DNA of 64,000 nt from Erysipelotrichaceae bacterium (GTDB lineage: Bacteria > Bacillota_I > Bacilli_A > Erysipelotrichales > Erysipelotrichaceae). The stretch covers positions 168,212 to 232,211 of the forward strand of contig JAFRBQ010000008.1 in NCBI GenBank assembly GCA_017404785.1, in the 5' to 3' direction. A program made the translations under genes and the position numbers. The notes below the pieces were generated by a model. That model was not told the origin of the DNA, ran no database searches, and saw only the letters and a list, made by a program, of their open reading frames with translations. Below are positions 1-64,000 of the stretch, in pieces. How positions within the stretch are numbered: the stretch's first letter is position 1; the number at the start of each line of letters is the position of its first letter.

Positions 1-1286
1 TTCCGGTCGATTTCGATGACAAGCATGTCGTCTATGTCTGGATCGATGCTTTGAGCAACTATATTACCGGTCTGGGCTACCACCAGGGTGAAAAGAGCGA
101 TGAACTCTACGAAAAATACTGGCCGGCTGATCTGCATCTTATCGGCAAGGACATCGTTCGTTTCCACACCATCTACTGGCCGATCATGCTTATGGCGATC
201 GGACAGCCGCTTCCTAAACAGGTTTTCGGTCATCCGTGGATGCTGGTAGGAGAAGACAAGATCTCCAAGTCCAAGGGCAACGCTATCTATGCTGATGATC
301 TTGTAAGATTCTTCGGCGTCGATGCCGTAAGATATTTTGTTCTGCACGAAATGCCTTTTGCACAGGACGGTACCATTACCTGGGAACTGATGATCGAAAG
401 GATCAATTCCGATCTGGCCAATGTCTTCGGCAACCTGGTAAACAGAACAGTTGCCATGACCAACAAGTACTTCGATGGCCAGCTTAGTAAAGAATTCGAA
501 GAAGCTGAAGGCGATGAAGAATTCAGACAGTTCATCATCAATTCTGTAAAGACAGTTGACGACAAGATGAATCAGTTAAGAGTCGGCGATTCTCTGGAAG
601 CCATCATGGAACTTTTCAGAAGATGCAACAAATACATCGATGAGACCGCTCCATGGACTCTGGCCAAGGATGAAGCCAACAAGAAGAGGCTCAATACCGT
701 GCTATATAATCTGCTGGAAGGAATCAGGATCGGTACCGTCTTACTGGCACCGTTCATGCCTGAAACAGCTGAAAAAGTCTTCGAACAGATCAATACAAAG
801 AATACCTCATATGATTCTCTGCTGACTTTCGGAGGATATGAATGCAATAAAGTCACAGATAAACCTGAGCCGTTATTCGCAAGACTTGACCCTGTAAAGA
901 CCATGGAAGAGATCCATGCTTCCATCGGCCCGAAAGAAGTCAAAGTCGAGCATAAAGCAGAGATCGAATTCCCGGATTTCGAAAAAGTCGAAATGGTCGT
1001 CGGTCAGGTCATCGAATGCAAGAAACATCCTGATGCCGACAAGATCCTGGTCTTCAACATCGACTTCGGTTACGAACAAAGACAGATCCTCTCCGGTGTA
1101 GCTGCGTACTACAAACCTGAGGAACTTGTCGGAAAGAAAGTGATCGCTGTCATGAATCTTAAACCTAGAAAGATCAGAGGTCTTGATTCCAATGGCATGC
1201 TGTTATCGGCTGTCAAGGAAGTCGATGGCAAGGAAAAACTTGAATTGCTTACATCCGATATGGAAGTAGGTTCTGTTGTATGTTAA
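1..1286 (+). CDS. metG: Methionyl-tRNA synthetase, 3' part (5' end outside window)
   Basis: This enzyme charges tRNA-Met with methionine in the cytoplasm. The frame is open from base 3 to the stop at 1284-1286, and the true start lies upstream of the window. The first residues read VYVWIDALSNYITGLGY, a hallmark of the MetRS catalytic domain. The class I signature KISKSKGN (KMSKS equivalent) follows near base 260, then the helical anticodon-binding domain with DETAPWTLAK. The C-terminal ~110 residues form an EMAP/Trbp111-type tRNA-binding domain (EMVVGQVIECKKHPDADKIL, RKIRGLDSNGMLLSA), found in many bacterial dimeric MetRS. A terminator begins at the stop codon. Identification is secure; only the N-terminal half is missing. 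Confidence 0.97.
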   Translation, partial: PVDFDDKHVVYVWIDALSNYITGLGYHQGEKSDELYEKYWPADLHLIGKDIVRFHTIYWPIMLMAIGQPLPKQVFGHPWMLVGEDKISKSKGNAIYADDLVRFFGVDAVRYFVLHEMPFAQDGTITWELMIERINSDLANVFGNLVNRTVAMTNKYFDGQLSKEFEEAEGDEEFRQFIINSVKTVDDKMNQLRVGDSLEAIMELFRRCNKYIDETAPWTLAKDEANKKRLNTVLYNLLEGIRIGTVLLAPFMPETAEKVFEQINTKNTSYDSLLTFGGYECNKVTDKPEPLFARLDPVKTMEEIHASIGPKEVKVEHKAEIEFPDFEKVEMVVGQVIECKKHPDADKILVFNIDFGYEQRQILSGVAAYYKPEELVGKKVIAVMNLKPRKIRGLDSNGMLLSAVKEVDGKEKLELLTSDMEVGSVVC

Positions 1287-1308
1287 GGAAGTGTCGCACT
1301 TCCTTTTT
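1285..1308 (+). terminator. Rho-independent terminator of metG
   Basis: The stem AAGGAAGTG pairs with CACTTCCTT around a TCG loop and is followed by a T run at 1304-1308. The stem begins inside the metG stop codon, and the murT -10 box lies seven bases downstream. Confidence 0.8.
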
Positions 1309-1314
1309 AAAGGG

Positions 1315-1320
1315 TATAAT
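1315..1320 (+). promoter_or_regulatory. murT -10 box, probably leaderless
   Basis: A consensus TATAAT lies exactly six bases before the murT ATG and there is no Shine-Dalgarno sequence. Transcription would start at or next to the A of ATG. The -35 region is weak because it falls inside the metG terminator. Confidence 0.65.
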
Positions 1321-1326
1321 TTAGAT

Positions 1327-2655
1327 ATGTTGAAACTATTCGCTATATTACTTTGCAAGCTGATCAGAATGATCGGCAATCTTGTAGGCAGAGGTTCAAG
1401 CCTGCCGGGACAATTCGCTCTCAAGGTCTGTCCGGATATCTTGAGCAGGATCAGACTTCCTGAAGATATCATTGCAATCACCGGGTCCAATGGCAAGACT
1501 TCGACGACCGAGATGGTCTACTCACTTTTAGAAAAGCAGGGCAAGAAAGTAGCCTATAACTTTGAAGGCTCAAATCAGATCGAAGGCATCACGACGCTCA
1601 TCATCGATAACTGCGACTTAAGAGGAAACTTCCTTAAGGATGTTCTGCTGATGGAAGTGGATGAAAGATATGCCAAGTATGTCTGCAAGTACATAACGCC
1701 AAAGTATTACATCATAAACAATCTTTACCGTGACCAGATGACCAGGAACGGCCATCCGGAATATGTTTTGAACGACATCAAGAAGTCTATCAATCCGGGT
1801 ACGACTCTTGTTTTGAACAGTGATGATCCGATCATCAGTTCTTTGTCAAAGCAGTTTTCCAATGATGTCATCTTCTTTGGCATAAATGATTCAAGTAAGG
1901 CCAAGAAGGAAAACGATGCCGTATATGATGACGGCTACTACTGTCCACTTTGTCATCACAAGATGATCTATGATTATCGGATGTTTGCCCATGTTGGATC
2001 ATACAGATGTTCAAACTGCGACTTCAGAAGAAACACACCATCATATGCAATCAGCAAACTTGACCTATCAGCTTCAACGATAACGATTAATGATAAATAT
2101 GATATAAAACTGGCGCTGAACACGATCTTCAATGCCTATAATGTCCTGGTCGCTTTTGCGATCGGTTCACTTATCGGTCTTGATGAAGAAAAATGCGCTG
2201 AATCTCTGGATGACTATCTGATCAGAAACGGCCGAGTCAGAAACTTCAAAGTAGGCGACAGACAGGGTACACTTCTGATCTCCAAACATGAGAACACGAT
2301 CTCATACAATACCAATCTTGAATATGTAGCCAACTATAATGGTGATGTTTCTCTGCTGCTGATAATCGACGACATCAGCCGCAAGTATTTCACTTCCGAT
2401 ACCTCATGGCTCTGGGATATCAGCTTTGAATACCTTAAGAACGACAATGTCAAAAAGATCGTTGTAGCGGGCAAGTATATCAATGATGTAGCGGTCAGGT
2501 TCACATATGCGGGTATCGATAAGGACAAGGTAAGATTATTCAAGGAAGCATCTGAAGCGATCAGATATATCGGTGAAAACAGCGAAGGCAGACTTTTTGC
2601 CCTGACCTGTTTCTCTGATGAAGGCAAGCTTTTAAAGGAGGTCGAAGTATTATGA
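1327..2655 (+). CDS. murT: MurT-like Mur ligase, lipid II amidation type (diverged)
   Basis: This is a Mur-ligase family protein of 442 residues. MurT, with GatD, normally amidates the alpha-carboxyl of D-Glu in lipid II. The ATP loop TGSNGKTST is at about residues 52-60, and the MurT-specific zinc ribbon has CPLC and CSNC near residues 206-231. The C-terminal DUF1727 region keeps the Asp in SDTSWLWD (about 358). The usual KNPxG motif reads KHENT and the ADGRD segment reads YFTSD, so the acceptor or ammonia side has changed. An upstream in-frame TTG/GTG-type start would add 17 residues, but ATG 1327 sits six bases after TATAAT and is preferred. The stop overlaps the next start as ATGA. The family call is firm; the exact reaction is uncertain because of the partner gene. 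Confidence 0.88.
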   Translation: MLKLFAILLCKLIRMIGNLVGRGSSLPGQFALKVCPDILSRIRLPEDIIAITGSNGKTSTTEMVYSLLEKQGKKVAYNFEGSNQIEGITTLIIDNCDLRGNFLKDVLLMEVDERYAKYVCKYITPKYYIINNLYRDQMTRNGHPEYVLNDIKKSINPGTTLVLNSDDPIISSLSKQFSNDVIFFGINDSSKAKKENDAVYDDGYYCPLCHHKMIYDYRMFAHVGSYRCSNCDFRRNTPSYAISKLDLSASTITINDKYDIKLALNTIFNAYNVLVAFAIGSLIGLDEEKCAESLDDYLIRNGRVRNFKVGDRQGTLLISKHENTISYNTNLEYVANYNGDVSLLLIIDDISRKYFTSDTSWLWDISFEYLKNDNVKKIVVAGKYINDVAVRFTYAGIDKDKVRLFKEASEAIRYIGENSEGRLFALTCFSDEGKLLKEVEVL

Positions 2656-3338
2656 GGATACTCCATCTTTATCCAAATCTCATGAACCTTTATGGTGACT
2701 ATGGAAATATAAAAGTTCTAAGATCGCATCTGAAGGATCTGGGAATCGAGACAAGTGTTGATACTGTTGAACTTGAAGATCGCTATAACGTCAACGAATA
2801 TGATCTTGTTTATATGGGACCGGGTACGGAAAGCAAGCAGTTATCAGCTTTGAATGATCTGCTGAAACACAGGGAAGAAATAAGAGAATATCTTGAACAC
2901 GACAAGGTGCTCCTTTTTACCGGCAACGCCATGGAACTGCTTGGAACAAGCATCGATGACAAGGAAGCTCTGGGCATCCTGGATTTCAAAACGACAATTA
3001 CGGAAAAGCGCTACACAGGCGATGTCATCATGAACAATGATGAACTGGGCAAAGTTGTTGGTTTCATAAACAAGTCTTCGCTGATCGAAGGCGGAGAAGG
3101 ATACAGACTGTTCACCTATGATTTCAAGGACAACAATCTGGTCGACAATGACTATGAAGGCTGGCGTTTCCATAACGGTTTTGGAACTCATATCAGCGGT
3201 CCTGTACTGGTCAAGAATCCCTGCTTCATGGATCTGATCATAAAACTTCTAAGCGGTGACAGATATAAGAAGATAAACTACCACTATGAAGATGAAGCCT
3301 ACAGAATAACGCTGGAAGAACTGGAGAAAAGGAAGTAG
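2652..3338 (+). CDS. gatD: GatD-like glutamine amidotransferase without the catalytic cysteine
   Basis: The product is a 228-residue class I glutamine amidotransferase-like protein coupled to murT by an ATGA overlap. The N terminus (LYPNLMNLYGDYGNI) and the C-terminal GTHISGPVLVKNP, with the catalytic-type His at 180, match GatD. The nucleophile elbow, normally CGGYQLLG, reads FTGNAMELLG at residues 89-98, so the Cys is gone. The only cysteine is C191, after the His motif. As read, the protein cannot hydrolyse glutamine by the usual thioester route. It may be a structural partner of MurT that lets it use free ammonia, or the pair may attach a different amine to D-Glu. The family assignment is strong and the altered chemistry is inferred. 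Confidence 0.85.
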   Translation: MRILHLYPNLMNLYGDYGNIKVLRSHLKDLGIETSVDTVELEDRYNVNEYDLVYMGPGTESKQLSALNDLLKHREEIREYLEHDKVLLFTGNAMELLGTSIDDKEALGILDFKTTITEKRYTGDVIMNNDELGKVVGFINKSSLIEGGEGYRLFTYDFKDNNLVDNDYEGWRFHNGFGTHISGPVLVKNPCFMDLIIKLLSGDRYKKINYHYEDEAYRITLEELEKRK

Positions 3339-4277
3339 ATGGGGAATGTATTTCAGTTTGCCTGGGAAGTTGAGCTTATCAAAGGACTTCAGGAACTGAT
3401 AAGATCCTTTCCTTTTCTTAAGTATTTCTTTTCATTTTTCACCATGCTTGGTGAACCGGTATCGCTGGTCTTGATCGTCATCTTCTTTTATTGGTGTTTT
3501 GATAAGAAGCTGGGCATAAAGATCGCTATATCAATACTGATGGTCAATGTGACCAATGGGATGATCAAGAATATCTTTAAAAGGATCAGACCCTACGCTG
3601 TCAATGAACAGATCGAATGTATCAGACCTGCTGAAAGAAAATATGATATCAATGATATGGCCAAACAGGGCTTCAGCTTTCCAAGTGGCCATGCCATGTG
3701 TACATCCAATCTGCTGACTACGCTTTATCAGGAAAAGAAAAACAGAAAACTTCTAGCGATAGGTTCTCTGATCGTTTTTCTGGTCTGCTTATCAAGAGTT
3801 GCCCTGGGTGTCCATTATCCAACAGATGTTCTGATAGGAGTGGTATTCGGCATCCTTCCATCCATTGTGATCGATAAACTTTATGGGAAGATGGAGAAGA
3901 AGCATTTCTATCTTATACTGATCGTGTATTCGTGTCTGGGCTTCTTCTATTGCAGGTCCAACGACTATTATTCGATCGTCGGATTGATCATCGGATTCCT
4001 GAGTGGTGATCTGTTTGATGAAAGATATGTCAATTTTGAAAACACCACCAATATCTGGAGAATGTTTTTCAGGATAATGGGCGGAGCAATCATCTTTCTG
4101 TCGCTGGTGAATGTCTTGAAGCTGCCTTTCAGTAATGAAATACTTGAAGCCGAGACACTGTTTGCCTTCATGTACAGAGTCTTACGCTACGGAATCAGTA
4201 CCTTTGCGATTATCGGTCTATATCCGATCCTGTTTAAATACAACATATTGAGGTTGAAGGAAAAAGATGCAGATTAA
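3339..4277 (+). CDS. PAP2-family membrane phosphatase
   Basis: This 312-residue integral membrane protein belongs to the type 2 phosphatidic acid phosphatase family. All three active-site motifs are visible: KNIFKRIRP (KX6RP) near residue 73, FPSGHAM (PSGH) near 110, and SRVALGVHYPTD (SRX5HX3D) near 151. Such enzymes dephosphorylate lipid phosphates such as phosphatidic acid, phosphatidylglycerol phosphate or undecaprenyl pyrophosphate. The C-terminal half has further membrane segments, giving about eight. The ATG directly follows the gatD stop, and the 3' end overlaps the next gene by 11 bases, so it is probably cotranscribed with murT-gatD. A role in undecaprenyl-phosphate recycling would fit but is inferred from position only. 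Confidence 0.88.
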   Translation: MGNVFQFAWEVELIKGLQELIRSFPFLKYFFSFFTMLGEPVSLVLIVIFFYWCFDKKLGIKIAISILMVNVTNGMIKNIFKRIRPYAVNEQIECIRPAERKYDINDMAKQGFSFPSGHAMCTSNLLTTLYQEKKNRKLLAIGSLIVFLVCLSRVALGVHYPTDVLIGVVFGILPSIVIDKLYGKMEKKHFYLILIVYSCLGFFYCRSNDYYSIVGLIIGFLSGDLFDERYVNFENTTNIWRMFFRIMGGAIIFLSLVNVLKLPFSNEILEAETLFAFMYRVLRYGISTFAIIGLYPILFKYNILRLKEKDAD

Positions 4278-5196
4278 ATTAAGTGAAGTAATTGAAGCGA
4301 TCGACAGCACTGATGTGAATACTCAGTATTTTTACTATATCCCTGAAGAGCGGATCATTCTCAAGGGAGATGAAGATATCAAGGAAAAGTACCTGATACC
4401 TTTACCGAGTCATAAACAGATCGATGACTATGGCACGATGTCGATGTTTATTGAGGAAGAGTGCGATGGTGAAGCCAAAGAATGGCTCGAGGAATGCATC
4501 AAGGGTCCGGGAGCCTTCAGACGTTTCCGTTCCACCCTGGAAAGATTCAACCTTACCGATAAATGGCTGGATTATCTTTATTATGCCCACGAGGATCTTG
4601 CGATACAATGGTGCGAATACTATGGGATCGAATATCTTGAGAACGATTCCTTCGAAGTAAACAAGACCCCGATCGTAGAACCTGAAAACATTTCCAGCAA
4701 ACACAATCTTCGCATCATCAACATCAATGAAGACAACGTATATGGACTGGCTTATCTCTGCAAGGATTTCCGTAGAACACTCTCCGGATTCAAAAATCAG
4801 GAATTCAAAGGCGATGTCGATGACTGTGTTGAAGAACTGAAGTCATATCTCAAACACGACTATCCGATCTTTGCGGTCAGCGATAATGGCAAGTATATCG
4901 GCTATATAGTCTGCCGCATCGATGATGATGTGGTCTTCCTTGAATCCATCTTTGTCAGGAAGGAAAACCGTCACAAGGGCATAGGAAAGATCCTGTTCGA
5001 CAAGGCCGAAAGTATCGCCAGGGAATACGGCAACGATTCACTTTATATGTCTGTGCATCCAAACAATGATGAGATGCTGAGATTCTTAAGAGGCAACGGC
5101 TATGATGTACTCAATCTCATCGAGATAAGAAAAGCCTATCATGATGAGGAAAATGATCAGACATACACGATAGGCAATAATACTTACAGATATTAA
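4267..5196 (+). CDS. UPF0158-like domain fused to a GNAT acetyltransferase
   Basis: This 309-residue protein has two parts. Residues ~1-125 resemble UPF0158 proteins (GAFRRFRSTLERF, DKWLDYLYYAHEDLAIQWC and a GIEY ending). Residues ~145-295 form a GNAT acetyltransferase with the acetyl-CoA loop RKENRHKGIGKILF and a typical tail (LYMSVHPNNDEMLRFL). The target amine is unknown. It is the last gene of the murT run, overlapping the PAP2 gene by 11 bases and converging with the aldo/keto reductase by four. The UPF0158 call rests on pattern likeness and is less sure than the GNAT call. Confidence 0.75.
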   Translation: MQIKLSEVIEAIDSTDVNTQYFYYIPEERIILKGDEDIKEKYLIPLPSHKQIDDYGTMSMFIEEECDGEAKEWLEECIKGPGAFRRFRSTLERFNLTDKWLDYLYYAHEDLAIQWCEYYGIEYLENDSFEVNKTPIVEPENISSKHNLRIININEDNVYGLAYLCKDFRRTLSGFKNQEFKGDVDDCVEELKSYLKHDYPIFAVSDNGKYIGYIVCRIDDDVVFLESIFVRKENRHKGIGKILFDKAESIAREYGNDSLYMSVHPNNDEMLRFLRGNGYDVLNLIEIRKAYHDEENDQTYTIGNNTYRY

Positions 5197-6152
5197 CGGT
5201 TGCAGTTTACTTCGTGAGGAATGTAGAGTTCTTCAAGATAATCCACATCCTCTTGCGATAGTTTTACATCAAAACATTTGACAGCGTCATCAAGATACTT
5301 TTCCTTGGTGACACCGATTATAGGCGCAGCGACGCCTTTTTTAAACTGCCAGGCCAGACAGATGTTGGACATGGAGACATTGTGTTTTAGAGCTACTTCA
5401 TGGACTCTTTGGGCGATCAGCTGGTCAGCTTCCACACTTCTGTCGTATCTGGTTCCTTCTTTGGAGTCAAGGTCATAGCGCTTGCTTCCTTCATCATAGG
5501 ATATTCTGGCCAGTCTTCCTGCCGCATATGGGGCAAAGGAAGTGCGGGAGACATTGAACTGTTCAGCGATAGGTATGAGATCTCTTTCGTCCTCGCGATA
5601 GATCAGGTTGTAGTGGTTCTGCAGCGTCGTGAAAGGCTGATAGCCTTTTTCTCTGGCGGTGTAGCAGTACTTCGCAAACTGGTAGCCATACATGGCTGAA
5701 GCGCCATAGTAACGGATATGGCCCATGGCAACTTCCTCGTTGAGGGCTTTCAGAGTATCTTCGACCGGTGTATCGTAATCGAAACGGTGCAGCACCAGGA
5801 TATCGATATAATCGGTATCAAGATGAGTCAGTGATTTGGCCACTTCGCGATGAATAGCTTCAGGAGAAAGTTTTCCTTCATTGAAATAGCACTTGGTCGT
5901 TATGACGATCTTTTTTCTGTCAAAGTGCTTGATCGCTCTACCCAGAAATTCTTCCGAAGATCCATCCGAATAGTTGTTGGAGGTGTCAAAGAAGTTGATA
6001 CCTGCTTCATAGGCCTTGAGAATGATGTTTTCGCTGTCTTCGTAATTGAGAGTCCACTGATACTGGCCACGCTGAGCCTCGCCAAAGGACATGCAACCCA
6101 GACAAAGACGGGAAACTTCCAGATCAGAATTATGCAGTTTTATGTATTCCAT
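5193..6152 (-). CDS. Aldo/keto reductase
   Basis: The product is a 319-residue NAD(P)H-dependent aldo/keto reductase. The TIM-barrel family tetrad is visible: Asp in FFDTSNNYSDG, Tyr in the same segment, Lys in IVITTKC and His in ILVLHRF. The C terminus carries the cofactor segment AAPIIGVTKEKYLDDAVK. It is closest in style to the YajO/Tas group that reduces aldehydes and ketones; the substrate is not readable. It is monocistronic and divergent from the gene at 6187, with a TACAAT box six bases before its ATG and no ribosome site. Confidence 0.9.
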   Translation of the reverse strand: MEYIKLHNSDLEVSRLCLGCMSFGEAQRGQYQWTLNYEDSENIILKAYEAGINFFDTSNNYSDGSSEEFLGRAIKHFDRKKIVITTKCYFNEGKLSPEAIHREVAKSLTHLDTDYIDILVLHRFDYDTPVEDTLKALNEEVAMGHIRYYGASAMYGYQFAKYCYTAREKGYQPFTTLQNHYNLIYREDERDLIPIAEQFNVSRTSFAPYAAGRLARISYDEGSKRYDLDSKEGTRYDRSVEADQLIAQRVHEVALKHNVSMSNICLAWQFKKGVAAPIIGVTKEKYLDDAVKCFDVKLSQEDVDYLEELYIPHEVNCNR

Positions 6153-6158
6153 AACCTA

Positions 6159-6180
6159 ATTGTATCCTTTTTGTTACAAT
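6159..6180. promoter_or_regulatory. Back-to-back divergent promoters, both leaderless type
   Basis: On the minus strand TACAAT (6159-6164) lies six bases from the reductase ATG. On the plus strand TGtTACAAT (6172-6180, extended -10) lies six bases from the ATG at 6187. Both start codons lie in a 35-base gap, so the two promoters must compete or be co-regulated. Confidence 0.6.
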
Positions 6181-6186
6181 TAAGGT

Positions 6187-6588
6187 ATGTACATAGTTTT
6201 TGATCAGGATAATTTGAAAAAACGTGAAGAGACCCGTTTTTTGTGTGAAGGGGAAGTTATCTACAGTTCAATTTACGATTTTGCCTACAAATACCGTACC
6301 AGGATCTTCAATGAGAAAAATGAGGAAGTCGCCTACGTACAGAAAGATATCTATTCAGATGACAGGGTCATTTTTTATGACAGCAAAAACAGAAGACTTG
6401 ATGAACTGATCAGAACCGATGAGGGATATCAAAGTGACAAGTATCTATATGTCGGAGATATAAACAAAGGCGAAGCAGAAGGTCTTTTCATCAATGAAAA
6501 CGGAAAACTTAGTATCGATGATGAGAAAAGTATTCTATATGCGATCATGTTTATGACGGGAATGATCGAGATCAACAGGAAGGACTAA
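6187..6588 (+). CDS. Small hypothetical protein, possibly LURP-one-like beta fold
   Basis: This 133-residue soluble protein is rich in charged residues. The segment YKYRTRIFNEKNEEVAYVQKDIY, with repeated strand-turn-strand patterns, recalls LURP-one/YxjI-type beta proteins, but the likeness is weak. It has no signal peptide or membrane segment. The ATG follows TGtTACAAT by six bases, and the gene ends one base before the lipase-like gene, so the two share a transcript. The function is not recognised. Confidence 0.6.
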   Translation: MYIVFDQDNLKKREETRFLCEGEVIYSSIYDFAYKYRTRIFNEKNEEVAYVQKDIYSDDRVIFYDSKNRRLDELIRTDEGYQSDKYLYVGDINKGEAEGLFINENGKLSIDDEKSILYAIMFMTGMIEINRKD

Positions 6589-6589
6589 T

Positions 6590-7516
6590 ATGAGAAAAGA
6601 AGAATTCAGATTCAATTCCACCGATGAAAAAAACGAGATCAGAGCGATGAGGTATATTCCTGATCAGGAAGTCAAAGCGATCCTGCAGATAGCTCATGGC
6701 ATGGTCGAATTCATTGACCGCTATGAAAACTTTGCCTCTTTTCTTTGCGAAAGAGGATACCTTGTTACAGGCAATGACCATCTGGGACATGGCGGATCAG
6801 TCAAAACCAAGGATGACTGGGGTTATTTTGGTGAAAATGGCTATGAACATGTCCTGGAAGATATGTATGAACTGACAAAGATAACCAAGGAGCTCTATCC
6901 GGATAAACCGTACTATCTGCTGGGACATTCCATGGGTTCCTTCTTTGCCCGCAACTATCTTACGCAACACGGTGATGAGCTTGATGGTGCGATCATCATG
7001 GGAACAGGATTTGAACCGGCTTCCAAGATAAAGGGCGGCATGATGCTCTGCAGGATCCTGGCCTTATTCAAAGGCTGGCGTTATCGTTCGAAATTCATAA
7101 ACGGAATGTCTTTTGGTTCCTATAACAAGAAATTTGAACCGGTCAGAACCAGGGCCGACTGGCTGAGCAGGGATGAAAAACTGGTCGACTGGTATATCAA
7201 TGAGGAAAAGTGTTCCTTCGTCTTTACTCTCAACGGTTTTTATGAGATGTTCAGATGTATTCTGAACCTGCACAACAAAGAAGCTCTAGGCAGGATCCCT
7301 AAGGATCTTGAGATCCTGTTTGTCGCCGGTGAGGATGATCCGGTCGGAACTTTCGGTAAGGAAGTTCAGAATTCTGTTGAATCGCTTAAGGAAGTCGGCG
7401 TGAAGAATGTCAAGTGCAAACTTTATCCGAATGACCGTCATGAGATCCTCAACGAACTGGACAAGGATGTGGTCTATGAAGACCTCTACAGATGGCTTGA
7501 AACAAAGGAAATATAG
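6590..7516 (+). CDS. Alpha/beta hydrolase, monoacylglycerol lipase-like
   Basis: This 308-residue serine hydrolase has the nucleophile elbow GHSMGSF (Ser near residue 117), an acid in GEDDPVGTF near 251 and a His in NDRHEILNE near 281. The oxyanion region AHGMVEFIDRYENFASFL and the NDHLGHGGS motif are typical of the Hydrolase_4 / monoglyceride lipase group. It probably releases fatty acids from small lipid esters in the cytoplasm; no signal peptide is present. It is cotranscribed with the preceding small gene and followed by a terminator. Confidence 0.88.
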   Translation: MRKEEFRFNSTDEKNEIRAMRYIPDQEVKAILQIAHGMVEFIDRYENFASFLCERGYLVTGNDHLGHGGSVKTKDDWGYFGENGYEHVLEDMYELTKITKELYPDKPYYLLGHSMGSFFARNYLTQHGDELDGAIIMGTGFEPASKIKGGMMLCRILALFKGWRYRSKFINGMSFGSYNKKFEPVRTRADWLSRDEKLVDWYINEEKCSFVFTLNGFYEMFRCILNLHNKEALGRIPKDLEILFVAGEDDPVGTFGKEVQNSVESLKEVGVKNVKCKLYPNDRHEILNELDKDVVYEDLYRWLETKEI

Positions 7517-7536
7517 GATGGAAACATCCTGTTTTT
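7515..7536 (+). terminator. Terminator after the lipase-like gene
   Basis: The stem AGGATG / CATCCT with a GAAA loop is followed by GTTTTT. It overlaps the end of the stop codon and separates this unit from the RyR/TIR pair. Confidence 0.7.
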
Positions 7537-7551
7537 CATGGGCTAATATTA

Positions 7552-7557
7552 TATAAT
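7552..7557 (+). promoter_or_regulatory. -10 box of the RyR/TIR operon
   Basis: A consensus TATAAT lies 19 bases before the ATG at 7577, which has its own AGGAG site. No clear -35 box was found, so expression may be weak or need an activator. Confidence 0.55.
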
Positions 7558-7576
7558 GATTTCGATAGGAGCAAGT

Positions 7577-9472
7577 ATGTATTATTTAATAATTCTCGCG
7601 GTCATTGTCCAGATCATTGGTTTCTATAGAGCGTATAAGGTAAGAAGCGATTACCAGTCCTTTTCAGCTATCCTGACGGTAACGTCATCTATCTGTATCG
7701 GTATTCTGACCTTCCCGTATTTTATGATGGATGGCGATGATCTTTTCATCACGATCCTGCATACCTTCAAATACGGTATCTCTTCAGTAGGACTGAGTGT
7801 CTATGGTGATATCATTTCGACCCTGGGCATGGAAGGGCCGCTCAGGACCATTTATACAGTCTATCTGTATTCACTTTATCTGATTGCTCCGATAAGTGCT
7901 TCGATCTTCATCGTCAGCTTCTCAAGATCGATCGTCAGATTCTTCAAGATGATCGGTCGCAGAAAGATCCACATCTTCTCTAGTCTGGATGATCGTTCGC
8001 TGGCGATCTTTGAAAGCATCTGTGAAGAAGAAGACAGCACTCAGGCAGCTGTTTTCTGCAACTGTGATAATTCATATGATGAACTGGAAAACAGGGCCAG
8101 AAGTCTGCATGGCTTCCTGATCGAAAAGGACATCTGTTCCTATAAACTCAATAAGCGCAAGAAGTATGAGTTCTATGTGCTCGATGATGATGAACAGGCT
8201 TGTCTCAACAAGACTTCAAAGCTCTGTCAGCATCTTCTGGAATCAAAGAACTATGTAAAGGAAAACGTCATCGTCAGATTCATGGTCGCCGATGACAATA
8301 TTGAACTGATCAGAAATCTGGATGAACGTTATGGAAAAGATGTTTATCTGCGTCATATCGATGAGTACAATACCCTGGCAACGGATATTCTGATGAAGCA
8401 CAAGGAAGTTCTTACCAGCAAGAATCGTCGGGCTATCTTCCTTTTTGGCGCAAACAGTCTGGTCAAGGCACTCTTCAACAATCTGCTGTGTCTTTTGAAC
8501 CAGCCTCATTCTTCGTTTGATATCCACGTCTTTGATAGAGACATCAGAAGCATGGCTGAGAGTATCAAAGCCAATTCCCCGGAGATACTGAATCTTGATT
8601 TTGAAAGATACTTTTCGCAGAAACTGGAAGCTGATGCCCGATACAGCGTTCACTTCCATGAGATAGATGAGAGCGATCCGGAATTCCCTGGTTATGTGGA
8701 AGAGATCGTCAGACCTGACATGATCTTTGTCTGTGGCGAAGATGATCAGCGCAATTTCACGATCAGTGAGAATCTCAAGCGTCTTTTTACCTATAAGGAT
8801 GGCAAGCTCAGATATCCAAAGATCATCTGCCTGATGAGAAGTCCGCAGCTCTACAGCATGATCGAAGACAAGTCGATTGAATTCTTCGGCAGCTATGATG
8901 ATATCTATGATTACAATCAGCTGATCAATCCGCAGATCGAAAGGGCAGCCAAACGTGCACACCTTTCCTATCTGGGAGATGATGCTCTGTATAAGAGCGA
9001 GAGCGAACAGGAGAAGCTGCTTGATGAGACAGGTTTCTATCAGTTCTCCAATCAGCATTCTTCCTTCAATGTCGCTTTAGGCCTCAACTACCATCTGGCC
9101 TATATCCTCAATCAGAACAGGGAAGACGAGAAGGGATCGGAGTTTGTCAAGCGCTGGTTGAGTGATCGTTTCAATATGGCGTCACTGGCTGAATGCGAAC
9201 ATCAGCGCTGGAATACCTACCAGAGAATCCAGGGCTATCGCGGTGTCAGCGATGAACAGCTGGAGACCATGTTTGAAAACTACAAGGGCGGAAGCATCAA
9301 GGACAATAACCTGCTTCTTCATCCTGCACTTGTTGAATACTATCAGCTGCAGGAAAGAGAAGAAAGAGTCGATGCCCTGTACAATAAGTACGGTATCGAC
9401 AGAAAATCGAAGTATATTCAGCTCGATAAGGATATCCTGAGAAAGATCATGGTCATTCTGGAATATGAGTAG
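7577..9472 (+). CDS. Membrane protein with two TrkA-N-like Rossmann domains and a RyR domain
   Basis: The product has 631 residues. The start at 7577 was chosen over ATG 7556 because AGGAG lies five bases upstream. Membrane segments lie near residues 1-17, 30-51 and 95-117, with a conserved-looking loop between the last two. Two Rossmann-like repeats follow (about 129-275 and 284-430; IHIFSSLDD and IFLFGANSLVKALF), resembling the TrkA-N/RCK fold of K+ channels and transporters. The C terminus (about 535-600) carries LAECEHQRWNTYQRIQGYR, the pattern of the bacterial RyR domain. The gene overlaps the TIR gene by eight bases, so the two proteins are translationally coupled. A role as a membrane sensor of a nucleotide or ion signal is inferred. 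The RyR call is by eye. Confidence 0.75.
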   Translation: MYYLIILAVIVQIIGFYRAYKVRSDYQSFSAILTVTSSICIGILTFPYFMMDGDDLFITILHTFKYGISSVGLSVYGDIISTLGMEGPLRTIYTVYLYSLYLIAPISASIFIVSFSRSIVRFFKMIGRRKIHIFSSLDDRSLAIFESICEEEDSTQAAVFCNCDNSYDELENRARSLHGFLIEKDICSYKLNKRKKYEFYVLDDDEQACLNKTSKLCQHLLESKNYVKENVIVRFMVADDNIELIRNLDERYGKDVYLRHIDEYNTLATDILMKHKEVLTSKNRRAIFLFGANSLVKALFNNLLCLLNQPHSSFDIHVFDRDIRSMAESIKANSPEILNLDFERYFSQKLEADARYSVHFHEIDESDPEFPGYVEEIVRPDMIFVCGEDDQRNFTISENLKRLFTYKDGKLRYPKIICLMRSPQLYSMIEDKSIEFFGSYDDIYDYNQLINPQIERAAKRAHLSYLGDDALYKSESEQEKLLDETGFYQFSNQHSSFNVALGLNYHLAYILNQNREDEKGSEFVKRWLSDRFNMASLAECEHQRWNTYQRIQGYRGVSDEQLETMFENYKGGSIKDNNLLLHPALVEYYQLQEREERVDALYNKYGIDRKSKYIQLDKDILRKIMVILEYE

Positions 9473-12400
9473 CGTACATTACGACGGGTTTATTTCCTAT
9501 CGTCACAATAAAAGAGATACAGCTGTAGCCATTGAGATCCAGCACTCTCTGGAACATTTTCATATTCCCAAGGCCATCAAAGAGAAATATCAAAAGCAGG
9601 GTTTTGAAAGGATCTTCAGAGATGAGGAAGAACTCAATACCGGTGCTGATCTGGCCAAGAAGATCGAAGATGCCCTTGATAATTCGGAATATCTGATCAT
9701 CATCTGTTCAAATGAATACACAAAATCAAAATGGTGTCTGCTGGAAGTAGAGACCTTTTTGAAAAAACATGATCCTGATCATGTTCTGTGTGTGCTATCT
9801 GAAGGAGAACCGCCCACGATCTTCCCGGAAGCGCTTCTGAAAAAAGGAGAACCGCTGGCTTGCGATTATCGCATGGAATTCAAGGAGGCCAGAAGGAGCC
9901 AACTTCCTAAGCTTGCCTCAACGATGATCGGCTGCACCTATGATGAATTGGTGATGAGACAGGAAAAGTATCGCCGCAAAAGAGCACTGATCCTTGCTGG
10001 TATCATTGCCTCTTTGGCGATCATTGCGATCTCTTATCTTCTGTATTCAAATGCCCGGATCAGGGAAAACTATAACAACACACTGATAAACGAATCCAAG
10101 ATCCTGGCCAAGGAATCCCTTGATTTCTATGATGAGAAAGATCGCTACAATGCGATCTTAAGAGCTTTGCAGGCACTGCCAAGTGAGAAGCTTGATCGGC
10201 CATTGACTGATGAAGCACAGTTTGCCTTGACCAGAGCTACCTATACCTATCAGATGACAAGATACTGTACGGAGATCGGAAGGATCGACAGCTTCAATGA
10301 TATAAGCGAATTCTTCATCTCAAATGACAGTCGTTATCTTGTCTATCTTGATGAGGGCAAAAACATTCATACATACGATCTGATAAATGATGAGGAAGTC
10401 ATTGATTTCCGTTTTGTTTCATTTGACATTGCCAATATCCATGAAGGAAAAAGCGGTGAAGTGATCGCTTACAGCAATGGCAAAGTCTACAGTTATGATT
10501 TTCTGAAGGGTGAAGAGAAATGGTCAGCTCCTTTAAAACGTCAGACCTTTTCTATCAGCCATCCAAGCGATGATCATAAGCTGATCGCCTGCAGCAATGC
10601 TGATACGCTGGAAATATTAAACACTGAAGGAAAGAGCGAATCCGAACTTCAGCTTCCTGAAGATTATGACGGCTACATCAGAGACTTTGCCTGGTCCAAG
10701 GATGGAAAGCTGATCGCCATCAATACCAGAGATTCTTCCTACTTAAGTGAAGTGGGCATCTTCGATCTAGAGAGCAAGGAGTTTACAGATCTGAGTGAAA
10801 AGCTTAACGGTATCCTCTATATGGAATTCAGTGAAGATGGAATTCTCTATTTTCTGGAGGACAGAAGGGAAGATTATTCTTCGCTGATCCGCAATGTTGA
10901 GACCAATGTGGTATCAAATTATATCCTGCATGCCTATAAGGACAATAAAGAGCTTTATGAACTTTCCTTTGACAGCAATGCCCTGTTCGATGAGATAAAG
11001 GTCCTTGTGAAAGGTGATGATCATGTCTTTGTCTTCGGCAATCAGGTCTATCTGATCGATCAATCGGGGAAAATAAGCGAGACCTACAGTGTCAAAGGTA
11101 CGATCTCCAAGGTCTTCTACACTACCGAAGACAACATCCACATTGCCTGCAGCAATGGCTATGTCGGAGATCTCTATTATGATGATGGCCACTCTGTTTT
11201 GATCAAGAACTTCCCGGAAGCCTATGATGATATCAAGACGACCATCAACAGTAAAGCCGGTGGTCTTAACTTCTACGTCCTGAAGGATGGCGATATCAAA
11301 CTGTTTGAGAATACCTACGATGATACGCTTGTAACTATTGAAGATGCGCCATTCTATTTTTCACCACAGGAGAAGATCATTGATGATGATCTCATGATGA
11401 TGAAGGCTGATGATCTTATCTGTTTTGCGGATCTTAAGGATATCACCATCAGATCAGCGATCAGAATGGAAGAAAATGCCTACTATCATCTGCTCGACCT
11501 GTTTGAAGACAAAGGCTATGTCCTTAAATGCGACAGCGGCACTCCGTGTGTACTCCTTACGATCGACAGTTCAAATGGCGAGACCCTTGAATCCAAAGAA
11601 CTGCCATTCAGGGATTTCTATGAGAGTCAGAACTTCTTTGCCTTCCCATTGAACATCAATGAAGCGATCTTCTTTGATCAGTTCTATGCATATCCATCAG
11701 CTATAGTTGCATGTGATCACAGGCTCTACTACCATGATTTCTATGATCTCAATACGATCCATATCTATGATCTTGAAAGAAAGGAAGAAAGAACAGTCAA
11801 ACCGGATCTTGAAAACCTAGTCCTGGTCAATAACAACAATTCCTATTTCTATCCTTCAGAGCTCCTCGTATTTGATCAGGGAAACAAGATCTACACGACC
11901 GCTCATGATGCTTCCGCTGCTGACCCGCTTTCGGAAAGATACGCTCTTTATATCGATTTAAGCGATTCATCAGTTCACTGTTTGGACAAAGTTCCTTCAA
12001 CAGGATTCTATGCCTATGGCAAAGATAATATTCTGGTCTATAGTGATGAAAACGATCTTAACATCGTCGATACAATTAAAAACAGTACTATTGAGATCCC
12101 AAGCCCGCAGAAGGCTATTTCCTTCTTCTATTACGAAAACAGGCTCTATACAGTAAATCCCGATAATACACTGGTTATCTATGAAAACGGTGAACCGGTA
12201 AGAACGGTCGTCCTTGAAAGCAATGTGGATATCTCCATGTGTCCAAATAAACTGGTCAGATTTGAAGTATATGACAGAGAACTGTTCATCTACATCGATA
12301 CGATGCTGTTCATTGTCAATCTTGATTCGGATTCGGCCAGGACATTATACGATTATCAGGAAAACGTCTTAGGTTACTTCAATGATCATTTTATCGTCTT

Positions 12401-12512
12401 TGGCTATGATGGAAGAAAGAATGATTCTCTGATCTATCTGGGTGAATATAAGCGATACAGTCTTGATGAGCTCATCGAAAGAGCCCACAGACAGCTTGAA
12501 GAATTTGATTGA
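9465..12512 (+). CDS. Membrane TIR-domain protein with large C-terminal beta-propeller region
   Basis: The product has 1015 residues. Residues 1-150 form a TIR domain: DGFISYRH at the N terminus, FRDEEELNTGADL, and NEYTKSKWCLLEVE, where E94 is placed like the catalytic Glu of NAD-cleaving TIRs. One membrane helix lies at about 173-194. A helical stretch (ESKILAKESLDFY, NAILRALQALPSE) resembles the linker that joins effector domains to WD40-type repeats. The remaining ~740 residues are repetitive beta strands with propeller-like blades, enough for two propellers. The C-terminal part is probably outside the cell if TIR is cytoplasmic. Such layouts suggest ligand sensing coupled to NAD+ cleavage or signalling. 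It is partner to the RyR gene, with a terminator following. The TIR call is strong; the function is inferred. Confidence 0.85.
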   Translation: MSSVHYDGFISYRHNKRDTAVAIEIQHSLEHFHIPKAIKEKYQKQGFERIFRDEEELNTGADLAKKIEDALDNSEYLIIICSNEYTKSKWCLLEVETFLKKHDPDHVLCVLSEGEPPTIFPEALLKKGEPLACDYRMEFKEARRSQLPKLASTMIGCTYDELVMRQEKYRRKRALILAGIIASLAIIAISYLLYSNARIRENYNNTLINESKILAKESLDFYDEKDRYNAILRALQALPSEKLDRPLTDEAQFALTRATYTYQMTRYCTEIGRIDSFNDISEFFISNDSRYLVYLDEGKNIHTYDLINDEEVIDFRFVSFDIANIHEGKSGEVIAYSNGKVYSYDFLKGEEKWSAPLKRQTFSISHPSDDHKLIACSNADTLEILNTEGKSESELQLPEDYDGYIRDFAWSKDGKLIAINTRDSSYLSEVGIFDLESKEFTDLSEKLNGILYMEFSEDGILYFLEDRREDYSSLIRNVETNVVSNYILHAYKDNKELYELSFDSNALFDEIKVLVKGDDHVFVFGNQVYLIDQSGKISETYSVKGTISKVFYTTEDNIHIACSNGYVGDLYYDDGHSVLIKNFPEAYDDIKTTINSKAGGLNFYVLKDGDIKLFENTYDDTLVTIEDAPFYFSPQEKIIDDDLMMMKADDLICFADLKDITIRSAIRMEENAYYHLLDLFEDKGYVLKCDSGTPCVLLTIDSSNGETLESKELPFRDFYESQNFFAFPLNINEAIFFDQFYAYPSAIVACDHRLYYHDFYDLNTIHIYDLERKEERTVKPDLENLVLVNNNNSYFYPSELLVFDQGNKIYTTAHDASAADPLSERYALYIDLSDSSVHCLDKVPSTGFYAYGKDNILVYSDENDLNIVDTIKNSTIEIPSPQKAISFFYYENRLYTVNPDNTLVIYENGEPVRTVVLESNVDISMCPNKLVRFEVYDRELFIYIDTMLFIVNLDSDSARTLYDYQENVLGYFNDHFIVFGYDGRKNDSLIYLGEYKRYSLDELIERAHRQLEEFD

Positions 12513-12520
12513 ACAAAATA

Positions 12521-12546
12521 AAGAGAGACTTGATGAAGTCTCTCTT
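12521..12546. terminator. Bidirectional terminator between TIR gene and arsR
   Basis: The perfect 11-bp stem AAGAGAGACTT / AAGTCTCTCTT has a GATG loop. The minus-strand side overlaps the arsR stop codon (12545-12547). Confidence 0.8.
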
Positions 12547-12835
12547 ATTCTTCTACATGTTCAATGCCTTGCGAAATTATATTGTAGACATGATCGTCGT
12601 CGAGGGAATAATATACCGTTTTTCCTTCACGACGGTTTTTTACCAGCTTGGAATTTTTCAGAATCCTCAGCTGATGGGATATGGCTGATTGGTTCATGTT
12701 CAGCAGTTCGCAGATTTCGCTTACGCTCAGTTCTTTGTTGAAAAGCGTATACAGGATCCTGATCCTGGTGGAATCGGCGAAGTTCTTGAACAGTTCAGCT
12801 ACATCATAAAGAGTGTTTTCATTAAATTTCTTCAT
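12545..12835 (-). CDS. ArsR/SmtB-family zinc-sensing repressor
   Basis: The product is a 96-residue winged-helix repressor. The start is MKKFNENTLYD; its ATG overlaps the ATPase stop as TGATG, and the longer upstream reading lies inside the ATPase gene. The recognition helix region is LLNMNQSAISHQLRILKNSKLV. The C-terminal helix has Asp-x-His, ten residues, then His-x2-Glu (DDHVYNIISQGIEHVEE). This is the alpha5 zinc site of CzrA/SmtB with the last His replaced by Glu. No alpha3N Cys pair is present, which argues against a Cd/Pb CadC type. It is the last gene of the efflux operon and probably binds the operator at 14944-14963, releasing it when zinc is high. Confidence 0.88.
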   Translation of the reverse strand: MKKFNENTLYDVAELFKNFADSTRIRILYTLFNKELSVSEICELLNMNQSAISHQLRILKNSKLVKNRREGKTVYYSLDDDHVYNIISQGIEHVEE

Positions 12836-14706
12836 CAGATATTCTTTACTCCTAAAGCTCTGATGGCATTGATTACAGCTATGACCATGACACCGACATC
12901 GGCGAAGATGGCCAGCCACATCTGCGCGATACCTACAGCCGACAGGATCAGGGTGATGATCTTGACAGCGATCGCAAAGCTGATGTTTTCATAGACGATA
13001 CGCATGCATTTGCGGGCGATCTTGATGGCTTTGGCGATCTTCAGTGGATCATCATCCATCAGTACGACATCTGCAGCTTCGATCGCCGCATCGGAACCTA
13101 AAGAACCCATTGCGATACCGACATCAGCCATGGAGATGACCGGCGCATCATTGATGCCGTCACCGACAAATGCCAGGGTCTCATTCTCGCTTTTTTCCTT
13201 GAGCAGTTTTTCAACTTCAGTTACCTTGTCCTGTGGTAACAGTTCATAACGGACTTCATCGATGCCTAGTTTATCACTCACAGCTAAGGCGATCTTTTTC
13301 TCATCGCCTGTCAACATAATCGTCTTCTTGACACCATTGTGCTTGAGCTCTTCAATAGCCTGTTTGGCATTCTTCTTGATCTTGTCACCGATGTGGATGT
13401 GACCTTTATATTCTCCATCGATCGCGATATGAACGATCGTGCCGTCATCATCGCAATGACTTGCTTCGATATTGTGATCTCTCAGCAGTTTTTCATTTCC
13501 GATCAGAACACTTCGATCATCGATGATAGCTTCGATACCTTTACCGGCATTTTCCCTGATGGATTTTATCCTGTCTTTGTCAAGGTCCTTTCCGTATTCC
13601 TTGATTATCGATCTGCCGATCGGATGGTTGGAATAAGCTTCCCCGTGAGCTGCATAATCGAGCAGTTCATCTTTGGTCATGTTGGAATTATGGATCGTTG
13701 TGACTTCAAAGATGCCCAGAGTCACTGTTCCGGTCTTATCGAAGGCTACATATCTGGTCTTGGATAATGATTCCAGATAGTTCGAACCTTTGATCAGGAC
13801 GCCGACCTTGCTGGCACCACCGATTCCGGCAAAGAAGGTGAGCGGGATCGAAATGACCAGTGCACAAGGACACGAGATGACTAGGAAGGTCAGAGCTCTG
13901 AAGACCCAGGTGCTGAAATCCCAAGGCTGATTCAATATCAGTTTATTGAACAGCGGCGGTATTATGGCCAGCGCCAGAGCGCTGTAGCAGACAGCCGGAG
14001 TGTAATACTTCGCAAACTTGCTGATGAAATCCTCGGATTTCGATTTGTTACTGGTGGCATTCTCGATCAGGTCCAGAACCTTGGATACGGTCGATTCGCC
14101 AAATTCCTTGGTCGTTCTGATTCTGATCGGCGAGGTCATATTGATGCATCCGGAAATGACATCATCGCCTGTTGCCACATCTCGAGGCTTTGATTCGCCA
14201 GTTAGAGCTGAGGTATTGAGCGATGTCTCTCCCTCAATGATCGTTCCATCAAGCGGGATCTTTTCACCGACTTTGACGATTATGACATCACCGACATGGA
14301 CATCATTGGGATCGACCTGGACTAGCTGATCATCCTGTTCGATATTGGCGTAGTCCGGCCTGATATCCATGAGCTTGGCGATGTTCTTTCTCGATCTTCC
14401 GACCGCATAGGACTGGAACCATTCACCGATCTGGTAGAACAGCATGACTTCCACACCTTCATGGTATTCACCCAAGGCGATCGCACCGATCGTAGCCACA
14501 GCCATCAGGAAATTTTCATCAAATGACTCATGGTTCTTAATACTCAGGAAAGCTTTTCTGAGTATATCGTGGCCAACGATGAGATATGGCACCATATACA
14601 TCGCAAATTCCAGATATTTATTATCAACAGGGATGAAATGAATAATGATCAGAAGTAAGAAAGAAATGATGATCCGATAGAGATTCTTCTTCTGTTTCTT
14701 ACTCAT
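12835..14706 (-). CDS. Zn/Cd-type P1B heavy-metal ATPase
   Basis: This 623-residue membrane pump exports soft divalent metals using ATP. Visible motifs are SCPCALVIS (the CPC metal site in a membrane helix), TGES in the actuator domain, DKTGTVT with the phosphorylated Asp, an HP motif (SNHPIGRS) and GDGINDAPVI. The first two membrane helices begin directly at the N terminus: the usual HMA metal-binding domain is absent and is encoded by the separate upstream gene. The length, CPC motif and an ArsR partner with an alpha5 zinc site favour zinc/cadmium (ZntA/CadA type) over copper. It overlaps the HMA gene by four bases and arsR by one. Confidence 0.93.
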   Translation of the reverse strand: MSKKQKKNLYRIIISFLLLIIIHFIPVDNKYLEFAMYMVPYLIVGHDILRKAFLSIKNHESFDENFLMAVATIGAIALGEYHEGVEVMLFYQIGEWFQSYAVGRSRKNIAKLMDIRPDYANIEQDDQLVQVDPNDVHVGDVIIVKVGEKIPLDGTIIEGETSLNTSALTGESKPRDVATGDDVISGCINMTSPIRIRTTKEFGESTVSKVLDLIENATSNKSKSEDFISKFAKYYTPAVCYSALALAIIPPLFNKLILNQPWDFSTWVFRALTFLVISCPCALVISIPLTFFAGIGGASKVGVLIKGSNYLESLSKTRYVAFDKTGTVTLGIFEVTTIHNSNMTKDELLDYAAHGEAYSNHPIGRSIIKEYGKDLDKDRIKSIRENAGKGIEAIIDDRSVLIGNEKLLRDHNIEASHCDDDGTIVHIAIDGEYKGHIHIGDKIKKNAKQAIEELKHNGVKKTIMLTGDEKKIALAVSDKLGIDEVRYELLPQDKVTEVEKLLKEKSENETLAFVGDGINDAPVISMADVGIAMGSLGSDAAIEAADVVLMDDDPLKIAKAIKIARKCMRIVYENISFAIAVKIITLILSAVGIAQMWLAIFADVGVMVIAVINAIRALGVKNI

Positions 14707-14921
14707 AGATAGATCTCACAGTCGTCTTCAACTTTCTTGCAGTTCTTCAATACTTCCTTCATTACTTCTTTTTCATTGACGCCTTCTTCAAATTCAACAT
14801 TCATTTTGAGTGTCATGAAGTTGACAGTTGCATTCTTTACACCCTTGGTGTTCTTGGTTGCTTCTTCCATCTTGTTTGCACAGTTGGCGCAATCTACTTC
14901 GATTTTATAAGTCTTTTTCAT
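14703..14921 (-). CDS. HMA-domain metal chaperone
   Basis: The product is a 72-residue heavy-metal-associated domain with the metal motif DCANCANK (C-x2-C) and the beta-alpha-beta-beta-alpha-beta pattern. The start MKKTYKIEV was chosen because GGAGG lies eight bases upstream; a longer reading would start inside the operator. The acidic ending (KVEDDCEIYL) adds another Cys and fits a Zn2+ preference. It is the first gene of the operon and overlaps the ATPase as ATGA. It probably hands metal to the pump, doing the job of the missing fused HMA domain. Confidence 0.88.
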   Translation of the reverse strand: MKKTYKIEVDCANCANKMEEATKNTKGVKNATVNFMTLKMNVEFEEGVNEKEVMKEVLKNCKKVEDDCEIYL

Positions 14922-14943
14922 ATCTATATCCTCCATATTGAAC

Positions 14944-14994
14944 ATATGAACAACTGTTCATATATATAATAGTACTATCTTTTTAATATGGCAA
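14944..14994 (-). promoter_or_regulatory. Metal-efflux promoter with ArsR/SmtB operator
   Basis: On the minus strand TTGCCA (14989-14994), a 17-base spacer and TATTAT (14966-14971) form the promoter. Just downstream lies a perfect inverted repeat, ATATGAACA (14944-14952), AC, TGTTCATAT (14955-14963), which matches the known SmtB/CzrA-type operator. A repressor there would cover the transcription start. Confidence 0.88.
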
Positions 14995-15017
14995 TATGAA
15001 AATGATTAAAATGTAAA

Positions 15018-15103
15018 GTTACAACTCTATTTTGAATAGAACAACTCTATTTTGAATGGAGAAAAATTTTAAAAAATCAAGTTACAACTCTATTTTGAAT
15101 GGA
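15018..15103. repeat. Three copies of a 20-bp repeat
   Basis: The unit ACAACTCTATTTTGAATGGA occurs at 15021-15040 (one mismatch, AATAGA), directly again at 15041-15060, and at 15084-15103. The first and third copies are preceded by GTT. An AT-rich 23-base spacer separates copies two and three. The purpose is unknown. The TTTTGAATGG core recalls part of type II CRISPR repeats, but the spacing is wrong for an array. Confidence 0.8.
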
Positions 15104-15126
15104 TGACCTTAACCGGTCATCTTTTT
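15102..15126 (+). terminator. Terminator directly after the repeats
   Basis: The stem GATGACC / GGTCATC with a TTAACC loop is followed by TTTTT. It implies a plus-strand transcript that crosses the repeats without a coding gene. The third repeat runs into the stem. Confidence 0.75.
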
Positions 15127-15223
15127 ATTATTCAAAATCTGATTCAGCATATCACTTTCCGATATTTTCGGGACCCTACGCTTATCTTTCTTTTCAGACT
15201 TCAGCTTCTTGAAAACCTTCTTT
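15127..15223. other. AT-rich stretch, possible gene debris on the minus strand
   Basis: The minus strand here reads a lysine-rich open stretch ending KISESDMLNQILNNKKMTG, but it has no start codon, no ribosome site and a stop just upstream. It may be the tail of a decayed gene. Nothing else was recognised. Confidence 0.3.
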
Positions 15224-15253
15224 TTGTTAGTGTTTTTTGCCTTAAAATATAAT
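15224..15253 (+). promoter_or_regulatory. Promoter of first leader peptide gene
   Basis: TTGTTA (15224-15229), an 18-base spacer and TATAAT (15248-15253) precede the gene at 15293, which has a strong AAAGGAGG site at 15277-15284. Confidence 0.65.
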
Positions 15254-15292
15254 TATTCGTATAAATATATATAGAAAAAGGAGGACATCAGG

Positions 15293-15592
15293 ATGAAAAA
15301 AGAAAACATTATTGATGACAACGATCTTATGAAAGTATCTGGTGGTAAAACAAGGCCAGGAAAAACACCACCAACTTATACAGACTATATGCCTGATGAT
15401 TATACAATAAATGGTTATACACTAGGGGAGGCTATTTCTGCACTTAATGAAATGGCTATTACAGGTATGGGATCAGCAGTTCAGTTTGCTAATGGTGCTT
15501 TATTTCCTCATGAAGGTTGGAGACATTTCTATTCTGAAGGTATAGAAATTGTTACTGAAAGAATGTTTAACTATCACTATCACAATAACTAA
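15293..15592 (+). CDS. Double-glycine leader peptide, possible bacteriocin-like or secreted peptide
   Basis: The product has 99 residues. It starts with an acidic leader ending LMKVSGG at residues 12-18, the pattern cut by C39 peptidase ABC exporters. The predicted mature part is 81 residues, rich in Pro, Thr and Gly at first (KTRPGKTPPTYTDY), then a hydrophobic middle (LGEAISALNEMAITGMGSAVQFANG) and a His/Tyr-rich end. It has no Cys. Codon use is more AT-rich than in the flanking chromosome. No exporter or immunity gene is in the window. It shares its leader type with the peptide at 16720. Bacteriocin or signalling activity is a guess from the leader alone. Confidence 0.72.
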   Translation: MKKENIIDDNDLMKVSGGKTRPGKTPPTYTDYMPDDYTINGYTLGEAISALNEMAITGMGSAVQFANGALFPHEGWRHFYSEGIEIVTERMFNYHYHNN

Positions 15593-15689
15593 ATATTAAA
15601 CGTTAGATAAAGATTTTTCTATTATGAAATCAGGAAGATCTGTACCTGATCACAGTAGAAGCAAATAAGGTTTAATCGATATGATAAAG

Positions 15690-15724
15690 AGGTCAGGATC
15701 ACCAGTTGTTCCTGGCCTTTCTTT
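15690..15724 (+). terminator. Probable terminator after the first leader peptide
   Basis: AGGTCAGG pairs with CCTGGCCT (one G-T pair) across a 13-base loop, followed by a T-rich tail (TTCTTTCT). Confidence 0.5.
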
Positions 15725-15781
15725 CTGTAGGCATACAGATCGAAAGAACTGGGCAAAGTAAGAACGCACGGTTTTTTAAGC

Positions 15782-16090
15782 ATGAGTAATCATAGTCGCA
15801 AAGATATTATGATACTAATTGAAAAAATGCAAAAAGAAGATGAAAGAAAGCGAACCAAAGAATATCAAAGGAGTTTAATGTCAGCAGGCTTAAGATATGA
15901 TGTTATGAAAAGAGATGGGTTTAGGTGTGTGCTTTGTGGAAGAGGGGCAGATAATGGAGTCAAACTTCATGTGGATCATATTCTGCCAGTATCAAAAGGT
16001 GGTAAAACTGTGATGAATAATTTGAGAACTCTTTGCTCAGATTGTAATCTTGGCAAAAGCGATAAATATGATGAGTCTGGAGATAATTAA
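15782..16090 (+). CDS. Small HNH endonuclease-like protein
   Basis: The product has 102 residues with a complete HNH core: RYDVMKRDGFRCVLCG, then LHVDHILPVSKGG, then NNLRTLCSDCN. Two C-x2-C pairs bind a structural zinc, and the His, Asn and His residues would form the nicking site. The N-terminal ~35 residues are a charged helix. The frame stays open about 17 codons upstream of the ATG, and no convincing ribosome site precedes it, so it could be the 3' remnant of a larger nuclease. It lies alone in the AT-rich island with no methylase or phage genes. The domain is certain; its role is unknown. Confidence 0.8.
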   Translation: MSNHSRKDIMILIEKMQKEDERKRTKEYQRSLMSAGLRYDVMKRDGFRCVLCGRGADNGVKLHVDHILPVSKGGKTVMNNLRTLCSDCNLGKSDKYDESGDN

Positions 16091-16719
16091 CAAGAGATAT
16101 TAACACCAATTCCAGTCCTTATATTAAAAGTAACTATGAGGTGTTTATAAAATTATGTATTATCGAATTAATCAAAATGAAGTTTGATATAAAGATACTC
16201 ATTTAAATTAAAATTGTCACAAAACATTCTTTTTATAGGCAAAATAATTTTTCATTCAAGATACAGTTGTAATTTCAAATAAGAAAATGCGTCAAAACAC
16301 CCAATGATATTTAAACTAAAGATGTAACAAAACATAAAATTGGTAAATCGCAACTGTTCTTTGAATTAGATAAACGACAGTTTAATTGGTAGTTTAAGAA
16401 AACGTAGGGTTTCAGAAGGCAATGGCCTTTAAGAAATCATAGGGTTTGCAGTTAAATTACTTGAAAGAAGAATGTATTAGAACGCAGAGTTTTCCACAAT
16501 CTGTACATCCTTTTCTTATTTTCTATTCTTACTTCTTCTTTGGAAGCTTTCTTCTGATGGTGTTCTTCATAGGCTCAGGAGAATATGTCTCATAATAGTT
16601 CTCGGCACAGATTATAGTGTTTGCTATTACAATGATATTTGACATGCTTTAAGTATTCTTCGTACAAATATACGAGCATTAAAAGAAAGACTGTTTCATA
16701 CAAAAAGGAGTGATGGTTT
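16091..16719. other. 629-base AT-rich noncoding stretch with a direct repeat
   Basis: No gene is convincing here. A 20-bp direct repeat (TTTAAGAAAACGTAGGGTTT and a copy with two changes) sits at 16393-16412 and 16428-16447, a period of 35. A 38-codon minus-strand frame (16529-16645, ending TIRRKLPKKK) has no ribosome site and may be debris. Confidence 0.5.
16393..16447. repeat. Two-copy 20-bp direct repeat
   Basis: The copies are at 16393-16412 and 16428-16447, separated by 15 bases, with two mismatches. The function is unknown. Confidence 0.65.
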
Positions 16720-17004
16720 ATGTCAGAAAACAAAGAATTTAAAAGAATACCGTTAGCCATGGACGAGCTCGACAATATATCTGGTGGTGCCGGCTATAAT
16801 GAACAACAATGGGCTGAATGGACTGAGGCCTGGAAAGCCTGGTGGATTGAAAGATATGGTGATATTATCTGCCCGCTGTGCCATATGCCGATGATCAATG
16901 CCATTGTTACATATGATAAGGATTTAGCTTATGATTGCTATATGAATAATGCGCTGATGTGCAAATGTGGCAATGTCTGCTGGATCCAGGATAGATGGAG
17001 ATAA
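16720..17004 (+). CDS. Second double-glycine leader peptide with zinc-ribbon cysteines
   Basis: The product has 94 residues. The leader ends ELDNISGG at residues 16-23; cleavage would free a 71-residue peptide. The mature part begins with a Trp/Glu-rich amphipathic stretch (AEWTEAWKAWWIERYG) and then carries CPLC and CKCGNVC, which look like a four-Cys zinc ribbon or disulfide pairs. An AAGGAG site lies nine bases before the ATG. It lacks a linked exporter, immunity gene or modification enzyme. Its leader resembles that of the peptide at 15293, although the mature parts are unrelated, which suggests a shared export machine elsewhere in the genome. Confidence 0.72.
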   Translation: MSENKEFKRIPLAMDELDNISGGAGYNEQQWAEWTEAWKAWWIERYGDIICPLCHMPMINAIVTYDKDLAYDCYMNNALMCKCGNVCWIQDRWR

Positions 17005-17065
17005 GAAGTTTTATTAATGGAGAATACATATCGATAGATGATATCAAAAACGTTTTAAGGACGTG

Positions 17066-17090
17066 TCGGAGCCGTGAGGTTCCGATTTTG
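17066..17090 (+). terminator. Terminator after the second leader peptide
   Basis: TCGGAGCC pairs with GGTTCCGA (one G-T pair) around GTGA, followed by TTTTGTTT. Confidence 0.75.
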
Positions 17091-17203
17091 TTTATATAAC
17101 CATAAGGAAAAAGTGATTAAATACTTCAAAAATAAGAGAGCAGACAAGAAGATTTTTCTTTTTAACAAAACTCCAAGCCTTTGTTAAGATATTGATAGAG
17201 AGT

Positions 17204-18439
17204 ATGAATTTTTTAGATTACTGCAAATGGAGAGGGGATCTGAGCTTCAAACAGGATCCGTTCAATGAAGTCGATAATATGTGCTTTGCCCAGATCGCCT
17301 ATTGTGAACTGGACGATATTTTCAAGGACAAAGAAAAAATGACTTTGAAGGAAGTTTCTGATGCCTATTTTTCCACACACAAAGAAGAAGAAATAGAAAA
17401 GTCGACCTCCTTTTCCAGACTAAGTCCGATCCTGATGAGAGAAATGGCTGCAACCAGACGTTTTGCTTCATGTCTGGTCTATAACTATGCCGATAAACTT
17501 CTGCCAGACAGCTCCAAACAGTTTGCTGCAGTCATGTTCGATCTGCCGGATGAGAGTACGGTCATCGCCTTCAGGGGAACAGATGATACGCTGGTAGGCT
17601 GGAAGGAGGATCTGATGCTTTCATATGGCGATATCAATTCCCAATATGATGCCCTGGATTATGTCAACAACAACTGCACCATGTTCAATAAATACCGTGT
17701 CGTCGGTCATTCCAAAGGTGGCTATCTGGCGATCTATGCCACTATCCATGCCAAACCAGCAGTCAAAAGAAGGATCATCGAAGTATACTCCGATGATGGA
17801 CCGGGATTAAGAGACGGAAATCTCGACAAGGAAGATCTGGAATTCCTCAAAACCAAATACAAGCTGATCGTTCCGGAGAAGGACGGTGTCGGCATGATCT
17901 ATGAGATGGCCAAGAACAAGAAGATCTGCAAGGTCGATGTTTTCAATATCGTCAGTGCCCATTCAATGTTTACCTGGCAGGTCGAAGGAAACAGCGTCGT
18001 CAGGGCTGACAGATTCAAATATGAATCAGATCTGAGCAGGGAAGTCATCCTGGATATCCTGCATGAGACGACCAAGGAAGAACGTTCGATCTTTGTCAAT
18101 GAGCTTTTTGATCATCTGGCAATGGAGAATATCAACACGCTTTCTGAATTTGCGGATCGCGGGATCGGGATCATCTACAGCACTTTGAAGAAACTGATGG
18201 ATGAAAACAATGAATCACGCATTTTTGCGGGCAAGATGATGAAGATCCTTTCCAGAAACATCAGCAGCGATCTGCAACAGACCATTTCCGCGGGAAGAGA
18301 TATCGTCATGGAAAAGGTCTCGGATCTCAGCAGCAGTGCCGGAAAAAAGATCAGGAACATGCTGCCAGGAAAAAAGAATGAAAAAAGCAGCGAAGAAGAT
18401 AAAGAGATAACAGGAGAATCATCTGATACAAGGAAATAA
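17204..18439 (+). CDS. DUF2974-type alpha/beta hydrolase (Mbeg1-like)
   Basis: The product has 411 residues. The N terminus (MNFLDYCKWRGDLSFKQDPF) and the nucleophile region VVGHSKGGYLAIYA are typical of DUF2974, a Firmicutes family of lipase-like serine hydrolases. IAFRGTDDTLVGWKEDL is the lipase class 3-like strand, and a His probably comes from the AHSMFTW segment. The last ~50 residues are charged and low in complexity (KKNEKSSEEDKEITGESS). The ATG at 17204 is preferred over an upstream TTG. No strong ribosome site is present. The natural substrate is unknown. The following epimerase gene starts one base after its stop. Confidence 0.85.
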   Translation: MNFLDYCKWRGDLSFKQDPFNEVDNMCFAQIAYCELDDIFKDKEKMTLKEVSDAYFSTHKEEEIEKSTSFSRLSPILMREMAATRRFASCLVYNYADKLLPDSSKQFAAVMFDLPDESTVIAFRGTDDTLVGWKEDLMLSYGDINSQYDALDYVNNNCTMFNKYRVVGHSKGGYLAIYATIHAKPAVKRRIIEVYSDDGPGLRDGNLDKEDLEFLKTKYKLIVPEKDGVGMIYEMAKNKKICKVDVFNIVSAHSMFTWQVEGNSVVRADRFKYESDLSREVILDILHETTKEERSIFVNELFDHLAMENINTLSEFADRGIGIIYSTLKKLMDENNESRIFAGKMMKILSRNISSDLQQTISAGRDIVMEKVSDLSSSAGKKIRNMLPGKKNEKSSEEDKEITGESSDTRK

Positions 18440-18440
18440 T

Positions 18441-19424
18441 ATGGAAAAGATCTATCTCGTAACGGGAGCCAGCGGACATCTTGGCTCAACACTGGTAAGA
18501 TTTCTGAAGAAGGATGGTTTCAGGATCATCGCTTTGACTTTGCCTGGGGAAGAGGCTTATGTCGATAAGGATATCGAGATCTGCCAAGGCAATGTCAATG
18601 ATATGGAATCGCTGGAGAGATTTTTTGCTTACACCAAGGGAAAGAAAGCAATTCTTTTTCATTGCGCCGGTATCGTGTCGATCTCTTCAAAAGAAAATCC
18701 GCTATTGAACAAGGTCAATATCGAGGGCACCGAGAACATCCTGAAGATGGCCCTGAAACACGGGATAAAGAAGATGATCTATGTTTCATCGGTCCATGCG
18801 ATCCTGGAAGAGGAAGAAGGCATAACCTGCGAGCCACAACAGTTCTATCCGGAAAAGATCGGAGATCCATATGGAAGATCAAAGGCCTGTGGAACCCTGT
18901 TGTGTCTTGATTACGCCAAAAAAGGACTCGATGTTTCGATCGTTCATCCTGCGGGCATCTATGGCCCAGGCGATTATCGAAAAAACAATCATGCCGTAAA
19001 TTCGGTAAGAGTATTATCGAAGTTTCCTACTCCGGTAGGGGTCGAAGGCGGTTTTGATTTTGTCGATGTAAGAGATGTAGCTCAGGGTATGATCGATTGT
19101 GCCGGAAAAGGTCGAAAAGGGGAGTGCTATATTCTTGCCGGACATTATCTGAGTGTCATGGATCTGATAAACAGTATCAACGAAATCTGTGGCCGAAGAA
19201 AGATCAGTCTGTGTTTACCGTATCGGATCGTAAGACCATTTACGCCGTTGATGGAAAAGGTCATCTCGCTTTTTTCTCCAAAACCTCTCATCACGCCTTA
19301 TTCTCTGGCAGTCCTTAATACCAATGGCCATTTTTCTCACGAGAAAGCCTGCAGGGAATTTGACTATAGGACCAGAGATGCCAAAGACAGCATCAGAGAT
19401 ATGATCGATGAGTTTACAAAATAA
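18441..19424 (+). CDS. NAD-dependent epimerase/dehydratase (extended SDR)
   Basis: The product has 327 residues. The dinucleotide site TGASGHLGSTLV lies at residues 7-18, and the catalytic pair is in DPYGRSKACG (Tyr and Lys four apart) near residue 145. HPAGIYGPGDYRK is typical of dihydroflavonol-4-reductase-like extended SDRs. The substrate is not evident; members act on sugar nucleotides, sterols or aldehydes. It is cotranscribed with the DUF2974 hydrolase. Confidence 0.9.
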   Translation: MEKIYLVTGASGHLGSTLVRFLKKDGFRIIALTLPGEEAYVDKDIEICQGNVNDMESLERFFAYTKGKKAILFHCAGIVSISSKENPLLNKVNIEGTENILKMALKHGIKKMIYVSSVHAILEEEEGITCEPQQFYPEKIGDPYGRSKACGTLLCLDYAKKGLDVSIVHPAGIYGPGDYRKNNHAVNSVRVLSKFPTPVGVEGGFDFVDVRDVAQGMIDCAGKGRKGECYILAGHYLSVMDLINSINEICGRRKISLCLPYRIVRPFTPLMEKVISLFSPKPLITPYSLAVLNTNGHFSHEKACREFDYRTRDAKDSIRDMIDEFTK

Positions 19425-19447
19425 AAAAGCAAGGATACATTGTCTGA

Positions 19448-19476
19448 TTGAGCTTGTCTATAAACTATAGTAGAAT
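19448..19476 (+). promoter_or_regulatory. Promoter of CAT-like acyltransferase
   Basis: TTGAGC (19448-19453), a 17-base spacer and TAGAAT (19471-19476) precede the GAGGGGG site upstream of ATG 19504. Confidence 0.65.
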
Positions 19477-19503
19477 GTAATGGTATTTCTGAGGGGGATT
19501 ATT

Positions 19504-20385
19504 ATGGGAGACAGATTCGATGCCAAATATCTGAAAGATATTGACCCGATGCATTTTATAACACCTTATCTGATGCCGAACCGCTGTGACAATGAAGTGT
19601 TTTTTTCTTTCCAGATCGATTTAAGCAATCTTGACGAGTATCTCAAGAAGAAAAATGCGGACAATCCGGATTACAAGTATAACCTGTTCCAGTGCATCAT
19701 AACAGCAACACTTAAGACGATCACGCTTCGCAGCAAGCTTCAGATCTTCATCCACGACTACAAGCTCTACAGACACAACGAAGTCAGTGCGGCTTTCACG
19801 GTCAAACAGGAGTTCAAGGATGACGGTGGTGAAGTATTGGCTTTCATCCATTCTAAACCTGAATGGAACATCGACGATGTACACAATGAAATAAGAAGAC
19901 AGTTACTGAAACTCAAGGACAGGGAATACCGTGATGAATCATCAAGCTTCATGGATATGTTCAACAGACTGCCGAAGTTCATCTCCCGCCCGGCCGTGCG
20001 CTTTATCTGCTGGCTGGAGAAACATTCACTCTGTCCTAAAGCTCTGATCGAGACAGATCCATACCATTCAACCGTACTGCTTGCGAACCTTGGTTCGATC
20101 GGTTTGCCTGATGGTTTCCATCATCTGGCCAACTGGGGTACGACTTCGCTGTTTATCGTCATTGGCAAGAGCGGCAGAATGCCTTTCTATGAGAATGAAC
20201 AGGTCGTCTTCAAGGATGGTGTCAGACTGGGCTTTACGATCGACGAAAGAATCGCCGATGGCTTCTATTTCTCAAGATCGATCGCCATGCTGAAACTGTT
20301 CCTGGAGGAACCGGAACTGCTGGAAAGACCTTTGAATGAAAAGCTCTCTGATGAATTATGGGCCAAGGTAACAGCTAAGAAATAA
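19504..20385 (+). CDS. CAT / E2-like acyltransferase fold protein with altered catalytic motif
   Basis: The product has 293 residues. It resembles the chloramphenicol acetyltransferase / 2-oxoacid dehydrogenase E2 catalytic fold: PYLMPNRCDNEVFFSFQIDL at the N terminus, a middle strand TVLLANLGSIGLPDGFHHL, and the ending ERIADGFYFSRSIAMLKLFLEEP. The family active site is HxxxDG; here the His position is Glu (ERIADG) while the DG is kept. Either the reaction differs or the protein is non-catalytic. No lipoyl domain or dehydrogenase genes are nearby. The start was set at 19504 by GAGGGGG; a longer reading from 19480 lacks a site. It converges with the folate ligase gene, overlapping by 11 bases. 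Confidence 0.75.
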   Translation: MGDRFDAKYLKDIDPMHFITPYLMPNRCDNEVFFSFQIDLSNLDEYLKKKNADNPDYKYNLFQCIITATLKTITLRSKLQIFIHDYKLYRHNEVSAAFTVKQEFKDDGGEVLAFIHSKPEWNIDDVHNEIRRQLLKLKDREYRDESSSFMDMFNRLPKFISRPAVRFICWLEKHSLCPKALIETDPYHSTVLLANLGSIGLPDGFHHLANWGTTSLFIVIGKSGRMPFYENEQVVFKDGVRLGFTIDERIADGFYFSRSIAMLKLFLEEPELLERPLNEKLSDELWAKVTAKK

Positions 20386-20905
20386 TTTCTGTATCAGTAA
20401 TGATGATGTCCAGACGGACATCATTTTTATCTGTTTCGATGTTTTCCACTTCCTGTTGTCTGAAAGCTACGCCGATCTTCAGACCTTTATAGTCTTCAAG
20501 GTAGCGATCATAATATCCGCCTCCGTAACCAAGGCGGTTTTTCTTTCGATCGAATCCCAATAAAGGAACGATGATCACATCGATATCTTCCTTTTTAACA
20601 GGCAGCGATCTGTTGATATCCGGTTCTTTGATCCCATAGAAGTTTGTGACAAATTGATCATCAATTGGGACGTATGCTTCCATGGTCCTGTCCTTGTTTA
20701 TGACTGGCAAGGCAACTCTGTATGTTTTGTTGATCATAGAGACATCGACTTCGCTGTTGAAGGGACAATATGAAAGGATCATCCTGTCTTTAAGATAGGG
20801 AAGCAGTTTCCTGCAGATGATCTCTGATTTTTCTATTCGTGAATCTTTGGAAAGATCATTTCTTTTTCTGATACAGATCTTCCTTAACTGTTTCTTATCG
20901 CTCAT
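20375..20905 (-). CDS. 5-formyltetrahydrofolate cyclo-ligase
   Basis: The product has 176 residues. It converts 5-formyl-THF to 5,10-methenyl-THF using ATP. The conserved glycine-rich loop LGYGGGYYDRYLEDYKG is present near residue 130, as are basic N-terminal residues (KKQLRKICIRKRNDL) and the strand VIIVPLLGFD. The start MSDKKQLRK overlaps the queH end by 11 bases. It is the last gene of the tgt-queA-queH operon. Confidence 0.93.
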   Translation of the reverse strand: MSDKKQLRKICIRKRNDLSKDSRIEKSEIICRKLLPYLKDRMILSYCPFNSEVDVSMINKTYRVALPVINKDRTMEAYVPIDDQFVTNFYGIKEPDINRSLPVKKEDIDVIIVPLLGFDRKKNRLGYGGGYYDRYLEDYKGLKIGVAFRQQEVENIETDKNDVRLDIIITDTEIIS

Positions 20906-21503
20906 TGTTTCTCTTTGCAAGTGAGTAGATGCAACCGCAGTAATTCTGATGATAGAGGTTCAGTTTTCTGTTGAGTTCATCGTTTCTGGTGATGCCGTCA
21001 TCCTTCTTGAAATCGGCATATAGATAAGTCGTATCGGGATATTTTTTCTGCAGCTCAGTTCCGATCTCGTTGATCCAGTCGGCATTCTTTCTGTTGGATA
21101 TCGACATGACGGTCGTACAGTAGGCGTATTTGTGCTTACTGGCATATCTGAAGGTCTCTTCCATCCTGAGTCTGTAACAGATGCGACATCTTTTTCCACC
21201 TTCAGGTTCGTCTTTATATTGTGAAAGCTTTTTCGTATAGCCTTCATTGTCATAGCCATCAACGATGAGCTTGATCTCAGGATCATCTAGATAATCAAGA
21301 TAGCTTCTTAAAGCATCGAGCCTTCTTTCAAATTCTTCAAAAGGGTAGATATTGGAATTGGAAAAGAAGATCGTGATCCTGAAATACTGTCTGAGGTATT
21401 GTAAAGGATAGACCGAACAGACTCCACAGCAGATGTGGATCAGCAGTTCCGGCCTGCCTTTAAGTTCATTTATCTGTTGATAGTGTTTCTGCAGATTATT
21501 CAT
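20895..21503 (-). CDS. queH: Epoxyqueuosine reductase QueH
   Basis: The product has 202 residues and carries out the last step of queuosine formation in tRNA, reducing epoxyqueuosine. The DUF208 cysteines are visible: LIHICCGVCSVYP near the N terminus, KRCRICYRLRMEET in the middle and a C-terminal YCGC. These bind a 4Fe-4S cluster and a second metal. The start MNNLQKHY overlaps the end of queA by eight bases; the longer reading starting at 21554 lies inside queA. QueH replaces the unrelated QueG in many anaerobes. Confidence 0.93.
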   Translation of the reverse strand: MNNLQKHYQQINELKGRPELLIHICCGVCSVYPLQYLRQYFRITIFFSNSNIYPFEEFERRLDALRSYLDYLDDPEIKLIVDGYDNEGYTKKLSQYKDEPEGGKRCRICYRLRMEETFRYASKHKYAYCTTVMSISNRKNADWINEIGTELQKKYPDTTYLYADFKKDDGITRNDELNRKLNLYHQNYCGCIYSLAKRNNER

Positions 21504-22520
21504 TTGTAAGGAACATGGAATCGCCAAAAGAGAAGAAACGGTAACGGTTTTCAACTGCGACCTTGTAGGCGTTGAGGATCATTTCTCTTGAACACTGGGC
21601 CGCGATCATCATGATCAGCGTCGATTTAGGCAGATGGAAATTGGTTATCTGACAGTCGATGCTTTTGAACTCATATGGCGGATAGATGAAGATCGAAGTA
21701 TCACCTGAACACTCTTTAAATTCACCGTATTTATTTATGATCGTTTCCAGAGTTCTGGTGGAAGTCGTACCGACCGCAATGATCCTTCTTCCTTCCTTTT
21801 TGGCCAGATTGAGACGCTCAGCTGTATAGGCCGACATCGTATAGAACTCCGAATGCATCTTGTGATCTTCGATGTTGTCTTCCTTGACCGGTTTGAAAGT
21901 GCCCAGCCCCACATGTAGAGTGACATCAAGCACTTCGATGCCTTTGGCCTTAATCCTTTCAAGCAGTTCATCCGTAAAGTGAAGACCCGCTGTCGGGCAG
22001 GCTGCAGAGCCATCGATGGCAGCATAGACGTTGTTGTAGCGACTCTTGTCTTTAAGCTTTTCGTGAATATAGGGTGGGGTAGGCATCATGCCTACTTCAT
22101 TGAGGACTTCCAGGAATATTCCTTCATAGTGCATCAGAAAGACTCTGATGCCTTCATCTTTTCTTTCAACACACTCGCCATAAAGTTTATCCGAGAATTC
22201 AATGATCGTTCCGGTCTTGATGGCTTTGGCATTGCCACACAGACACTCGCAAAGGCTGCCTTCGATCTTCAGGATGAGCACTTCGACCTTGGCGCCGGTA
22301 TCCTTCTTGGTGCCATACAGTCTTGCAGGTATGACCTTGGAGTTGTTTCTGACTAAAACATCACCGGGTCTAAGGTAATCGATGATGTCATAGAAATGTT
22401 TATGTTCGATCTCGCCTGTATTCTTGTGCAATACCAGCAGGCGGGATTCATCTCTTTTATCGGCAGGGTGCTGAGCGATCAGCTCCTCAGGAAGTTCAAA
22501 ATCAAAATCAGAAAGTTTCA

Positions 22521-22521
<1 letters not shown>
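21496..22521 (-). CDS. queA: S-adenosylmethionine:tRNA ribosyltransferase-isomerase QueA
   Basis: The product has 341 residues. It transfers the ribosyl part of SAM to 7-aminomethyl-7-deazaguanine in tRNA. Typical segments are DFELPEELIAQHPADKRDESRLL at the N terminus, GDVLVRNNSKVIPARLYG, TAGLHFT and VTLHVGLGTFKPV, and a C-terminal NFHLPKSTL. It starts by TGATG overlap with tgt and overlaps queH. The length is normal for the family. Confidence 0.97.
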
Positions 22522-23657
<1,136 letters not shown>

Positions 23658-23692
23658 TTATTATCATAACATATACGTGTTATACTAATTTT

Positions 23693-24127
23693 ATGAGATC
23701 AAAGGAATTGAAGACCTATAATCTGCCTAATGAGAACCAGGCTTTATCACAGATCGATGCGAAGCCGAATTTTCTTTTTGTGATCCTGGTCTGCATGGGT
23801 CTGGCCCTGTTCATCTATGATCGGACCAACCCCTATGGGGTCTTCATGACCCTGGTTTCGATCATTGCGATGATCTATATGCCAAGAGTCGTGATGATGG
23901 AATTCTATCAGGACTATATGGTCATGTACAACAAGGCCGACAAAAGCAACTGCGCCTTGATCTATTATGATGAAGTATTGTCATGGAGCTATGTCTGGGG
24001 AGCCAACCGCGATTTTCTGCTGGTGGAGATGACCGATGGTAATGAAGAGATCATCGAGGCTTTCTCCAAGACCCTCTTTGAAAGCCATATGAACAGATTT
24101 TTAAGAAACAAGCACAAGAAACAATGA
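23693..24127 (+). CDS. Small membrane protein, unknown
   Basis: The product has 144 residues. Two adjacent membrane helices (FLFVILVCMGLALFIYD and VFMTLVSIIAMIYMPRVVMM, residues ~28-68) are followed by a cytoplasmic tail that looks like a small beta fold (ALIYYDEVLSWSYVW, DFLLVEMTDG). The layout recalls YcxB-like proteins, but no family is recognised. An extended -10 box (TGtTATACT) lies six bases before the ATG, suggesting a leaderless mRNA. The 3' end overlaps the exonuclease gene by four bases. Confidence 0.7.
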   Translation: MRSKELKTYNLPNENQALSQIDAKPNFLFVILVCMGLALFIYDRTNPYGVFMTLVSIIAMIYMPRVVMMEFYQDYMVMYNKADKSNCALIYYDEVLSWSYVWGANRDFLLVEMTDGNEEIIEAFSKTLFESHMNRFLRNKHKKQ

Positions 24128-24678
24128 GAATAGTAGCCCTTGATTTTGAAACTGCGAACCAGTCGATGGCTTCAGCCTGTTCACTTGGTATCGCCATCTA
24201 TGAAGAAGGAGAGATAGTTGATAACTTTGAATGGTATTTCAAGCCATATCACCGTTACAACTATTTTACTAATACCCATATCCACGGCATCAGCTATGAA
24301 GATGTCAAGGATGAAAATGAATTTGTCTTCTATTATGAAGAACTTTCCGTGATCCTCAAGGATGCGGTCATAATCGCCCACAACGCGATGTTTGATATAA
24401 CGGTCCTCAATTCGATGTGTGATGTCTATGGTCTCAATCACTTTACCAATCAGTATCTGGATACTGTCACTCTTTCAAGAAGGGTATATCCGGAACTTTA
24501 CAACCATAAACTGAATACGGTCTGCGCCTATCTTGACATCGATCTTTCTCACCACAACGGCAAGTCCGATGCGATGGGCTGCCTGATGATCCTTTTAAGA
24601 GCCATGGAAAAGTATGAGATCTATGAGCTCGATGAACTGCTTAAAAAAGTAAATATAAATCTCAGAACAAATTTGTAA
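24124..24678 (+). CDS. DEDDh 3'-5' exonuclease, DnaQ family
   Basis: The product has 184 residues. It has Exo I ALDFETAN (Asp and Glu), Exo II IIAHNAMFDITVL (Asp), and Exo III SHHNGKSDAMGCLMIL (His and Asp). This is a stand-alone proofreading-type exonuclease domain with no polymerase or helicase part. It is coupled to the membrane protein gene by ATGA. Roles in DNA repair or small RNA degradation are both possible. Confidence 0.9.
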   Translation: MRIVALDFETANQSMASACSLGIAIYEEGEIVDNFEWYFKPYHRYNYFTNTHIHGISYEDVKDENEFVFYYEELSVILKDAVIIAHNAMFDITVLNSMCDVYGLNHFTNQYLDTVTLSRRVYPELYNHKLNTVCAYLDIDLSHHNGKSDAMGCLMILLRAMEKYEIYELDELLKKVNINLRTNL

Positions 24679-24700
24679 AATTTTACATTTTATGAAATTG

Positions 24701-24729
24701 TTTACAAAGAAAATGTAAAGTCATATAAT
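24701..24729 (+). promoter_or_regulatory. Promoter of the pyrophosphatase-like gene
   Basis: TTTACA (24701-24706), a 17-base spacer and TATAAT (24724-24729) precede ATG 24756, with TGAGG as ribosome site. Confidence 0.75.
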
Positions 24730-24755
24730 GTAGAAAACGCTACTGAGGTTTTAAG

Positions 24756-25142
24756 ATGAAAGAATTTGAAAACAATGCCTATTTCTGGCAGAAAGTAGAT
24801 ACTCTATATTCTTCCGGAGATTTCAAGATCAAGCACAGAAAGGGCAGTGCCCATAAACACTATCCATCACTTACTTATCCGTGTGATTACGGTTATGTGG
24901 AATCACTCAGCGATGAGAACGAATCTTCAATGGAAGTTTTCAGATCGGACAATGGCAATACTGTCGATTCGATCGCCGTCTGCGCCGATATCATCAACAA
25001 GCGCTTTGAAGTCAAGGCTATGGTCGGTCTGAGTGAAGAAGAACTTGAAGAAGTGCTCCACTTCCTTAACTGCACCGATTATCAGAAGACTGTCCTCCTC
25101 AAAAGAGGAAAACAGATACCTTCATGGGGTGAAACAGAGTAG
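24756..25142 (+). CDS. Inorganic pyrophosphatase-like small protein, active site incomplete
   Basis: The product has 128 residues. HKHYPSLTYPCDYGYVES resembles the YP-x2-YGY strand of soluble family I pyrophosphatases, and the second half fits the same barrel. The usual DxxxxD metal-binding segment (DGDPLDVLV) is missing; this region reads DENESSMEVFRSDNG. It is also shorter than true enzymes (about 170 residues). It may be a diverged phosphohydrolase or a binding protein. It is transcribed from its own promoter. Confidence 0.65.
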   Translation: MKEFENNAYFWQKVDTLYSSGDFKIKHRKGSAHKHYPSLTYPCDYGYVESLSDENESSMEVFRSDNGNTVDSIAVCADIINKRFEVKAMVGLSEEELEEVLHFLNCTDYQKTVLLKRGKQIPSWGETE

Positions 25143-25172
25143 TCTAAGACTACTTTTTGTTTTAGAATATAG

Positions 25173-26225
25173 ATGGATATGGAAAAGAAAAAAGAATTTA
25201 TCATTAATGTTGTTTATATTGCACTGATCTTTGCGATCGTCTATTTATGCGTCAATTATCTGGTTGGCCTGCTGTTTCCTTTTATCATGGGCTTTATTTT
25301 TGCGACAGCTTCCGTAAGGATAAACAGAAGGTTCTTCAAGGACGACAAGACGCTGCACCGCGTCCTGACACTGATCATCATCTATCTTCTGATCATTCTG
25401 GTCATAAGCCTTCTGGTCGGACTCGGTGTAAACAAGATCGGCGATTTCTTAAGCAATCTGCCTAACTTCTACAAGAACACCTTTGAACCTTATCTTGAAA
25501 GTATTGAACAGAGCCTTTATCAGCTCAATCATAATCTGCCTGTCGATATCTCTTCCTACATCGACAATCTGACTGACAATCTGTTTGACAATCTGCGTGC
25601 GATCCTTTCGTCTTTCTCAGGTGTCATTGTCAATATTACGAAATCGACTATTACCGGTGTACCTAGTTTTCTGGTCTCAGTCCTACTGACGATCATAACC
25701 TCGTTTTATATCATCAGCGACTACGAAGGCCTCACAAAGTGGTTCATGGATAATCTGCCTGAAAAGGCGATGCCGATATTCCTTGAGATCAAGGATTTCT
25801 TTGAGAATGTCCTGCTCAAGATCCTGAGTGCCTATTCAACGATCCTGGGCATCACCTTTGTCGAGTTGACCATCGGCTTGACGATCATCGGCGTATCCAA
25901 TTCACCGATGTGGGCTTTTCTGATTGCCTTCCTCGATATCCTTCCGGTATTGGGTGTCGGTACCGTTCTGATTCCCTGGGGCATCACTTCGATCATCACC
26001 GGCAATGTCGCCATGGGCATTGAACTACTGGTACTGTACGTGATCATCACGATCATCAGACAGATCATTGAACCGCACATGGTAGGTGCCAACCTCGGAT
26101 TACATCCTCTGGCAACACTTATCTCCATGATCGTCGGCCTGAGGATGTTCGGTGCGATCGGCATGTTTGGTTTACCTATGGCTCTGGCGTTTTTCTACAA
26201 CCGGAGCAAATCAGCACAACAATAA
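25173..26225 (+). CDS. AI-2E family transporter (YtvI-like)
   Basis: The product has 350 residues with about eight membrane helices. Family features are the long soluble loop (residues ~95-150), SFYIISDYEGL, and the C-terminal PHMVGANLGLHPLATLISMIVGLRMFGAIGMFGLPMAL block. Members export small molecules or act as Na+/H+ exchangers; the substrate is unknown. A second ATG two codons later is also possible. TAGAAT lies four bases before the first ATG. Confidence 0.9.
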   Translation: MDMEKKKEFIINVVYIALIFAIVYLCVNYLVGLLFPFIMGFIFATASVRINRRFFKDDKTLHRVLTLIIIYLLIILVISLLVGLGVNKIGDFLSNLPNFYKNTFEPYLESIEQSLYQLNHNLPVDISSYIDNLTDNLFDNLRAILSSFSGVIVNITKSTITGVPSFLVSVLLTIITSFYIISDYEGLTKWFMDNLPEKAMPIFLEIKDFFENVLLKILSAYSTILGITFVELTIGLTIIGVSNSPMWAFLIAFLDILPVLGVGTVLIPWGITSIITGNVAMGIELLVLYVIITIIRQIIEPHMVGANLGLHPLATLISMIVGLRMFGAIGMFGLPMALAFFYNRSKSAQQ

Positions 26226-26250
26226 ATCTTTTTGATATATAATATCATTT

Positions 26251-26910
26251 ATGAAAATTATCAATCTGCTTACAGATTCTTTTTTGAAGATACTGCTTCC
26301 TGGAATCAGGGTGACGATCCCGCTGACTGTCATCAGCTTTTCGCTGGCAATGGTCATCGGCATCCTCGTCGCTTTTGTCCAGTTCGCGAATATCAGAGTG
26401 CTCAAACAGCTGGCACGTTTCTATATCTGGGTCATCAGAGGAACGCCATTGCTGATCCAGCTGTTTGTCGTCTTCTATGGTCTGCCTAGTGTCGGCGTCA
26501 TCATCGATCCGTTCCCGGCAGCTGTCATCGTCTTCTCGATCAATGAGGGAGCCTATTCAGCCGAAACGATCAGAGGCGCTTTGGAAGCTGTACCGAAAGG
26601 TCAGATCGAAGCCGGTTACTGTTCAGGACTCAATTTTGTTCAGATCATGTGGCACATCGTACTGCCACAGGCTTTAAGGATGGCTTTCCCATCTCTGGCC
26701 AATGCGCTGATCGCGATGGTCAAGTCTACATCTTTGGCTGCCAATATCACGGTCATGGAGATGTTCATGGTCACCCAGCAGATCGTTGCCAGGACCTATG
26801 AAGCTCTGGCGCTGTATCTTGAACTGGCCTTCATTTATCTGATGTTTTCGACTGTGCTTACAAGGTTACAGACCTATCTAGAAAAAAGAATGAATACCAG
26901 AGGTGCTTAA
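26251..26910 (+). CDS. Polar amino acid ABC transporter permease
   Basis: The product has 219 residues. It is a His/Glu/Gln/Arg-type permease: LPGIRVTIPLTVISF at the N terminus, WVIRGTPLLIQLFVVFYGLP, and the EAA loop EAGYCSGLNFVQIMWHIVLPQALR that docks the ATPase. Five membrane helices are visible. TATAAT lies seven bases before the ATG and there is no ribosome site. It is the first gene of a permease-ATPase-binding protein operon. Confidence 0.94.
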   Translation: MKIINLLTDSFLKILLPGIRVTIPLTVISFSLAMVIGILVAFVQFANIRVLKQLARFYIWVIRGTPLLIQLFVVFYGLPSVGVIIDPFPAAVIVFSINEGAYSAETIRGALEAVPKGQIEAGYCSGLNFVQIMWHIVLPQALRMAFPSLANALIAMVKSTSLAANITVMEMFMVTQQIVARTYEALALYLELAFIYLMFSTVLTRLQTYLEKRMNTRGA

Positions 26911-26911
26911 G

Positions 26912-27661
26912 ATGATCGAGATTAAAGGTATAAGAAAAAGCTTTGGAGATCTTGAGGTACTTAAGGGCCTCGATCTGAATATTGAAAAAGGCGACGTTGT
27001 AGCCATACTTGGTCCTTCAGGTTCAGGAAAGACGACATTGCTCAGATGTCTCAACTTCTTGGAGAAGGCCGATGAGGGAACAATGATCTTTGACGGTCAG
27101 GAATTTGATATGCATTCGGCATCGCGCAAGACGATCCATGAGATCAGAATCAAGACATCCTTCGTCTTCCAACAGTTCAATCTTTTTTCCAACAAGACCG
27201 TGCTGGAAAATGTCACACTGGGACTGACAGTTGCCCGAAAGATGGATAAACACAAGGCTGAAGAGATAGGCAAGAACCTGTTAGACAAGGTCGGATTATC
27301 CGACAAGTATGAAGCCTATCCCAACCAGCTTTCCGGCGGCCAGCAGCAGCGTGTCGGTATCGCCAGAGCCCTGGCTACCGATCCCGAAATCATCTACTTT
27401 GATGAGCCTACCAGCGCTCTGGACCCGGAACTGATCGGCGAAGTACTGGCTGTCATCAAGGAACTGGCTGATGAAGGGATGACGATGCTGGTAGTGACCC
27501 ACGAGATGAACTTTGCGAAACATGTTTCCAAGAAGGTCATCTTCATGGATGAAGGCAACATCATTGCCTCAATGCCAACGGAACAGTTCTTCAATGAACA
27601 GAAGAATGAAAGAATCAGGAATTTTATTAAGAGTATAGAACATAAAGGAGAACAGAAATGA
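26912..27661 (+). CDS. Polar amino acid ABC transporter ATPase
   Basis: The product has 249 residues. Walker A is GPSGSGKTT, the Q-loop FVFQQFNLF, the signature LSGGQQQRVGIARALA, Walker B EIIYFDEPTSALDPE and the switch His TVVTHE-like (VVTHEMNF). The start MIEIKGIRK was chosen because AGAGG precedes it and the upstream GTG overlaps the permease stop. The downstream gene overlaps by four bases. Confidence 0.96.
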   Translation: MIEIKGIRKSFGDLEVLKGLDLNIEKGDVVAILGPSGSGKTTLLRCLNFLEKADEGTMIFDGQEFDMHSASRKTIHEIRIKTSFVFQQFNLFSNKTVLENVTLGLTVARKMDKHKAEEIGKNLLDKVGLSDKYEAYPNQLSGGQQQRVGIARALATDPEIIYFDEPTSALDPELIGEVLAVIKELADEGMTMLVVTHEMNFAKHVSKKVIFMDEGNIIASMPTEQFFNEQKNERIRNFIKSIEHKGEQK

Positions 27662-28455
27662 AAAAGATTATTACAGTATTGCTCAGCTTATTTATTTTAT
27701 GTGCCTGCTCAGGCGGTGGTGAAAAACCGGCTGAAGAAAGCAAGTCCGAACTTGATCTGATCAGGGAAAACGGTAAGATCATCGTTGCGATGGAAGGCAC
27801 ATGGCAGCCATTCACCTATCACAATGAACAGGGTGAACTGGTTGGTTTCGATGTTGAAGTTGCAAAGTATATCGCTGACTACATCGGTGTTGAAGTTGAA
27901 TATGTTGAAGGCGAATGGGACGGCTTACTGATGGGCGTCGCTTCCGGCAGATATGACATGCTAGTAAACGGTGTCGGTGCTACGGATGAAAGAAAAGAGA
28001 CTTATGACTTCTCTGATGCCTATGCCTATGACAGATCAGTTGTCATGGTCAAGGCCGACAACGAAGACATCAAATCACTTGATGACCTCAATGGCAAGGT
28101 CACAGCCAACACGATCTCTTCTACCTATGCCGCTATCGCTGAAGAACACGGCGCAACGGTACATGGCGTCGATGATCTGACTCAGACTATCGAACTGCTC
28201 AAGCAGGGCAGAGTTGATGCCACATTGAATGCCGAAGTCGTCTATGGCGACTACGTCAAGACTACTGGCGATACCGATGTCAAGATCGCCTGCTACACAG
28301 GAATCACGCAGGACATCGCGATCCCGATGAAGAAGGGTTCAAGCGAACTGGTCAAGGTCGTCAACGAAGCGATAGCCAAGGCCAGAACCGATGGTACTCT
28401 GAAGGCCCTTTCTGAAAAATACTTCGGTACAGATATCACAACCAAGCAGGACTAG
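27658..28455 (+). CDS. Amino acid ABC transporter substrate-binding lipoprotein
   Basis: The product has 265 residues. The signal peptide ends in the lipobox LCACS, so the Cys near residue 18 would be lipidated. The mature domain is a family 3 solute-binding protein: IIVAMEGTWQPFTYHNEQGELVGFDVEVAKYIADYIG, then GVGATDERKETYDFSDAY. These usually bind Gln, Glu, His, Arg or cystine; the exact ligand cannot be read. The stop codon sits in the loop of the terminator. Confidence 0.95.
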   Translation: MKKIITVLLSLFILCACSGGGEKPAEESKSELDLIRENGKIIVAMEGTWQPFTYHNEQGELVGFDVEVAKYIADYIGVEVEYVEGEWDGLLMGVASGRYDMLVNGVGATDERKETYDFSDAYAYDRSVVMVKADNEDIKSLDDLNGKVTANTISSTYAAIAEEHGATVHGVDDLTQTIELLKQGRVDATLNAEVVYGDYVKTTGDTDVKIACYTGITQDIAIPMKKGSSELVKVVNEAIAKARTDGTLKALSEKYFGTDITTKQD

Positions 28456-28468
28456 TTCCTGCTTTTTT
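28445..28468 (+). terminator. Terminator of the amino acid ABC operon
   Basis: AGCAGGA pairs with TCCTGCT around the loop CTAGT, followed by T6. The stop codon TAG (28453-28455) lies inside the loop. Confidence 0.85.
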
Positions 28469-28515
28469 ATTGCCTTTGATCAAATTATAAAGTTTACAGA
28501 TTATGGTAAATTATC

Positions 28516-28545
28516 TTCAACAATCAGCAGAAGAAAGTTTATAAT
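28516..28545 (+). promoter_or_regulatory. Promoter of the YwaF-like gene
   Basis: TTCAAC (28516-28521), an 18-base spacer and TATAAT (28540-28545); AAGGGAG precedes ATG 28581. Confidence 0.6.
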
Positions 28546-28580
28546 TATTACAAGATCATTATTCAAGGGAGAATAAATTT

Positions 28581-29345
28581 ATGTTTTCTGTTCAACATTT
28601 TATCTGGCTGGGTATCTGTCTTGTTTTATTCATATGTGCAATCATGCTGTACCAGAAGAAAAAGCCAAGTCTGAACAAGGTTCTTGATATCTGTATCATC
28701 ATCTGTGTCCTGTCGGAAGTCACAAAGGTATTGAGTGTTCTGGAAATGGTCCCATCAGCCAATGGTGAGATCATGAGACCATATATACCGATGAACCATC
28801 TGCCTTTGCATATGTGTTCGATCGATATCATCCTCATCTATCTGGCCCGCCATACCAAAAACCCCGAGACCAGAGAAAATCTCCTGGCTTATCTTTATCC
28901 GACATGTCTCTATGGTTCTTTGTTGGCCCTGGCCATGCCTTCGATCTTTACGACCAGTATCAGTGTCGACCAGGCCTTCACTCATCCGATGGCTTATCAG
29001 TTCTTCATCTATCATACGATGATCGGTTCTCTGTCAGCCTTTATCGTCATGTCCAAAGAGATCAAATGGGAAATGAAACATTATCTCAATTCCCTGAAAT
29101 ATCTGTTCCTCATGGGCTTTGTTTCGATCTATATCAACTCCATGCTGGCATCACCGACTTATGTTGATGGCAAGTTGATCTCGGTCGATTTCTGGCCAAA
29201 CTTCTTCTTTACCTATAACAATCCTTTGAATATCAAAATGACGACAATGACACACTGGTATATCTATATGGCGATCGTCATTGTACTGGCTGTTGTACTT
29301 ACCGCCATCTGTTTCTATCCGCTGATCAGAAAGAAGAAAGCATAA
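28581..29345 (+). CDS. YwaF-family integral membrane protein
   Basis: The product has 254 residues with about seven membrane helices. The pattern IPMNHLPLHMCSIDIILIYLA, with conserved His and Cys, and the late HPMAYQFFIYHTMIGSLSAF and MTHWYIYMAIVIVLAVVL segments match the YwaF/TIGR02206 family. The biochemical role of the family is not established. It is monocistronic. Confidence 0.85.
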   Translation: MFSVQHFIWLGICLVLFICAIMLYQKKKPSLNKVLDICIIICVLSEVTKVLSVLEMVPSANGEIMRPYIPMNHLPLHMCSIDIILIYLARHTKNPETRENLLAYLYPTCLYGSLLALAMPSIFTTSISVDQAFTHPMAYQFFIYHTMIGSLSAFIVMSKEIKWEMKHYLNSLKYLFLMGFVSIYINSMLASPTYVDGKLISVDFWPNFFFTYNNPLNIKMTTMTHWYIYMAIVIVLAVVLTAICFYPLIRKKKA

Positions 29346-29362
29346 AAACAATATAAAAAAAG

Positions 29363-29385
29363 AAAGAGCGGTCAATCCGCTCTTT
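29363..29385. terminator. Bidirectional terminator
   Basis: AAAGAGCGG pairs with CCGCTCTTT around TCAAT, with T runs on both strands. The stop of the minus-strand reductase lies in the loop. Confidence 0.85.
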
Positions 29386-30547
29386 TTGCTGCTTCTTCTC
29401 TTTGTTTTGAGATATCTTTCCAGGATGGGATCGTTTCGATGATCCTGGTCATATCCTTCATTATGAATGGAATATCGATCTTCTGTGGGCAGATCGAAGC
29501 ACAGGCTCCGCAGCCGATGCATGCAGAAGGTAGAGAATTCTCATCAACAGTATCAAGCCACATGATCGCATTGGTGCTAGGCATCATCTTGATCTCGTTG
29601 TAGGTTGCGATCATCTCCGGAATAGAAATGGACATCGGACAGCCTTCAGTGCAATAGCGGCACTTTGTACAAGGCACCGAATCCTTAAGCTTCTCGGCGA
29701 TCCTGTAGAGAAGTTCACATTCTTCATCATTTAAAGGATTATTTCTGTTGAAAGTATCGATGTTTTCCTTCAGCTGTTTGAAGTTTGACATACCGGAAAG
29801 GATGACGGCTGAACCAGGCTTGCTTAAAAGGAAATTGAATGCCCAGTCGACCGGTGTATCATCAGACCTGTATACCTTAAGCTTTTCTTCATCTTCTTTA
29901 TCAAGGGTGGCTAATTTACCGCCTCTTAGCGGCTCCATGACCATGAATGGAATATTGTGTTTTCTAAGCAGTTCAACTTTCCTGTCGGCTTCCTGCAGTG
30001 ACCAGTCAAGATAATTGAGCTGGATCTGACAGAAATCAAAAAGTCCCGGATGGTCATCAAGGAATTTTTCAAGATTCTCCGCTTTGGCATGGCTGGAGAA
30101 ACCAAGATATCTGATCCTTCCTGCTTCCTTCTGTTTTACAAAATAATCGATGATGCCCCATTTAGGATCTTCATAGACATTGATCGAATTCTCATAGACA
30201 TTGTGTAACAGATAGAAATCAAAATAATCGACACCGGTCTTCTTCAGCTGTTTTTCAAAGATCTCATCCGGATGGTATTCACTGGCTATCTGATGTCCGG
30301 GATACTTGTCGGCCAGATAGAATGAATCACGCGGATATCTTTTCAGGGCCTTGCCGATGACGATCTCGGATTTTCCTTCGTGATACGGATAGGCGGTATC
30401 AAAATAGTTGATGCCGTTTTCGATGGCGTAATCGACCATTCTGAAGACCTCATCTTCATCGATGCTTTTATCTTCCTTTATTGGAAGTCTCATGCATCCC
30501 AAGCCAAGCTTTGACAGTTTGATATCCTTAAAATCAGAATAGATCAT
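29372..30547 (-). CDS. Aldo/keto reductase with C-terminal 4Fe-4S ferredoxin domain
   Basis: The product has 391 residues. The barrel has NYFDTAYPYHEGKSE, LADKYP and FYLLHNVYE. The tail carries CTKCRYCTEGCPMSI and CIGCGACASICPQKID, two cluster-binding Cys sets. This layout is common in anaerobes, where electrons may come from ferredoxin as well as NADPH. The substrate is unknown. Its ATG overlaps the stop of the aminotransferase-like gene by one base, so both are cotranscribed. Confidence 0.93.
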   Translation of the reverse strand: MIYSDFKDIKLSKLGLGCMRLPIKEDKSIDEDEVFRMVDYAIENGINYFDTAYPYHEGKSEIVIGKALKRYPRDSFYLADKYPGHQIASEYHPDEIFEKQLKKTGVDYFDFYLLHNVYENSINVYEDPKWGIIDYFVKQKEAGRIRYLGFSSHAKAENLEKFLDDHPGLFDFCQIQLNYLDWSLQEADRKVELLRKHNIPFMVMEPLRGGKLATLDKEDEEKLKVYRSDDTPVDWAFNFLLSKPGSAVILSGMSNFKQLKENIDTFNRNNPLNDEECELLYRIAEKLKDSVPCTKCRYCTEGCPMSISIPEMIATYNEIKMMPSTNAIMWLDTVDENSLPSACIGCGACASICPQKIDIPFIMKDMTRIIETIPSWKDISKQREEAAKRAD

Positions 30548-31698
30548 TATTCTACTATTCCTTTCAATGCCTTAACGGCTTTTCTGATATTCTTCATGGA
30601 AGTGGCCAGATTGATTCTGACCCAGTTGTTGTATTTCGGATCGAAAGTTTCGCCCTCATTAAACAACAGGGAACATTTGTTGATCAGATACTTGGCTGCC
30701 GATTTTTCTTTGTTGTATTTACCGATATTGACGAAGATCAGATAGGAACCTTCAAGATTGCTTATCTCAAAATATGGACTCAGTTCCTTATAGAAATACT
30801 GATAGTTTTCAAATACGACATTGCACAGACTGTCAAGCCACTTCTCACCATAGATGTAGTTGTAGTAGGTAGGAAGAGCGTTGAAGACATTGACTGATCC
30901 TGTATGATGATCCTGCTGGTAGGCAACGAACCTGTTGAAGAGTTTCCTGTTTGGAATGATCACATGGCAATGTGAGAAGACAGCCAGGGAGAAACTCTTG
31001 GATGCTGCAACCAGTGAGATGATATCGTTCTGATATTTCTTTAAAGCAAGAGATGGAATGAACTGCTGATCAGGCATGATGATATCGGAGTGGACTTCAT
31101 CGGACAGTATCAGCACATGATACTTGTGGCACAGATCGAATAATTCCTCCAGTTCACCTTTTTTGAAGACACGGCCGACCGGGTTGTGCGGTGAACACAG
31201 CATCAGCATTTTTATCTTGCCGCTTTTGAATTTTCTTTCAATGGCCTTGTAGTCAAAAGTGAAGAAGCCTTCATTATCGATCATGCTTACTTCGACGACC
31301 TTGCGGCCGCATTGTTTTATGGAAGCCTTGAAAGGCGGATAAAGAGGGGTATTGATGAGGATACAGTCGCCTTTTTCAGTCAAAGAATAGATGACCTGAT
31401 ACATGGCATCGACTGCACCCTTGCTGAAACGGATGGTATCTCTTTTATATTCGACATTGTTTCTTTTCTTATGCCAGTTGATGAAGACATCATAGTAGTC
31501 TTCCGGCAGATTGCCATAGCCGTAATCGCCTGTTTCAATGAATTCCCTGAGTTTTTCGATGACTCTTTCATCATCCTTGAAATCCATGTCTGCGATCCAC
31601 ATTGGCAGGCATTTCAGTTTTCTTCCTCTTTGCCATTTGATGGTATCGCTCTTGGTGCGATCAATGTAGTATTTTTCTGTAAATGTTTTTGTGTCCAT
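30547..31698 (-). CDS. PatB/MalY-type PLP-dependent C-S lyase or aminotransferase
   Basis: The product has 383 residues with fold type I PLP binding. Typical segments are MWIADMDFK at the N terminus, CSPHNPVGRVF, ILSDEVHSDI (Asp that binds the PLP nitrogen) and VAASKSFSLAV with the Schiff-base Lys. PatB/MalY members cleave cystathionine or cysteine conjugates. The start was set at the second ATG (MDTKTF), because GGGAG lies six bases upstream, while the first ATG abuts the site. It is the first gene of a two-gene operon with the ferredoxin-type reductase. Confidence 0.92.
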   Translation of the reverse strand: MDTKTFTEKYYIDRTKSDTIKWQRGRKLKCLPMWIADMDFKDDERVIEKLREFIETGDYGYGNLPEDYYDVFINWHKKRNNVEYKRDTIRFSKGAVDAMYQVIYSLTEKGDCILINTPLYPPFKASIKQCGRKVVEVSMIDNEGFFTFDYKAIERKFKSGKIKMLMLCSPHNPVGRVFKKGELEELFDLCHKYHVLILSDEVHSDIIMPDQQFIPSLALKKYQNDIISLVAASKSFSLAVFSHCHVIIPNRKLFNRFVAYQQDHHTGSVNVFNALPTYYNYIYGEKWLDSLCNVVFENYQYFYKELSPYFEISNLEGSYLIFVNIGKYNKEKSAAKYLINKCSLLFNEGETFDPKYNNWVRINLATSMKNIRKAVKALKGIVE

Positions 31699-31734
31699 AT
31701 TCATCTCCCTTTAACAAAATTATAGAATATAAGC

Positions 31735-32442
31735 ATGGAAGTAACATACAATTGTTGGCACGGATGCCATAGAAAATCGGAAGGCTGCAGGCATTGCTAC
31801 GTCTATCGGCGAGATGAATCGATAGGCAAGGATGCCAACATCGTATACAAGACCAGAAGTTTTACGATGCCCATCGCAAGAAAGAGGAATGGTGAGTATA
31901 AGTATCCTTCAGGAACGGAATTCATGATGTGTTTTTCTTCGGATTTCTTCATTGAGGAAGCCGATGAATGGCGCAAGGATGTCCTTTCTTTCATAAAGGA
32001 AAGAAGTGACTGCAATTTCATGTGCATAACCAAAAGACCGGAAAGAATAAAGGAATGTATTGAAGATCTTAGATCCTACGATAATCTGTACATCTACTGT
32101 ACGATGGAGAACCAGAAACGTTTTGATGAAAGATGTCCGATCTATCTTGATCTCGATCTTAAGGAAAAGGGCGTTATGATCGAACCGATGCTGGAAAGGA
32201 TCGATATGAGCAGATATATCGACAGGATAGATCTGGTAACAGTGGGTGGTGAATCAGGAGCAGATGCCAGAGTCCTTGATTTTGAATGGGTCAAGGATAT
32301 CAGGATGCAATGTAAAAAGGCACATGTCAGATTCCATTTTCATCAGACAGGTGCCAGAATTATCGTCAACAATAAGCTATATAATATACCACGCAGAATG
32401 CAGCACATTCAGGCCAGAAAGGCGTTCAAGGATCAGTATTGA
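31735..32442 (+). CDS. DUF5131 / phage Gp37-Gp68-like protein
   Basis: The product has 235 residues. The N terminus has NCWHGCHRKSEGCRHCYVYR, a Cys cluster like the radical-SAM-related DUF5131 family. The middle includes CITKRPERI and the end GGESGADARVLDFEWVKDIRMQC. Members are found in phages and bacteria; their reaction is not established. TAGAAT lies six bases before the ATG and there is no ribosome site. It converges with the DJ-1 gene, overlapping by 10 bases. Confidence 0.85.
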   Translation: MEVTYNCWHGCHRKSEGCRHCYVYRRDESIGKDANIVYKTRSFTMPIARKRNGEYKYPSGTEFMMCFSSDFFIEEADEWRKDVLSFIKERSDCNFMCITKRPERIKECIEDLRSYDNLYIYCTMENQKRFDERCPIYLDLDLKEKGVMIEPMLERIDMSRYIDRIDLVTVGGESGADARVLDFEWVKDIRMQCKKAHVRFHFHQTGARIIVNNKLYNIPRRMQHIQARKAFKDQY

Positions 32443-32960
32443 ATCTTGTTAAGGACTTCCTTGGCCTTTTCTTCACTGACCAGGTTCTTGATGATCAGAT
32501 AGGAAAATTCAAAGGCAGCGCCAAGACCTTTTCCGGTAATGAATTTTCCATCCTGCACAGCTTTTTCATTTTCCGGAACAAGTCCGTTTTCAAAACCAGG
32601 GAAGCAGATGAATTTCCGGTTATCCAGTAATCCCTTGTGGATCAGGATCGAAGGAGCGGCACAAATGGCACAGACATATTTGTCCTGTTTTACAAAAAGA
32701 TCGATCAGATCCTGAACTCTCTGGTCGTTTTCAAGATTCAGCGTTCCAGACATGCCTCCTGGAAGGATCAGGCATTCATATTCAGCCGGATCGATTTCAT
32801 CGATGTTTCTGTGAGGCATAAAGGTCAGCTTATGGGAAGAAGTGATCTGATCATTGAGTCCGACCAGCTCAACTTCGATACCGGCTCTGAACAGAAGATC
32901 ATAGGTCACAAGAGCTTCGCACTCTTCCAAACCGTCGCTTACGATTATCATTGTTTTCAT
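32433..32960 (-). CDS. DJ-1/PfpI family protein
   Basis: The product has 175 residues. The DJ-1 nucleophile Cys sits in VCAICAAPSILIHKG near residue 102, the conserved Glu in GLEECEAL near residue 13, and LILPGGMSGTLNL is the family strand. DJ-1-like proteins act as deglycase or thiamine-related and stress proteins, and a specific role cannot be assigned. The start MKTMIIVSDG follows AGGAG by nine bases; an upstream ATG at 33005 lacks a site. Confidence 0.9.
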   Translation of the reverse strand: MKTMIIVSDGLEECEALVTYDLLFRAGIEVELVGLNDQITSSHKLTFMPHRNIDEIDPAEYECLILPGGMSGTLNLENDQRVQDLIDLFVKQDKYVCAICAAPSILIHKGLLDNRKFICFPGFENGLVPENEKAVQDGKFITGKGLGAAFEFSYLIIKNLVSEEKAKEVLNKIQY

Positions 32961-33036
32961 AGTTTTATTCTCCTGGCTTTCTGCAAGCTTTATCTTCCTT
33001 TTCATTATAAGGGAAAATTGTAGTAAAATTGTGAGT

Positions 33037-34566
33037 ATGAAAAAGATTATGAATCTCTATGAAAGCTGTAAAACCCCGATCCGCGTAGCCTATGTCGGAT
33101 TCCTGCTCATAGCTTTCGGCTTTCTGATTCAGAACGAAAGTGTCAATGTCTTCTATACTTTCCGTTCAAATATCATCCTGTTTTTAGCGGAACTTTTCCT
33201 GAGGATAGGCGAGCTCATCATCATGAACCTGCCGATCATCTTCATGCTTAATATCGTCTGCAAGCGTGCCAACAATGCCTCACCGGTCGTCATGGCTCTG
33301 GTAGGCTATTTTGTCTTTGTCGTGACAACGATGCTGTTTGCCAACCAGTCCATGAACAGCCAGGCCTATTCAACAGGCTTTGGCGTCAACTCGATCTTCA
33401 ATATCCCGACCGGAAGCAGACTGCCTCTGGAGACCGGAATGATCGGTTCGATCATGGTCGCCTATGCTACCAGAGTCGCTTTCATCCTTTCAAGACACAG
33501 AAGCAGTTTTTCGATCACCAACATCTTTTCCAAGGATAGTGCCGGGATCGTCTACAACTTCATCTTCTGCTTCATACTGGGCATAGCCGTATCCTACGTC
33601 TATCCGTTCTTTTTCTCGTATTTACAAAGAGGTATCCGTTTCATCAGTGCTGATCTGATGGATCCGTTAAGGATCGGTGCATATTCGGTTGTTGATCGCA
33701 TGCTTTCGATCGTTGGTCTCAACAACATCATCAGATATCCGTTCTGGTATACTTCAGCCGGCGGTTCATATTCAAACTCTTTAACCGGGCAAAGCGTTCT
33801 GGGTGATGTCAATATCTGGGCCTATCTTAGAAACTCCAATGCGAGCTATGTAGGTGCAGGAAGATTCATCACACCGTTTTATATCATAAACATGTTTATG
33901 ATCCCGGCTTTCTTCTTAGGAACATTATTATCGATGTCCGATGTCAGACAGAGAAATGGCTTCATGGTCATATTTATTGCGGGTATTCTCTTATCGATCA
34001 TTGCCGGCAATCCTTTGCCTACGGAACTGCTGATGCTGACGACATCGCCATTCCTGCTTGTTGCCTATCTTGTTCTGGTAGGCCTGGTCTCAGGAACACT
34101 GGTCAATTTTGAAGCCTTCCTGGGCTTTTCGAGTAAAATAACCAATACGACGATCGCCATGCCGGGAAGCTTTGCGGATTTCATCATCAATATCCGTAAC
34201 GCCTCTTTATCTTCTTCGATCAGGATCATTCTTATCGTTGGTGTGATCGCTTTTGTGGCCATGTTTGCCCTGACGATGTTCTATTACCGTTTCATCGCTT
34301 TTGATTTCACCAACAGTGGTACAGGCAAGCAGACAATCAGAAATATCATTGCGGCAGCAGGCGGCAGGGACAATATCATCAATGCCGGTTCGGGTCTGTT
34401 TTCTTTGAATATCGATATCCGTGATCCGGAGAAGATCTCGATCGAAAAGATCCATGAGATCGGCATCAGAAAGGTATTGGAAACTAGACATGGCCTGAGT
34501 TTTGAACTTGGAACTTCAAGCTATGGCGCAGCCAGAGCCATAAACAGGGAAATAGGCAGAAAATAG
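33037..34566 (+). CDS. PTS EIIC-like permease with a cysteine-less EIIB-like domain
   Basis: The product has 509 residues. Residues ~1-420 form the EIIC membrane part (10 or so helices) with FNIPTGSRLPLETGMIGSI-like and PFWYTSAGGSY segments of glucose-superfamily EIIC. The C-terminal ~85 residues align with EIIB (IRNIIAAAGGRDNIINAGSGLFSLNIDIRDP). There, the phosphorylated Cys (normally in DxCxTRLR) is gone, replaced by AGSGLFS. Phosphotransfer by this domain is therefore unlikely. It may work with another EIIB or act as a sensor. No EIIA or HPr is in the window. ATG 33037 is preferred over GTG 33031; TAAAAT lies seven bases upstream. Confidence 0.82.
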   Translation: MKKIMNLYESCKTPIRVAYVGFLLIAFGFLIQNESVNVFYTFRSNIILFLAELFLRIGELIIMNLPIIFMLNIVCKRANNASPVVMALVGYFVFVVTTMLFANQSMNSQAYSTGFGVNSIFNIPTGSRLPLETGMIGSIMVAYATRVAFILSRHRSSFSITNIFSKDSAGIVYNFIFCFILGIAVSYVYPFFFSYLQRGIRFISADLMDPLRIGAYSVVDRMLSIVGLNNIIRYPFWYTSAGGSYSNSLTGQSVLGDVNIWAYLRNSNASYVGAGRFITPFYIINMFMIPAFFLGTLLSMSDVRQRNGFMVIFIAGILLSIIAGNPLPTELLMLTTSPFLLVAYLVLVGLVSGTLVNFEAFLGFSSKITNTTIAMPGSFADFIINIRNASLSSSIRIILIVGVIAFVAMFALTMFYYRFIAFDFTNSGTGKQTIRNIIAAAGGRDNIINAGSGLFSLNIDIRDPEKISIEKIHEIGIRKVLETRHGLSFELGTSSYGAARAINREIGRK

Positions 34567-34590
34567 CTTAAACCGATATATTTCCTCTTG

Positions 34591-34619
34591 TTGACATTTA
34601 CCTCAATATTGTCTAAAAT
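34591..34619 (+). promoter_or_regulatory. rpmH promoter
   Basis: A consensus TTGACA (34591-34596), a 17-base spacer and TAAAAT (34614-34619). This is the strongest -35 box seen in the window, as expected for a ribosomal protein operon. Confidence 0.88.
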
Positions 34620-34650
34620 TGAATAGTATTTTGAGGAAAGGTGGCATATT

Positions 34651-34791
34651 ATGGCAGCAAAAAGAACGTATCAACCAAGTAAAAGAAAACGCCAGAACGT
34701 TCACGGCTTCAGAGCTAGAATGAAGACTGTAGGTGGACGTAAAGTGTTAGCTAGACGCCGTGCCAAAGGCAGAAAGGTGTTATCAGATTAA
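34651..34791 (+). CDS. rpmH: Ribosomal protein bL34
   Basis: The product is 46 residues, very basic, with the L34 pattern [20 protein letters not shown] and ending [26 protein letters not shown] lies six bases before the ATG. It is followed by rnpA, yidC and jag, the usual order near the origin in Firmicutes. Confidence 0.97.
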
Positions 34792-34815
34792 AGTCACGAA
34801 TGTGGCTTTTATTTT

Positions 34816-35175
34816 ATGAAGAAGGCATACCGCATCAGAAAAAATGAAGAGTTCTCTTCGATCATCTCTAAGAAGCATTCCAAAAGCAATGCCTGTTTTA
34901 TCGTGTACTACGAAATAAAGAAAGAAGAGAATGCCAGAGTCGGGATCTCCGTATCCAAGAAGCTGGGCAATGCGGTAGAAAGAAACAGAATAAAAAGACA
35001 GCTCAGGGAGATGATCAGGGCGATCGTTGATTTTAAGACCTGTCCTTTTGATCTGATCGTTATCGTTAGAAAACCGTATCTCGAAAAGGATTTTATGGCC
35101 AATAAAAATGATTTGGAAATACTAATCAAAAAGGCTATAATAGAAAAGTATGGCAAAGGAGAGTTCCATGAGTAA
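34816..35175 (+). CDS. rnpA: Ribonuclease P protein component
   Basis: The product has 119 residues. It helps RNase P RNA bind pre-tRNA 5' leaders. The family signature AVERNRIKRQLREMIR is present, with the N-terminal KKAYRIRKNEEFSSII and VGISVSKKLGNA. It overlaps yidC by eight bases. Length and start are normal. Confidence 0.97.
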   Translation: MKKAYRIRKNEEFSSIISKKHSKSNACFIVYYEIKKEENARVGISVSKKLGNAVERNRIKRQLREMIRAIVDFKTCPFDLIVIVRKPYLEKDFMANKNDLEILIKKAIIEKYGKGEFHE

Positions 35176-36007
35176 AAAACGCTTAACATTAATATTATCT
35201 GTTTTAGCATTAGCGTTAGTATTAACAGGATGTTCAAGTTCAACAGAACTTATTACTTTAGATACCACTTTCACAGATGCGATGAATGATGGCTTCCTGT
35301 CTGCCCTTATCACTTATCCGTTGGCACAGGCTATCAACTTCCTGACTCCGCGTACCGGTATCTTTCTGGCGATAGCGATCGTCACTATCGTCCTCAATGC
35401 GATCGTTCTGGCATTCACTTTCAAGTCAAATGTCGCAATGCAGAGAATGCAGGAGATCCAGCCGGAGATGCAGAAGATCCAGGCCAAGTATGAAGGCAGA
35501 ACCGATGACGCTTCACAGCAGCGCATGGCTATGGAAATGCAGCAGCTGTATGCGAAGTACAACATCAACCCGTTGGCTTCCATCGCTACGACCTTCATTC
35601 AGTTCCCATTACTGATCGGTATGTACAATGCGGTCAGAAGATCTGAAGCTGTTGCGAACGCGACCTTTATGGGTGTTTCATTATCACAGTCACCTCGTGA
35701 AGCGATCACCAATCAGGCATGGGTCTGTGTAGTGATATTCGTATTGATGGTCTGCAGCCAGTTTATTTCGATCAAGATCCCACAGTGGCTGGCAGAAAAA
35801 CACGGCAGAGAAGAAGCTGAAAAGCATCACAAGACATACAAGAAACCGGAACAGCCAAATCAGTCCATGACCTATGCCATGTTGGCAATGGTTGCATTTG
35901 CGATGTTCTCGATCCCGACTGCCTTATCGCTTTATTACTGCATTTCTTCACTAGTTAATATTGCCAAGACTTTGGTAATCGATCAGATGACTCATAAGGA
36001 GGCTTAA
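35168..36007 (+). CDS. yidC: Membrane protein insertase YidC/OxaA
   Basis: The product has 279 residues. It is a lipoprotein-type YidC with signal peptide ending LVLTGCSSS, so the N-terminal Cys would be lipidated. Membrane segments follow at IFLAIAIVTIVLNAIVLAF, IATTFIQFPLLIGMY, AWVCVVIFVLMVCSQF and MLAMVAFAMFSIPTALSLYY. A conserved Arg lies in the hydrophilic groove (MYNAVRR). It inserts small membrane proteins, with or without SecYEG. The start MSKKRLTL was chosen because AAAGGAGA lies upstream. Confidence 0.95.
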   Translation: MSKKRLTLILSVLALALVLTGCSSSTELITLDTTFTDAMNDGFLSALITYPLAQAINFLTPRTGIFLAIAIVTIVLNAIVLAFTFKSNVAMQRMQEIQPEMQKIQAKYEGRTDDASQQRMAMEMQQLYAKYNINPLASIATTFIQFPLLIGMYNAVRRSEAVANATFMGVSLSQSPREAITNQAWVCVVIFVLMVCSQFISIKIPQWLAEKHGREEAEKHHKTYKKPEQPNQSMTYAMLAMVAFAMFSIPTALSLYYCISSLVNIAKTLVIDQMTHKEA

Positions 36008-36012
36008 TAGAT

Positions 36013-36681
36013 ATGAAACAGTATACCGGAAGAACTTTAGACGAAGTATTGAACGCCATCTCAACTGAACAGGGATGCCGTGTCGAAGACATCACATATA
36101 ATGTGCTGGAAGAAGAAAAAGGCGGTATCTTCGGTCTTCACAAATCTGTAACGATCGAAGCCTTCACTTCCAAGGATGTCAAGGAATTCATCTTTGATTA
36201 TCTTGGAGCTTATTTCACTGAACTCAATCAGGGTGTAGCTATCGAGATCGTTGTTGAAAAGGACAAGGACAGAGAAGGCGAACTTCTTTACCGTGTCATC
36301 CTTGATGCCGAAAACAACGCCATTATAATAGGCAAGAACGGTCAGACCTTAAGAGCTATCTCTACAGTCTTAAAGGCCGCTGTCAATGCAACCTTCAAGA
36401 AGAGGATCGCGGTTATCGTAGATGTTAACCACTATAAGGAAGACAGATACAAGAAAGTAAAGGCTATCGCCAGAAGAGAAGCTATCAACGTCTCCAAGAC
36501 TCATGTTGACTGCGAACTCGACCCGATGCCAAATGATGAAAGAAAAGTCATTCACCAGTATCTGCAGGATTTCAGAAATGTCTCAACTGTTTCGATCGGT
36601 GAAGGCGCAAAAAGACATCTGGTGATCAAATATACACCGGAAGAAGAAAAAGAAAAGAAAGAAGAAACAGCAGAAGATTAA
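36013..36681 (+). CDS. jag: Jag/KhpB RNA-binding protein
   Basis: The product has 222 residues. It has a Jag-N domain (YTGRTLDEVLNAISTEQGC and GIFGLHKSVTIEAF), then a KH domain with NAIIIGKNGQTLRAI, then an R3H domain with PMPNDERKVIHQYLQ. It is a small RNA-binding protein linked to cell elongation and septation with KhpA. The acidic tail EEEKEKKEETAED overlaps the terminator. Confidence 0.95.
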   Translation: MKQYTGRTLDEVLNAISTEQGCRVEDITYNVLEEEKGGIFGLHKSVTIEAFTSKDVKEFIFDYLGAYFTELNQGVAIEIVVEKDKDREGELLYRVILDAENNAIIIGKNGQTLRAISTVLKAAVNATFKKRIAVIVDVNHYKEDRYKKVKAIARREAINVSKTHVDCELDPMPNDERKVIHQYLQDFRNVSTVSIGEGAKRHLVIKYTPEEEKEKKEETAED

Positions 36682-36691
36682 TTCTGCTTTT
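36669..36691 (+). terminator. Terminator of the rpmH operon
   Basis: AGCAGAA pairs with TTCTGCT around GATTAA, followed by TTTC. The jag stop codon is inside the loop. Confidence 0.7.
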
Positions 36692-37445
36692 CTAATACAT
36701 CAACAATATGGCTGCTTGCCCCAAGCAGTTCTTTTCTTTCGCAGGTCGCCTGATGGAATCTGAGATAGGCTTCAAAAGTTTCATCATCCATTTTATTAAT
36801 TACGGAACGCATATAATCGGTCGGTCCGTCTGAGGCAAACCTCTTCAAGAGCTTAAGACCAGCTTCTTTATTCAGCTCATCGATATCTTCAATCCTCACC
36901 TGAAAGAAAAGATTGTCCGGATCATCGATATGGAAATCGGCAGTGAGCTTGTCTTTTATCTGTCTGTAGTTATCATCCTTGAAAGCATATTCGATCACCG
37001 CGTATTCATTCATGATATAGGTCACAAACAGGTATTTCCGGCAGATGCGTTTAGCTTCATTTAACGCCTTCAGTCTGTCTTCCTTTTTATATAAGTGATA
37101 CATCGGGCCAAACATGATCCCGACATCAAACTCATCATCCTTAAACATCGATAGATCGACAGCATTGGCTTCCACGATCCGGATATACTTATCCTTTGCC
37201 CTGAGCATGCCGATATTGGGTCTTACATATTCAACAGCTGTCACATCATAGCCTTCGCTTTTTAGATATAGTGAGTATCTTCCCGGTCCTGCTCCAATAT
37301 CGACGATCTTATCGCCAGGTTCAAGGTATTCATGAATATATTTCAGCGAAGTTAAAAACTCGACCTGCCCGTGGCGAGTGTCAAGTCTTTTGTTTTCATT
37401 GAATTTGTTGTAGAAATTACTCAGCTTTTCCTTGAATTCATCCAT
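36678..37445 (-). CDS. Class I SAM-dependent methyltransferase
   Basis: The product has 255 residues. The SAM site is IVDIGAGPGRYSLYL near residue 44, followed by VTAVEYV (acidic loop end) and FDVGIMFGPMYHLYKKEDRLKALNEAKRI. This is a generic Methyltransf_11/25 type; the substrate is unknown. Its ATG overlaps the stop of the GH25 gene as TGATG, and it converges with jag by four bases. Confidence 0.9.
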   Translation of the reverse strand: MDEFKEKLSNFYNKFNENKRLDTRHGQVEFLTSLKYIHEYLEPGDKIVDIGAGPGRYSLYLKSEGYDVTAVEYVRPNIGMLRAKDKYIRIVEANAVDLSMFKDDEFDVGIMFGPMYHLYKKEDRLKALNEAKRICRKYLFVTYIMNEYAVIEYAFKDDNYRQIKDKLTADFHIDDPDNLFFQVRIEDIDELNKEAGLKLLKRFASDGPTDYMRSVINKMDDETFEAYLRFHQATCERKELLGASSHIVDVLEKQN

Positions 37446-38275
37446 CAGTCTGATTCTTTCCTGATAAACATGATATTGAGATCGGTCTCCTTATCGATAC
37501 CGTTGATCGTACCCTTGTTTGAGTATTGCCACATATACAATGGCAGATCGATCTCCGGCTTGCTGATATCGTATTGGGCATACCAGAGCGGAATGTCCTT
37601 TATCTCATCCAGAATATAAAAGTTAGTCAGCCAGTATGGATAGGTATAGATCACAGCCTCATGGCCAAACTTTTTTATTTCATTGACAAAGGCAATTGCG
37701 TTTTTGGTCAGCTGTTCCTTGTCCAGAAGGAAGATCCTTGAAACCAGGTCATCTTCCAGGAAGACTTCTTCTAGATCATACGCGATCGGCAGATCTATCG
37801 GTTTGTTTTCCAGAGCACTTAAGACAAAGTGAGCTTCTTCGATCGCTTCCTTTTCATCAAGAGCCTGGGAGAAGAAATAGACACCAACTTTGATATCATT
37901 TTCTCTGGCGCCTTTATAGTTTTCCTCAAAGCGTTCATCCATATAAAGATCACCCTGAGTAGCGCCTCTTCTACCTAAGCGGATATAGGCAAATTCAACG
38001 GAATCGTCTTTGACCTTTTTCCAGTCGATCGTCTTCTGGAACTCCGCCACATCAATACCGAAGCTGGAAGTGAAGTAATCATCTTCGTAGTAGTATTTAC
38101 CGGATATCGAACGGATGTTCTTGTAATCGACTTTCGGATCGGTCTCAGCAGTCGGTTCTTCCTTTGGGAAGGCTTCTTCAGGATCTTTTCTTATAAAATA
38201 GATGGTCGCAAAGATCAGGGCCAGTCCCAATACCGCCATCATTATTTCCAGTTTCAATGTGTTATTCTTTTTCAT
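37445..38275 (-). CDS. Membrane-anchored GH25 (lysozyme-like) protein
   Basis: The product has 276 residues. One N-terminal membrane helix (EIMMAVLGLALIFATIYF) leaves the rest outside the cell. The GH25 barrel has FGIDVAEFQKTIDWKKVK, YIRLGRRGATQGDLYMDERFEENY and LPIAYDLEEVF with the acidic active-site residues; WQYSNKGTINGI is the typical end. It probably cuts muramic acid-GlcNAc bonds in peptidoglycan. TATAAT lies six bases before the ATG (leaderless type). It is cotranscribed with the methyltransferase. Confidence 0.9.
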   Translation of the reverse strand: MKKNNTLKLEIMMAVLGLALIFATIYFIRKDPEEAFPKEEPTAETDPKVDYKNIRSISGKYYYEDDYFTSSFGIDVAEFQKTIDWKKVKDDSVEFAYIRLGRRGATQGDLYMDERFEENYKGARENDIKVGVYFFSQALDEKEAIEEAHFVLSALENKPIDLPIAYDLEEVFLEDDLVSRIFLLDKEQLTKNAIAFVNEIKKFGHEAVIYTYPYWLTNFYILDEIKDIPLWYAQYDISKPEIDLPLYMWQYSNKGTINGIDKETDLNIMFIRKESD

Positions 38276-38326
38276 AATAAAATTATAATATACCCGTCAT
38301 ATATCTTGCACAGCATAAATAATTAC

Positions 38327-38353
38327 AAAAAAAGATTGTCCGTTTGGACAATC
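38327..38353 (-). terminator. Terminator of the CPBP protease gene
   Basis: On the minus strand GATTGTCC / GGACAATC with a four-base loop is followed by T7. Confidence 0.85.
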
Positions 38354-38360
38354 GCTTTTC

Positions 38361-39062
38361 TTAATTGTTTTCCTTTGAAACCAGCCTTACAGCGTAGTAT
38401 GTCTCAAATATCAGAAGCAGTATGAATGGGGCAAACACATAATAAGGCGTTGTTGAACCGGTAGAAAAGATCCTGTTGCTAAGATCGATTGCTCCATGAA
38501 CGATCATCAAAGAGAACATATCGTCACTTCTGGTGTAGATCGCACCAAACACGAGTCCAACTACAAAGGAATAACCAACCTGGACTAAAGTCTGCAAAAG
38601 ATTAGCGCCAACGACATTGGTCAGATGAACGACAGCGAAAAAAGCTGCGGAGATAAGTGTAACCATCAGCGGTTTCTGACCGTTTTCTTTCAGATGATAA
38701 ATGAAGATCTCCCGAAACAGTACTTCTTCAAGTATTGCCGGAGCAGCTGCCTCAATAAATACGAATTCATCAATCGAATTAAGAGTGCCATTACTCATAA
38801 AATGATTGGCTATATTCCAAACTACAAAAAGTAGTGCAGGTAATATGATCGGGAAGCTTGAGAACTGTTTCTTCAGCTTGAAACAATATAAGAAAACAAT
38901 AAACAGCAGTATGCCTGTAGCGATCCTGGCAAGAGCTGTAGTTGTTTCTAACGAGAAGTATAAAGCCTGAAACAAAGCAATAAAGATGATGCTAAGTATA
39001 AAACTTACTACCAGAAGTATAGCTTCAAAAATAATCGGTTGTTTAACAGCAAAATTCTTCAT
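38361..39062 (-). CDS. CPBP-family intramembrane metalloprotease
   Basis: The product has 233 residues with about seven helices. The CAAX protease/bacteriocin-processing motifs are present: EEVLFREIF (EExxxR), FFAVVHLTNV (FxxxH) and MIVHGAIDLSN (HxxxN/D). Members cut prenylated-type peptides or protect against self-made bacteriocins. The start MKNFAVKQP follows GAGGAA by six bases. A TATAAT box lies on the minus strand at 39082-39087. Confidence 0.92.
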   Translation of the reverse strand: MKNFAVKQPIIFEAILLVVSFILSIIFIALFQALYFSLETTTALARIATGILLFIVFLYCFKLKKQFSSFPIILPALLFVVWNIANHFMSNGTLNSIDEFVFIEAAAPAILEEVLFREIFIYHLKENGQKPLMVTLISAAFFAVVHLTNVVGANLLQTLVQVGYSFVVGLVFGAIYTRSDDMFSLMIVHGAIDLSNRIFSTGSTTPYYVFAPFILLLIFETYYAVRLVSKENN

Positions 39063-39327
39063 ATACAATTCCTCTAAGCTAATTATACGATTCTAATAGT
39101 AGCATCCGTTTTTGTGTAGTTTGAAAGCGATCTTTAATTGCAAATAGGATTCAGATAATTATAACAATTGATTGTATTGCAATGTCTTTTAAATATTAAC
39201 AAATAAAAGTAAATGTTAGGAAACAATATAGAAGAAATAAATACAATAATCTTGCCAAACAGGAATAAGAGTCTGTTTTTGTTTATTATTGAGGACAAGA
39301 AGAAATAAATATCATATTATAGAAGTA

Positions 39328-40175
39328 ATGAAGACAGGACTAATACTGGAAGGCGGGGCAATGCGGGGTTTATTTACCTGCGGAGTCATGGATGTACTCA
39401 TGGAGAACGACATCACTTTTGATGGTGGTGCAGGGATCTCAGCAGGTGCTGTTTTTGGCTGCAACTATAAATCCAGGCAGCATGGTCGACCATTTCGCTA
39501 TAATGTGAATTACTGTCAGGATCCGCGTTATGGTTCTATTAAATCACTGATCAAAACAGGTGATATCTTTGATGCGGATTTCTGTTATCGGGAAATGCCT
39601 TTGGTTTTAGATCCGTTTGATGCGAAGACCTTCGCGGAAAACCCGATGGAATTCTATGTTGGTGCCATCAATATCGAAACCGGTGAATGTGAATATCATC
39701 TATGCAGCGATGGACTGGAAGAAGATACATTATGGATGAGGGCTTCAGCTTCCATTCCATTAGTATCCAGACCCGTACTCATCAATGGCAATTACTATCT
39801 TGATGGCGGTATTGTTGATTCAATTCCTTACCATTTTATGGAATCTATCGGTTATGACCGCAATCTAGTTATTCTTACTCAGGTTAGGGGTTATGTAAAG
39901 AAGAAAGGTAAGGAAGCTTATGCCACCAATATCCTAATGAAAAAATATCCGAAACTGCGCGAGGCTATGAATATCAGACATATCCGCTATAATGAACAGG
40001 TCAAGGAGATCGAAGAAAAGGAAAAAAAGGCACTGTACTTATCATCTGTCCGCCTGAGCCATTGGGATTCAGTCGTATCACAAAAGACAGAGATAAACTT
40101 ACCAAGGCATATGAGATCGGCAGAAAAGCAGCTGAAGAAAGAATTGAAGACATCAAAACATTCCTGAAGGGATGA
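39328..40175 (+). pseudogene. Patatin-like phospholipase with apparent -1 frameshift near its 3' end
   Basis: The zero frame runs from 39328 to 40167 (279 residues). The patatin domain is intact: LEGGAMRGLFTCGVMDVL (oxyanion glycines), GISAGAV (GxSxG Ser) and YYLDGGIVDS (DG-x Asp). After the A7 run at 40022-40028 the zero frame turns into non-family sequence. The -1 frame from there reads GTVLIICPPEPLGFSRITK and continues to AAEERIEDIKTFLKG with a stop at 40173-40175. This is the normal tail of these proteins. The shift site is A-AAA-AAG, a classic slippery heptamer. It could be programmed slippage, a real mutation or a base-count error. TATTAT lies seven bases before the ATG. Confidence 0.8.
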
Positions 40176-40233
40176 ATTGATGTCTTTTTTGGTATAAAAA
40201 AACAGTTCCGATGAACTGCGATGATCTTTATAC

Positions 40234-40307
40234 TGGAGCAGGTGATGGGAATCGAACCCACGTAGTCAGCTTGGAGGGCTGAAGTTCTACCATTGAACTA
40301 CACCTGC
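40234..40307 (-). tRNA. tRNA-Gly (TCC anticodon)
   Basis: On the minus strand it starts GCAGGTGTAG and ends with an encoded CCA. The acceptor stem pairs GCAGGTG with CACCTGC, the anticodon loop reads CCTCCAA, and the T-arm holds GGTTCGATTCC. Confidence 0.95.
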
Positions 40308-40314
40308 AAGTCAG

Positions 40315-40390
40315 TGGTGACTCGACCGGGAATCGAACCCGGGACCCTCTGATTAAAAGTCAGATGCTCTACCGCCTGAGCTACCGAGTC
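40315..40390 (-). tRNA. tRNA-Lys (TTT anticodon)
   Basis: On the minus strand it starts GACTCGGTAG, has the loop CTTTTAA and the T-arm GGTTCGATTCC, with an encoded CCA. It lies seven bases upstream of the Gly gene. Confidence 0.95.
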
Positions 40391-40400
40391 AATTTATATT

Positions 40401-40476
40401 TGGCTGGGATGGCTGGGATCGAACCAGCGAAATGACAGAGTCAAAGTCTGTTGCCTTACCACTTGGCTACATCCCA
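40401..40476 (-). tRNA. tRNA-Gln (TTG anticodon)
   Basis: On the minus strand it starts TGGGATGTAG with the U1-A72 pair usual for bacterial tRNA-Gln. The loop is CTTTGAC, and CCA is encoded. Confidence 0.95.
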
Positions 40477-40479
40477 AAG

Positions 40480-40564
40480 TGGTGGAGAGGGGCAGATTCG
40501 AACTGTCGAACTCGTTGAGAGCTGATTTACAGTCAGCCGCGTTTAGCCACTTCGCTACCTCTCC
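40480..40564 (-). tRNA. tRNA-Tyr (GTA anticodon)
   Basis: It is 85 bases with a long variable arm (class II). The loop is CTGTAAA, the T-arm AGTTCGAATCT, and CCA is encoded. It is first in the four-tRNA minus-strand run Tyr-Gln-Lys-Gly. Being a GUN tRNA, it is a substrate for the Tgt/QueA/QueH enzymes encoded in this window. Confidence 0.95.
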
Positions 40565-40674
40565 ACAGACTAGTTGTTGCGTCCATTTTCTAGTGAACGC
40601 TTAAAAATAATAACATAAAAACAAGGTTAATGCAATAGCGTTTGGTTTGACTTGGTAATTAATTATATTGAATA

Positions 40675-41400
40675 ATGATACATATGAATTCACTTGTTAA
40701 ACTAAGTGAGAGACTCTACTATCTGCCTTATGAAAAGCCTACTGACAGGCCCAACCTTTATTATATAAAGGGTGATGATTATTCAGTGGCTGTAGATGCC
40801 GGAAATTCTCAGAGACATGTCGAAAAATTCTATAATGCCTTGAAGGAAGAAGGTTTTGATTTACCGAAGTATACGATCATTTCTCATTGGCATTGGGATC
40901 ACACCTTCGGCCTGAAATACATATCAGGCAAGTCCATGTCTACAGCTCTTACCAAAGAAAAACTGAATGAAGTAAGCAAGTGGAAGTGGACAGATGAAGA
41001 GATGAAGAAAAGGGAACTGAGTGGCGAAGATATCGCATTCTGCAATGACTGTATCAGGATCGAATATCCCGATCTTGATGAGATCGAAGTCGTCAGTACG
41101 GATATCGTGATCGACCGCAATACCAGTATTGATCTGGGCGGTATCACGATCGAGCTCATGCCAAAGATCACTACACACTCAAAGGATTCACTACTTGTCT
41201 ATCTGCCAAGCGAGAAGGCCCTGATCGTACAGGATGGGGATTGTGAAGATTTCTATAATAATGATTATTATGATCAGGAGATCCTTAAGGATATGATCAG
41301 ATTCTTTGAATCAATGGATTATGAAAAACATCTTCTGGGCCATGCGGAGCCCGAAGATAAACATGCGGCAATTGAAAGACTGAAAGCGGAACTGAAATAA
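40675..41400 (+). CDS. Metallo-beta-lactamase-fold hydrolase
   Basis: The product has 241 residues. The metal motif is SHWHWDHTFG (HxHxDH) near residue 66, then VQDGDCEDFY supplies the bridging Asp, and LLGHAEP a late His. Residues ~90-125 are an extra helical insert. It is a generic cytoplasmic MBL enzyme; the substrate is unknown. A second ATG at 40684 is equally plausible, and no ribosome site is seen for either. Confidence 0.85.
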   Translation: MIHMNSLVKLSERLYYLPYEKPTDRPNLYYIKGDDYSVAVDAGNSQRHVEKFYNALKEEGFDLPKYTIISHWHWDHTFGLKYISGKSMSTALTKEKLNEVSKWKWTDEEMKKRELSGEDIAFCNDCIRIEYPDLDEIEVVSTDIVIDRNTSIDLGGITIELMPKITTHSKDSLLVYLPSEKALIVQDGDCEDFYNNDYYDQEILKDMIRFFESMDYEKHLLGHAEPEDKHAAIERLKAELK

Positions 41401-41424
41401 AAATGGGATCATCTGATCCCATTT
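41401..41424. terminator. Bidirectional terminator between the MBL gene and rpiB
   Basis: AAATGGGATC pairs with GATCCCATTT around ATCT. The stem starts one base after the MBL stop and meets the rpiB stop on the other strand. Confidence 0.8.
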
Positions 41425-41869
41425 ATTGATTTTCTTCGATCTCAACGATCTGTCTGATGCGCTTGTTGTGTCTTTCGCCATTGGAGAATGGCGTTTTGAG
41501 GAAGGCATCGACGATATCGTTGGCCAGCTCTGTAGAGACGATGCGGGCGCCAAAGCAGATGATGTTGGCGTTGTTGTGTTCTCTGGTGAGACGGGCTGAA
41601 GTTGCTTCAGAACAGCAACAGGCTCTGATGCCTTTGTGCTTGTTGCAGGCGATGGAGATGCCAACTCCTGTACCGCAGATCGCAATACCCAGATCAACTT
41701 CCTTGTTTAAAACGGCCTTGGCCAGGGTGGCTCCGGCGATCGGATAATCGTATGATTCGTGAGAATCTGTACCGTAATTTACTACTTCATAGCCTTCACT
41801 TTTAAGGTGTTCCATGACGGAATTCTTCAGTTCAACGGCTGCATGATCATTAGAAATACCAACTTTCAT
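41423..41869 (-). CDS. rpiB: Ribose-5-phosphate isomerase B
   Basis: The product has 148 residues. It interconverts ribose-5-phosphate and ribulose-5-phosphate. The pattern VGISNDHAAVELKNSV, the phosphate loop and catalytic Cys in AICGTGVGISIACNKHKGIRA, and HNNANIICFGARIV are diagnostic of RpiB. GAGGT precedes the ATG. It is divergent from scpA. Confidence 0.95.
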   Translation of the reverse strand: MKVGISNDHAAVELKNSVMEHLKSEGYEVVNYGTDSHESYDYPIAGATLAKAVLNKEVDLGIAICGTGVGISIACNKHKGIRACCCSEATSARLTREHNNANIICFGARIVSTELANDIVDAFLKTPFSNGERHNKRIRQIVEIEENQ

Positions 41870-41922
41870 ATTTTCATACCTCTACTCAATTCTAGCATAA
41901 TTTTAATGTTATAATTGGATGG

Positions 41923-42657
41923 ATGGGTTTTGAGGTAGAGACACTGAAATTCGAAGGTCCGCTGGACCTGATGCTTCACCTGATACACGAGCAGCAGCTC
42001 GATATTTTTGATCTGGACATGGAAATACTGACCGATCAGTATATCGCTTACCTGCATCAGATGGATGAACTGCATCTGGAAGTCGAGAGTGAATATCTTG
42101 TGGAACTGGCAACTCTGATCGAATACAAATCCAAGAAGCTTCTGCCGAAGAAACCTGATGAGATCGATGATGATTATGAAGATCCCAAGGATAAACTGGT
42201 CAGAAGACTGCTGGAATACCAGAAATACAAGGAAGTTTCCAAGAGTCTCTATGATTCCTTTGTCGAAAGACAGGACCAGCTGTCCAAACCGGGATCATAT
42301 GATGAGATACTGAAAAGCAGCCCTGATCCGGAAAGCCAGAAGTATGAGGGTGATCCGTATGATCTGCTCAAGGCCATGAACAAGGTCTTAAGAAGGCTTC
42401 AGCTTTCAAGACCATTGGATATAAAATTTACGCAAAAGGAGCTCTCTCCTGAAGACAGGATCCTGGAGATCAAAGCCAGACTCAAGGATCTGCCTGAGAC
42501 CTTCAGTTTTGATACGCTGATCGAAGACTGTGATGATATCCATGAATATGTAATAACTTTCATCGCGATCTTGGATATGGCCAAAGACCACTATCTGGCT
42601 TTCAGTGTCGACGAGGATGACAATATCTGGTTTACAAGAGGTAGCAATAATGAATGA
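41923..42657 (+). CDS. scpA: Segregation and condensation protein A
   Basis: The product has 244 residues and is the kleisin subunit of the SMC-ScpAB condensin. It starts ETLKFEGPLDLMLHLIHEQQLDIFDLDM, and the Arg/Leu-rich middle YLVELATLIEYKSKKLLPKK is typical. An extended -10 box (TGtTATAAT, 41907-41915) lies seven bases before the ATG with no ribosome site. It overlaps scpB by eight bases. Confidence 0.95.
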   Translation: MGFEVETLKFEGPLDLMLHLIHEQQLDIFDLDMEILTDQYIAYLHQMDELHLEVESEYLVELATLIEYKSKKLLPKKPDEIDDDYEDPKDKLVRRLLEYQKYKEVSKSLYDSFVERQDQLSKPGSYDEILKSSPDPESQKYEGDPYDLLKAMNKVLRRLQLSRPLDIKFTQKELSPEDRILEIKARLKDLPETFSFDTLIEDCDDIHEYVITFIAILDMAKDHYLAFSVDEDDNIWFTRGSNNE

Positions 42658-43384
42658 AGAGATTTTAATAGAAGAAAATAAAGAAGAAGAAAAGGTTGCG
42701 GAAGAATCGGTTGAAGAAACCGAAACTGAAGAAATAGCAGAATCTGAAGAAACAGAAAACGCTGCTGAAAGTGAAGAAACAGCACAAGAGAATAAAGAAG
42801 AAGTAAGTGAAGAAGAAGTCCACAGAGTCGAAGTAGCTCAGCCTTCAAATATTGAAGCGATCGTGGAAGGTCTCCTGTATGTCGTAGGTGAAGATGGTGT
42901 CAGAGTCGAACAGCTGGCCATGGTCATCGAGAAGTCTCTTGAAGATACCAGAACGATCCTGGAAAACATCCAGCGCAAGTATGCGGAAGAGATCTATGGC
43001 ATTGAACTGGTAGGTTATGGTTCAGTATACAAGTTCATCAGCAAGTCGGCCGTCTATCCGTATGCACAGACTCTTTTTGGTGCTGCCAAGCAGAACACAC
43101 TTTCCCAGGCTGCCCTTGAAACATTGGCGATCATTGCCTACAAACAGCCGATCACCAGAGTTGAGATCGAAGAGTTAAGAGGCGTCAGCGCCGAAGTAAT
43201 GCTCAGAAAACTGCAGGCCAGAAACCTCATCAGAGAAGCCGGACGTTCCGAAGCGGTCGGCAGACCGATCCTTTATGAAGTTACGGAAGAATTCATGGAT
43301 TCATTCAAGCTCTACACCCTCAATGAACTGCCTGATCTTCCTGAATACAATCAGAGCGAGGAAAATGACAACCTCTTTGAATGA
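42650..43384 (+). CDS. scpB: Segregation and condensation protein B
   Basis: The product has 244 residues. The first ~60 are an unusual Glu-rich low-complexity tail (KEEEKVAEESVEETETEE and on). The family part begins at NIEAIVEGLLYVVGEDGV, with two winged helices including LSQAALETLAIIAYKQPITRVEIEELRG and GRPILYEVTEEFMDSF. The start MNEEILIEE lies at the end of scpA. The acidic N terminus is longer than in most ScpB proteins. Confidence 0.95.
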   Translation: MNEEILIEENKEEEKVAEESVEETETEEIAESEETENAAESEETAQENKEEVSEEEVHRVEVAQPSNIEAIVEGLLYVVGEDGVRVEQLAMVIEKSLEDTRTILENIQRKYAEEIYGIELVGYGSVYKFISKSAVYPYAQTLFGAAKQNTLSQAALETLAIIAYKQPITRVEIEELRGVSAEVMLRKLQARNLIREAGRSEAVGRPILYEVTEEFMDSFKLYTLNELPDLPEYNQSEENDNLFE

Positions 43385-44195
43385 TATAAAACTGGTCGTG
43401 TGCGATATCGACGGAACTCTGACCAGGACCGGTACGATCACACCCAGCGAATATACACTTGATATAATAAAAAAACTCCATGACAGGGGAATAGCTTTTG
43501 GCCTGGGTTCGGGAAGAGATGCCGGACAGTTGAGACACCTCTATGAAGAATGGGGGCTGCCTTTTGAATTCGATGTCTGCATCGGACTAAATGGTTCGGA
43601 ATATTTTGATCTTGAAAGAAATGAAGTCAGAAAACTCTTCACACTTCCCAAGAAGGATGTTGAAGAGATCGTCACAAAAATGCTGGACAGGTTTCCTGAA
43701 TTGAATGTTTCTATCTATCGCAATGGTTATCGTCTTTTAAGATTTGAAGACGAGATGGCTGTCATGTCCAAGAAAAGAAACAAGATGTCCAATCAGATCG
43801 TCGAAGATATAAGTGATATGTGGGCTGAAGATTGTCCAAAAGTCATGTTCAGGGTTTCTGAAGAAGTCATGAGACAGATCGAACCTTATGCGATCAGTAT
43901 CTGCAACGAAAACTTCCGCTGCTGCAAGACCCAGACGACGATGCTGGAATTTGTCAACCGCCGAAGCGACAAGGGAAATGCCCTGTTGGCCTATTGTGAC
44001 GATCATGATATCGAACTGCACAATGTCGTAGCATTTGGCGATATGAGCAATGACAACGAAATGCTGCTCATGGCAGGAACGGGAGTCTGCCTTAAAAACG
44101 GTTCCGCTGACTGCAAGGCCTGCGCCGATTATATTACCGAATACGACAATGATGAAGATGGCTGCGCCAGATTCATTGAGCAGTATATTCTCTGA
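43365..44195 (+). CDS. HAD-IIB (Cof-type) phosphatase
   Basis: The product has 276 residues. Motif I is VVCDIDGTLTR, then GLGSGRDAGQL (motif II region), a Lys in SDKGNALLAY, and VAFGDMSNDNEMLLMAG (motif IV). Cof-type members act on sugar phosphates, flavin phosphates or similar. The start MTTSLNDIKL follows GAGG very closely and overlaps the scpB end by 20 bases; a longer reading runs inside scpB. It is third in the scpAB operon. Confidence 0.9.
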   Translation: MTTSLNDIKLVVCDIDGTLTRTGTITPSEYTLDIIKKLHDRGIAFGLGSGRDAGQLRHLYEEWGLPFEFDVCIGLNGSEYFDLERNEVRKLFTLPKKDVEEIVTKMLDRFPELNVSIYRNGYRLLRFEDEMAVMSKKRNKMSNQIVEDISDMWAEDCPKVMFRVSEEVMRQIEPYAISICNENFRCCKTQTTMLEFVNRRSDKGNALLAYCDDHDIELHNVVAFGDMSNDNEMLLMAGTGVCLKNGSADCKACADYITEYDNDEDGCARFIEQYIL

Positions 44196-44610
44196 TCGAA
44201 TTCAGATCGTTTTCACTGAAGACTCTGATATTGTTTTCAAGGCATGATCTGGCAAACATGCCGTTACCATCTATGAGTTTTCCTGAAAAGGAACCATCAT
44301 AGATTTTTTTATACCCGCAGGATGGCGATTTTGTCTTGAGTATCACAAGATCGCAGTTCTTAATTTTTTCCAAAGAAAGATCGCACCCTTTCATCAGCTT
44401 ATCAGTGACATCACTTCCATCTTTGAGATAAGCCCTGTCACCTTTAAGTTCGATCGGATCATGAGGAACAGAAAAACCGGAACAAAGTTCCGGACAAACC
44501 GGTATCAGTTCATGTCCTTTCAGGATATCCAGGAGTTCTTCATTCTTTCTGTGCGTACCATCATAGCGGTACTTATATCCCATCAGACAGGCGGAGATGC
44601 CAATTTTCAT
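44173..44610 (-). CDS. DUF523 family protein
   Basis: The product has 145 residues. Family features are IGISACLMGYKYRYDGTHRKNEE, PVCPELCSGF, and ILKTKSPSCGYKKIYDGSFSG. The conserved cysteines suggest metal or cluster binding; no function is established. TAAAAT lies six bases before the ATG (leaderless type). It converges with the HAD gene, overlapping 23 bases. Confidence 0.9.
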   Translation of the reverse strand: MKIGISACLMGYKYRYDGTHRKNEELLDILKGHELIPVCPELCSGFSVPHDPIELKGDRAYLKDGSDVTDKLMKGCDLSLEKIKNCDLVILKTKSPSCGYKKIYDGSFSGKLIDGNGMFARSCLENNIRVFSENDLNSIREYTAQ

Positions 44611-44656
44611 ATTTTAATTTTACATTATGTTAATATATTTTAAGGAGGTAATGTAT

Positions 44657-45463
44657 ATGGCTGACTGCAATCATAATTGTGGAGGATGTTCGCAGGATTG
44701 TGCTTCAAGAGCACAGGAACCGATCAATCCTACAAGTGATACAAAGATAAAAAAGATCGTTGGTGTCCTCTCTGGCAAAGGCGGAGTAGGAAAATCAATG
44801 GTCTCTGCAATGCTGGCTATCGAACTTGCCAGAAAAGGATACAGTGTAGGTATCATGGATGCCGATATCACCGGTCCAAGTATTCCAAAGATGTTTGGTT
44901 TAAATGGACAGCTGTTTGGTGATGAAGAAGGTATCTATCCGGCTGAAACACCATTAGGCATCAAGGCTGTTTCGATCAACATGATGCTGGAGAACGAGGA
45001 TGATGCTGTTTTATGGAGAGGACCTATTTTAGGAGGTCTGATCAAACAGTTCTATACGGAAGTACATTGGGGAGAACTCGATTATCTTCTGATCGATATG
45101 CCTCCAGGAACTTCGGATATCGCTATTTCCATCATTCAGCAGATCCCGGTCGATGAATTCGTCATGGTCACGACACCGTCAAAGCTTGTTTCCATGGTCG
45201 TAGGCAAGGCTATCAATATGGCCAAGAATGTCAATAAGCCGGTTGCCGGTCTTGTAGAAAATATGGCTTACATCAAGTGCGACAAGTGTGGTCATGAGAT
45301 CAACATCTACAAGAACGATGTCACGGAAGAGACAGCCGAAAAGTATGGTTTAAAGGTCATGGCAAGACTGCCGATGGATCCGGACTTGGCCAACGCTGCC
45401 GATGAAGGACAGATCGAAAGCTATGAAGGCACATTGCTGGAAAATCTCATAGGCGTTCTTTAA
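44657..45463 (+). CDS. Mrp/NBP35-type P-loop ATPase (Fe-S carrier)
   Basis: The product has 268 residues. The deviant Walker A is VLSGKGGVGKSMVS, DMPPGTSDIAISI is the family signature, and KCDKCGHEI holds the cluster-binding C-x2-C. The N-terminal NCGGCSQDCASR adds further cysteines as in NBP35-like proteins. It binds and transfers 4Fe-4S clusters to target proteins. ATG 44657 was chosen because AAGGAGG lies eight bases upstream; two upstream ATG-type starts sit too close. Confidence 0.93.
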   Translation: MADCNHNCGGCSQDCASRAQEPINPTSDTKIKKIVGVLSGKGGVGKSMVSAMLAIELARKGYSVGIMDADITGPSIPKMFGLNGQLFGDEEGIYPAETPLGIKAVSINMMLENEDDAVLWRGPILGGLIKQFYTEVHWGELDYLLIDMPPGTSDIAISIIQQIPVDEFVMVTTPSKLVSMVVGKAINMAKNVNKPVAGLVENMAYIKCDKCGHEINIYKNDVTEETAEKYGLKVMARLPMDPDLANAADEGQIESYEGTLLENLIGVL

Positions 45464-45490
45464 CGATCAGGTAATTGCATTAAAAAAATG

Positions 45491-45519
45491 ATACAGCTGT
45501 GAAAACAGCTGTATTTTTT
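45491..45519 (+). terminator. Terminator of the Mrp gene
   Basis: ATACAGCTGT pairs with ACAGCTGTAT around GAAA, followed by T5. Its T tail overlaps the -35 box of the next promoter. Confidence 0.88.
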
Positions 45520-45546
45520 GACTTATATATATCATTATTATAAAAT
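45518..45546 (+). promoter_or_regulatory. MATE gene promoter, leaderless
   Basis: TTGACT (45518-45523), exactly 17 bases, TAAAAT (45541-45546), then seven bases to the ATG at 45554 with no ribosome site. It is the clearest leaderless arrangement in the window. Confidence 0.75.
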
Positions 45547-45553
45547 CGCTAAT

Positions 45554-46933
45554 ATGAGCGAAATTAAGACCAACACGATCGGAAGAGATTTCAGTCTGGG
45601 ACAGCTGATGAAATTTGTCGCTGCTCCGGTTGTGACAAGACTCTTAGTCTCCTTCCTATCAACGTTGGATGATTCTCTTTTTGTATCAAGATACTGCGGA
45701 CAGGATGCACTGGCCGCTTTTTCTGTGGCCCTTCCATGGTTCATGTTTATCGATGCGATCGCCATGATCCTGATCTCCATTTCAACTGTCTGTTCGATCA
45801 AAATGGGCGAAGGGAAAAACGCAGAAGCAAACTCCGATTTCACGACGATCACTCTGGTAGCTTTTGGGACCGGTATCTTCTTTTTAGGAGTATTGCTGCT
45901 GTTCAAGAATGAGATACTGATCATGCTTGGTGAGACGGAAATACTTCTGCCTTATGCCAGCACCTATTTTTCCGTATCACGTTTCTATATCCCACTGATC
46001 CTTGTTAACGGTATCTTCAACAGCTGCTACGTAGTCGCCGGCAAGCCTAAATGGTCGATGTATTCATCAGCGATCAACGTCTTCTGTCAGTTCTTCTTTG
46101 ACTATCTGTTTATCGTCAGGATGGATTTTGGCATCATCGGTGCCGCCTATGCCAATGTGATCGGTAATTCATTGGTATGTACACTTGGTCTTTTCTTCTA
46201 TTCAAATAAAACTCATGAGATCTGTTTTGCAAAACCGCATAAGAAGGTCCTTGAACTGTGCCTGACAGTCTTTAAATACGGAAGGATGCAGTTCATGACT
46301 TCTCTGGCTGTCGCTTTCGGCAGTTTTGTCAGCAATCAGGTTCTACTTGATATCGGAGGTGAAAGGATTGTTGCTGCCTATACGATCGTCGCCAATTCGA
46401 CTTTCATCTTCATGAATTCCTTCTTTGGCCTGGTCGGATCGCTTTCACCGATCGTCGGCTATGCCTATGGTGAAAGAAATGCCGCCAAACTATCCAGGAT
46501 CTGCAGACAGGCAGCTATCCTTGTTAGTATCCTGATGAGTGTGCTGTTTGTGATCCTTTTCTTCGGCAAGAACTTCATTCTGGATCTTTACCTTACAGAC
46601 AAGGCGGATCCGCAGATCAGGCTTATGGCTGAACGGGGTTTCAATATCTATCCACTGGCACTTCTTTTCTTCGGTTACAATGTGCTGGTCCAGGAATTCT
46701 CCAATGTCCTGGGAAGACATAAACTTTCGATCTTCCTGTCGATGATGGAGAATTTCGTCTTTCAGAATCTGACGGTTCTAACTTTGCCTAGACTTGTTGT
46801 TCCGGATGGCGTGTGGATGTCGTTCTCGGTTACCGAGATCCTGACTTTCTTCCTTACCTGTCTTGCTGTATATAAAAATAAGGATGTCTATGGCCTGGGA
46901 AGAGATGGCCTGGCAACATTCGTCAATGACTGA
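45554..46933 (+). CDS. MATE-family efflux transporter
   Basis: The product has 459 residues and 12 membrane helices. Typical MATE segments are FVAAPVVTRLLVSFLSTLDDSLFVSRYCG in the first repeat, FNSCYVVAGKPKWSMYSSAINVFCQFFFDYLFI, and NSFFGLVGSLSPIVGYAYGERN in the second repeat. It exports cationic drugs or metabolites using Na+ or H+. An in-frame start at 45518 lies within the promoter and was rejected. Confidence 0.93.
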   Translation: MSEIKTNTIGRDFSLGQLMKFVAAPVVTRLLVSFLSTLDDSLFVSRYCGQDALAAFSVALPWFMFIDAIAMILISISTVCSIKMGEGKNAEANSDFTTITLVAFGTGIFFLGVLLLFKNEILIMLGETEILLPYASTYFSVSRFYIPLILVNGIFNSCYVVAGKPKWSMYSSAINVFCQFFFDYLFIVRMDFGIIGAAYANVIGNSLVCTLGLFFYSNKTHEICFAKPHKKVLELCLTVFKYGRMQFMTSLAVAFGSFVSNQVLLDIGGERIVAAYTIVANSTFIFMNSFFGLVGSLSPIVGYAYGERNAAKLSRICRQAAILVSILMSVLFVILFFGKNFILDLYLTDKADPQIRLMAERGFNIYPLALLFFGYNVLVQEFSNVLGRHKLSIFLSMMENFVFQNLTVLTLPRLVVPDGVWMSFSVTEILTFFLTCLAVYKNKDVYGLGRDGLATFVND

Positions 46934-46959
46934 TCAGAATATTTATTGGAGGAACGGAA

Positions 46960-47844
46960 ATGGAAAAAATCAAAAAACTTTTTGGCGGTATTAATCTGAC
47001 CTGGAAGAAACTGATCATATTCGCTGTTCTGGCTGGTGTCTATACCGCTATCATGGCCATACTTCCGATCACCAGGAATACTTCCTTTGAAGATATCACC
47101 GTCTATTTTGAAGTCTGGATCCTGTTTGGGATCATCATAATCATGAACAGCACTTCGCCAAAGGATTCAGCACTCAAGTGCTTCGTCTTCTTTCTGATCT
47201 CACAACCACTTGTATATCTGTTGCAGGTCCCATTCAGTGCACTGGGCTGGGACATCTTCGGTTTCTACAGATACTGGTTCATCTGGACCTTACTGACGAT
47301 CCCGATGGGCTATATCGGTTATTACATGAAACAGGATAAATGGTGGGGCTTGCTGATCCTGACTCCGATCCTGCTTCTGCTTGGCTATCATTACGCCAAC
47401 TACCTTGGCATGACGATCTATTTCTTCCCGAGGCATCTGCTTAGTGCAGCGTTCTGTTTTGGAAGCATCCTTCTTTATCCGCAGGTCATTTTTAATGACA
47501 AAAAGGTAAAAACGATCGGACTTGTCATAAGTATCGTGATCCTTGTTCTAGCAAGCGGATATACACTGTTGAACAGACATACCTACAATACAACTCTTCT
47601 GGTAAGTAACGGAGAAGCCGGTGCCGTATTCGACGACACCTTTAAGGCCTATCTTGAAGATGAACGGTTCGGAAACGTCGAAATTGTCTACAGTGAAGCG
47701 ATCGAAGACTATATGGTCAACGCCAGAATCGTAAAGGGCGGAAAGACCAGACTGATCCTTGAAGACAGCAGCGGGAAAAAACAGATCTATGATCTGGATA
47801 TAAGCTACAGCACCTTTGATATAAACAAGGCTCAAAACAGCTGA
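46960..47844 (+). CDS. Membrane protein, unknown family
   Basis: The product has 294 residues. It has about six membrane helices up to residue ~205 (LIIFAVLAGVYTAIMAILPI, FGIIIIMNSTSP, FWIWTLL-type Trp-rich segments), then a ~90-residue outer domain with beta strands (NTTLLVSNGEAGAVFDDTF, KGGKTRLILEDSSGK). The family is not recognised. GGAGG precedes the ATG, and it lies 26 bases after the MATE gene, so it is probably cotranscribed with it. Confidence 0.7.
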   Translation: MEKIKKLFGGINLTWKKLIIFAVLAGVYTAIMAILPITRNTSFEDITVYFEVWILFGIIIIMNSTSPKDSALKCFVFFLISQPLVYLLQVPFSALGWDIFGFYRYWFIWTLLTIPMGYIGYYMKQDKWWGLLILTPILLLLGYHYANYLGMTIYFFPRHLLSAAFCFGSILLYPQVIFNDKKVKTIGLVISIVILVLASGYTLLNRHTYNTTLLVSNGEAGAVFDDTFKAYLEDERFGNVEIVYSEAIEDYMVNARIVKGGKTRLILEDSSGKKQIYDLDISYSTFDINKAQNS

Positions 47845-47856
47845 TAAATAAAATAA

Positions 47857-47882
47857 AAAAGTACAGAATGATCTGTACTTTT
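47857..47882. terminator. Terminator of the MATE operon
   Basis: The 11-bp stem AAAAGTACAGA / TCTGTACTTTT has an ATGA loop, followed by GTTTT. It also has A/T runs on the other side, so it may stop the tRNA-Trp transcript. Confidence 0.85.
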
Positions 47883-47891
47883 GTTTTCTAA

Positions 47892-47965
47892 TGGCAGGGG
47901 AGGTAGGGGTTGAACCCACACCAACGGTTTTGGAGACCGGTATACTACCGCTATACTACTCCCCT
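47892..47965 (-). tRNA. tRNA-Trp (CCA anticodon)
   Basis: It is 74 bases on the minus strand, starting AGGGGAGTAG with loop CTCCAAA, T-arm GGTTCAACCCC and an encoded CCA. It stands alone. Confidence 0.94.
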
Positions 47966-48024
47966 ATGTGCTAATTTATTTTATCTTAAAGCCGTTTTTT
48001 TATCAAGGTATATAATAAAGATGT

Positions 48025-48552
48025 ATGTATAGGTTGAGTATCGTAAAACCTGAACTGTATCATTCCATCAGTGAATACCGCAAACAGTTTTTATCTAATG
48101 GGGATACCATGGATGGCTGCAGCAATCTTGAACGCTACGAGGATGTAGAAAAATGGGATCTAAACTGCAGACTCTATGAAGACGAAAAGACATTACCGCC
48201 TGGCTATTCACTGAGTTTTCAATACGTCTTTCTTGATGATCATGATGAAGTCGTAGGTATGACTTCTATCAGGCCAAAGGCTTTGAGCCATCCGTATCTG
48301 AAGATCTATGGCGGACATATCGGCTATTCGGTAAAACCTGATCAGCGAAGAAAGCATATTGCCACGAAGATGCTCAAAGATGCTTTAGCGGTATGCAGGG
48401 AAAGATTCGGTCTTGATAAAGTCCTTGTGACCTGTCTCGAGGGCAATATCGGATCAAGGAAAGCTATAATAAATAACGGTGGTATATTTGAAAAGGAAGT
48501 GTTGTACCCGCCAAAAGATAAGTATCTGGAAAGGTTTTGGATTAGTTTATGA
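48025..48552 (+). CDS. GNAT-family acetyltransferase
   Basis: The product has 175 residues. The acetyl-CoA loop is KPDQRRKHIATKMLKDAL near residue 108, followed by DKVLVTCLEGNIGSRKAIINNGG. The N terminus (EYRKQFLSNGDTMDGCSNLERY) matches the COG3981-type acetyltransferases. The target is unknown. TATAAT lies eight bases upstream, with an out-of-frame ATG at 48021. It overlaps the glycosyltransferase gene by four bases. Confidence 0.88.
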   Translation: MYRLSIVKPELYHSISEYRKQFLSNGDTMDGCSNLERYEDVEKWDLNCRLYEDEKTLPPGYSLSFQYVFLDDHDEVVGMTSIRPKALSHPYLKIYGGHIGYSVKPDQRRKHIATKMLKDALAVCRERFGLDKVLVTCLEGNIGSRKAIINNGGIFEKEVLYPPKDKYLERFWISL

Positions 48553-49703
48553 AGATAGGACAGTTTTCTGATTCGTTTCTGCCGATCATTGATGGTGTAG
48601 GAAGAGTAGTTTACAACTACTGCGAGACGATCGCCAACAAAGGTCATGAATGTACGATCGTCGCACCTCTGGACAAGTTTGGATATCGAGGGAAGTTTCC
48701 CTTTGAGATCATCGATTACTATGCCAGAAAAGTACCGATCATGTCTTCCTACGATGCGGGATTGCCGCCATTTGATCTACACTTCAATGCGCGAATGGAT
48801 ATGACGGACTTCGAGATCGTTCATGTCCACACGCCGTTTATCGCCGGACATGAAGGGATCAAGTATGCAAAAGATCGAAAGATTCCGATCGTGGGGACTT
48901 TCCATTCCAAATATTATGATGATTTTCTGCAGATGACCGGTTCCAAGACAATCGCGACGATCGGCACGGATATGGTCGTCAATTTCTATAACCATTGCGA
49001 TGAAGTATGGGCTGTTTCCGAGAATTCCGCCGATACCCTGGTCTCCTATGGTTATAAGGGCAATGTCGAAGTAATGCCTAACGGTATGATGATCAAGGAA
49101 CTTGATCCTTCCTGGGCTCTGAAAGCCAAGGAACATTTCGGGCTGAATGATGATCCGATCCTGCTGTTTGTCGGGCAGCAGAACTGGAAGAAGAATATTG
49201 AAAGAGTTCTGGAATCGTGTGCCTTGCTGAAAAAGGATGGTGTGAGATTCAATCTGGTCCTGGCGGGCAAGGGACCACATGAAGGAGAGATCGCTGCCAA
49301 AATCAAAGAACTGAAAATTGAAGAGGAGACACATTGTGTAGGACATATCCTGAAAGAAGATCTGCTTTCAGGACTCTATGCCCTGGCAGAACTGTTTGTT
49401 TTCCCATCGCTGTATGACAATGCGCCAATGGTCGTAAGAGAGGCAGCCAATGCCGGTACGCCAAGTATCGTTGTTGAAGGTTCGAGCTCCGCCGAGATCA
49501 TAGAAGACGGGGTAAACGGCTTTACCTGCAAAGACGACAGTGAGGATTTATACAGAGTCATCAAGAACGCTCTGAACAATGAAAAACTGGAACAGATCGG
49601 TCAGAATGCCAAAAACAGTATTCCTCAATCATGGGACGAGATAATCGATCTGGTCCTTGAACGATATCAGTATCTGATCGATAGACATAAGGGACTCTTG
49701 TAG
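48549..49703 (+). CDS. GT4-family glycosyltransferase
   Basis: The product has 384 residues. Features are the N-terminal QFSDSFLPIIDGVGRVVYNYCE, VHVHTPFIAGHEGIKYA, the C-domain LVLAGKGPHEG and the donor-binding E-x7-E segment ADLFVFPSLYD-like (ELFVFPSLYDNAPMVVREAANAG). This is close to bacterial 1,2-diacylglycerol 3-glucosyltransferases that make membrane glycolipids, though other acceptors are possible. Its stop is in the terminator hairpin. Confidence 0.9.
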   Translation: MKIGQFSDSFLPIIDGVGRVVYNYCETIANKGHECTIVAPLDKFGYRGKFPFEIIDYYARKVPIMSSYDAGLPPFDLHFNARMDMTDFEIVHVHTPFIAGHEGIKYAKDRKIPIVGTFHSKYYDDFLQMTGSKTIATIGTDMVVNFYNHCDEVWAVSENSADTLVSYGYKGNVEVMPNGMMIKELDPSWALKAKEHFGLNDDPILLFVGQQNWKKNIERVLESCALLKKDGVRFNLVLAGKGPHEGEIAAKIKELKIEEETHCVGHILKEDLLSGLYALAELFVFPSLYDNAPMVVREAANAGTPSIVVEGSSSAEIIEDGVNGFTCKDDSEDLYRVIKNALNNEKLEQIGQNAKNSIPQSWDEIIDLVLERYQYLIDRHKGLL

Positions 49704-49712
49704 TCCTTTTTT
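49692..49712 (+). terminator. Terminator of the GT4 gene
   Basis: GGACT pairs with AGTCC around CTTGT with T6. The stop codon TAG overlaps the 3' arm. An extended -10 (TGtTATAAT, 49712-49720) for deoD follows at once. Confidence 0.65.
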
Positions 49713-49755
49713 GTTATAATCTAATTAGTGAAATCAATTATGGAGGATAATTTTT

Positions 49756-50475
49756 ATGGCGACTGCTCATAATAAAGCTAATGTAGGCGATATTGCGAAT
49801 ATCGTCCTGATGCCGGGCGATCCTTTGCGTGCCAAATTCATCGCCGACAAATTCATGTTGGATGTCGAACAGTTCAACAGCGTCAGAAACATGTTCGGTT
49901 TTACCGGCACATATAACGGTAAACGTGTATCTGTAATGGGCTCAGGAATGGGTATTCCGTCAATAAGCCTTTATGCCTATGAACTGTACAAGTTCTATGG
50001 TGTCGATAAGATCGTCAGAATCGGTTCGACCGGTACATACAAGGAAGATATCGATATCTATTCAACGATCCTGGCAACAGCTGCCTATTCGGATTCATCT
50101 TTTGCCAAGGTAGCATATGGCGATGACAGTGAATTCCAGTATCCAAGCGCAAAACTCAACGCGGAACTCAAGAAAGCTTCCGAGAAGCTTGGCATCAAAC
50201 TGATCGAAGGCAAAGTCTGGTCGAGCGATGTCTTCTACTATGACGACAGTCAGCTGGCCGGTTCTTTGCAGAAAGCTATCGATTATGATCTGGTCTGTGC
50301 TGAAATGGAATCATTCGGTCTTTTCGCTACTGCCAAGAACCTGGGCAAGGAAGCCGCATGTATCCTGACCGTTTCCGATAATATCATCACCCACAAGGAA
50401 ACGACTTCCGAAGAAAGACAGCTGAAACTCGTCGACATGATGAGAGTCGCTCTTGAAGCAACCTTAGGAGTCTGA
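49756..50475 (+). CDS. deoD: Purine nucleoside phosphorylase DeoD
   Basis: The product has 239 residues. It splits purine (deoxy)nucleosides with phosphate. The segments VLMPGDPLRAKFIA, GSGMGIPSISLYAYEL, IRIGSTGTY-like (VRIGSTGTYK) and AEMESFGLF, and the catalytic Asp in LTVSDNI, are diagnostic of the hexameric PNP. GGAGG precedes the ATG. It is the first gene of deoD-PfkB kinase-dipeptidase. Confidence 0.95.
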   Translation: MATAHNKANVGDIANIVLMPGDPLRAKFIADKFMLDVEQFNSVRNMFGFTGTYNGKRVSVMGSGMGIPSISLYAYELYKFYGVDKIVRIGSTGTYKEDIDIYSTILATAAYSDSSFAKVAYGDDSEFQYPSAKLNAELKKASEKLGIKLIEGKVWSSDVFYYDDSQLAGSLQKAIDYDLVCAEMESFGLFATAKNLGKEAACILTVSDNIITHKETTSEERQLKLVDMMRVALEATLGV

Positions 50476-51350
50476 TGAAGATCTTAAGCTTCGGATCACT
50501 CAACTATGATCATGTCTATGAGATGGATCATTTTGTTGAACCAAAGGAAACCCAATCATCTCTGGCTTATGCCAGAGGTTTTGGTGGTAAGGGACTCAAT
50601 CAGTCGATTGCCCTGGCCAAGGCCGGTCTTGAGGTCTATCATGCCGGCAGAGTCGGAAGCGATGGCCAGGATTTCATCGATTATCTCAACAGATATGGCG
50701 TCAATACTGATTATCTTATGAAAGATGACTCACTGGCGACAGGACATGCGATCATTGAAGTCTGCAAAGGACAGAACTGTATCATCCTTCATGGTGGAGC
50801 CAATCAGGCGATCGATAAGGAACAGATCGATGAAGTGCTGTCTCACTTTGAAAAGGATGATGTCCTGCTTATCCAGAATGAGATATCCAATCTGTCCTAT
50901 CTTATCGACAAAGCTCATGAAAAAGGACTGATGATCGTCTTTAATACGGCACCGATGAATGAGAAGGTCTTTACTTATCCTCTTGACAAGATCGATATCT
51001 TTATCGTCAATGAGATCGAAGGCGCAGGATTGGCCAAGATCGATACAAATGATTACCAGAAGATCATTGAAGCCCTGAAGGAAAGATTCCCTGATAAACG
51101 GATCGTCATGACGGTCGGAGAAAGCGGATCTTACTATATTTATAAAGACACTCTGATCCATCAGAATGCCTATAAAGTTGAAGCGATCGATACGACCGCT
51201 GCGGGTGATACCTTCACCGGATTTTTCCTGGCTTCCTATCTTAAGGATCAGGATATCGCCAGGGCTCTTGATCTGGCAGCCAAAGCTTCCAGTATAACCG
51301 TACAGGGCAAAGGAGCTGCCCAATCCATTCCGGGCATCGAAGAACTATGA
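50475..51350 (+). CDS. PfkB-family sugar kinase (ribokinase-like)
   Basis: The product has 291 residues. PfkB signature 1 is GGKGLNQSIALAKAG and signature 2 is DTTAAGDTFTGFFLA, with the catalytic Asp. Ribokinase is the best guess because deoD and the nucleoside hydrolases nearby release ribose or ribose-1-phosphate, but adenosine kinase-like substrates are not excluded. The start overlaps the deoD stop (TGATG), and the end overlaps the dipeptidase gene by four bases. Confidence 0.9.
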   Translation: MKILSFGSLNYDHVYEMDHFVEPKETQSSLAYARGFGGKGLNQSIALAKAGLEVYHAGRVGSDGQDFIDYLNRYGVNTDYLMKDDSLATGHAIIEVCKGQNCIILHGGANQAIDKEQIDEVLSHFEKDDVLLIQNEISNLSYLIDKAHEKGLMIVFNTAPMNEKVFTYPLDKIDIFIVNEIEGAGLAKIDTNDYQKIIEALKERFPDKRIVMTVGESGSYYIYKDTLIHQNAYKVEAIDTTAAGDTFTGFFLASYLKDQDIARALDLAAKASSITVQGKGAAQSIPGIEEL

Positions 51351-52312
51351 AATATGTAGATATGCACTGTGATACCATTACATCTTTATACAGAAGTAAT
51401 GGTTCTTTATTGAATAATGATCTTCACATCGATCTGAATAAGCTCAGAAAAGGTGAATGTCTTTTACAGAATTTTGCGATCTTTACCAATATAGAAAAGG
51501 AAGATTCTTCTTTCACTAAAGCTGCCATCGACTATTACTATAAGCAGCTTGAAGAAAACAAGGATCTAATAAAGCCTGTTTTTTCATATGATGACATCAT
51601 TGAAAATGAAAAGGAAGGGAAGATCTCGGCCTTGCTGACTCTGGAAGAAGGAAGTGTCATCGACAATAATCTGAACAATCTTGGCTATTACTATGATAAA
51701 GGTGTCAGGATGATCACTCTGACCTGGAACTATCCTAACGGGATCGGTCATCCAAACTTCATCTATGAGAAAGACAGAGATCACGATAAGCTGCATACGA
51801 TCAATGAAAAAGACGGATTGACTCCTTTTGGCATTGAGTATGTAAAAAGAATGGAAGAACTGGGCATCATCGTCGATGTATCGCATCTTTCCGATGCGGG
51901 ATTCTATGATGTACTAAAATATACTGACAAGCCATTCGTCGCTTCCCATTCCAATGCCCGGGCTGTCTGTCCGGTCGCCAGGAATCTTAGCGATGAGATG
52001 ATCAGGAAATTATCTGATCGGGGTGGTGTGACAGGCCTCAACTACTGTTCGGCTTTCATTGAAGATCTCAATGAAGAATACACCACGATCGAAAACATGG
52101 TCAGACATATCCGCCATATCGTCGATGTCGGAGGCATTGATTGTATCGGACTTGGTTCTGATTTTGACGGCATAGGCAATAAGCTGGAGATCGTCGATGC
52201 CTCGGGAGTTCAGAAATTATATGTAGCTCTTAAACCATATTTCAGTGAAGATGAACTGGAAAAGATCTTCTACAGGAATGTATTGAGAGTTTATAAAGAA
52301 GTATTCAATTAA
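51347..52312 (+). CDS. Membrane dipeptidase-type peptidase (M19)
   Basis: The product has 321 residues. Zinc ligands are visible in DMHCDTITSL (HxD), LEEGSVI (bridging Glu), VSHLSDAGF and ASHSNARAVCP (His), and GLGSDFDGI. Members cut dipeptides, sometimes with D-amino acids; no signal peptide is present, so it acts in the cytoplasm. It is the last gene of the deoD operon. Confidence 0.92.
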   Translation: MKYVDMHCDTITSLYRSNGSLLNNDLHIDLNKLRKGECLLQNFAIFTNIEKEDSSFTKAAIDYYYKQLEENKDLIKPVFSYDDIIENEKEGKISALLTLEEGSVIDNNLNNLGYYYDKGVRMITLTWNYPNGIGHPNFIYEKDRDHDKLHTINEKDGLTPFGIEYVKRMEELGIIVDVSHLSDAGFYDVLKYTDKPFVASHSNARAVCPVARNLSDEMIRKLSDRGGVTGLNYCSAFIEDLNEEYTTIENMVRHIRHIVDVGGIDCIGLGSDFDGIGNKLEIVDASGVQKLYVALKPYFSEDELEKIFYRNVLRVYKEVFN

Positions 52313-52337
52313 AAAACGTATCAGCTGATACGTTTTT
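52312..52337. terminator. Bidirectional terminator
   Basis: AAAAACGTATCAG pairs with CTGATACGTTTTT, starting at the last base of the dipeptidase stop. It serves the deoD operon and possibly add. Confidence 0.82.
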
Positions 52338-52362
52338 CATTTGTCTTATATTGATAAGTTTT

Positions 52363-53388
52363 CTAAACCAGAGTATCAAGACAGTTTTCCAGTCTGGTGA
52401 TGATCTCCTGCTTGTCCTTTTCAGGAAGGAAGGAGTATTTGATGGAATTGATATTCATCAGAATGAGGTCTTCGTATTCAAAACCCATTTCCTTTAGACA
52501 GTGGTCATATTCGTCATCAAGACTTACTCTGGCCATCGTCATGTTGTCGGTATTGATCGTGATTGGAACACCCAGGGCATAGAGATTATATGCCGGATGC
52601 ATGCCGTAGCTCTCTCTGGTCTTGCATTGAACATTGGAAGTAGGGCAGATCTCCAGAGCGATCTCGTGATCGGCACAGTATCTTGAAAGTTCCGGATTCT
52701 CATAGACATGGTGGCCATGTCCGATCCTTTTAGCACCCATGTCGATCGCATCTTTGACGGTATGCCAGTCCTGGGAGTCGCCGGCATGACAGATGCATGG
52801 AATACCGGTCTCGTGAGCCTTTTTGAACAGTGGTGCAAAGTTGCTTAACGGCACGATACCTTCAGCACCGGCAAGGTCGACACAGACCACACCGTCATTC
52901 ATGTATTCATGGGCTATGGAAGCTGTCTCCATGTTCTTGTCCCAGTTGTCTTTTTCGGTTCCGACGCACATCATACAGCAGATGATGCCGATCCTGATAT
53001 CCGGATATCTGTTCAAGGCATTTTTTCTTCCTTCAAGAACAGCCTCGATCGCATCCCTTTGGCTAAGACCCTTATCGGTATGTAACTGCGGGGCAAATCT
53101 TATCTCGGCGTAGGCCAGACCCTGCTTATGCAGATCTTCAATGAGCTCTTCAGTAATGCGTCTGATCGAATCCTTGTCCTGCATGACCTGTAATGGTGCA
53201 TCGAACATCTTCAGATATTCGTTGACGCTGTCGGAATTGGAACATTTCTCCATCCAGTCCTTGTAACCCTGTAAAGTGTCGGCAGGCATTTCCACGCCCT
53301 GTTTTTCAACCAGTTCCCAGACTGTTTCCGGTCTGAATGAACCATCCAGATGTAAATGCAGATCTACTTTTGGAAAATCATATTTCAT
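52363..53388 (-). CDS. add: Adenosine deaminase
   Basis: The product has 341 residues. It converts (deoxy)adenosine to inosine. Metal and active-site motifs are KVDLHLHLDGSFRPET, CICHAGDS, RIGHGHHVYE and ITINTDNMTMARVSL (Asp pair region). It fits with DeoD and the nucleoside hydrolases around it. A TATAAT about 25 bases upstream gives a short leader. Confidence 0.94.
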   Translation of the reverse strand: MKYDFPKVDLHLHLDGSFRPETVWELVEKQGVEMPADTLQGYKDWMEKCSNSDSVNEYLKMFDAPLQVMQDKDSIRRITEELIEDLHKQGLAYAEIRFAPQLHTDKGLSQRDAIEAVLEGRKNALNRYPDIRIGIICCMMCVGTEKDNWDKNMETASIAHEYMNDGVVCVDLAGAEGIVPLSNFAPLFKKAHETGIPCICHAGDSQDWHTVKDAIDMGAKRIGHGHHVYENPELSRYCADHEIALEICPTSNVQCKTRESYGMHPAYNLYALGVPITINTDNMTMARVSLDDEYDHCLKEMGFEYEDLILMNINSIKYSFLPEKDKQEIITRLENCLDTLV

Positions 53389-53471
53389 ATCTTAAGATAC
53401 CGTCCTCATCTAAATTATAAAGCAATTTCCCTGTGCTAGAATAAAAGAGAACTTGAAGGGAAGAAATAATC

Positions 53472-54428
53472 ATGAGTGAACTGAAGAAAAGACCCGTAAT
53501 CCTGGATGGCGATCCCGGTCACGATGATGCGATCGCCTGGGTTCTGGCTTCTACCGTTGATGAATTCGATATAAAAGCGATCACGACGGTAGCCGGGAAT
53601 CAGACGCTGGAGAAAGTCACCTACAACGCCAGAAGGATCGCTGCCTTGCTGAAACTGGACATTGAAGTTGCCAAAGGCCGAAACAGGCCGATAGCCGGCG
53701 ATCTTATAATCGCACCGAATTTCCATGGAGAAACCGGGCTTGATGGACCTAAGCTTCCAGAGCCTGATCATAAGTTGAGCGATCTTTCGGCGATCGAAAT
53801 GATGGCCAAGGTCCTTAAGGAATCAAAGGAAAAAGTCACGATCATAACTACCGGCGCCCAGACCAATGTTGCAGCTTTATTGCTGGCTCATCCTGAGCTC
53901 AAGGAAAAGATCGAAATGATCTCGACGATGGGCGGAGGTTTAAGGAACGGCAACTGGACGACCGGCGCTGAATTCAATATTCTGGTCGACCCGGAAGCAG
54001 CCTATACTGTATATCACTCAGGACTTCCTTTGCAGATGTGCGGTCTTGATGTCACGGAAAGAGCGCTGGTCTATCCTGAAGACTGGGAAAGGATCAGAGC
54101 CCTGAACAATCCGGTAGCAAAGATCGTTGCGGAATGGCTCGATTTCTTCTTTATCCATGTGAGCTCACTGGGCTGGAAGGGAGCGACCCTCCATGATCCG
54201 TGCGCCGTCATGTCATTGATCCATCCGGAGATCTTTGAGATCAAAGACTACTACGTGGATATCGAACTCAAGGGTGAATACACCAGAGGGGCAACGGTAG
54301 CCGACTATCATGGAAGACTGAATAAGAAGCCAAACTGCCGTTGCGTTGTTGATCTGGATAGAGAAAAATTCGTTGAATACTTATATGAAGCCTGTGGCAA
54401 ATTTGCGGATTGGGAGGTCAATCTATGA
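53472..54428 (+). CDS. Inosine-uridine-preferring nucleoside hydrolase, copy 1
   Basis: The product has 318 residues. The Ca2+-binding motif DGDPGHDDAIAW lies near the N terminus, with TTVAGNQTLEKVTYNARRI, and NILVDPEAAYTVYHSGLPLQMCGLDVT. It hydrolyses the N-glycosidic bond of ribonucleosides. It overlaps copy 2 by four bases. Confidence 0.95.
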   Translation: MSELKKRPVILDGDPGHDDAIAWVLASTVDEFDIKAITTVAGNQTLEKVTYNARRIAALLKLDIEVAKGRNRPIAGDLIIAPNFHGETGLDGPKLPEPDHKLSDLSAIEMMAKVLKESKEKVTIITTGAQTNVAALLLAHPELKEKIEMISTMGGGLRNGNWTTGAEFNILVDPEAAYTVYHSGLPLQMCGLDVTERALVYPEDWERIRALNNPVAKIVAEWLDFFFIHVSSLGWKGATLHDPCAVMSLIHPEIFEIKDYYVDIELKGEYTRGATVADYHGRLNKKPNCRCVVDLDREKFVEYLYEACGKFADWEVNL

Positions 54429-55357
54429 ACAAGATACCTGTCTGGATAGATACTGATACCGGGGTCGATGATGCGGTAGCTCTGATCACAGCGACATCCT
54501 TGAAAGAACTCGACATAAAAGGTGTTTCGGCAGTAGCCGGCAATACCACCATTGAAAATGCCTTCAGAAATGCCAGGGATGTGCTGTCTCTTGCGGGCAG
54601 GGAAGACATCAGAGTATTCAAGGGATCAGCCAGACCTTTCATAAAGGAGCTGCATATCGCACCGCATGTCCATGGCGAAAACGGCATTGGTGATGTCACT
54701 ATCGAACCATCAAATGCTCCGATCGAAGAAAAAAACGCTTTTGATGCCCTGTATGAAAAAGCCAGGGAACTTAATGGCGAACTTACCGTAATTGCTGTAG
54801 GACCATTGACCAATATCGCTGCAACGATCATCAAACATCCTGATTTTGTGAACTATGTGAAGTGTCTGTGCATCATGGGTGGAGCTGTTGAAGGCGGAAA
54901 CATCACTCCATGTGCCGAATTCAATATCTATGAAGATCCTCATGCCGCCCAATGCGTCTTCAAGTCGGGGATCAAGGTGAAGATGTTTGGCCTCGATGTT
55001 ACACTCAAGGCCTATCTCAGTGATGATGATATTGCGGAGATCATCAGTTACAACAACAAGGCTTCAAGATTCTTTGAAGGTTCAAACAAACTGATCTATG
55101 CCGTGCAGGAAAGACATAATGGCAACGGTCTTTGCGAACATGATACCTGTCCGATCGTCTATGTGGCTCATCCGGAACTGTTTACTGGCAAACCGTGCGG
55201 TATCTATGTCGAGACTCAGGGTGAGATCACCATGGGCAAGACGGTTGCCGATCTTTATACTGATCACAAATATGAAGACAGACATTGTGAAGCGTATATA
55301 GATATAAACAGAGAAGAATTTGTTAAGATAATCAAGGAAGCCTACAGAGCTTATTGA
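54425..55357 (+). CDS. Nucleoside hydrolase, copy 2
   Basis: The product has 310 residues. The motif reads DTDTGVDDAVAL, with Thr where DxDPG has Pro; the Asp ligands are kept. VAGNTTIENAFRNARD and NIYEDPHAAQCVFKSGIKVKMFGLDVT follow copy 1 closely, so the pair arose by duplication. GAGGT precedes the ATG at 54425. The two may split purine and pyrimidine substrates between them. Confidence 0.94.
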   Translation: MNKIPVWIDTDTGVDDAVALITATSLKELDIKGVSAVAGNTTIENAFRNARDVLSLAGREDIRVFKGSARPFIKELHIAPHVHGENGIGDVTIEPSNAPIEEKNAFDALYEKARELNGELTVIAVGPLTNIAATIIKHPDFVNYVKCLCIMGGAVEGGNITPCAEFNIYEDPHAAQCVFKSGIKVKMFGLDVTLKAYLSDDDIAEIISYNNKASRFFEGSNKLIYAVQERHNGNGLCEHDTCPIVYVAHPELFTGKPCGIYVETQGEITMGKTVADLYTDHKYEDRHCEAYIDINREEFVKIIKEAYRAY

Positions 55358-55367
55358 GGGAGAGATC

Positions 55368-56738
55368 ATGAAAACAGTATGGGATAAGATCGATAAGAAA
55401 AAAATGAAACAGCTGATGGATTTTTCCGAAGACTACAAGGTCTTTCTGGATAATGCCAAGACGGAAAGAGAAGCTGTTGATGAATCAGTAAAACTGGCCA
55501 GAAGTGCCGGTTTTAAAGAATTCAGAGAATTCAAGAAACTCAAGGTCGGAGACAAGGTCTATTTCAATAACCGTGGCAAATCTTTGGCTTTGTTTGTGAT
55601 CGGCAAAGATAAAATGGAAGACGGTATGAACATCCTTGGCGCACACATCGATTCACCAAGGATCGACCTGAAACAGAATCCGTTATATGAAGACAACGGA
55701 CTGGTCCTGATGGATACCCACTATTATGGCGGCATCAAGAAATACCAGTGGGTCGCAAGACCTCTGGCTTTGCACGGTGTTGTCTGCAAGAAAGACGGGA
55801 CGACCATTACGCTGAAACTCGGTGAAAAAGATGACGAACCGATCCTGGAGATCTCCGATCTGCTCATCCATCTGGCCAGAGATCAGATGGAGAAAAATGG
55901 ACGCAAAGTCGTGGAAGGCGAAGACCTGAATGCTTTGACCGGATCGATCCCGGCCAAGTCCAAGGAAGAGGAAAAGGAACTTGTCAAGAAGAACATCCTG
56001 AACATCCTCAAGGAAGAATATCAGATCGAAGAAGATGATTTCATCTCTGCCGAACTTGAACTGGTACCATCCGGAAAAGCCAGAGACCTGGGTCTGGACA
56101 GATCGATGATCATGGGCTATGGCCATGATGACAGGATCTGCGCCTATACATCACTAAGAGCTTTACTGGAATCGGACAGACCGCAAAGAACCTCCGTATG
56201 TATCCTCACCGATAAGGAAGAGATCGGCTCTATCGGTTCTACTGGCGCTCAATCCGCTTTCTTTGAAAACAGTGTGGCAGAACTCTTGAACCTGTCAGGA
56301 GAATACAATGATCTTTCTTTAAGACATGCGCTTCAGAATTCAAGGATGCTGTCATCGGATGTTTCGGCAGCCTTTGATCCAAACTATCCTTCCGTCAATG
56401 AAGCCAAGAATGCGGCTTACTTTGGAAAGGGTATCTCTTTCAACAAGTTTACCGGTCAGGGAGGCAAATCCGGATCAAGCGATGCTCCTGCTGAGTATGT
56501 CGCAAAGATCAGAAAAATCATGGATGACAACGATGTCATGTTCCAGTTCTCGGAACTGGGCAGAGTCGACCAGGGCGGTGGCGGAACGATCGCCTATGTG
56601 CTCGCCAACAAGAACATGGATGTCATCGATGCCGGCATTGCCGTACAGAATATGCACGCTCCATATGAGACAGCTTCCAAAGCCGATATCTATGAAGCCT
56701 ATCGGGCATACAAAGCTTTCCTGAAGGATATGAAATAA
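55368..56738 (+). CDS. M18-family aminopeptidase
   Basis: The product has 456 residues. Zinc ligands are in LGAHIDSPRIDLKQNPLYE, MGYGHDDRICAYTSL, ILTDKEEIGSIGSTGAQ and the C-terminal ENMHAPYE-like VQNMHAPYETASK. It releases N-terminal residues from peptides in the cytoplasm. It follows the nucleoside hydrolases by 10 bases with GAGGGAG, so all three share a transcript. Confidence 0.94.
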   Translation: MKTVWDKIDKKKMKQLMDFSEDYKVFLDNAKTEREAVDESVKLARSAGFKEFREFKKLKVGDKVYFNNRGKSLALFVIGKDKMEDGMNILGAHIDSPRIDLKQNPLYEDNGLVLMDTHYYGGIKKYQWVARPLALHGVVCKKDGTTITLKLGEKDDEPILEISDLLIHLARDQMEKNGRKVVEGEDLNALTGSIPAKSKEEEKELVKKNILNILKEEYQIEEDDFISAELELVPSGKARDLGLDRSMIMGYGHDDRICAYTSLRALLESDRPQRTSVCILTDKEEIGSIGSTGAQSAFFENSVAELLNLSGEYNDLSLRHALQNSRMLSSDVSAAFDPNYPSVNEAKNAAYFGKGISFNKFTGQGGKSGSSDAPAEYVAKIRKIMDDNDVMFQFSELGRVDQGGGGTIAYVLANKNMDVIDAGIAVQNMHAPYETASKADIYEAYRAYKAFLKDMK

Positions 56739-56742
56739 TACT

Positions 56743-56769
56743 GCAGCTCAATGAGCTGCTTTATTTTTT
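56743..56769 (+). terminator. Terminator of the nucleoside hydrolase/aminopeptidase operon
   Basis: GCAGCTC pairs with GAGCTGC around AAT, followed by TTTATTTTTT. Confidence 0.82.
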
Positions 56770-56803
56770 CAGGTAACAAAATGATTTTTTATCTGTGAAT
56801 AAC

Positions 56804-56832
56804 TTAACAATAATTGAATATGGTGTTATAAT
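56804..56832 (+). promoter_or_regulatory. Promoter of ABC importer operon
   Basis: TTAACA (56804-56809), a 17-base spacer and extended TGtTATAAT with -10 at 56827-56832. Confidence 0.8.
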
Positions 56833-56845
56833 GTAAACGCTTGCA
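56832..56845 (+). promoter_or_regulatory. CcpA cre box over the transcription start
   Basis: TGTAAACGCTTGCA fits the cre consensus TGWAARCGYTWNCW at every position. It overlaps the last base of the -10 box, a site where CcpA would block transcription under rich sugar supply. Confidence 0.78.
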
Positions 56846-56882
56846 AGAAATAGCAAGATAATTAGAAAAGAGGGAATTATTT

Positions 56883-58223
56883 ATGAAAAAACTTCTTATG
56901 TTGATGCTGGCAGTATTGATGGCATTGACGCTTGTTGGATGTTCTTCCGGCAATGGTGGCGGAGAAACTCCAGCTGACAACCGTTCTGAAGTTCAGAAGA
57001 TCATCGCTGAAGCTCAGGGAATGACTCTTGAAGAACTCGCTAAGAAAGCCATTGAAGAATCAAATGGCAAGAAAGTCTATGGTGTAGGTAACTCATCACG
57101 TGGTAAGAGTGCTCTTCCACTGTTCATTGAATACTTACAGTCAATTGACCCTAGCTATACTCTTGAATTTGATTGGCAGCAGCCAAAGAACAACAAGATC
57201 TTCGATCAGCTCACAGCTGACGGCTTAAAGGACACAGGTACATTCTTCATGACTCTGATCCAGGATGGTAACCAGATCGAGTCTAAGATGGTTCAGACTG
57301 GCGTTCTTGATACATTCATTCCAAAAGAGTGGGCAGAAGCTAACGGTACTACTCCTGAAGAGTATCAGGGATATCTCCCATTACAGACATTAAACAAGAT
57401 TTTCGAATTCAACAACGTTAACCCTGACAAGCAGTATGCAAACTGCTGGGATTTCGTTTATGAAGGCGAACACGGTCTGTTCATGGACATCGATTCAGAA
57501 ATCGTCGGTAAGAACTTCTTATACATGCTGACAGCTCCTCAGTATGCTGCTTATCTGAAAGACGCATATGACAAGCTCCCAGCTGACAAGCAGGCTTACT
57601 TCAAGACTACTGTTGATGCAATGGAAAAAGACGCTGCTGAATTAGGTCTTGATGAAAACGGCAAATACTCTCTGGCTTGGATCAAGCTGTGGGTCAACAG
57701 CTACAATGCTCAGACAGATGATGGCCCAATCTGCAACATCCTGGTTAATAAATCAGCTGTTGATCAGTTCGGTCTATTAGTTTACTCAAAGGTTCGTTCA
57801 GTTGAAGAAACTGATGAAACTTCTGTAAACAACCTGTCAGTTGCTGCATACCAGAATGGTTATGAAGGCATCGGCGGCTACGCTTACTGCCACTATCTGT
57901 TCGTTACAGATAACTCACCATTCCCTTGGACTGCATGTGCATTCATCGCTTACATGACGGAAACTGTTGATGGTTTCTCTGCATGGGGCAAGGACTTAGG
58001 TGGTTACTCTTCTAACCCTGAAGTTGCCAAGGCTACAGAAGAAAAATTCCATCACTCTAAGGGTGAATCTGCAAAGGTCGTCTGCGATACTACAATGGAC
58101 AGAGGCTATGACTGGTGGATCAACAATGGCAAGCTGGTCGTTGAAGATCCTAAGTATTGCGCATCTGTTGCATTCACTGTAGGTTCATGGATCGAAATGC
58201 TCGACAAGTACACTCCAGAATAA
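56883..58223 (+). CDS. ABC transporter substrate-binding lipoprotein
   Basis: The product has 446 residues. The signal peptide ends TLVGCSSG (lipobox), followed by a Gly-rich linker. The mature part resembles family 1 / Fbp-type binding proteins (KVYGVGNSSRGKSALPLFIEYL and the later NNLSVAAYQNGYEGIGGYAYCHYLF). Codon use is more biased than its neighbours toward AAG, GAA and GCT, which suggests high expression. The partner permease is two-domain, like those for ferric iron, thiamine or phosphonates; the ligand is not known, and the cre box hints at a carbon source. Confidence 0.88.
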   Translation: MKKLLMLMLAVLMALTLVGCSSGNGGGETPADNRSEVQKIIAEAQGMTLEELAKKAIEESNGKKVYGVGNSSRGKSALPLFIEYLQSIDPSYTLEFDWQQPKNNKIFDQLTADGLKDTGTFFMTLIQDGNQIESKMVQTGVLDTFIPKEWAEANGTTPEEYQGYLPLQTLNKIFEFNNVNPDKQYANCWDFVYEGEHGLFMDIDSEIVGKNFLYMLTAPQYAAYLKDAYDKLPADKQAYFKTTVDAMEKDAAELGLDENGKYSLAWIKLWVNSYNAQTDDGPICNILVNKSAVDQFGLLVYSKVRSVEETDETSVNNLSVAAYQNGYEGIGGYAYCHYLFVTDNSPFPWTACAFIAYMTETVDGFSAWGKDLGGYSSNPEVAKATEEKFHHSKGESAKVVCDTTMDRGYDWWINNGKLVVEDPKYCASVAFTVGSWIEMLDKYTPE

Positions 58224-58257
58224 CAGTTGTTTAAATCTAAACATTGATTTAAAACGT

Positions 58258-58291
58258 AGTGCCTTCGTAGAGTTTCTACGGAGGCACTTTT
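58258..58291 (+). terminator. Intra-operon hairpin (partial terminator)
   Basis: AGTGCCTTCGTAG pairs with CTACGGAGGCACT (internal mismatch) around AGTTT, then TTTT. It lies between the binding protein and permease genes and would lower permease/ATPase mRNA relative to the binding protein. Confidence 0.7.
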
Positions 58292-58313
58292 ACTTAATCA
58301 GAGGTATTAATTT

Positions 58314-60122
58314 ATGTCAAAACAAACAAAAATCAGAATCAACAGCATAAAGACTTATCTCAGTAAACCACAGAATATCATTCTGATCCTGACAGGCATC
58401 CTGGTAACCTTCACAACGATCGCGCCGATCGTAGCGATCATTCAGGATACCGTCAAGATCCACCCGGGCACGATCGACCAGTATCTGACCGGCAAGGCCA
58501 GCGGTTTCACATTCGCCAACTATGTCGACCTGTTCACATCCCGTCTGGCCAAAACCAATCTGTGGACACCGTTACTTAATACTACTTATCTGGCTATCGG
58601 TGCGTGCACCTTTGCGATCCTGTTTGGCGGTATCTTCGCCTACCTGATCACCCGCACAAACATGGCCTTCAAGAAGTATCTGAGTTCGATCTTTATCTTC
58701 CCGTATATCATGCCGCAGTGGACTTTGGCCGTTGTCTGGCAGAACCTGTTCAACTCCAATGCGGTTACAGGCACATCCAATGGCTTACTGGCATCGCTGT
58801 TTGGCATAACCATGCCGGCCTGGTGGTGTCTGGGATTATTCCCGTGTATCGTCGTACTGGGCATGCACTATGCACCGTTCGCCTACATCCTCATCGGTGG
58901 TATCTTCAAAAACATGGATGCCAACCTTGAAGAAGCAGCTACGATCCTGGATACGCCTAGATGGAAGATCTTTACCAGAGTAACCATTCCGATGGTAAAG
59001 CCGGCTATCCTTTCCACGATCCTGCTGGTCGCAGGTTCAACGATCGGTTCCTACCCGGTTCCTCACTACCTGGGTCTGACGACTTTGGCTACCAAGTATG
59101 TTTCGATGAACGACAAGTATACCGGTGAAGCTTCGATCATTGCGATCATCATGATGCTGTTTGGTGTTGCGATCATGTATCTCAACCAGCGTTCATTACA
59201 TTCACGTAAGTCATATACGACCGTCACAGGCAAGTCAGGTCAGATCACCAAGGTCAACCTTGGAAGCAGTGGCAGATATGTCATCGCGATAGTATTTGTG
59301 ATCATCACTTTCTTCACATCCATCTATCCGATCATTTCCTTTGCCTTCGAGACCTTCCTTCCTAACCCGGGTGACTATTCATTCCTGTATACCGGCAATA
59401 CCAACAACCTGACAACCAAGTGGTGGGTAACGGCAGAAAACATCACCGAGAACGGTATGTATGGACAGATGGGTATCCTGCATAACTCCATGATCTGGAG
59501 AGCCTTCAGAGGCACGATCCTGGTAGCTGTGATCTGCTGTCTAACTGCCGGTACGATCGGAACACTTATCGGTTATGCCGTCAGCAAGAACAGACGCGGC
59601 AAGCTCGCAAGCTATGTCAACTCCATGGCCTTCTTGCCTTATCTGATGCCATCGGTTGCCGTAGGTGCTGCATATTTTATCCTTTTCTCTTCCGGAAAGG
59701 TCAACCTGTTCAATACTTATCTGGCCTTGGTAATCGTCGGTACAGTCAAGTATATTCCGTTTGCTTCGCGTTCTTCTCTGAACTCGATGCTGCAGCTGTC
59801 GAACGAAATTGAAGAGTCAGCGATCATCCAGGATGTTCCATGGATCAAGCGCATGACAAGGATCATCATTCCTATTCAGAAATCTTCAATCGTTTCCGGT
59901 TTCTTACTACCATTCATGACCTGTCTACGAGAACTCTCACTGTTCATGCTGCTGTGTGTTCAGGGCTTCATCCTTTCCACAACACTGGACTATTTCGATG
60001 AAATGGGTCTCTATGCATTCTCGAGTGGTATCAACTTAATACTGATCGTCACAATCCTGATCAGTAACTTCCTGGTAAACAAGATTACCGGTGCAAGCTT
60101 GGATGAAGGAATAGGAGGATAA
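58314..60122 (+). CDS. Two-domain ABC permease (FbpB type)
   Basis: The product has 602 residues with about 12 helices in two homologous halves. Each half has an EAA loop: EEAATILDTPRWKIFTRVTI in the first and EIEESAIIQDVPWIKRMTRI in the second. One polypeptide therefore replaces a permease dimer. AGAGGT precedes the ATG. It belongs with the binding protein upstream and the ATPase six bases downstream. Confidence 0.92.
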   Translation: MSKQTKIRINSIKTYLSKPQNIILILTGILVTFTTIAPIVAIIQDTVKIHPGTIDQYLTGKASGFTFANYVDLFTSRLAKTNLWTPLLNTTYLAIGACTFAILFGGIFAYLITRTNMAFKKYLSSIFIFPYIMPQWTLAVVWQNLFNSNAVTGTSNGLLASLFGITMPAWWCLGLFPCIVVLGMHYAPFAYILIGGIFKNMDANLEEAATILDTPRWKIFTRVTIPMVKPAILSTILLVAGSTIGSYPVPHYLGLTTLATKYVSMNDKYTGEASIIAIIMMLFGVAIMYLNQRSLHSRKSYTTVTGKSGQITKVNLGSSGRYVIAIVFVIITFFTSIYPIISFAFETFLPNPGDYSFLYTGNTNNLTTKWWVTAENITENGMYGQMGILHNSMIWRAFRGTILVAVICCLTAGTIGTLIGYAVSKNRRGKLASYVNSMAFLPYLMPSVAVGAAYFILFSSGKVNLFNTYLALVIVGTVKYIPFASRSSLNSMLQLSNEIEESAIIQDVPWIKRMTRIIIPIQKSSIVSGFLLPFMTCLRELSLFMLLCVQGFILSTTLDYFDEMGLYAFSSGINLILIVTILISNFLVNKITGASLDEGIGG

Positions 60123-60127
60123 AATAT

Positions 60128-61771
60128 ATGCCAAAAATTACTTTAGAACATGTTACAAAACGTTATGATAAATTCTATGCTGTAGATGATCTTAATCTGG
60201 TGATCGAAGATAACGCCTTCGTCACTCTGCTTGGTCCTTCAGGCTGTGGCAAGACGACGACGTTAAGAATGATCGCCGGGCTTGAGACACCTACCAGCGG
60301 CAAGATTACGATCGGTGATCGTGTTGTCTTTGATTCGGCTGAAGGTATCAACATCCCGGCCAATAAACGTAAGGTCGGTTTCTTGTTCCAGAACTATGCT
60401 CTGTGGCCTAACATGACCGTCTATGAGAACATCTCCTTTGGTCTTACTAACATCAAGGAAGCGCTTCCTGTCATCTATCATGATGCCAAGGCAGCTGCAA
60501 AAATGCTCAAGGCCTTAAAAAGACCTAATGATGTTGCCAAGCTGATCAACGATTGTTATGACAAGAAGGGCAAGCTCGATGAAAAGAAAGCGATCGTCAA
60601 ACTGATCGATGCCTATGAGATCTCACAGTATTCCGCCAAGAAAATGCTGAGCTATAATCTGCACACTTCCAGCAATGTTGCTGATGATGCCAAGAAATAC
60701 AGTCTGGAACTGGAAAAGATTATTGCAACAGCAAAAAGCGATGCTGCGACAAAAGGCTACACTCTTGATGATGAATTCATAGCCTATAAAGACGGTGAAG
60801 TTGTAAAGGAGGTCCGCAAGCTCACAAAGGAAGAGATGGATCTCTCAGTACGCCGTGTAGCCAGAATAACCAATATCGGTATGTTTATGGAAAGATATCC
60901 GGCTGAACTTTCCGGCGGCCAGCAGCAGCGTGTAGCGATCGCCAGAACATTGGCACCGGAGCCAACAGTTCTGTTTATGGATGAACCTCTTTCCAACCTG
61001 GATGCCAAGCTGCGTCTGGAAATGAGATCAGAACTGCAGAGACTGCATCTTGATACCGGTTCTACTTTCGTCTATGTCACACACGACCAGATGGAAGCCA
61101 TGACTCTGGCAACCAGGATCTGTCTGATCGACAACGGTTATCTGCAACAGTACGATGCTCCGCTGGATGTCTACAACAAGCCAAACAACCTCTTTGTTGC
61201 CGACTTCGTAGGAAATCCGGCAATCAACTTCATTGAAGCACACGGCAAACAAAATGATGGTGTTTTCGAGCTTGATGTTTTCAACAAGAACAAGCTGAAA
61301 TTCGTTCCGAATGAGCCGATCGATATCAAGAAGTGGCATACGGATCTCAATGCCGATAAGGAGGCAGAGGCACGGGAGCTTGCCAAGAAAGCTTCCCAGA
61401 AGGGTTATGTCGAAAGAAGCAACAAAGAAACCAACTTCAAATATCATATTGCAATGATCGATGAACTGGAAGATTACGGCGATGAGATCGAATACACTGA
61501 CAGAGATTTCGTCATCGGTATCCGTCCGGAATTCGTTACGATCGATGCCAGCGGAAAGTTTGAAGGAGAGATCTATTCTTCAATGCCTACCGGTATGGAG
61601 ACGACGGTCAGAGTTGCGATCGGCAATTATCTTCTGACAGGAGTCATGTTCGGCGGTGTCGTCTATAAACTTGGCGATAAGGTCAAGGTAGACTTCAAGG
61701 GCAAAAATGCCATCCTGTTTGACCGCAAGTCAGGCAAGTTCATTGCCCTGGGTTCATTGAAGGCGGAATAG
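60128..61771 (+). CDS. ABC importer ATPase with a ~120-residue insertion
   Basis: The product has 547 residues. Walker A is LGPSGCGKTT (36-45), the Q-loop FLFQNYALWPNMTV (86-99), the signature LSGGQQQRVAIARTLA (261-276), Walker B VLFMDEPLSNLDAK and the switch His VTHDQMEAM. Normally about 50 residues separate the Q-loop and signature; here it is about 170. The extra part (about 112-238) is Lys- and Ala-rich and helical (ALPVIYHDAKAAAKMLKAL and on) and falls in the helical subdomain that contacts the permease. The C-terminal TOBE-like domain is long. It starts after AGGAGG and ends the operon. Confidence 0.93.
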   Translation: MPKITLEHVTKRYDKFYAVDDLNLVIEDNAFVTLLGPSGCGKTTTLRMIAGLETPTSGKITIGDRVVFDSAEGINIPANKRKVGFLFQNYALWPNMTVYENISFGLTNIKEALPVIYHDAKAAAKMLKALKRPNDVAKLINDCYDKKGKLDEKKAIVKLIDAYEISQYSAKKMLSYNLHTSSNVADDAKKYSLELEKIIATAKSDAATKGYTLDDEFIAYKDGEVVKEVRKLTKEEMDLSVRRVARITNIGMFMERYPAELSGGQQQRVAIARTLAPEPTVLFMDEPLSNLDAKLRLEMRSELQRLHLDTGSTFVYVTHDQMEAMTLATRICLIDNGYLQQYDAPLDVYNKPNNLFVADFVGNPAINFIEAHGKQNDGVFELDVFNKNKLKFVPNEPIDIKKWHTDLNADKEAEARELAKKASQKGYVERSNKETNFKYHIAMIDELEDYGDEIEYTDRDFVIGIRPEFVTIDASGKFEGEIYSSMPTGMETTVRVAIGNYLLTGVMFGGVVYKLGDKVKVDFKGKNAILFDRKSGKFIALGSLKAE

Positions 61772-61791
61772 TCTTCTTTAAAAACAGTTTT

Positions 61792-61820
61792 AAAACAAAG
61801 ACCTTCGGGTCTTTGTTTTT
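61792..61820 (+). terminator. Terminator of the ABC importer operon
   Basis: The 12-bp stem AAAACAAAGACC / GGTCTTTGTTTT has a TTCG loop and a T tail. Confidence 0.92.
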
Positions 61821-61854
61821 GTATGGATGATAAAGTGTTATCATTAATTATGTT

Positions 61855-62583
61855 ATGAAGATTATATGTAAGAACTGCGGCGGATCATATGACAGCAAGC
61901 TGAGCAGATGCCCATACTGTTCCACCATGAACAAGAAAGGGGCTTACCGCAACTACCGGGGCAGTGTATCCGATATCATCGATCAGATGTTCGGTCTGAA
62001 ATTCGAGACTTCTGAAACCCGCAGAAATGTCGTCTTTAAAGCGATCTTAAGAGGACTGATCATCGTCTTTGTCTGTGTCGTCATAGGCGGTTTTTTTGGC
62101 GCCATGGCCAATGTCAACTACTATAATGACAAGGAATATGATCAGAATACCCTAGAAGACATCATGTGGGAAGATGAGAATCTGGAAAAGATCGAAAAAG
62201 CCTATGCGGAAAATGACTTTGACACTTTGAGAAAACTGCTCAATCAGAACTATCATTTTGCCTATAACTGGGAACACTACACGGCTTTTACTCTGAAGGA
62301 TGAGTTCAATAAACTTAATGAAAAAGAAAAGCTCGATGAATATGTCTTTGAAAATATGCTTTATTTCATCTTCCATCCTGATTACTATGCCAACACCAAC
62401 AGGATGTCCAAGGAAGAATACCAGGAATATCTGAACAATAAAGCTGTCCTGATCGAAAAGATGAAAGGGTTCGGCTACAGTGAAGAAGAGATGGCTGAGA
62501 TCTATGATTCCCTGAAGGATGATTACGGTTATATACATTCCTATGAACTAAGAGACAGGATGAAGGAGGCAGATAATGGTTAA
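61855..62583 (+). CDS. Zinc-ribbon membrane protein 1
   Basis: The product has 242 residues. An N-terminal zinc ribbon (CKNCGGSYDSKLSRCPYC) faces the cytoplasm, one membrane helix (LRGLIIVFVCVVIGGFFGAM, ~70-90) follows, and the rest is an acidic helical outer domain rich in Tyr, Asp and Glu. The function is not recognised. The next gene has the same plan. The upstream TGtTATCAT ends ten bases before the ATG, so the leader is at most a few bases. Confidence 0.78.
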   Translation: MKIICKNCGGSYDSKLSRCPYCSTMNKKGAYRNYRGSVSDIIDQMFGLKFETSETRRNVVFKAILRGLIIVFVCVVIGGFFGAMANVNYYNDKEYDQNTLEDIMWEDENLEKIEKAYAENDFDTLRKLLNQNYHFAYNWEHYTAFTLKDEFNKLNEKEKLDEYVFENMLYFIFHPDYYANTNRMSKEEYQEYLNNKAVLIEKMKGFGYSEEEMAEIYDSLKDDYGYIHSYELRDRMKEADNG

Positions 62584-63295
62584 CTGTAAGAACTGTGGAG
62601 CTCCTTTGAGTCTTGATCAGGCCACATGTCCATACTGCGGCACGGAAAACAGGGAAGCTATCGAACATATCAAGAAACTTAAATCTTTAGAAAAGACCTA
62701 CCGTAATGCCCAGAAGGAAGTTAGTGAAGAAGTATTCCGTTCAAGAAGATCGTACGGTCCGCTCATCGTTCTGGTCATTGTTCTATTGGCCAATCTTGTC
62801 ATGCTTCCGCTTCATGGCGCAGCCTATGAGTTTGCGGGAAGAATAAGTGCCAGGAAGTATTCGATCGAAGATATCAATGCCAGACTGGATGAATTCCTTG
62901 AAGAAGGAAAGTATGCTGAGCTTTATGAGTTCATCGATCACTATGATCTGCGCTATTCCGATTTTGAGGATTACTATCCATTCTTCAATATGTGTTCAAA
63001 CTACACCAGGATCCTTGATTTCATGAGCGATTATCGCTATGATGCGGAGTATTATACTGATCCACTGGTTAAGACCTGTGAAGCCATCAAAGATTATTAT
63101 GATGACTATAAGTATGAAGTTAAGCGTATAGAAAAAGTAAGATTCAAAGGATATTTGAATGAGCTGAACGATCGGATAGAGCTTATCCTTAAGACCTTCC
63201 TAAATTTCACCGATGAAGATATAGCCGCCATCGATGACATGAGTTCTGCCGAACTTGTGGTACTGGCAACAAGGAGGCTCAACAATGAAGAATAG
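62576..63295 (+). CDS. Zinc-ribbon membrane protein 2
   Basis: The product has 239 residues. It repeats the plan of its neighbour: ribbon CKNCGAPLSLDQATCPYCGT, a charged linker, a helix (LIVLVIVLLANLVMLPLHGA, ~63-82) and an outer domain with helical pairs (LDEFLEEGKYAELYEFIDHY). It overlaps gene 1 by eight bases and gene 3 by 11. GGAGG precedes the ATG. Confidence 0.78.
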   Translation: MVNCKNCGAPLSLDQATCPYCGTENREAIEHIKKLKSLEKTYRNAQKEVSEEVFRSRRSYGPLIVLVIVLLANLVMLPLHGAAYEFAGRISARKYSIEDINARLDEFLEEGKYAELYEFIDHYDLRYSDFEDYYPFFNMCSNYTRILDFMSDYRYDAEYYTDPLVKTCEAIKDYYDDYKYEVKRIEKVRFKGYLNELNDRIELILKTFLNFTDEDIAAIDDMSSAELVVLATRRLNNEE

Positions 63296-63683
63296 TCTGC
63301 TGTCAAGATTGGTCAGAGTACTGATCGTCTTCTTCATGATCGTTCTGGTAATAAATTCCTTCCTGCTGGTCAGAGAGATCAAACGGGAAATGAATTTCCA
63401 GAACCGCAGCTATGGCCTAAGTGTCTTCAATGACTGGTTTGACAATGGCGAGTACTACAAGATCTATCTGCATACTCTGAAAAACGAACTGGTCGAAGAA
63501 AAACCGTATGTCGATGTTTCTGAATATGAGGCTTTCGGAAGATTCTACAATGCCTATCTCTTGGCCAAGATGTATCCGAATGAGCAGAAATATCGCACGA
63601 TGATGAAGATCGAGAAAGCCAATATAAGTCTTAAAAAGATCCGCAATGTAATTGCCTTGATGGAAGAAGATATATCTCAATAG
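63285..63683 (+). CDS. Small membrane protein 3, without zinc ribbon
   Basis: The product has 132 residues. One membrane helix (LVRVLIVFFMIVLVINSFLL, ~7-26) is followed by an outer domain (SVFNDWFDNGEYYKIYLHTL, KMYPNEQKYRTMMKIEKAN) like the outer domains of genes 1 and 2. It seems to be a ribbon-less member of the same set. The start MKNSLLSR follows AGGAGG by seven bases. The function is unknown. Confidence 0.75.
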   Translation: MKNSLLSRLVRVLIVFFMIVLVINSFLLVREIKREMNFQNRSYGLSVFNDWFDNGEYYKIYLHTLKNELVEEKPYVDVSEYEAFGRFYNAYLLAKMYPNEQKYRTMMKIEKANISLKKIRNVIALMEEDISQ

Positions 63684-63710
63684 AAAAGATCTCCGTACAG
63701 GAGATCTTTT
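63684..63710. terminator. Terminator after the membrane protein operon
   Basis: AAAAGATCTCC pairs with GGAGATCTTTT around GTACA, and it is T-rich on both strands. Confidence 0.85.
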
Positions 63711-63850
63711 TAGACTTTTACATAAGCTACAGCGCAGGCATAAGGGCCGATATGGGCTCCGACTGTCGCACCGACCGGGATGATATCTTTTTCAGGGATA
63801 TCGTGACCTGCTTCAATTAGTTTTTCTCTCAGTTTGCAGTCATTGAACTG
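63710..63850 (-). pseudogene. DegV-family 3' fragment
   Basis: The minus strand encodes 46 residues ending IPVGATVGAHIGPYACAVAYVKV, like the C terminus of DegV fatty-acid-binding proteins (xIGxHxGPG). An in-frame stop (63851-63853) lies directly upstream and no start codon is available, so the rest of the gene is missing. The break coincides with the start of the tex upstream region, which suggests a deletion. The family call is moderate because only the tail is present. Confidence 0.6.
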
Positions 63851-63918
63851 TTATTATTCTAATATTTGGAAATAAGTTAGTAAAATGGTAAAATCATTCA
63901 TTGTGAGGTGTTTTGAAT

Positions 63919-64000
63919 ATGAATGAAAACATTATTAAAAGTATAGCTGATGAACTTAAGATCTCAGTTAAACAGGTAGAAACAGTCTTAAAGATGCTGC
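63919..64000 (+). CDS. tex: Tex-like RNA-binding protein, 5' end
   Basis: Only the first 27 codons are in the window: MNENIIKSIADELKISVKQV and then ETVLKML. This fits the N terminus of Tex, the S1-domain transcription accessory protein. GAGGTG lies eight bases before the ATG. The identity is probable, not certain, from this short piece. Confidence 0.6.
   Translation, partial: MNENIIKSIADELKISVKQVETVLKML

Follow-up and report, generated by a model that had tools for sequence, protein, structure and literature searches.

The window, a stretch of 64,000 nucleotides from an Erysipelotrichaceae genome, carries a pair of overlapping genes flanked by metG and a PAP2 gene:

1327..2655, forward strand: murT-like ligase gene, of the variant we call type 1 (Pfam Mur_ligase_M and MurT_C above cut-off; PDB MurT chains, E 2e-59)
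2652..3338, forward strand: gatD-like gene for a predicted glutaminase-dead GatD of 228 aa, with a 4-base overlap with the murT stop

The murT start was taken as the ATG at 1327, which matches the start in its relatives; the listed open reading frame begins at a TTG at 1276. The MurT product scores 81 bits against MurT_C (cut-off 25), the domain of the MurT ligase family, and 61.1 against Mur_ligase_M (cut-off 24). The GatD product matches Pfam GATase_3 (E 9e-13) and the GatD chains of the PDB (E 2e-22). Structures were predicted for each protein as a monomer. The AlphaFold model of GatD (pLDDT 96) has S. aureus GatD, 6h5e_A, as its top PDB match (Z 28.5, rmsd 2.0 over 225 residues), and that of MurT (pLDDT 91.6) has the MurT of 9sqj (Z 38.2). 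Both the GatD fold and the gene overlap with murT are thus present and, judged by its folds, the order of its genes and the residues of its ligase, the window pair is a MurT/GatD relative. Even so, the scores lie far from the NCBIfam equivalog cut-offs, at 97.6 versus 400 for GatD and 223.8 versus 800 for MurT.

The departure from known GatDs lies in two motifs:

2919..2945, forward strand: TGNAMELLG (residues 90-98), where canonical GatDs read [IV]CGGYQLLG; Gly91 stands at the position of the nucleophile Cys
3183..3203, forward strand: GTHISGP (residues 178-184), where canonical GatDs read GTYLHGP; Ser182 stands at the position of the catalytic His

The initial annotation had claimed that the catalytic Cys is missing, and the alignment of CGGFQLLG from the solved GatDs with GNAMELLG bears this out, since it places Gly91 at the elbow, the position of C94 in S. 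aureus. In the GatD model residue 90 closes a strand and residue 91 opens a helix, the arrangement expected of a nucleophile elbow. The sole Cys, C191, had been judged to be in the wrong place for a nucleophile, and indeed its column is not conserved among the relatives described below. The same annotation was mistaken in reading the His motif as intact. The catalytic residue of GatD is the His of Y-L-H-G-P, which is H189 of the S. aureus protein (PMC6113224). GTHISGP has Ser182 in this column, and His180 stands at the canonical Tyr position. The third proposed S. aureus triad residue (MurT D349; D355 in S. pneumoniae) is kept as D375 in the window MurT, a position at which relatives may have E, N or another residue. 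Because the two defining residues are absent and the equivalog cut-offs are missed by far, the pair is, by its predicted defining chemistry, not a glutamine-hydrolysing isoglutaminyl synthase. A sequencing error or gene fragment is ruled out as the cause, since the open reading frame is intact and relatives are in the identical state.

The glutamine-capturing Arg (R120 column) and D16 are retained in the window GatD, which would suit a protein that still frees ammonia from glutamine through another hydrolytic site or nucleophile. However, no conserved Cys occurs elsewhere in GatD, the catalytic His is gone, the oxyanion GGG has become GPG/GSx in the GatDs of this kind, and S. aureus GatD C94G is unable to use glutamine (PMC3266927). 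We therefore regard a surviving glutaminase activity as very improbable.

The loss extends across a large clade. We compared 175 MurT-adjacent GatDs, drawn from a 146-genome sample of the family, from the best 80 of 464 confirmed relatives in a public-genome scan, and from loci in the wider class. Forty-five have both Cys and His, 130 have Gly and a residue other than His, and none is mixed; among the scan loci, all 80 of those best 80 of 464 lack both residues. The 130 share the motif T-G-N-[AS]-x-[ED], after which we call them TGN, with T90 in 125/130 and N92 in 119/130. At the catalytic His column they carry I, T, L, S, V, N or M, never His. Judged from these alignments, joint loss of Cys and His in 130/130 is more than chance would be expected to give. 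Decay of a single gene is likewise ruled out, since the new motif is conserved although the 130 proteins are only 24 to 63% identical overall to the window GatD.

TGN GatDs are found in Erysipelotrichaceae, in another Bacilli family and in Oscillospirales; Massiliimalia massiliensis and Pseudoflavonifractor phocaeensis are examples of cultured carriers. The MurT_C scores of the 146 family genomes have a bimodal distribution: wherever the score is high and the GatD partner readable, Cys and His are kept in all, and wherever it is low, both are lost in all. In a MurT tree, one branch (SH-aLRT 97) parts the canonical from the TGN pairs. Type 2 pairs come out together with support. The window pair, of type 1, branches with those of Oscillospirales, a position suggestive of horizontal transfer. 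By MurT_C score class, the canonical and TGN kinds never occur in the same genome (0/93 family genomes with MurT), and a search for a canonical copy in eight TGN genomes from the public-genome scan found none. Such mutual exclusion is expected if both kinds use the same acceptor. A canonical pair elsewhere in the source genome was also sought and not found in its assembly, which is 76% complete and whose other MurT, on contig 3, is again of the TGN type. TGN genomes hold one to three such pairs. The second pair of the source genome, on contig 3, is of type 2; its GatD reads LFTGNAMEILG and ATYLLGP and is without the catalytic His. The window pair thus belongs to a large and widespread glutaminase-dead branch of MurT/GatD that is apparently undescribed, as we found no description of a TGN clade in the portions of the open-access literature available to us.

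Several other departures from the canonical pair came to light. In a different family (L203 4956-7133, G180), a third GatD variant has Glu for Cys (LAIEQGYKYLG) and Arg for His (GTQLRGP); in the tree it falls with the canonical kind. At L056 4488-5225 (G065), gatD precedes murT, and the sequence LVCGNGLDIFG of its product places a Cys one residue ahead of the usual nucleophile position. At L060 6183-7532 (G009), a canonical-type MurT has no adjoining GatD gene. Finally, 53 of the 146 sampled family genomes have no MurT_C protein, and MurT/GatD seems dispensable in many Erysipelotrichaceae.

MurT has kept its ligase site and changed on the side that faces GatD:

1717..1761, forward strand: GatD-facing MurT loop NNLYRDQMTRNGHPE; canonical ..FRDQ(M/L)DRFGE, with D139 replaced by T and E143 by H (S. 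pneumoniae numbering)
1942..2019, forward strand: intact Cys4 zinc ribbon of MurT (C223, C226, C245, C248)
2284..2295, forward strand: MurT K-N-P loop with a two-residue insertion (K-HE-N); E339 in 98% of type 1, a gap in canonical MurTs
2377..2409, forward strand: MurT SRKYFTSDTSW, a type 1 insertion directly before D375/W380; Y371 in 100%, S368 in 98%, R369 in 87%

The MurT residues tied to ATP, metal and acceptor by mutation or structure are known from S. pneumoniae (PMC6085368). In the window MurT the P-loop Lys, the acceptor Asn, the Mg-binding E/D/E and the hinge Arg are all present (K74, N100, E127, D129, E130 and R320 in ORF numbering), and K59, N85, E110, D112, E113 and R304, together with the zinc-binding Cys residues, are kept in essentially all TGN MurTs. 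The 135-143 loop, whose role is described in PMC6085368, changes from FRDQ[ML]DRFGE to YRDQ[ML]TRNGHPE in type 1. D355/W360 of S. pneumoniae MurT face or touch GatD (PMC6085368), and Y344 is a further conserved type 1 residue. On the other partner, the conserved new residues of TGN GatDs are E60, T90, G91, N92, E95, N175 and Y217. These new conserved residues on the facing sides of both partners suggest selection for a rebuilt site; since they are conserved on both proteins where these face each other, the site would have been rebuilt rather than left to decay.

The initial annotation had offered two outcomes for a GatD without its Cys, free ammonia or another amine. That choice was the right one, and both options stand. 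The pair could be an ammonia-dependent isoglutaminyl synthase, in which MurT uses free cytoplasmic ammonia and GatD is only a structural subunit. Carbamoyl phosphate synthetase I sets the precedent, as it uses ammonia and retains a dead glutaminase domain. S. aureus GatD C94G, which bears the same change, does not use glutamine and yet keeps ammonia-dependent amidation at pH 8.5 in vitro (PMC3266927), and GatD is required even when ammonia is free (PMC6085368). The MurT ligase site is intact, and most TGN carriers are gut and rumen bacteria, from ammonia-rich habitats. On the other hand, S. aureus GatD/MurT used neither ammonia nor NH4Cl at neutral pH (PMC3266927), and Cys and His persist in many canonical members within that same family of bacteria. 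One to three TGN pairs per genome are hard to explain if all catalyze one ammonia reaction, and the insertions at the interface, as well as the genomic associations described next, are also left unexplained. We consider the use of free ammonia a strong rival of the explanation preferred below, if somewhat less probable.

A genomic companion of the TGN pairs is an ATP-grasp protein of family PF14397 (ATPgrasp_ST), which is named for sugar-transfer loci. In raw counts, which ignore kinship and draw on many incomplete MAGs, PF14397 is above cut-off in 0/57 canonical, 27/36 TGN and 13/53 MurT-less genomes of the 146-genome family sample (by genus, 0/30 canonical versus 11/16 TGN, p 3e-7). It is also present in 28/36 TGN genomes reached through the scan. 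Its gene adjoins TGN pairs in both Erysipelotrichaceae and Oscillospirales and in several arrangements. In the source genome the gene lies divergently 47 bp from the second TGN pair; elsewhere it is flanked by two TGN pairs, type 2 and type 1 (L113 1305-6729), lies directly 3' of gatD (L120, L125, L128), or is divergent from the pair (L045, L075, L080/L035). FemAB, which builds type A bridges, occurs in 50/57 canonical, 16/36 TGN and 0/4 Erysipelothrix genomes by the same raw, kinship-blind count. The motif by which MurE recognizes the third residue, counted in this way, ends in PR in 23/24 canonical, 19/30 TGN and 0/4 Erysipelothrix genomes, and is unusual in 1/24, 11/30 and 4/4, respectively. 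A single third-residue type shared by the TGN genomes is ruled out, since their MurE motifs range from DNPR to DDPS, SDSR and EDDH; some Oscillospirales with a Cys-less pair carry the DNPR-type (meso-DAP) MurE. The source genome has two MurE-like genes, on contigs 11 and 18 (410 and 231 bits), the better of which reads DDPS, and two lie close together in each of G023 and G122. No assayed member of PF14397 was found in the literature.

This genomic company bears on whether D-Glu is the acceptor at all. The pair might act on a different carboxyl, for example that of a teichoic or capsular precursor or of another lipid II residue. The naming of PF14397 for sugar-transfer loci points that way, as do the distance from the equivalog cut-offs and the MurJ/polysaccharide flippase-like and GtrA-like genes near the second pair of the source genome. 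(That pair, in L003 6463-12575 on contig 3, lies between the flippase-like gene, the ATPgrasp_ST gene and an Amidase_6 protein.) Against this stand the unchanged acceptor- and metal-holding residues of MurT, the mutual exclusion of TGN and canonical pairs, and the occurrence of a murC-like Mur ligase gene close to five loci of type 1. A different acceptor is therefore improbable, if less so than a surviving glutaminase.

The explanation we tentatively prefer, at somewhat under an even chance, is that the pair is a ligase that adds an amine not derived from glutamine, likelier an amino acid, to D-Glu, and that the PF14397 ligase could lengthen the resulting branch. An amino acid is favored because of the PF14397 association, the several pairs per genome, the loss of FemAB and the rebuilt interface. 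Starting from the loss of the glutaminase residues, the clade-wide conservation, the intact ligase site and the association with the ATP-grasp gene, we infer the acceptor, the attached amine and the sequence of steps as follows. GatD would be a catalytically dead yet conserved subunit of a MurT/GatD-type ligase. To judge from its intact residues, MurT would still activate the D-Glu α-carboxyl of the lipid-linked peptidoglycan precursor with ATP, presumably making an acyl phosphate there as canonical MurT does. With both Cys and His lost, the amine should not be ammonia from GatD-cut glutamine; the likeliest alternative is an amino acid, which would bind where MurT and GatD meet at the rebuilt interface and be joined to D-Glu as a position 2 branch. 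The PF14397 ATP-grasp ligase may then extend this branch from its free carboxyl into a type-B-like bridge or a side branch. To lengthen a D-Glu branch at a carboxyl, carboxyl-activating ligases are required, whether Mur-type or RimK-like ATP-grasp, and not amine-acylating Fem transferases. Gly or D-Ser on the D-Glu α-carboxyl is known from some Gram-positives (PMC11555704). Against the amino-acid reading, S. aureus GatD/MurT accepted glutamine, or ammonia at pH 8.5, and no other nitrogen donors (PMC3266927). Some TGN genomes also count against it, as they have FemAB, have ordinary MurE motifs or lack PF14397, and PF14397 could instead reflect capsule or teichoic acid chemistry. Our literature search returned no wall analysis or enzyme assay of any TGN member, and no position 2 data for Oscillospirales peptidoglycan.

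The initial annotation had already proposed amino-acid addition and tied it to the type B wall of Erysipelothrix. The proposal is still plausible; the direct tie fails. The E. rhusiopathiae wall is listed as B1delta, D-Glu-Gly-L-Lys (PMC4062643). Holdemania filiformis is also listed as B1delta. We recognized Erysipelothrix genomes by the rumA carried on E. rhusiopathiae phage phi1605 (96% in G130); none of five had a MurT_C protein, and no GatD was found in Erysipelothrix either. This organism of proven type B wall thus makes that wall with neither protein, which weighs against the amino-acid reading, and the Cys-less pair is also common in Oscillospirales. However, the four near-complete Erysipelothrix genomes with the rumA match each have two strong PF14397 hits (4/4), and a modified form of the link gains support, as TGN genomes share PF14397, frequent absence of FemAB and unusual MurE with type-B Erysipelothrix. 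In one Erysipelothrix genome (L212 4670-14226, G130) the two ATPgrasp_ST genes are about 5 kb apart, one of them near a glutamate racemase (murI)-like gene. In its boldest form, TGN MurT/GatD and ATPgrasp_ST would constitute an unrecognized pathway for position 2 branches or bridges in Oscillospirales and Erysipelotrichaceae, and two ATPgrasp_ST enzymes alone would build the Gly-Lys bridge of Erysipelothrix; this extension is rather unlikely.

These findings may matter in several ways. First, descriptions of MurT/GatD present it as driven by glutamine and as a target for drugs, whereas the glutaminase chemistry is lost throughout this clade, which is common in gut Clostridia. Second, the D-Glu substituent influences transpeptidation and host sensing of wall fragments. 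Finally, no enzyme named as attaching amino acids to the D-Glu α-carboxyl in type B walls was found in the open-access literature, and TGN MurT/GatD and ATPgrasp_ST are concrete candidates for that step.

It is useful to contrast the window pair with known systems. With the lipid II isoglutaminyl synthase MurT/GatD of S. aureus, S. pneumoniae and S. pyogenes it shares overlapping genes, both folds, the full MurT site and the zinc ribbon, whereas its GatD lacks the Cys, the His and the oxyanion Gly and has the new TGN motif, and its MurT loops are rebuilt. As in carbamoyl phosphate synthetase I and S. aureus GatD C94G, a glutaminase partner is retained that would not hydrolyze glutamine; unlike in those dead-glutaminase amidotransferases, a new motif under strong conservation occupies the former site, matched by insertions in the ligase. 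The window MurT resembles MurC-F and the pseudomurein ligases pMurC and pMurE in fold and in its predicted ATP-dependent activation of a carboxyl, but, like other MurTs, it has no full N-terminal domain, and it retains a GatD-like subunit. RimK-like/ATPgrasp_ST proteins, predicted carboxylate-amine ligases, are encoded by a partner gene outside the pair and could extend the branch at its free carboxyl.
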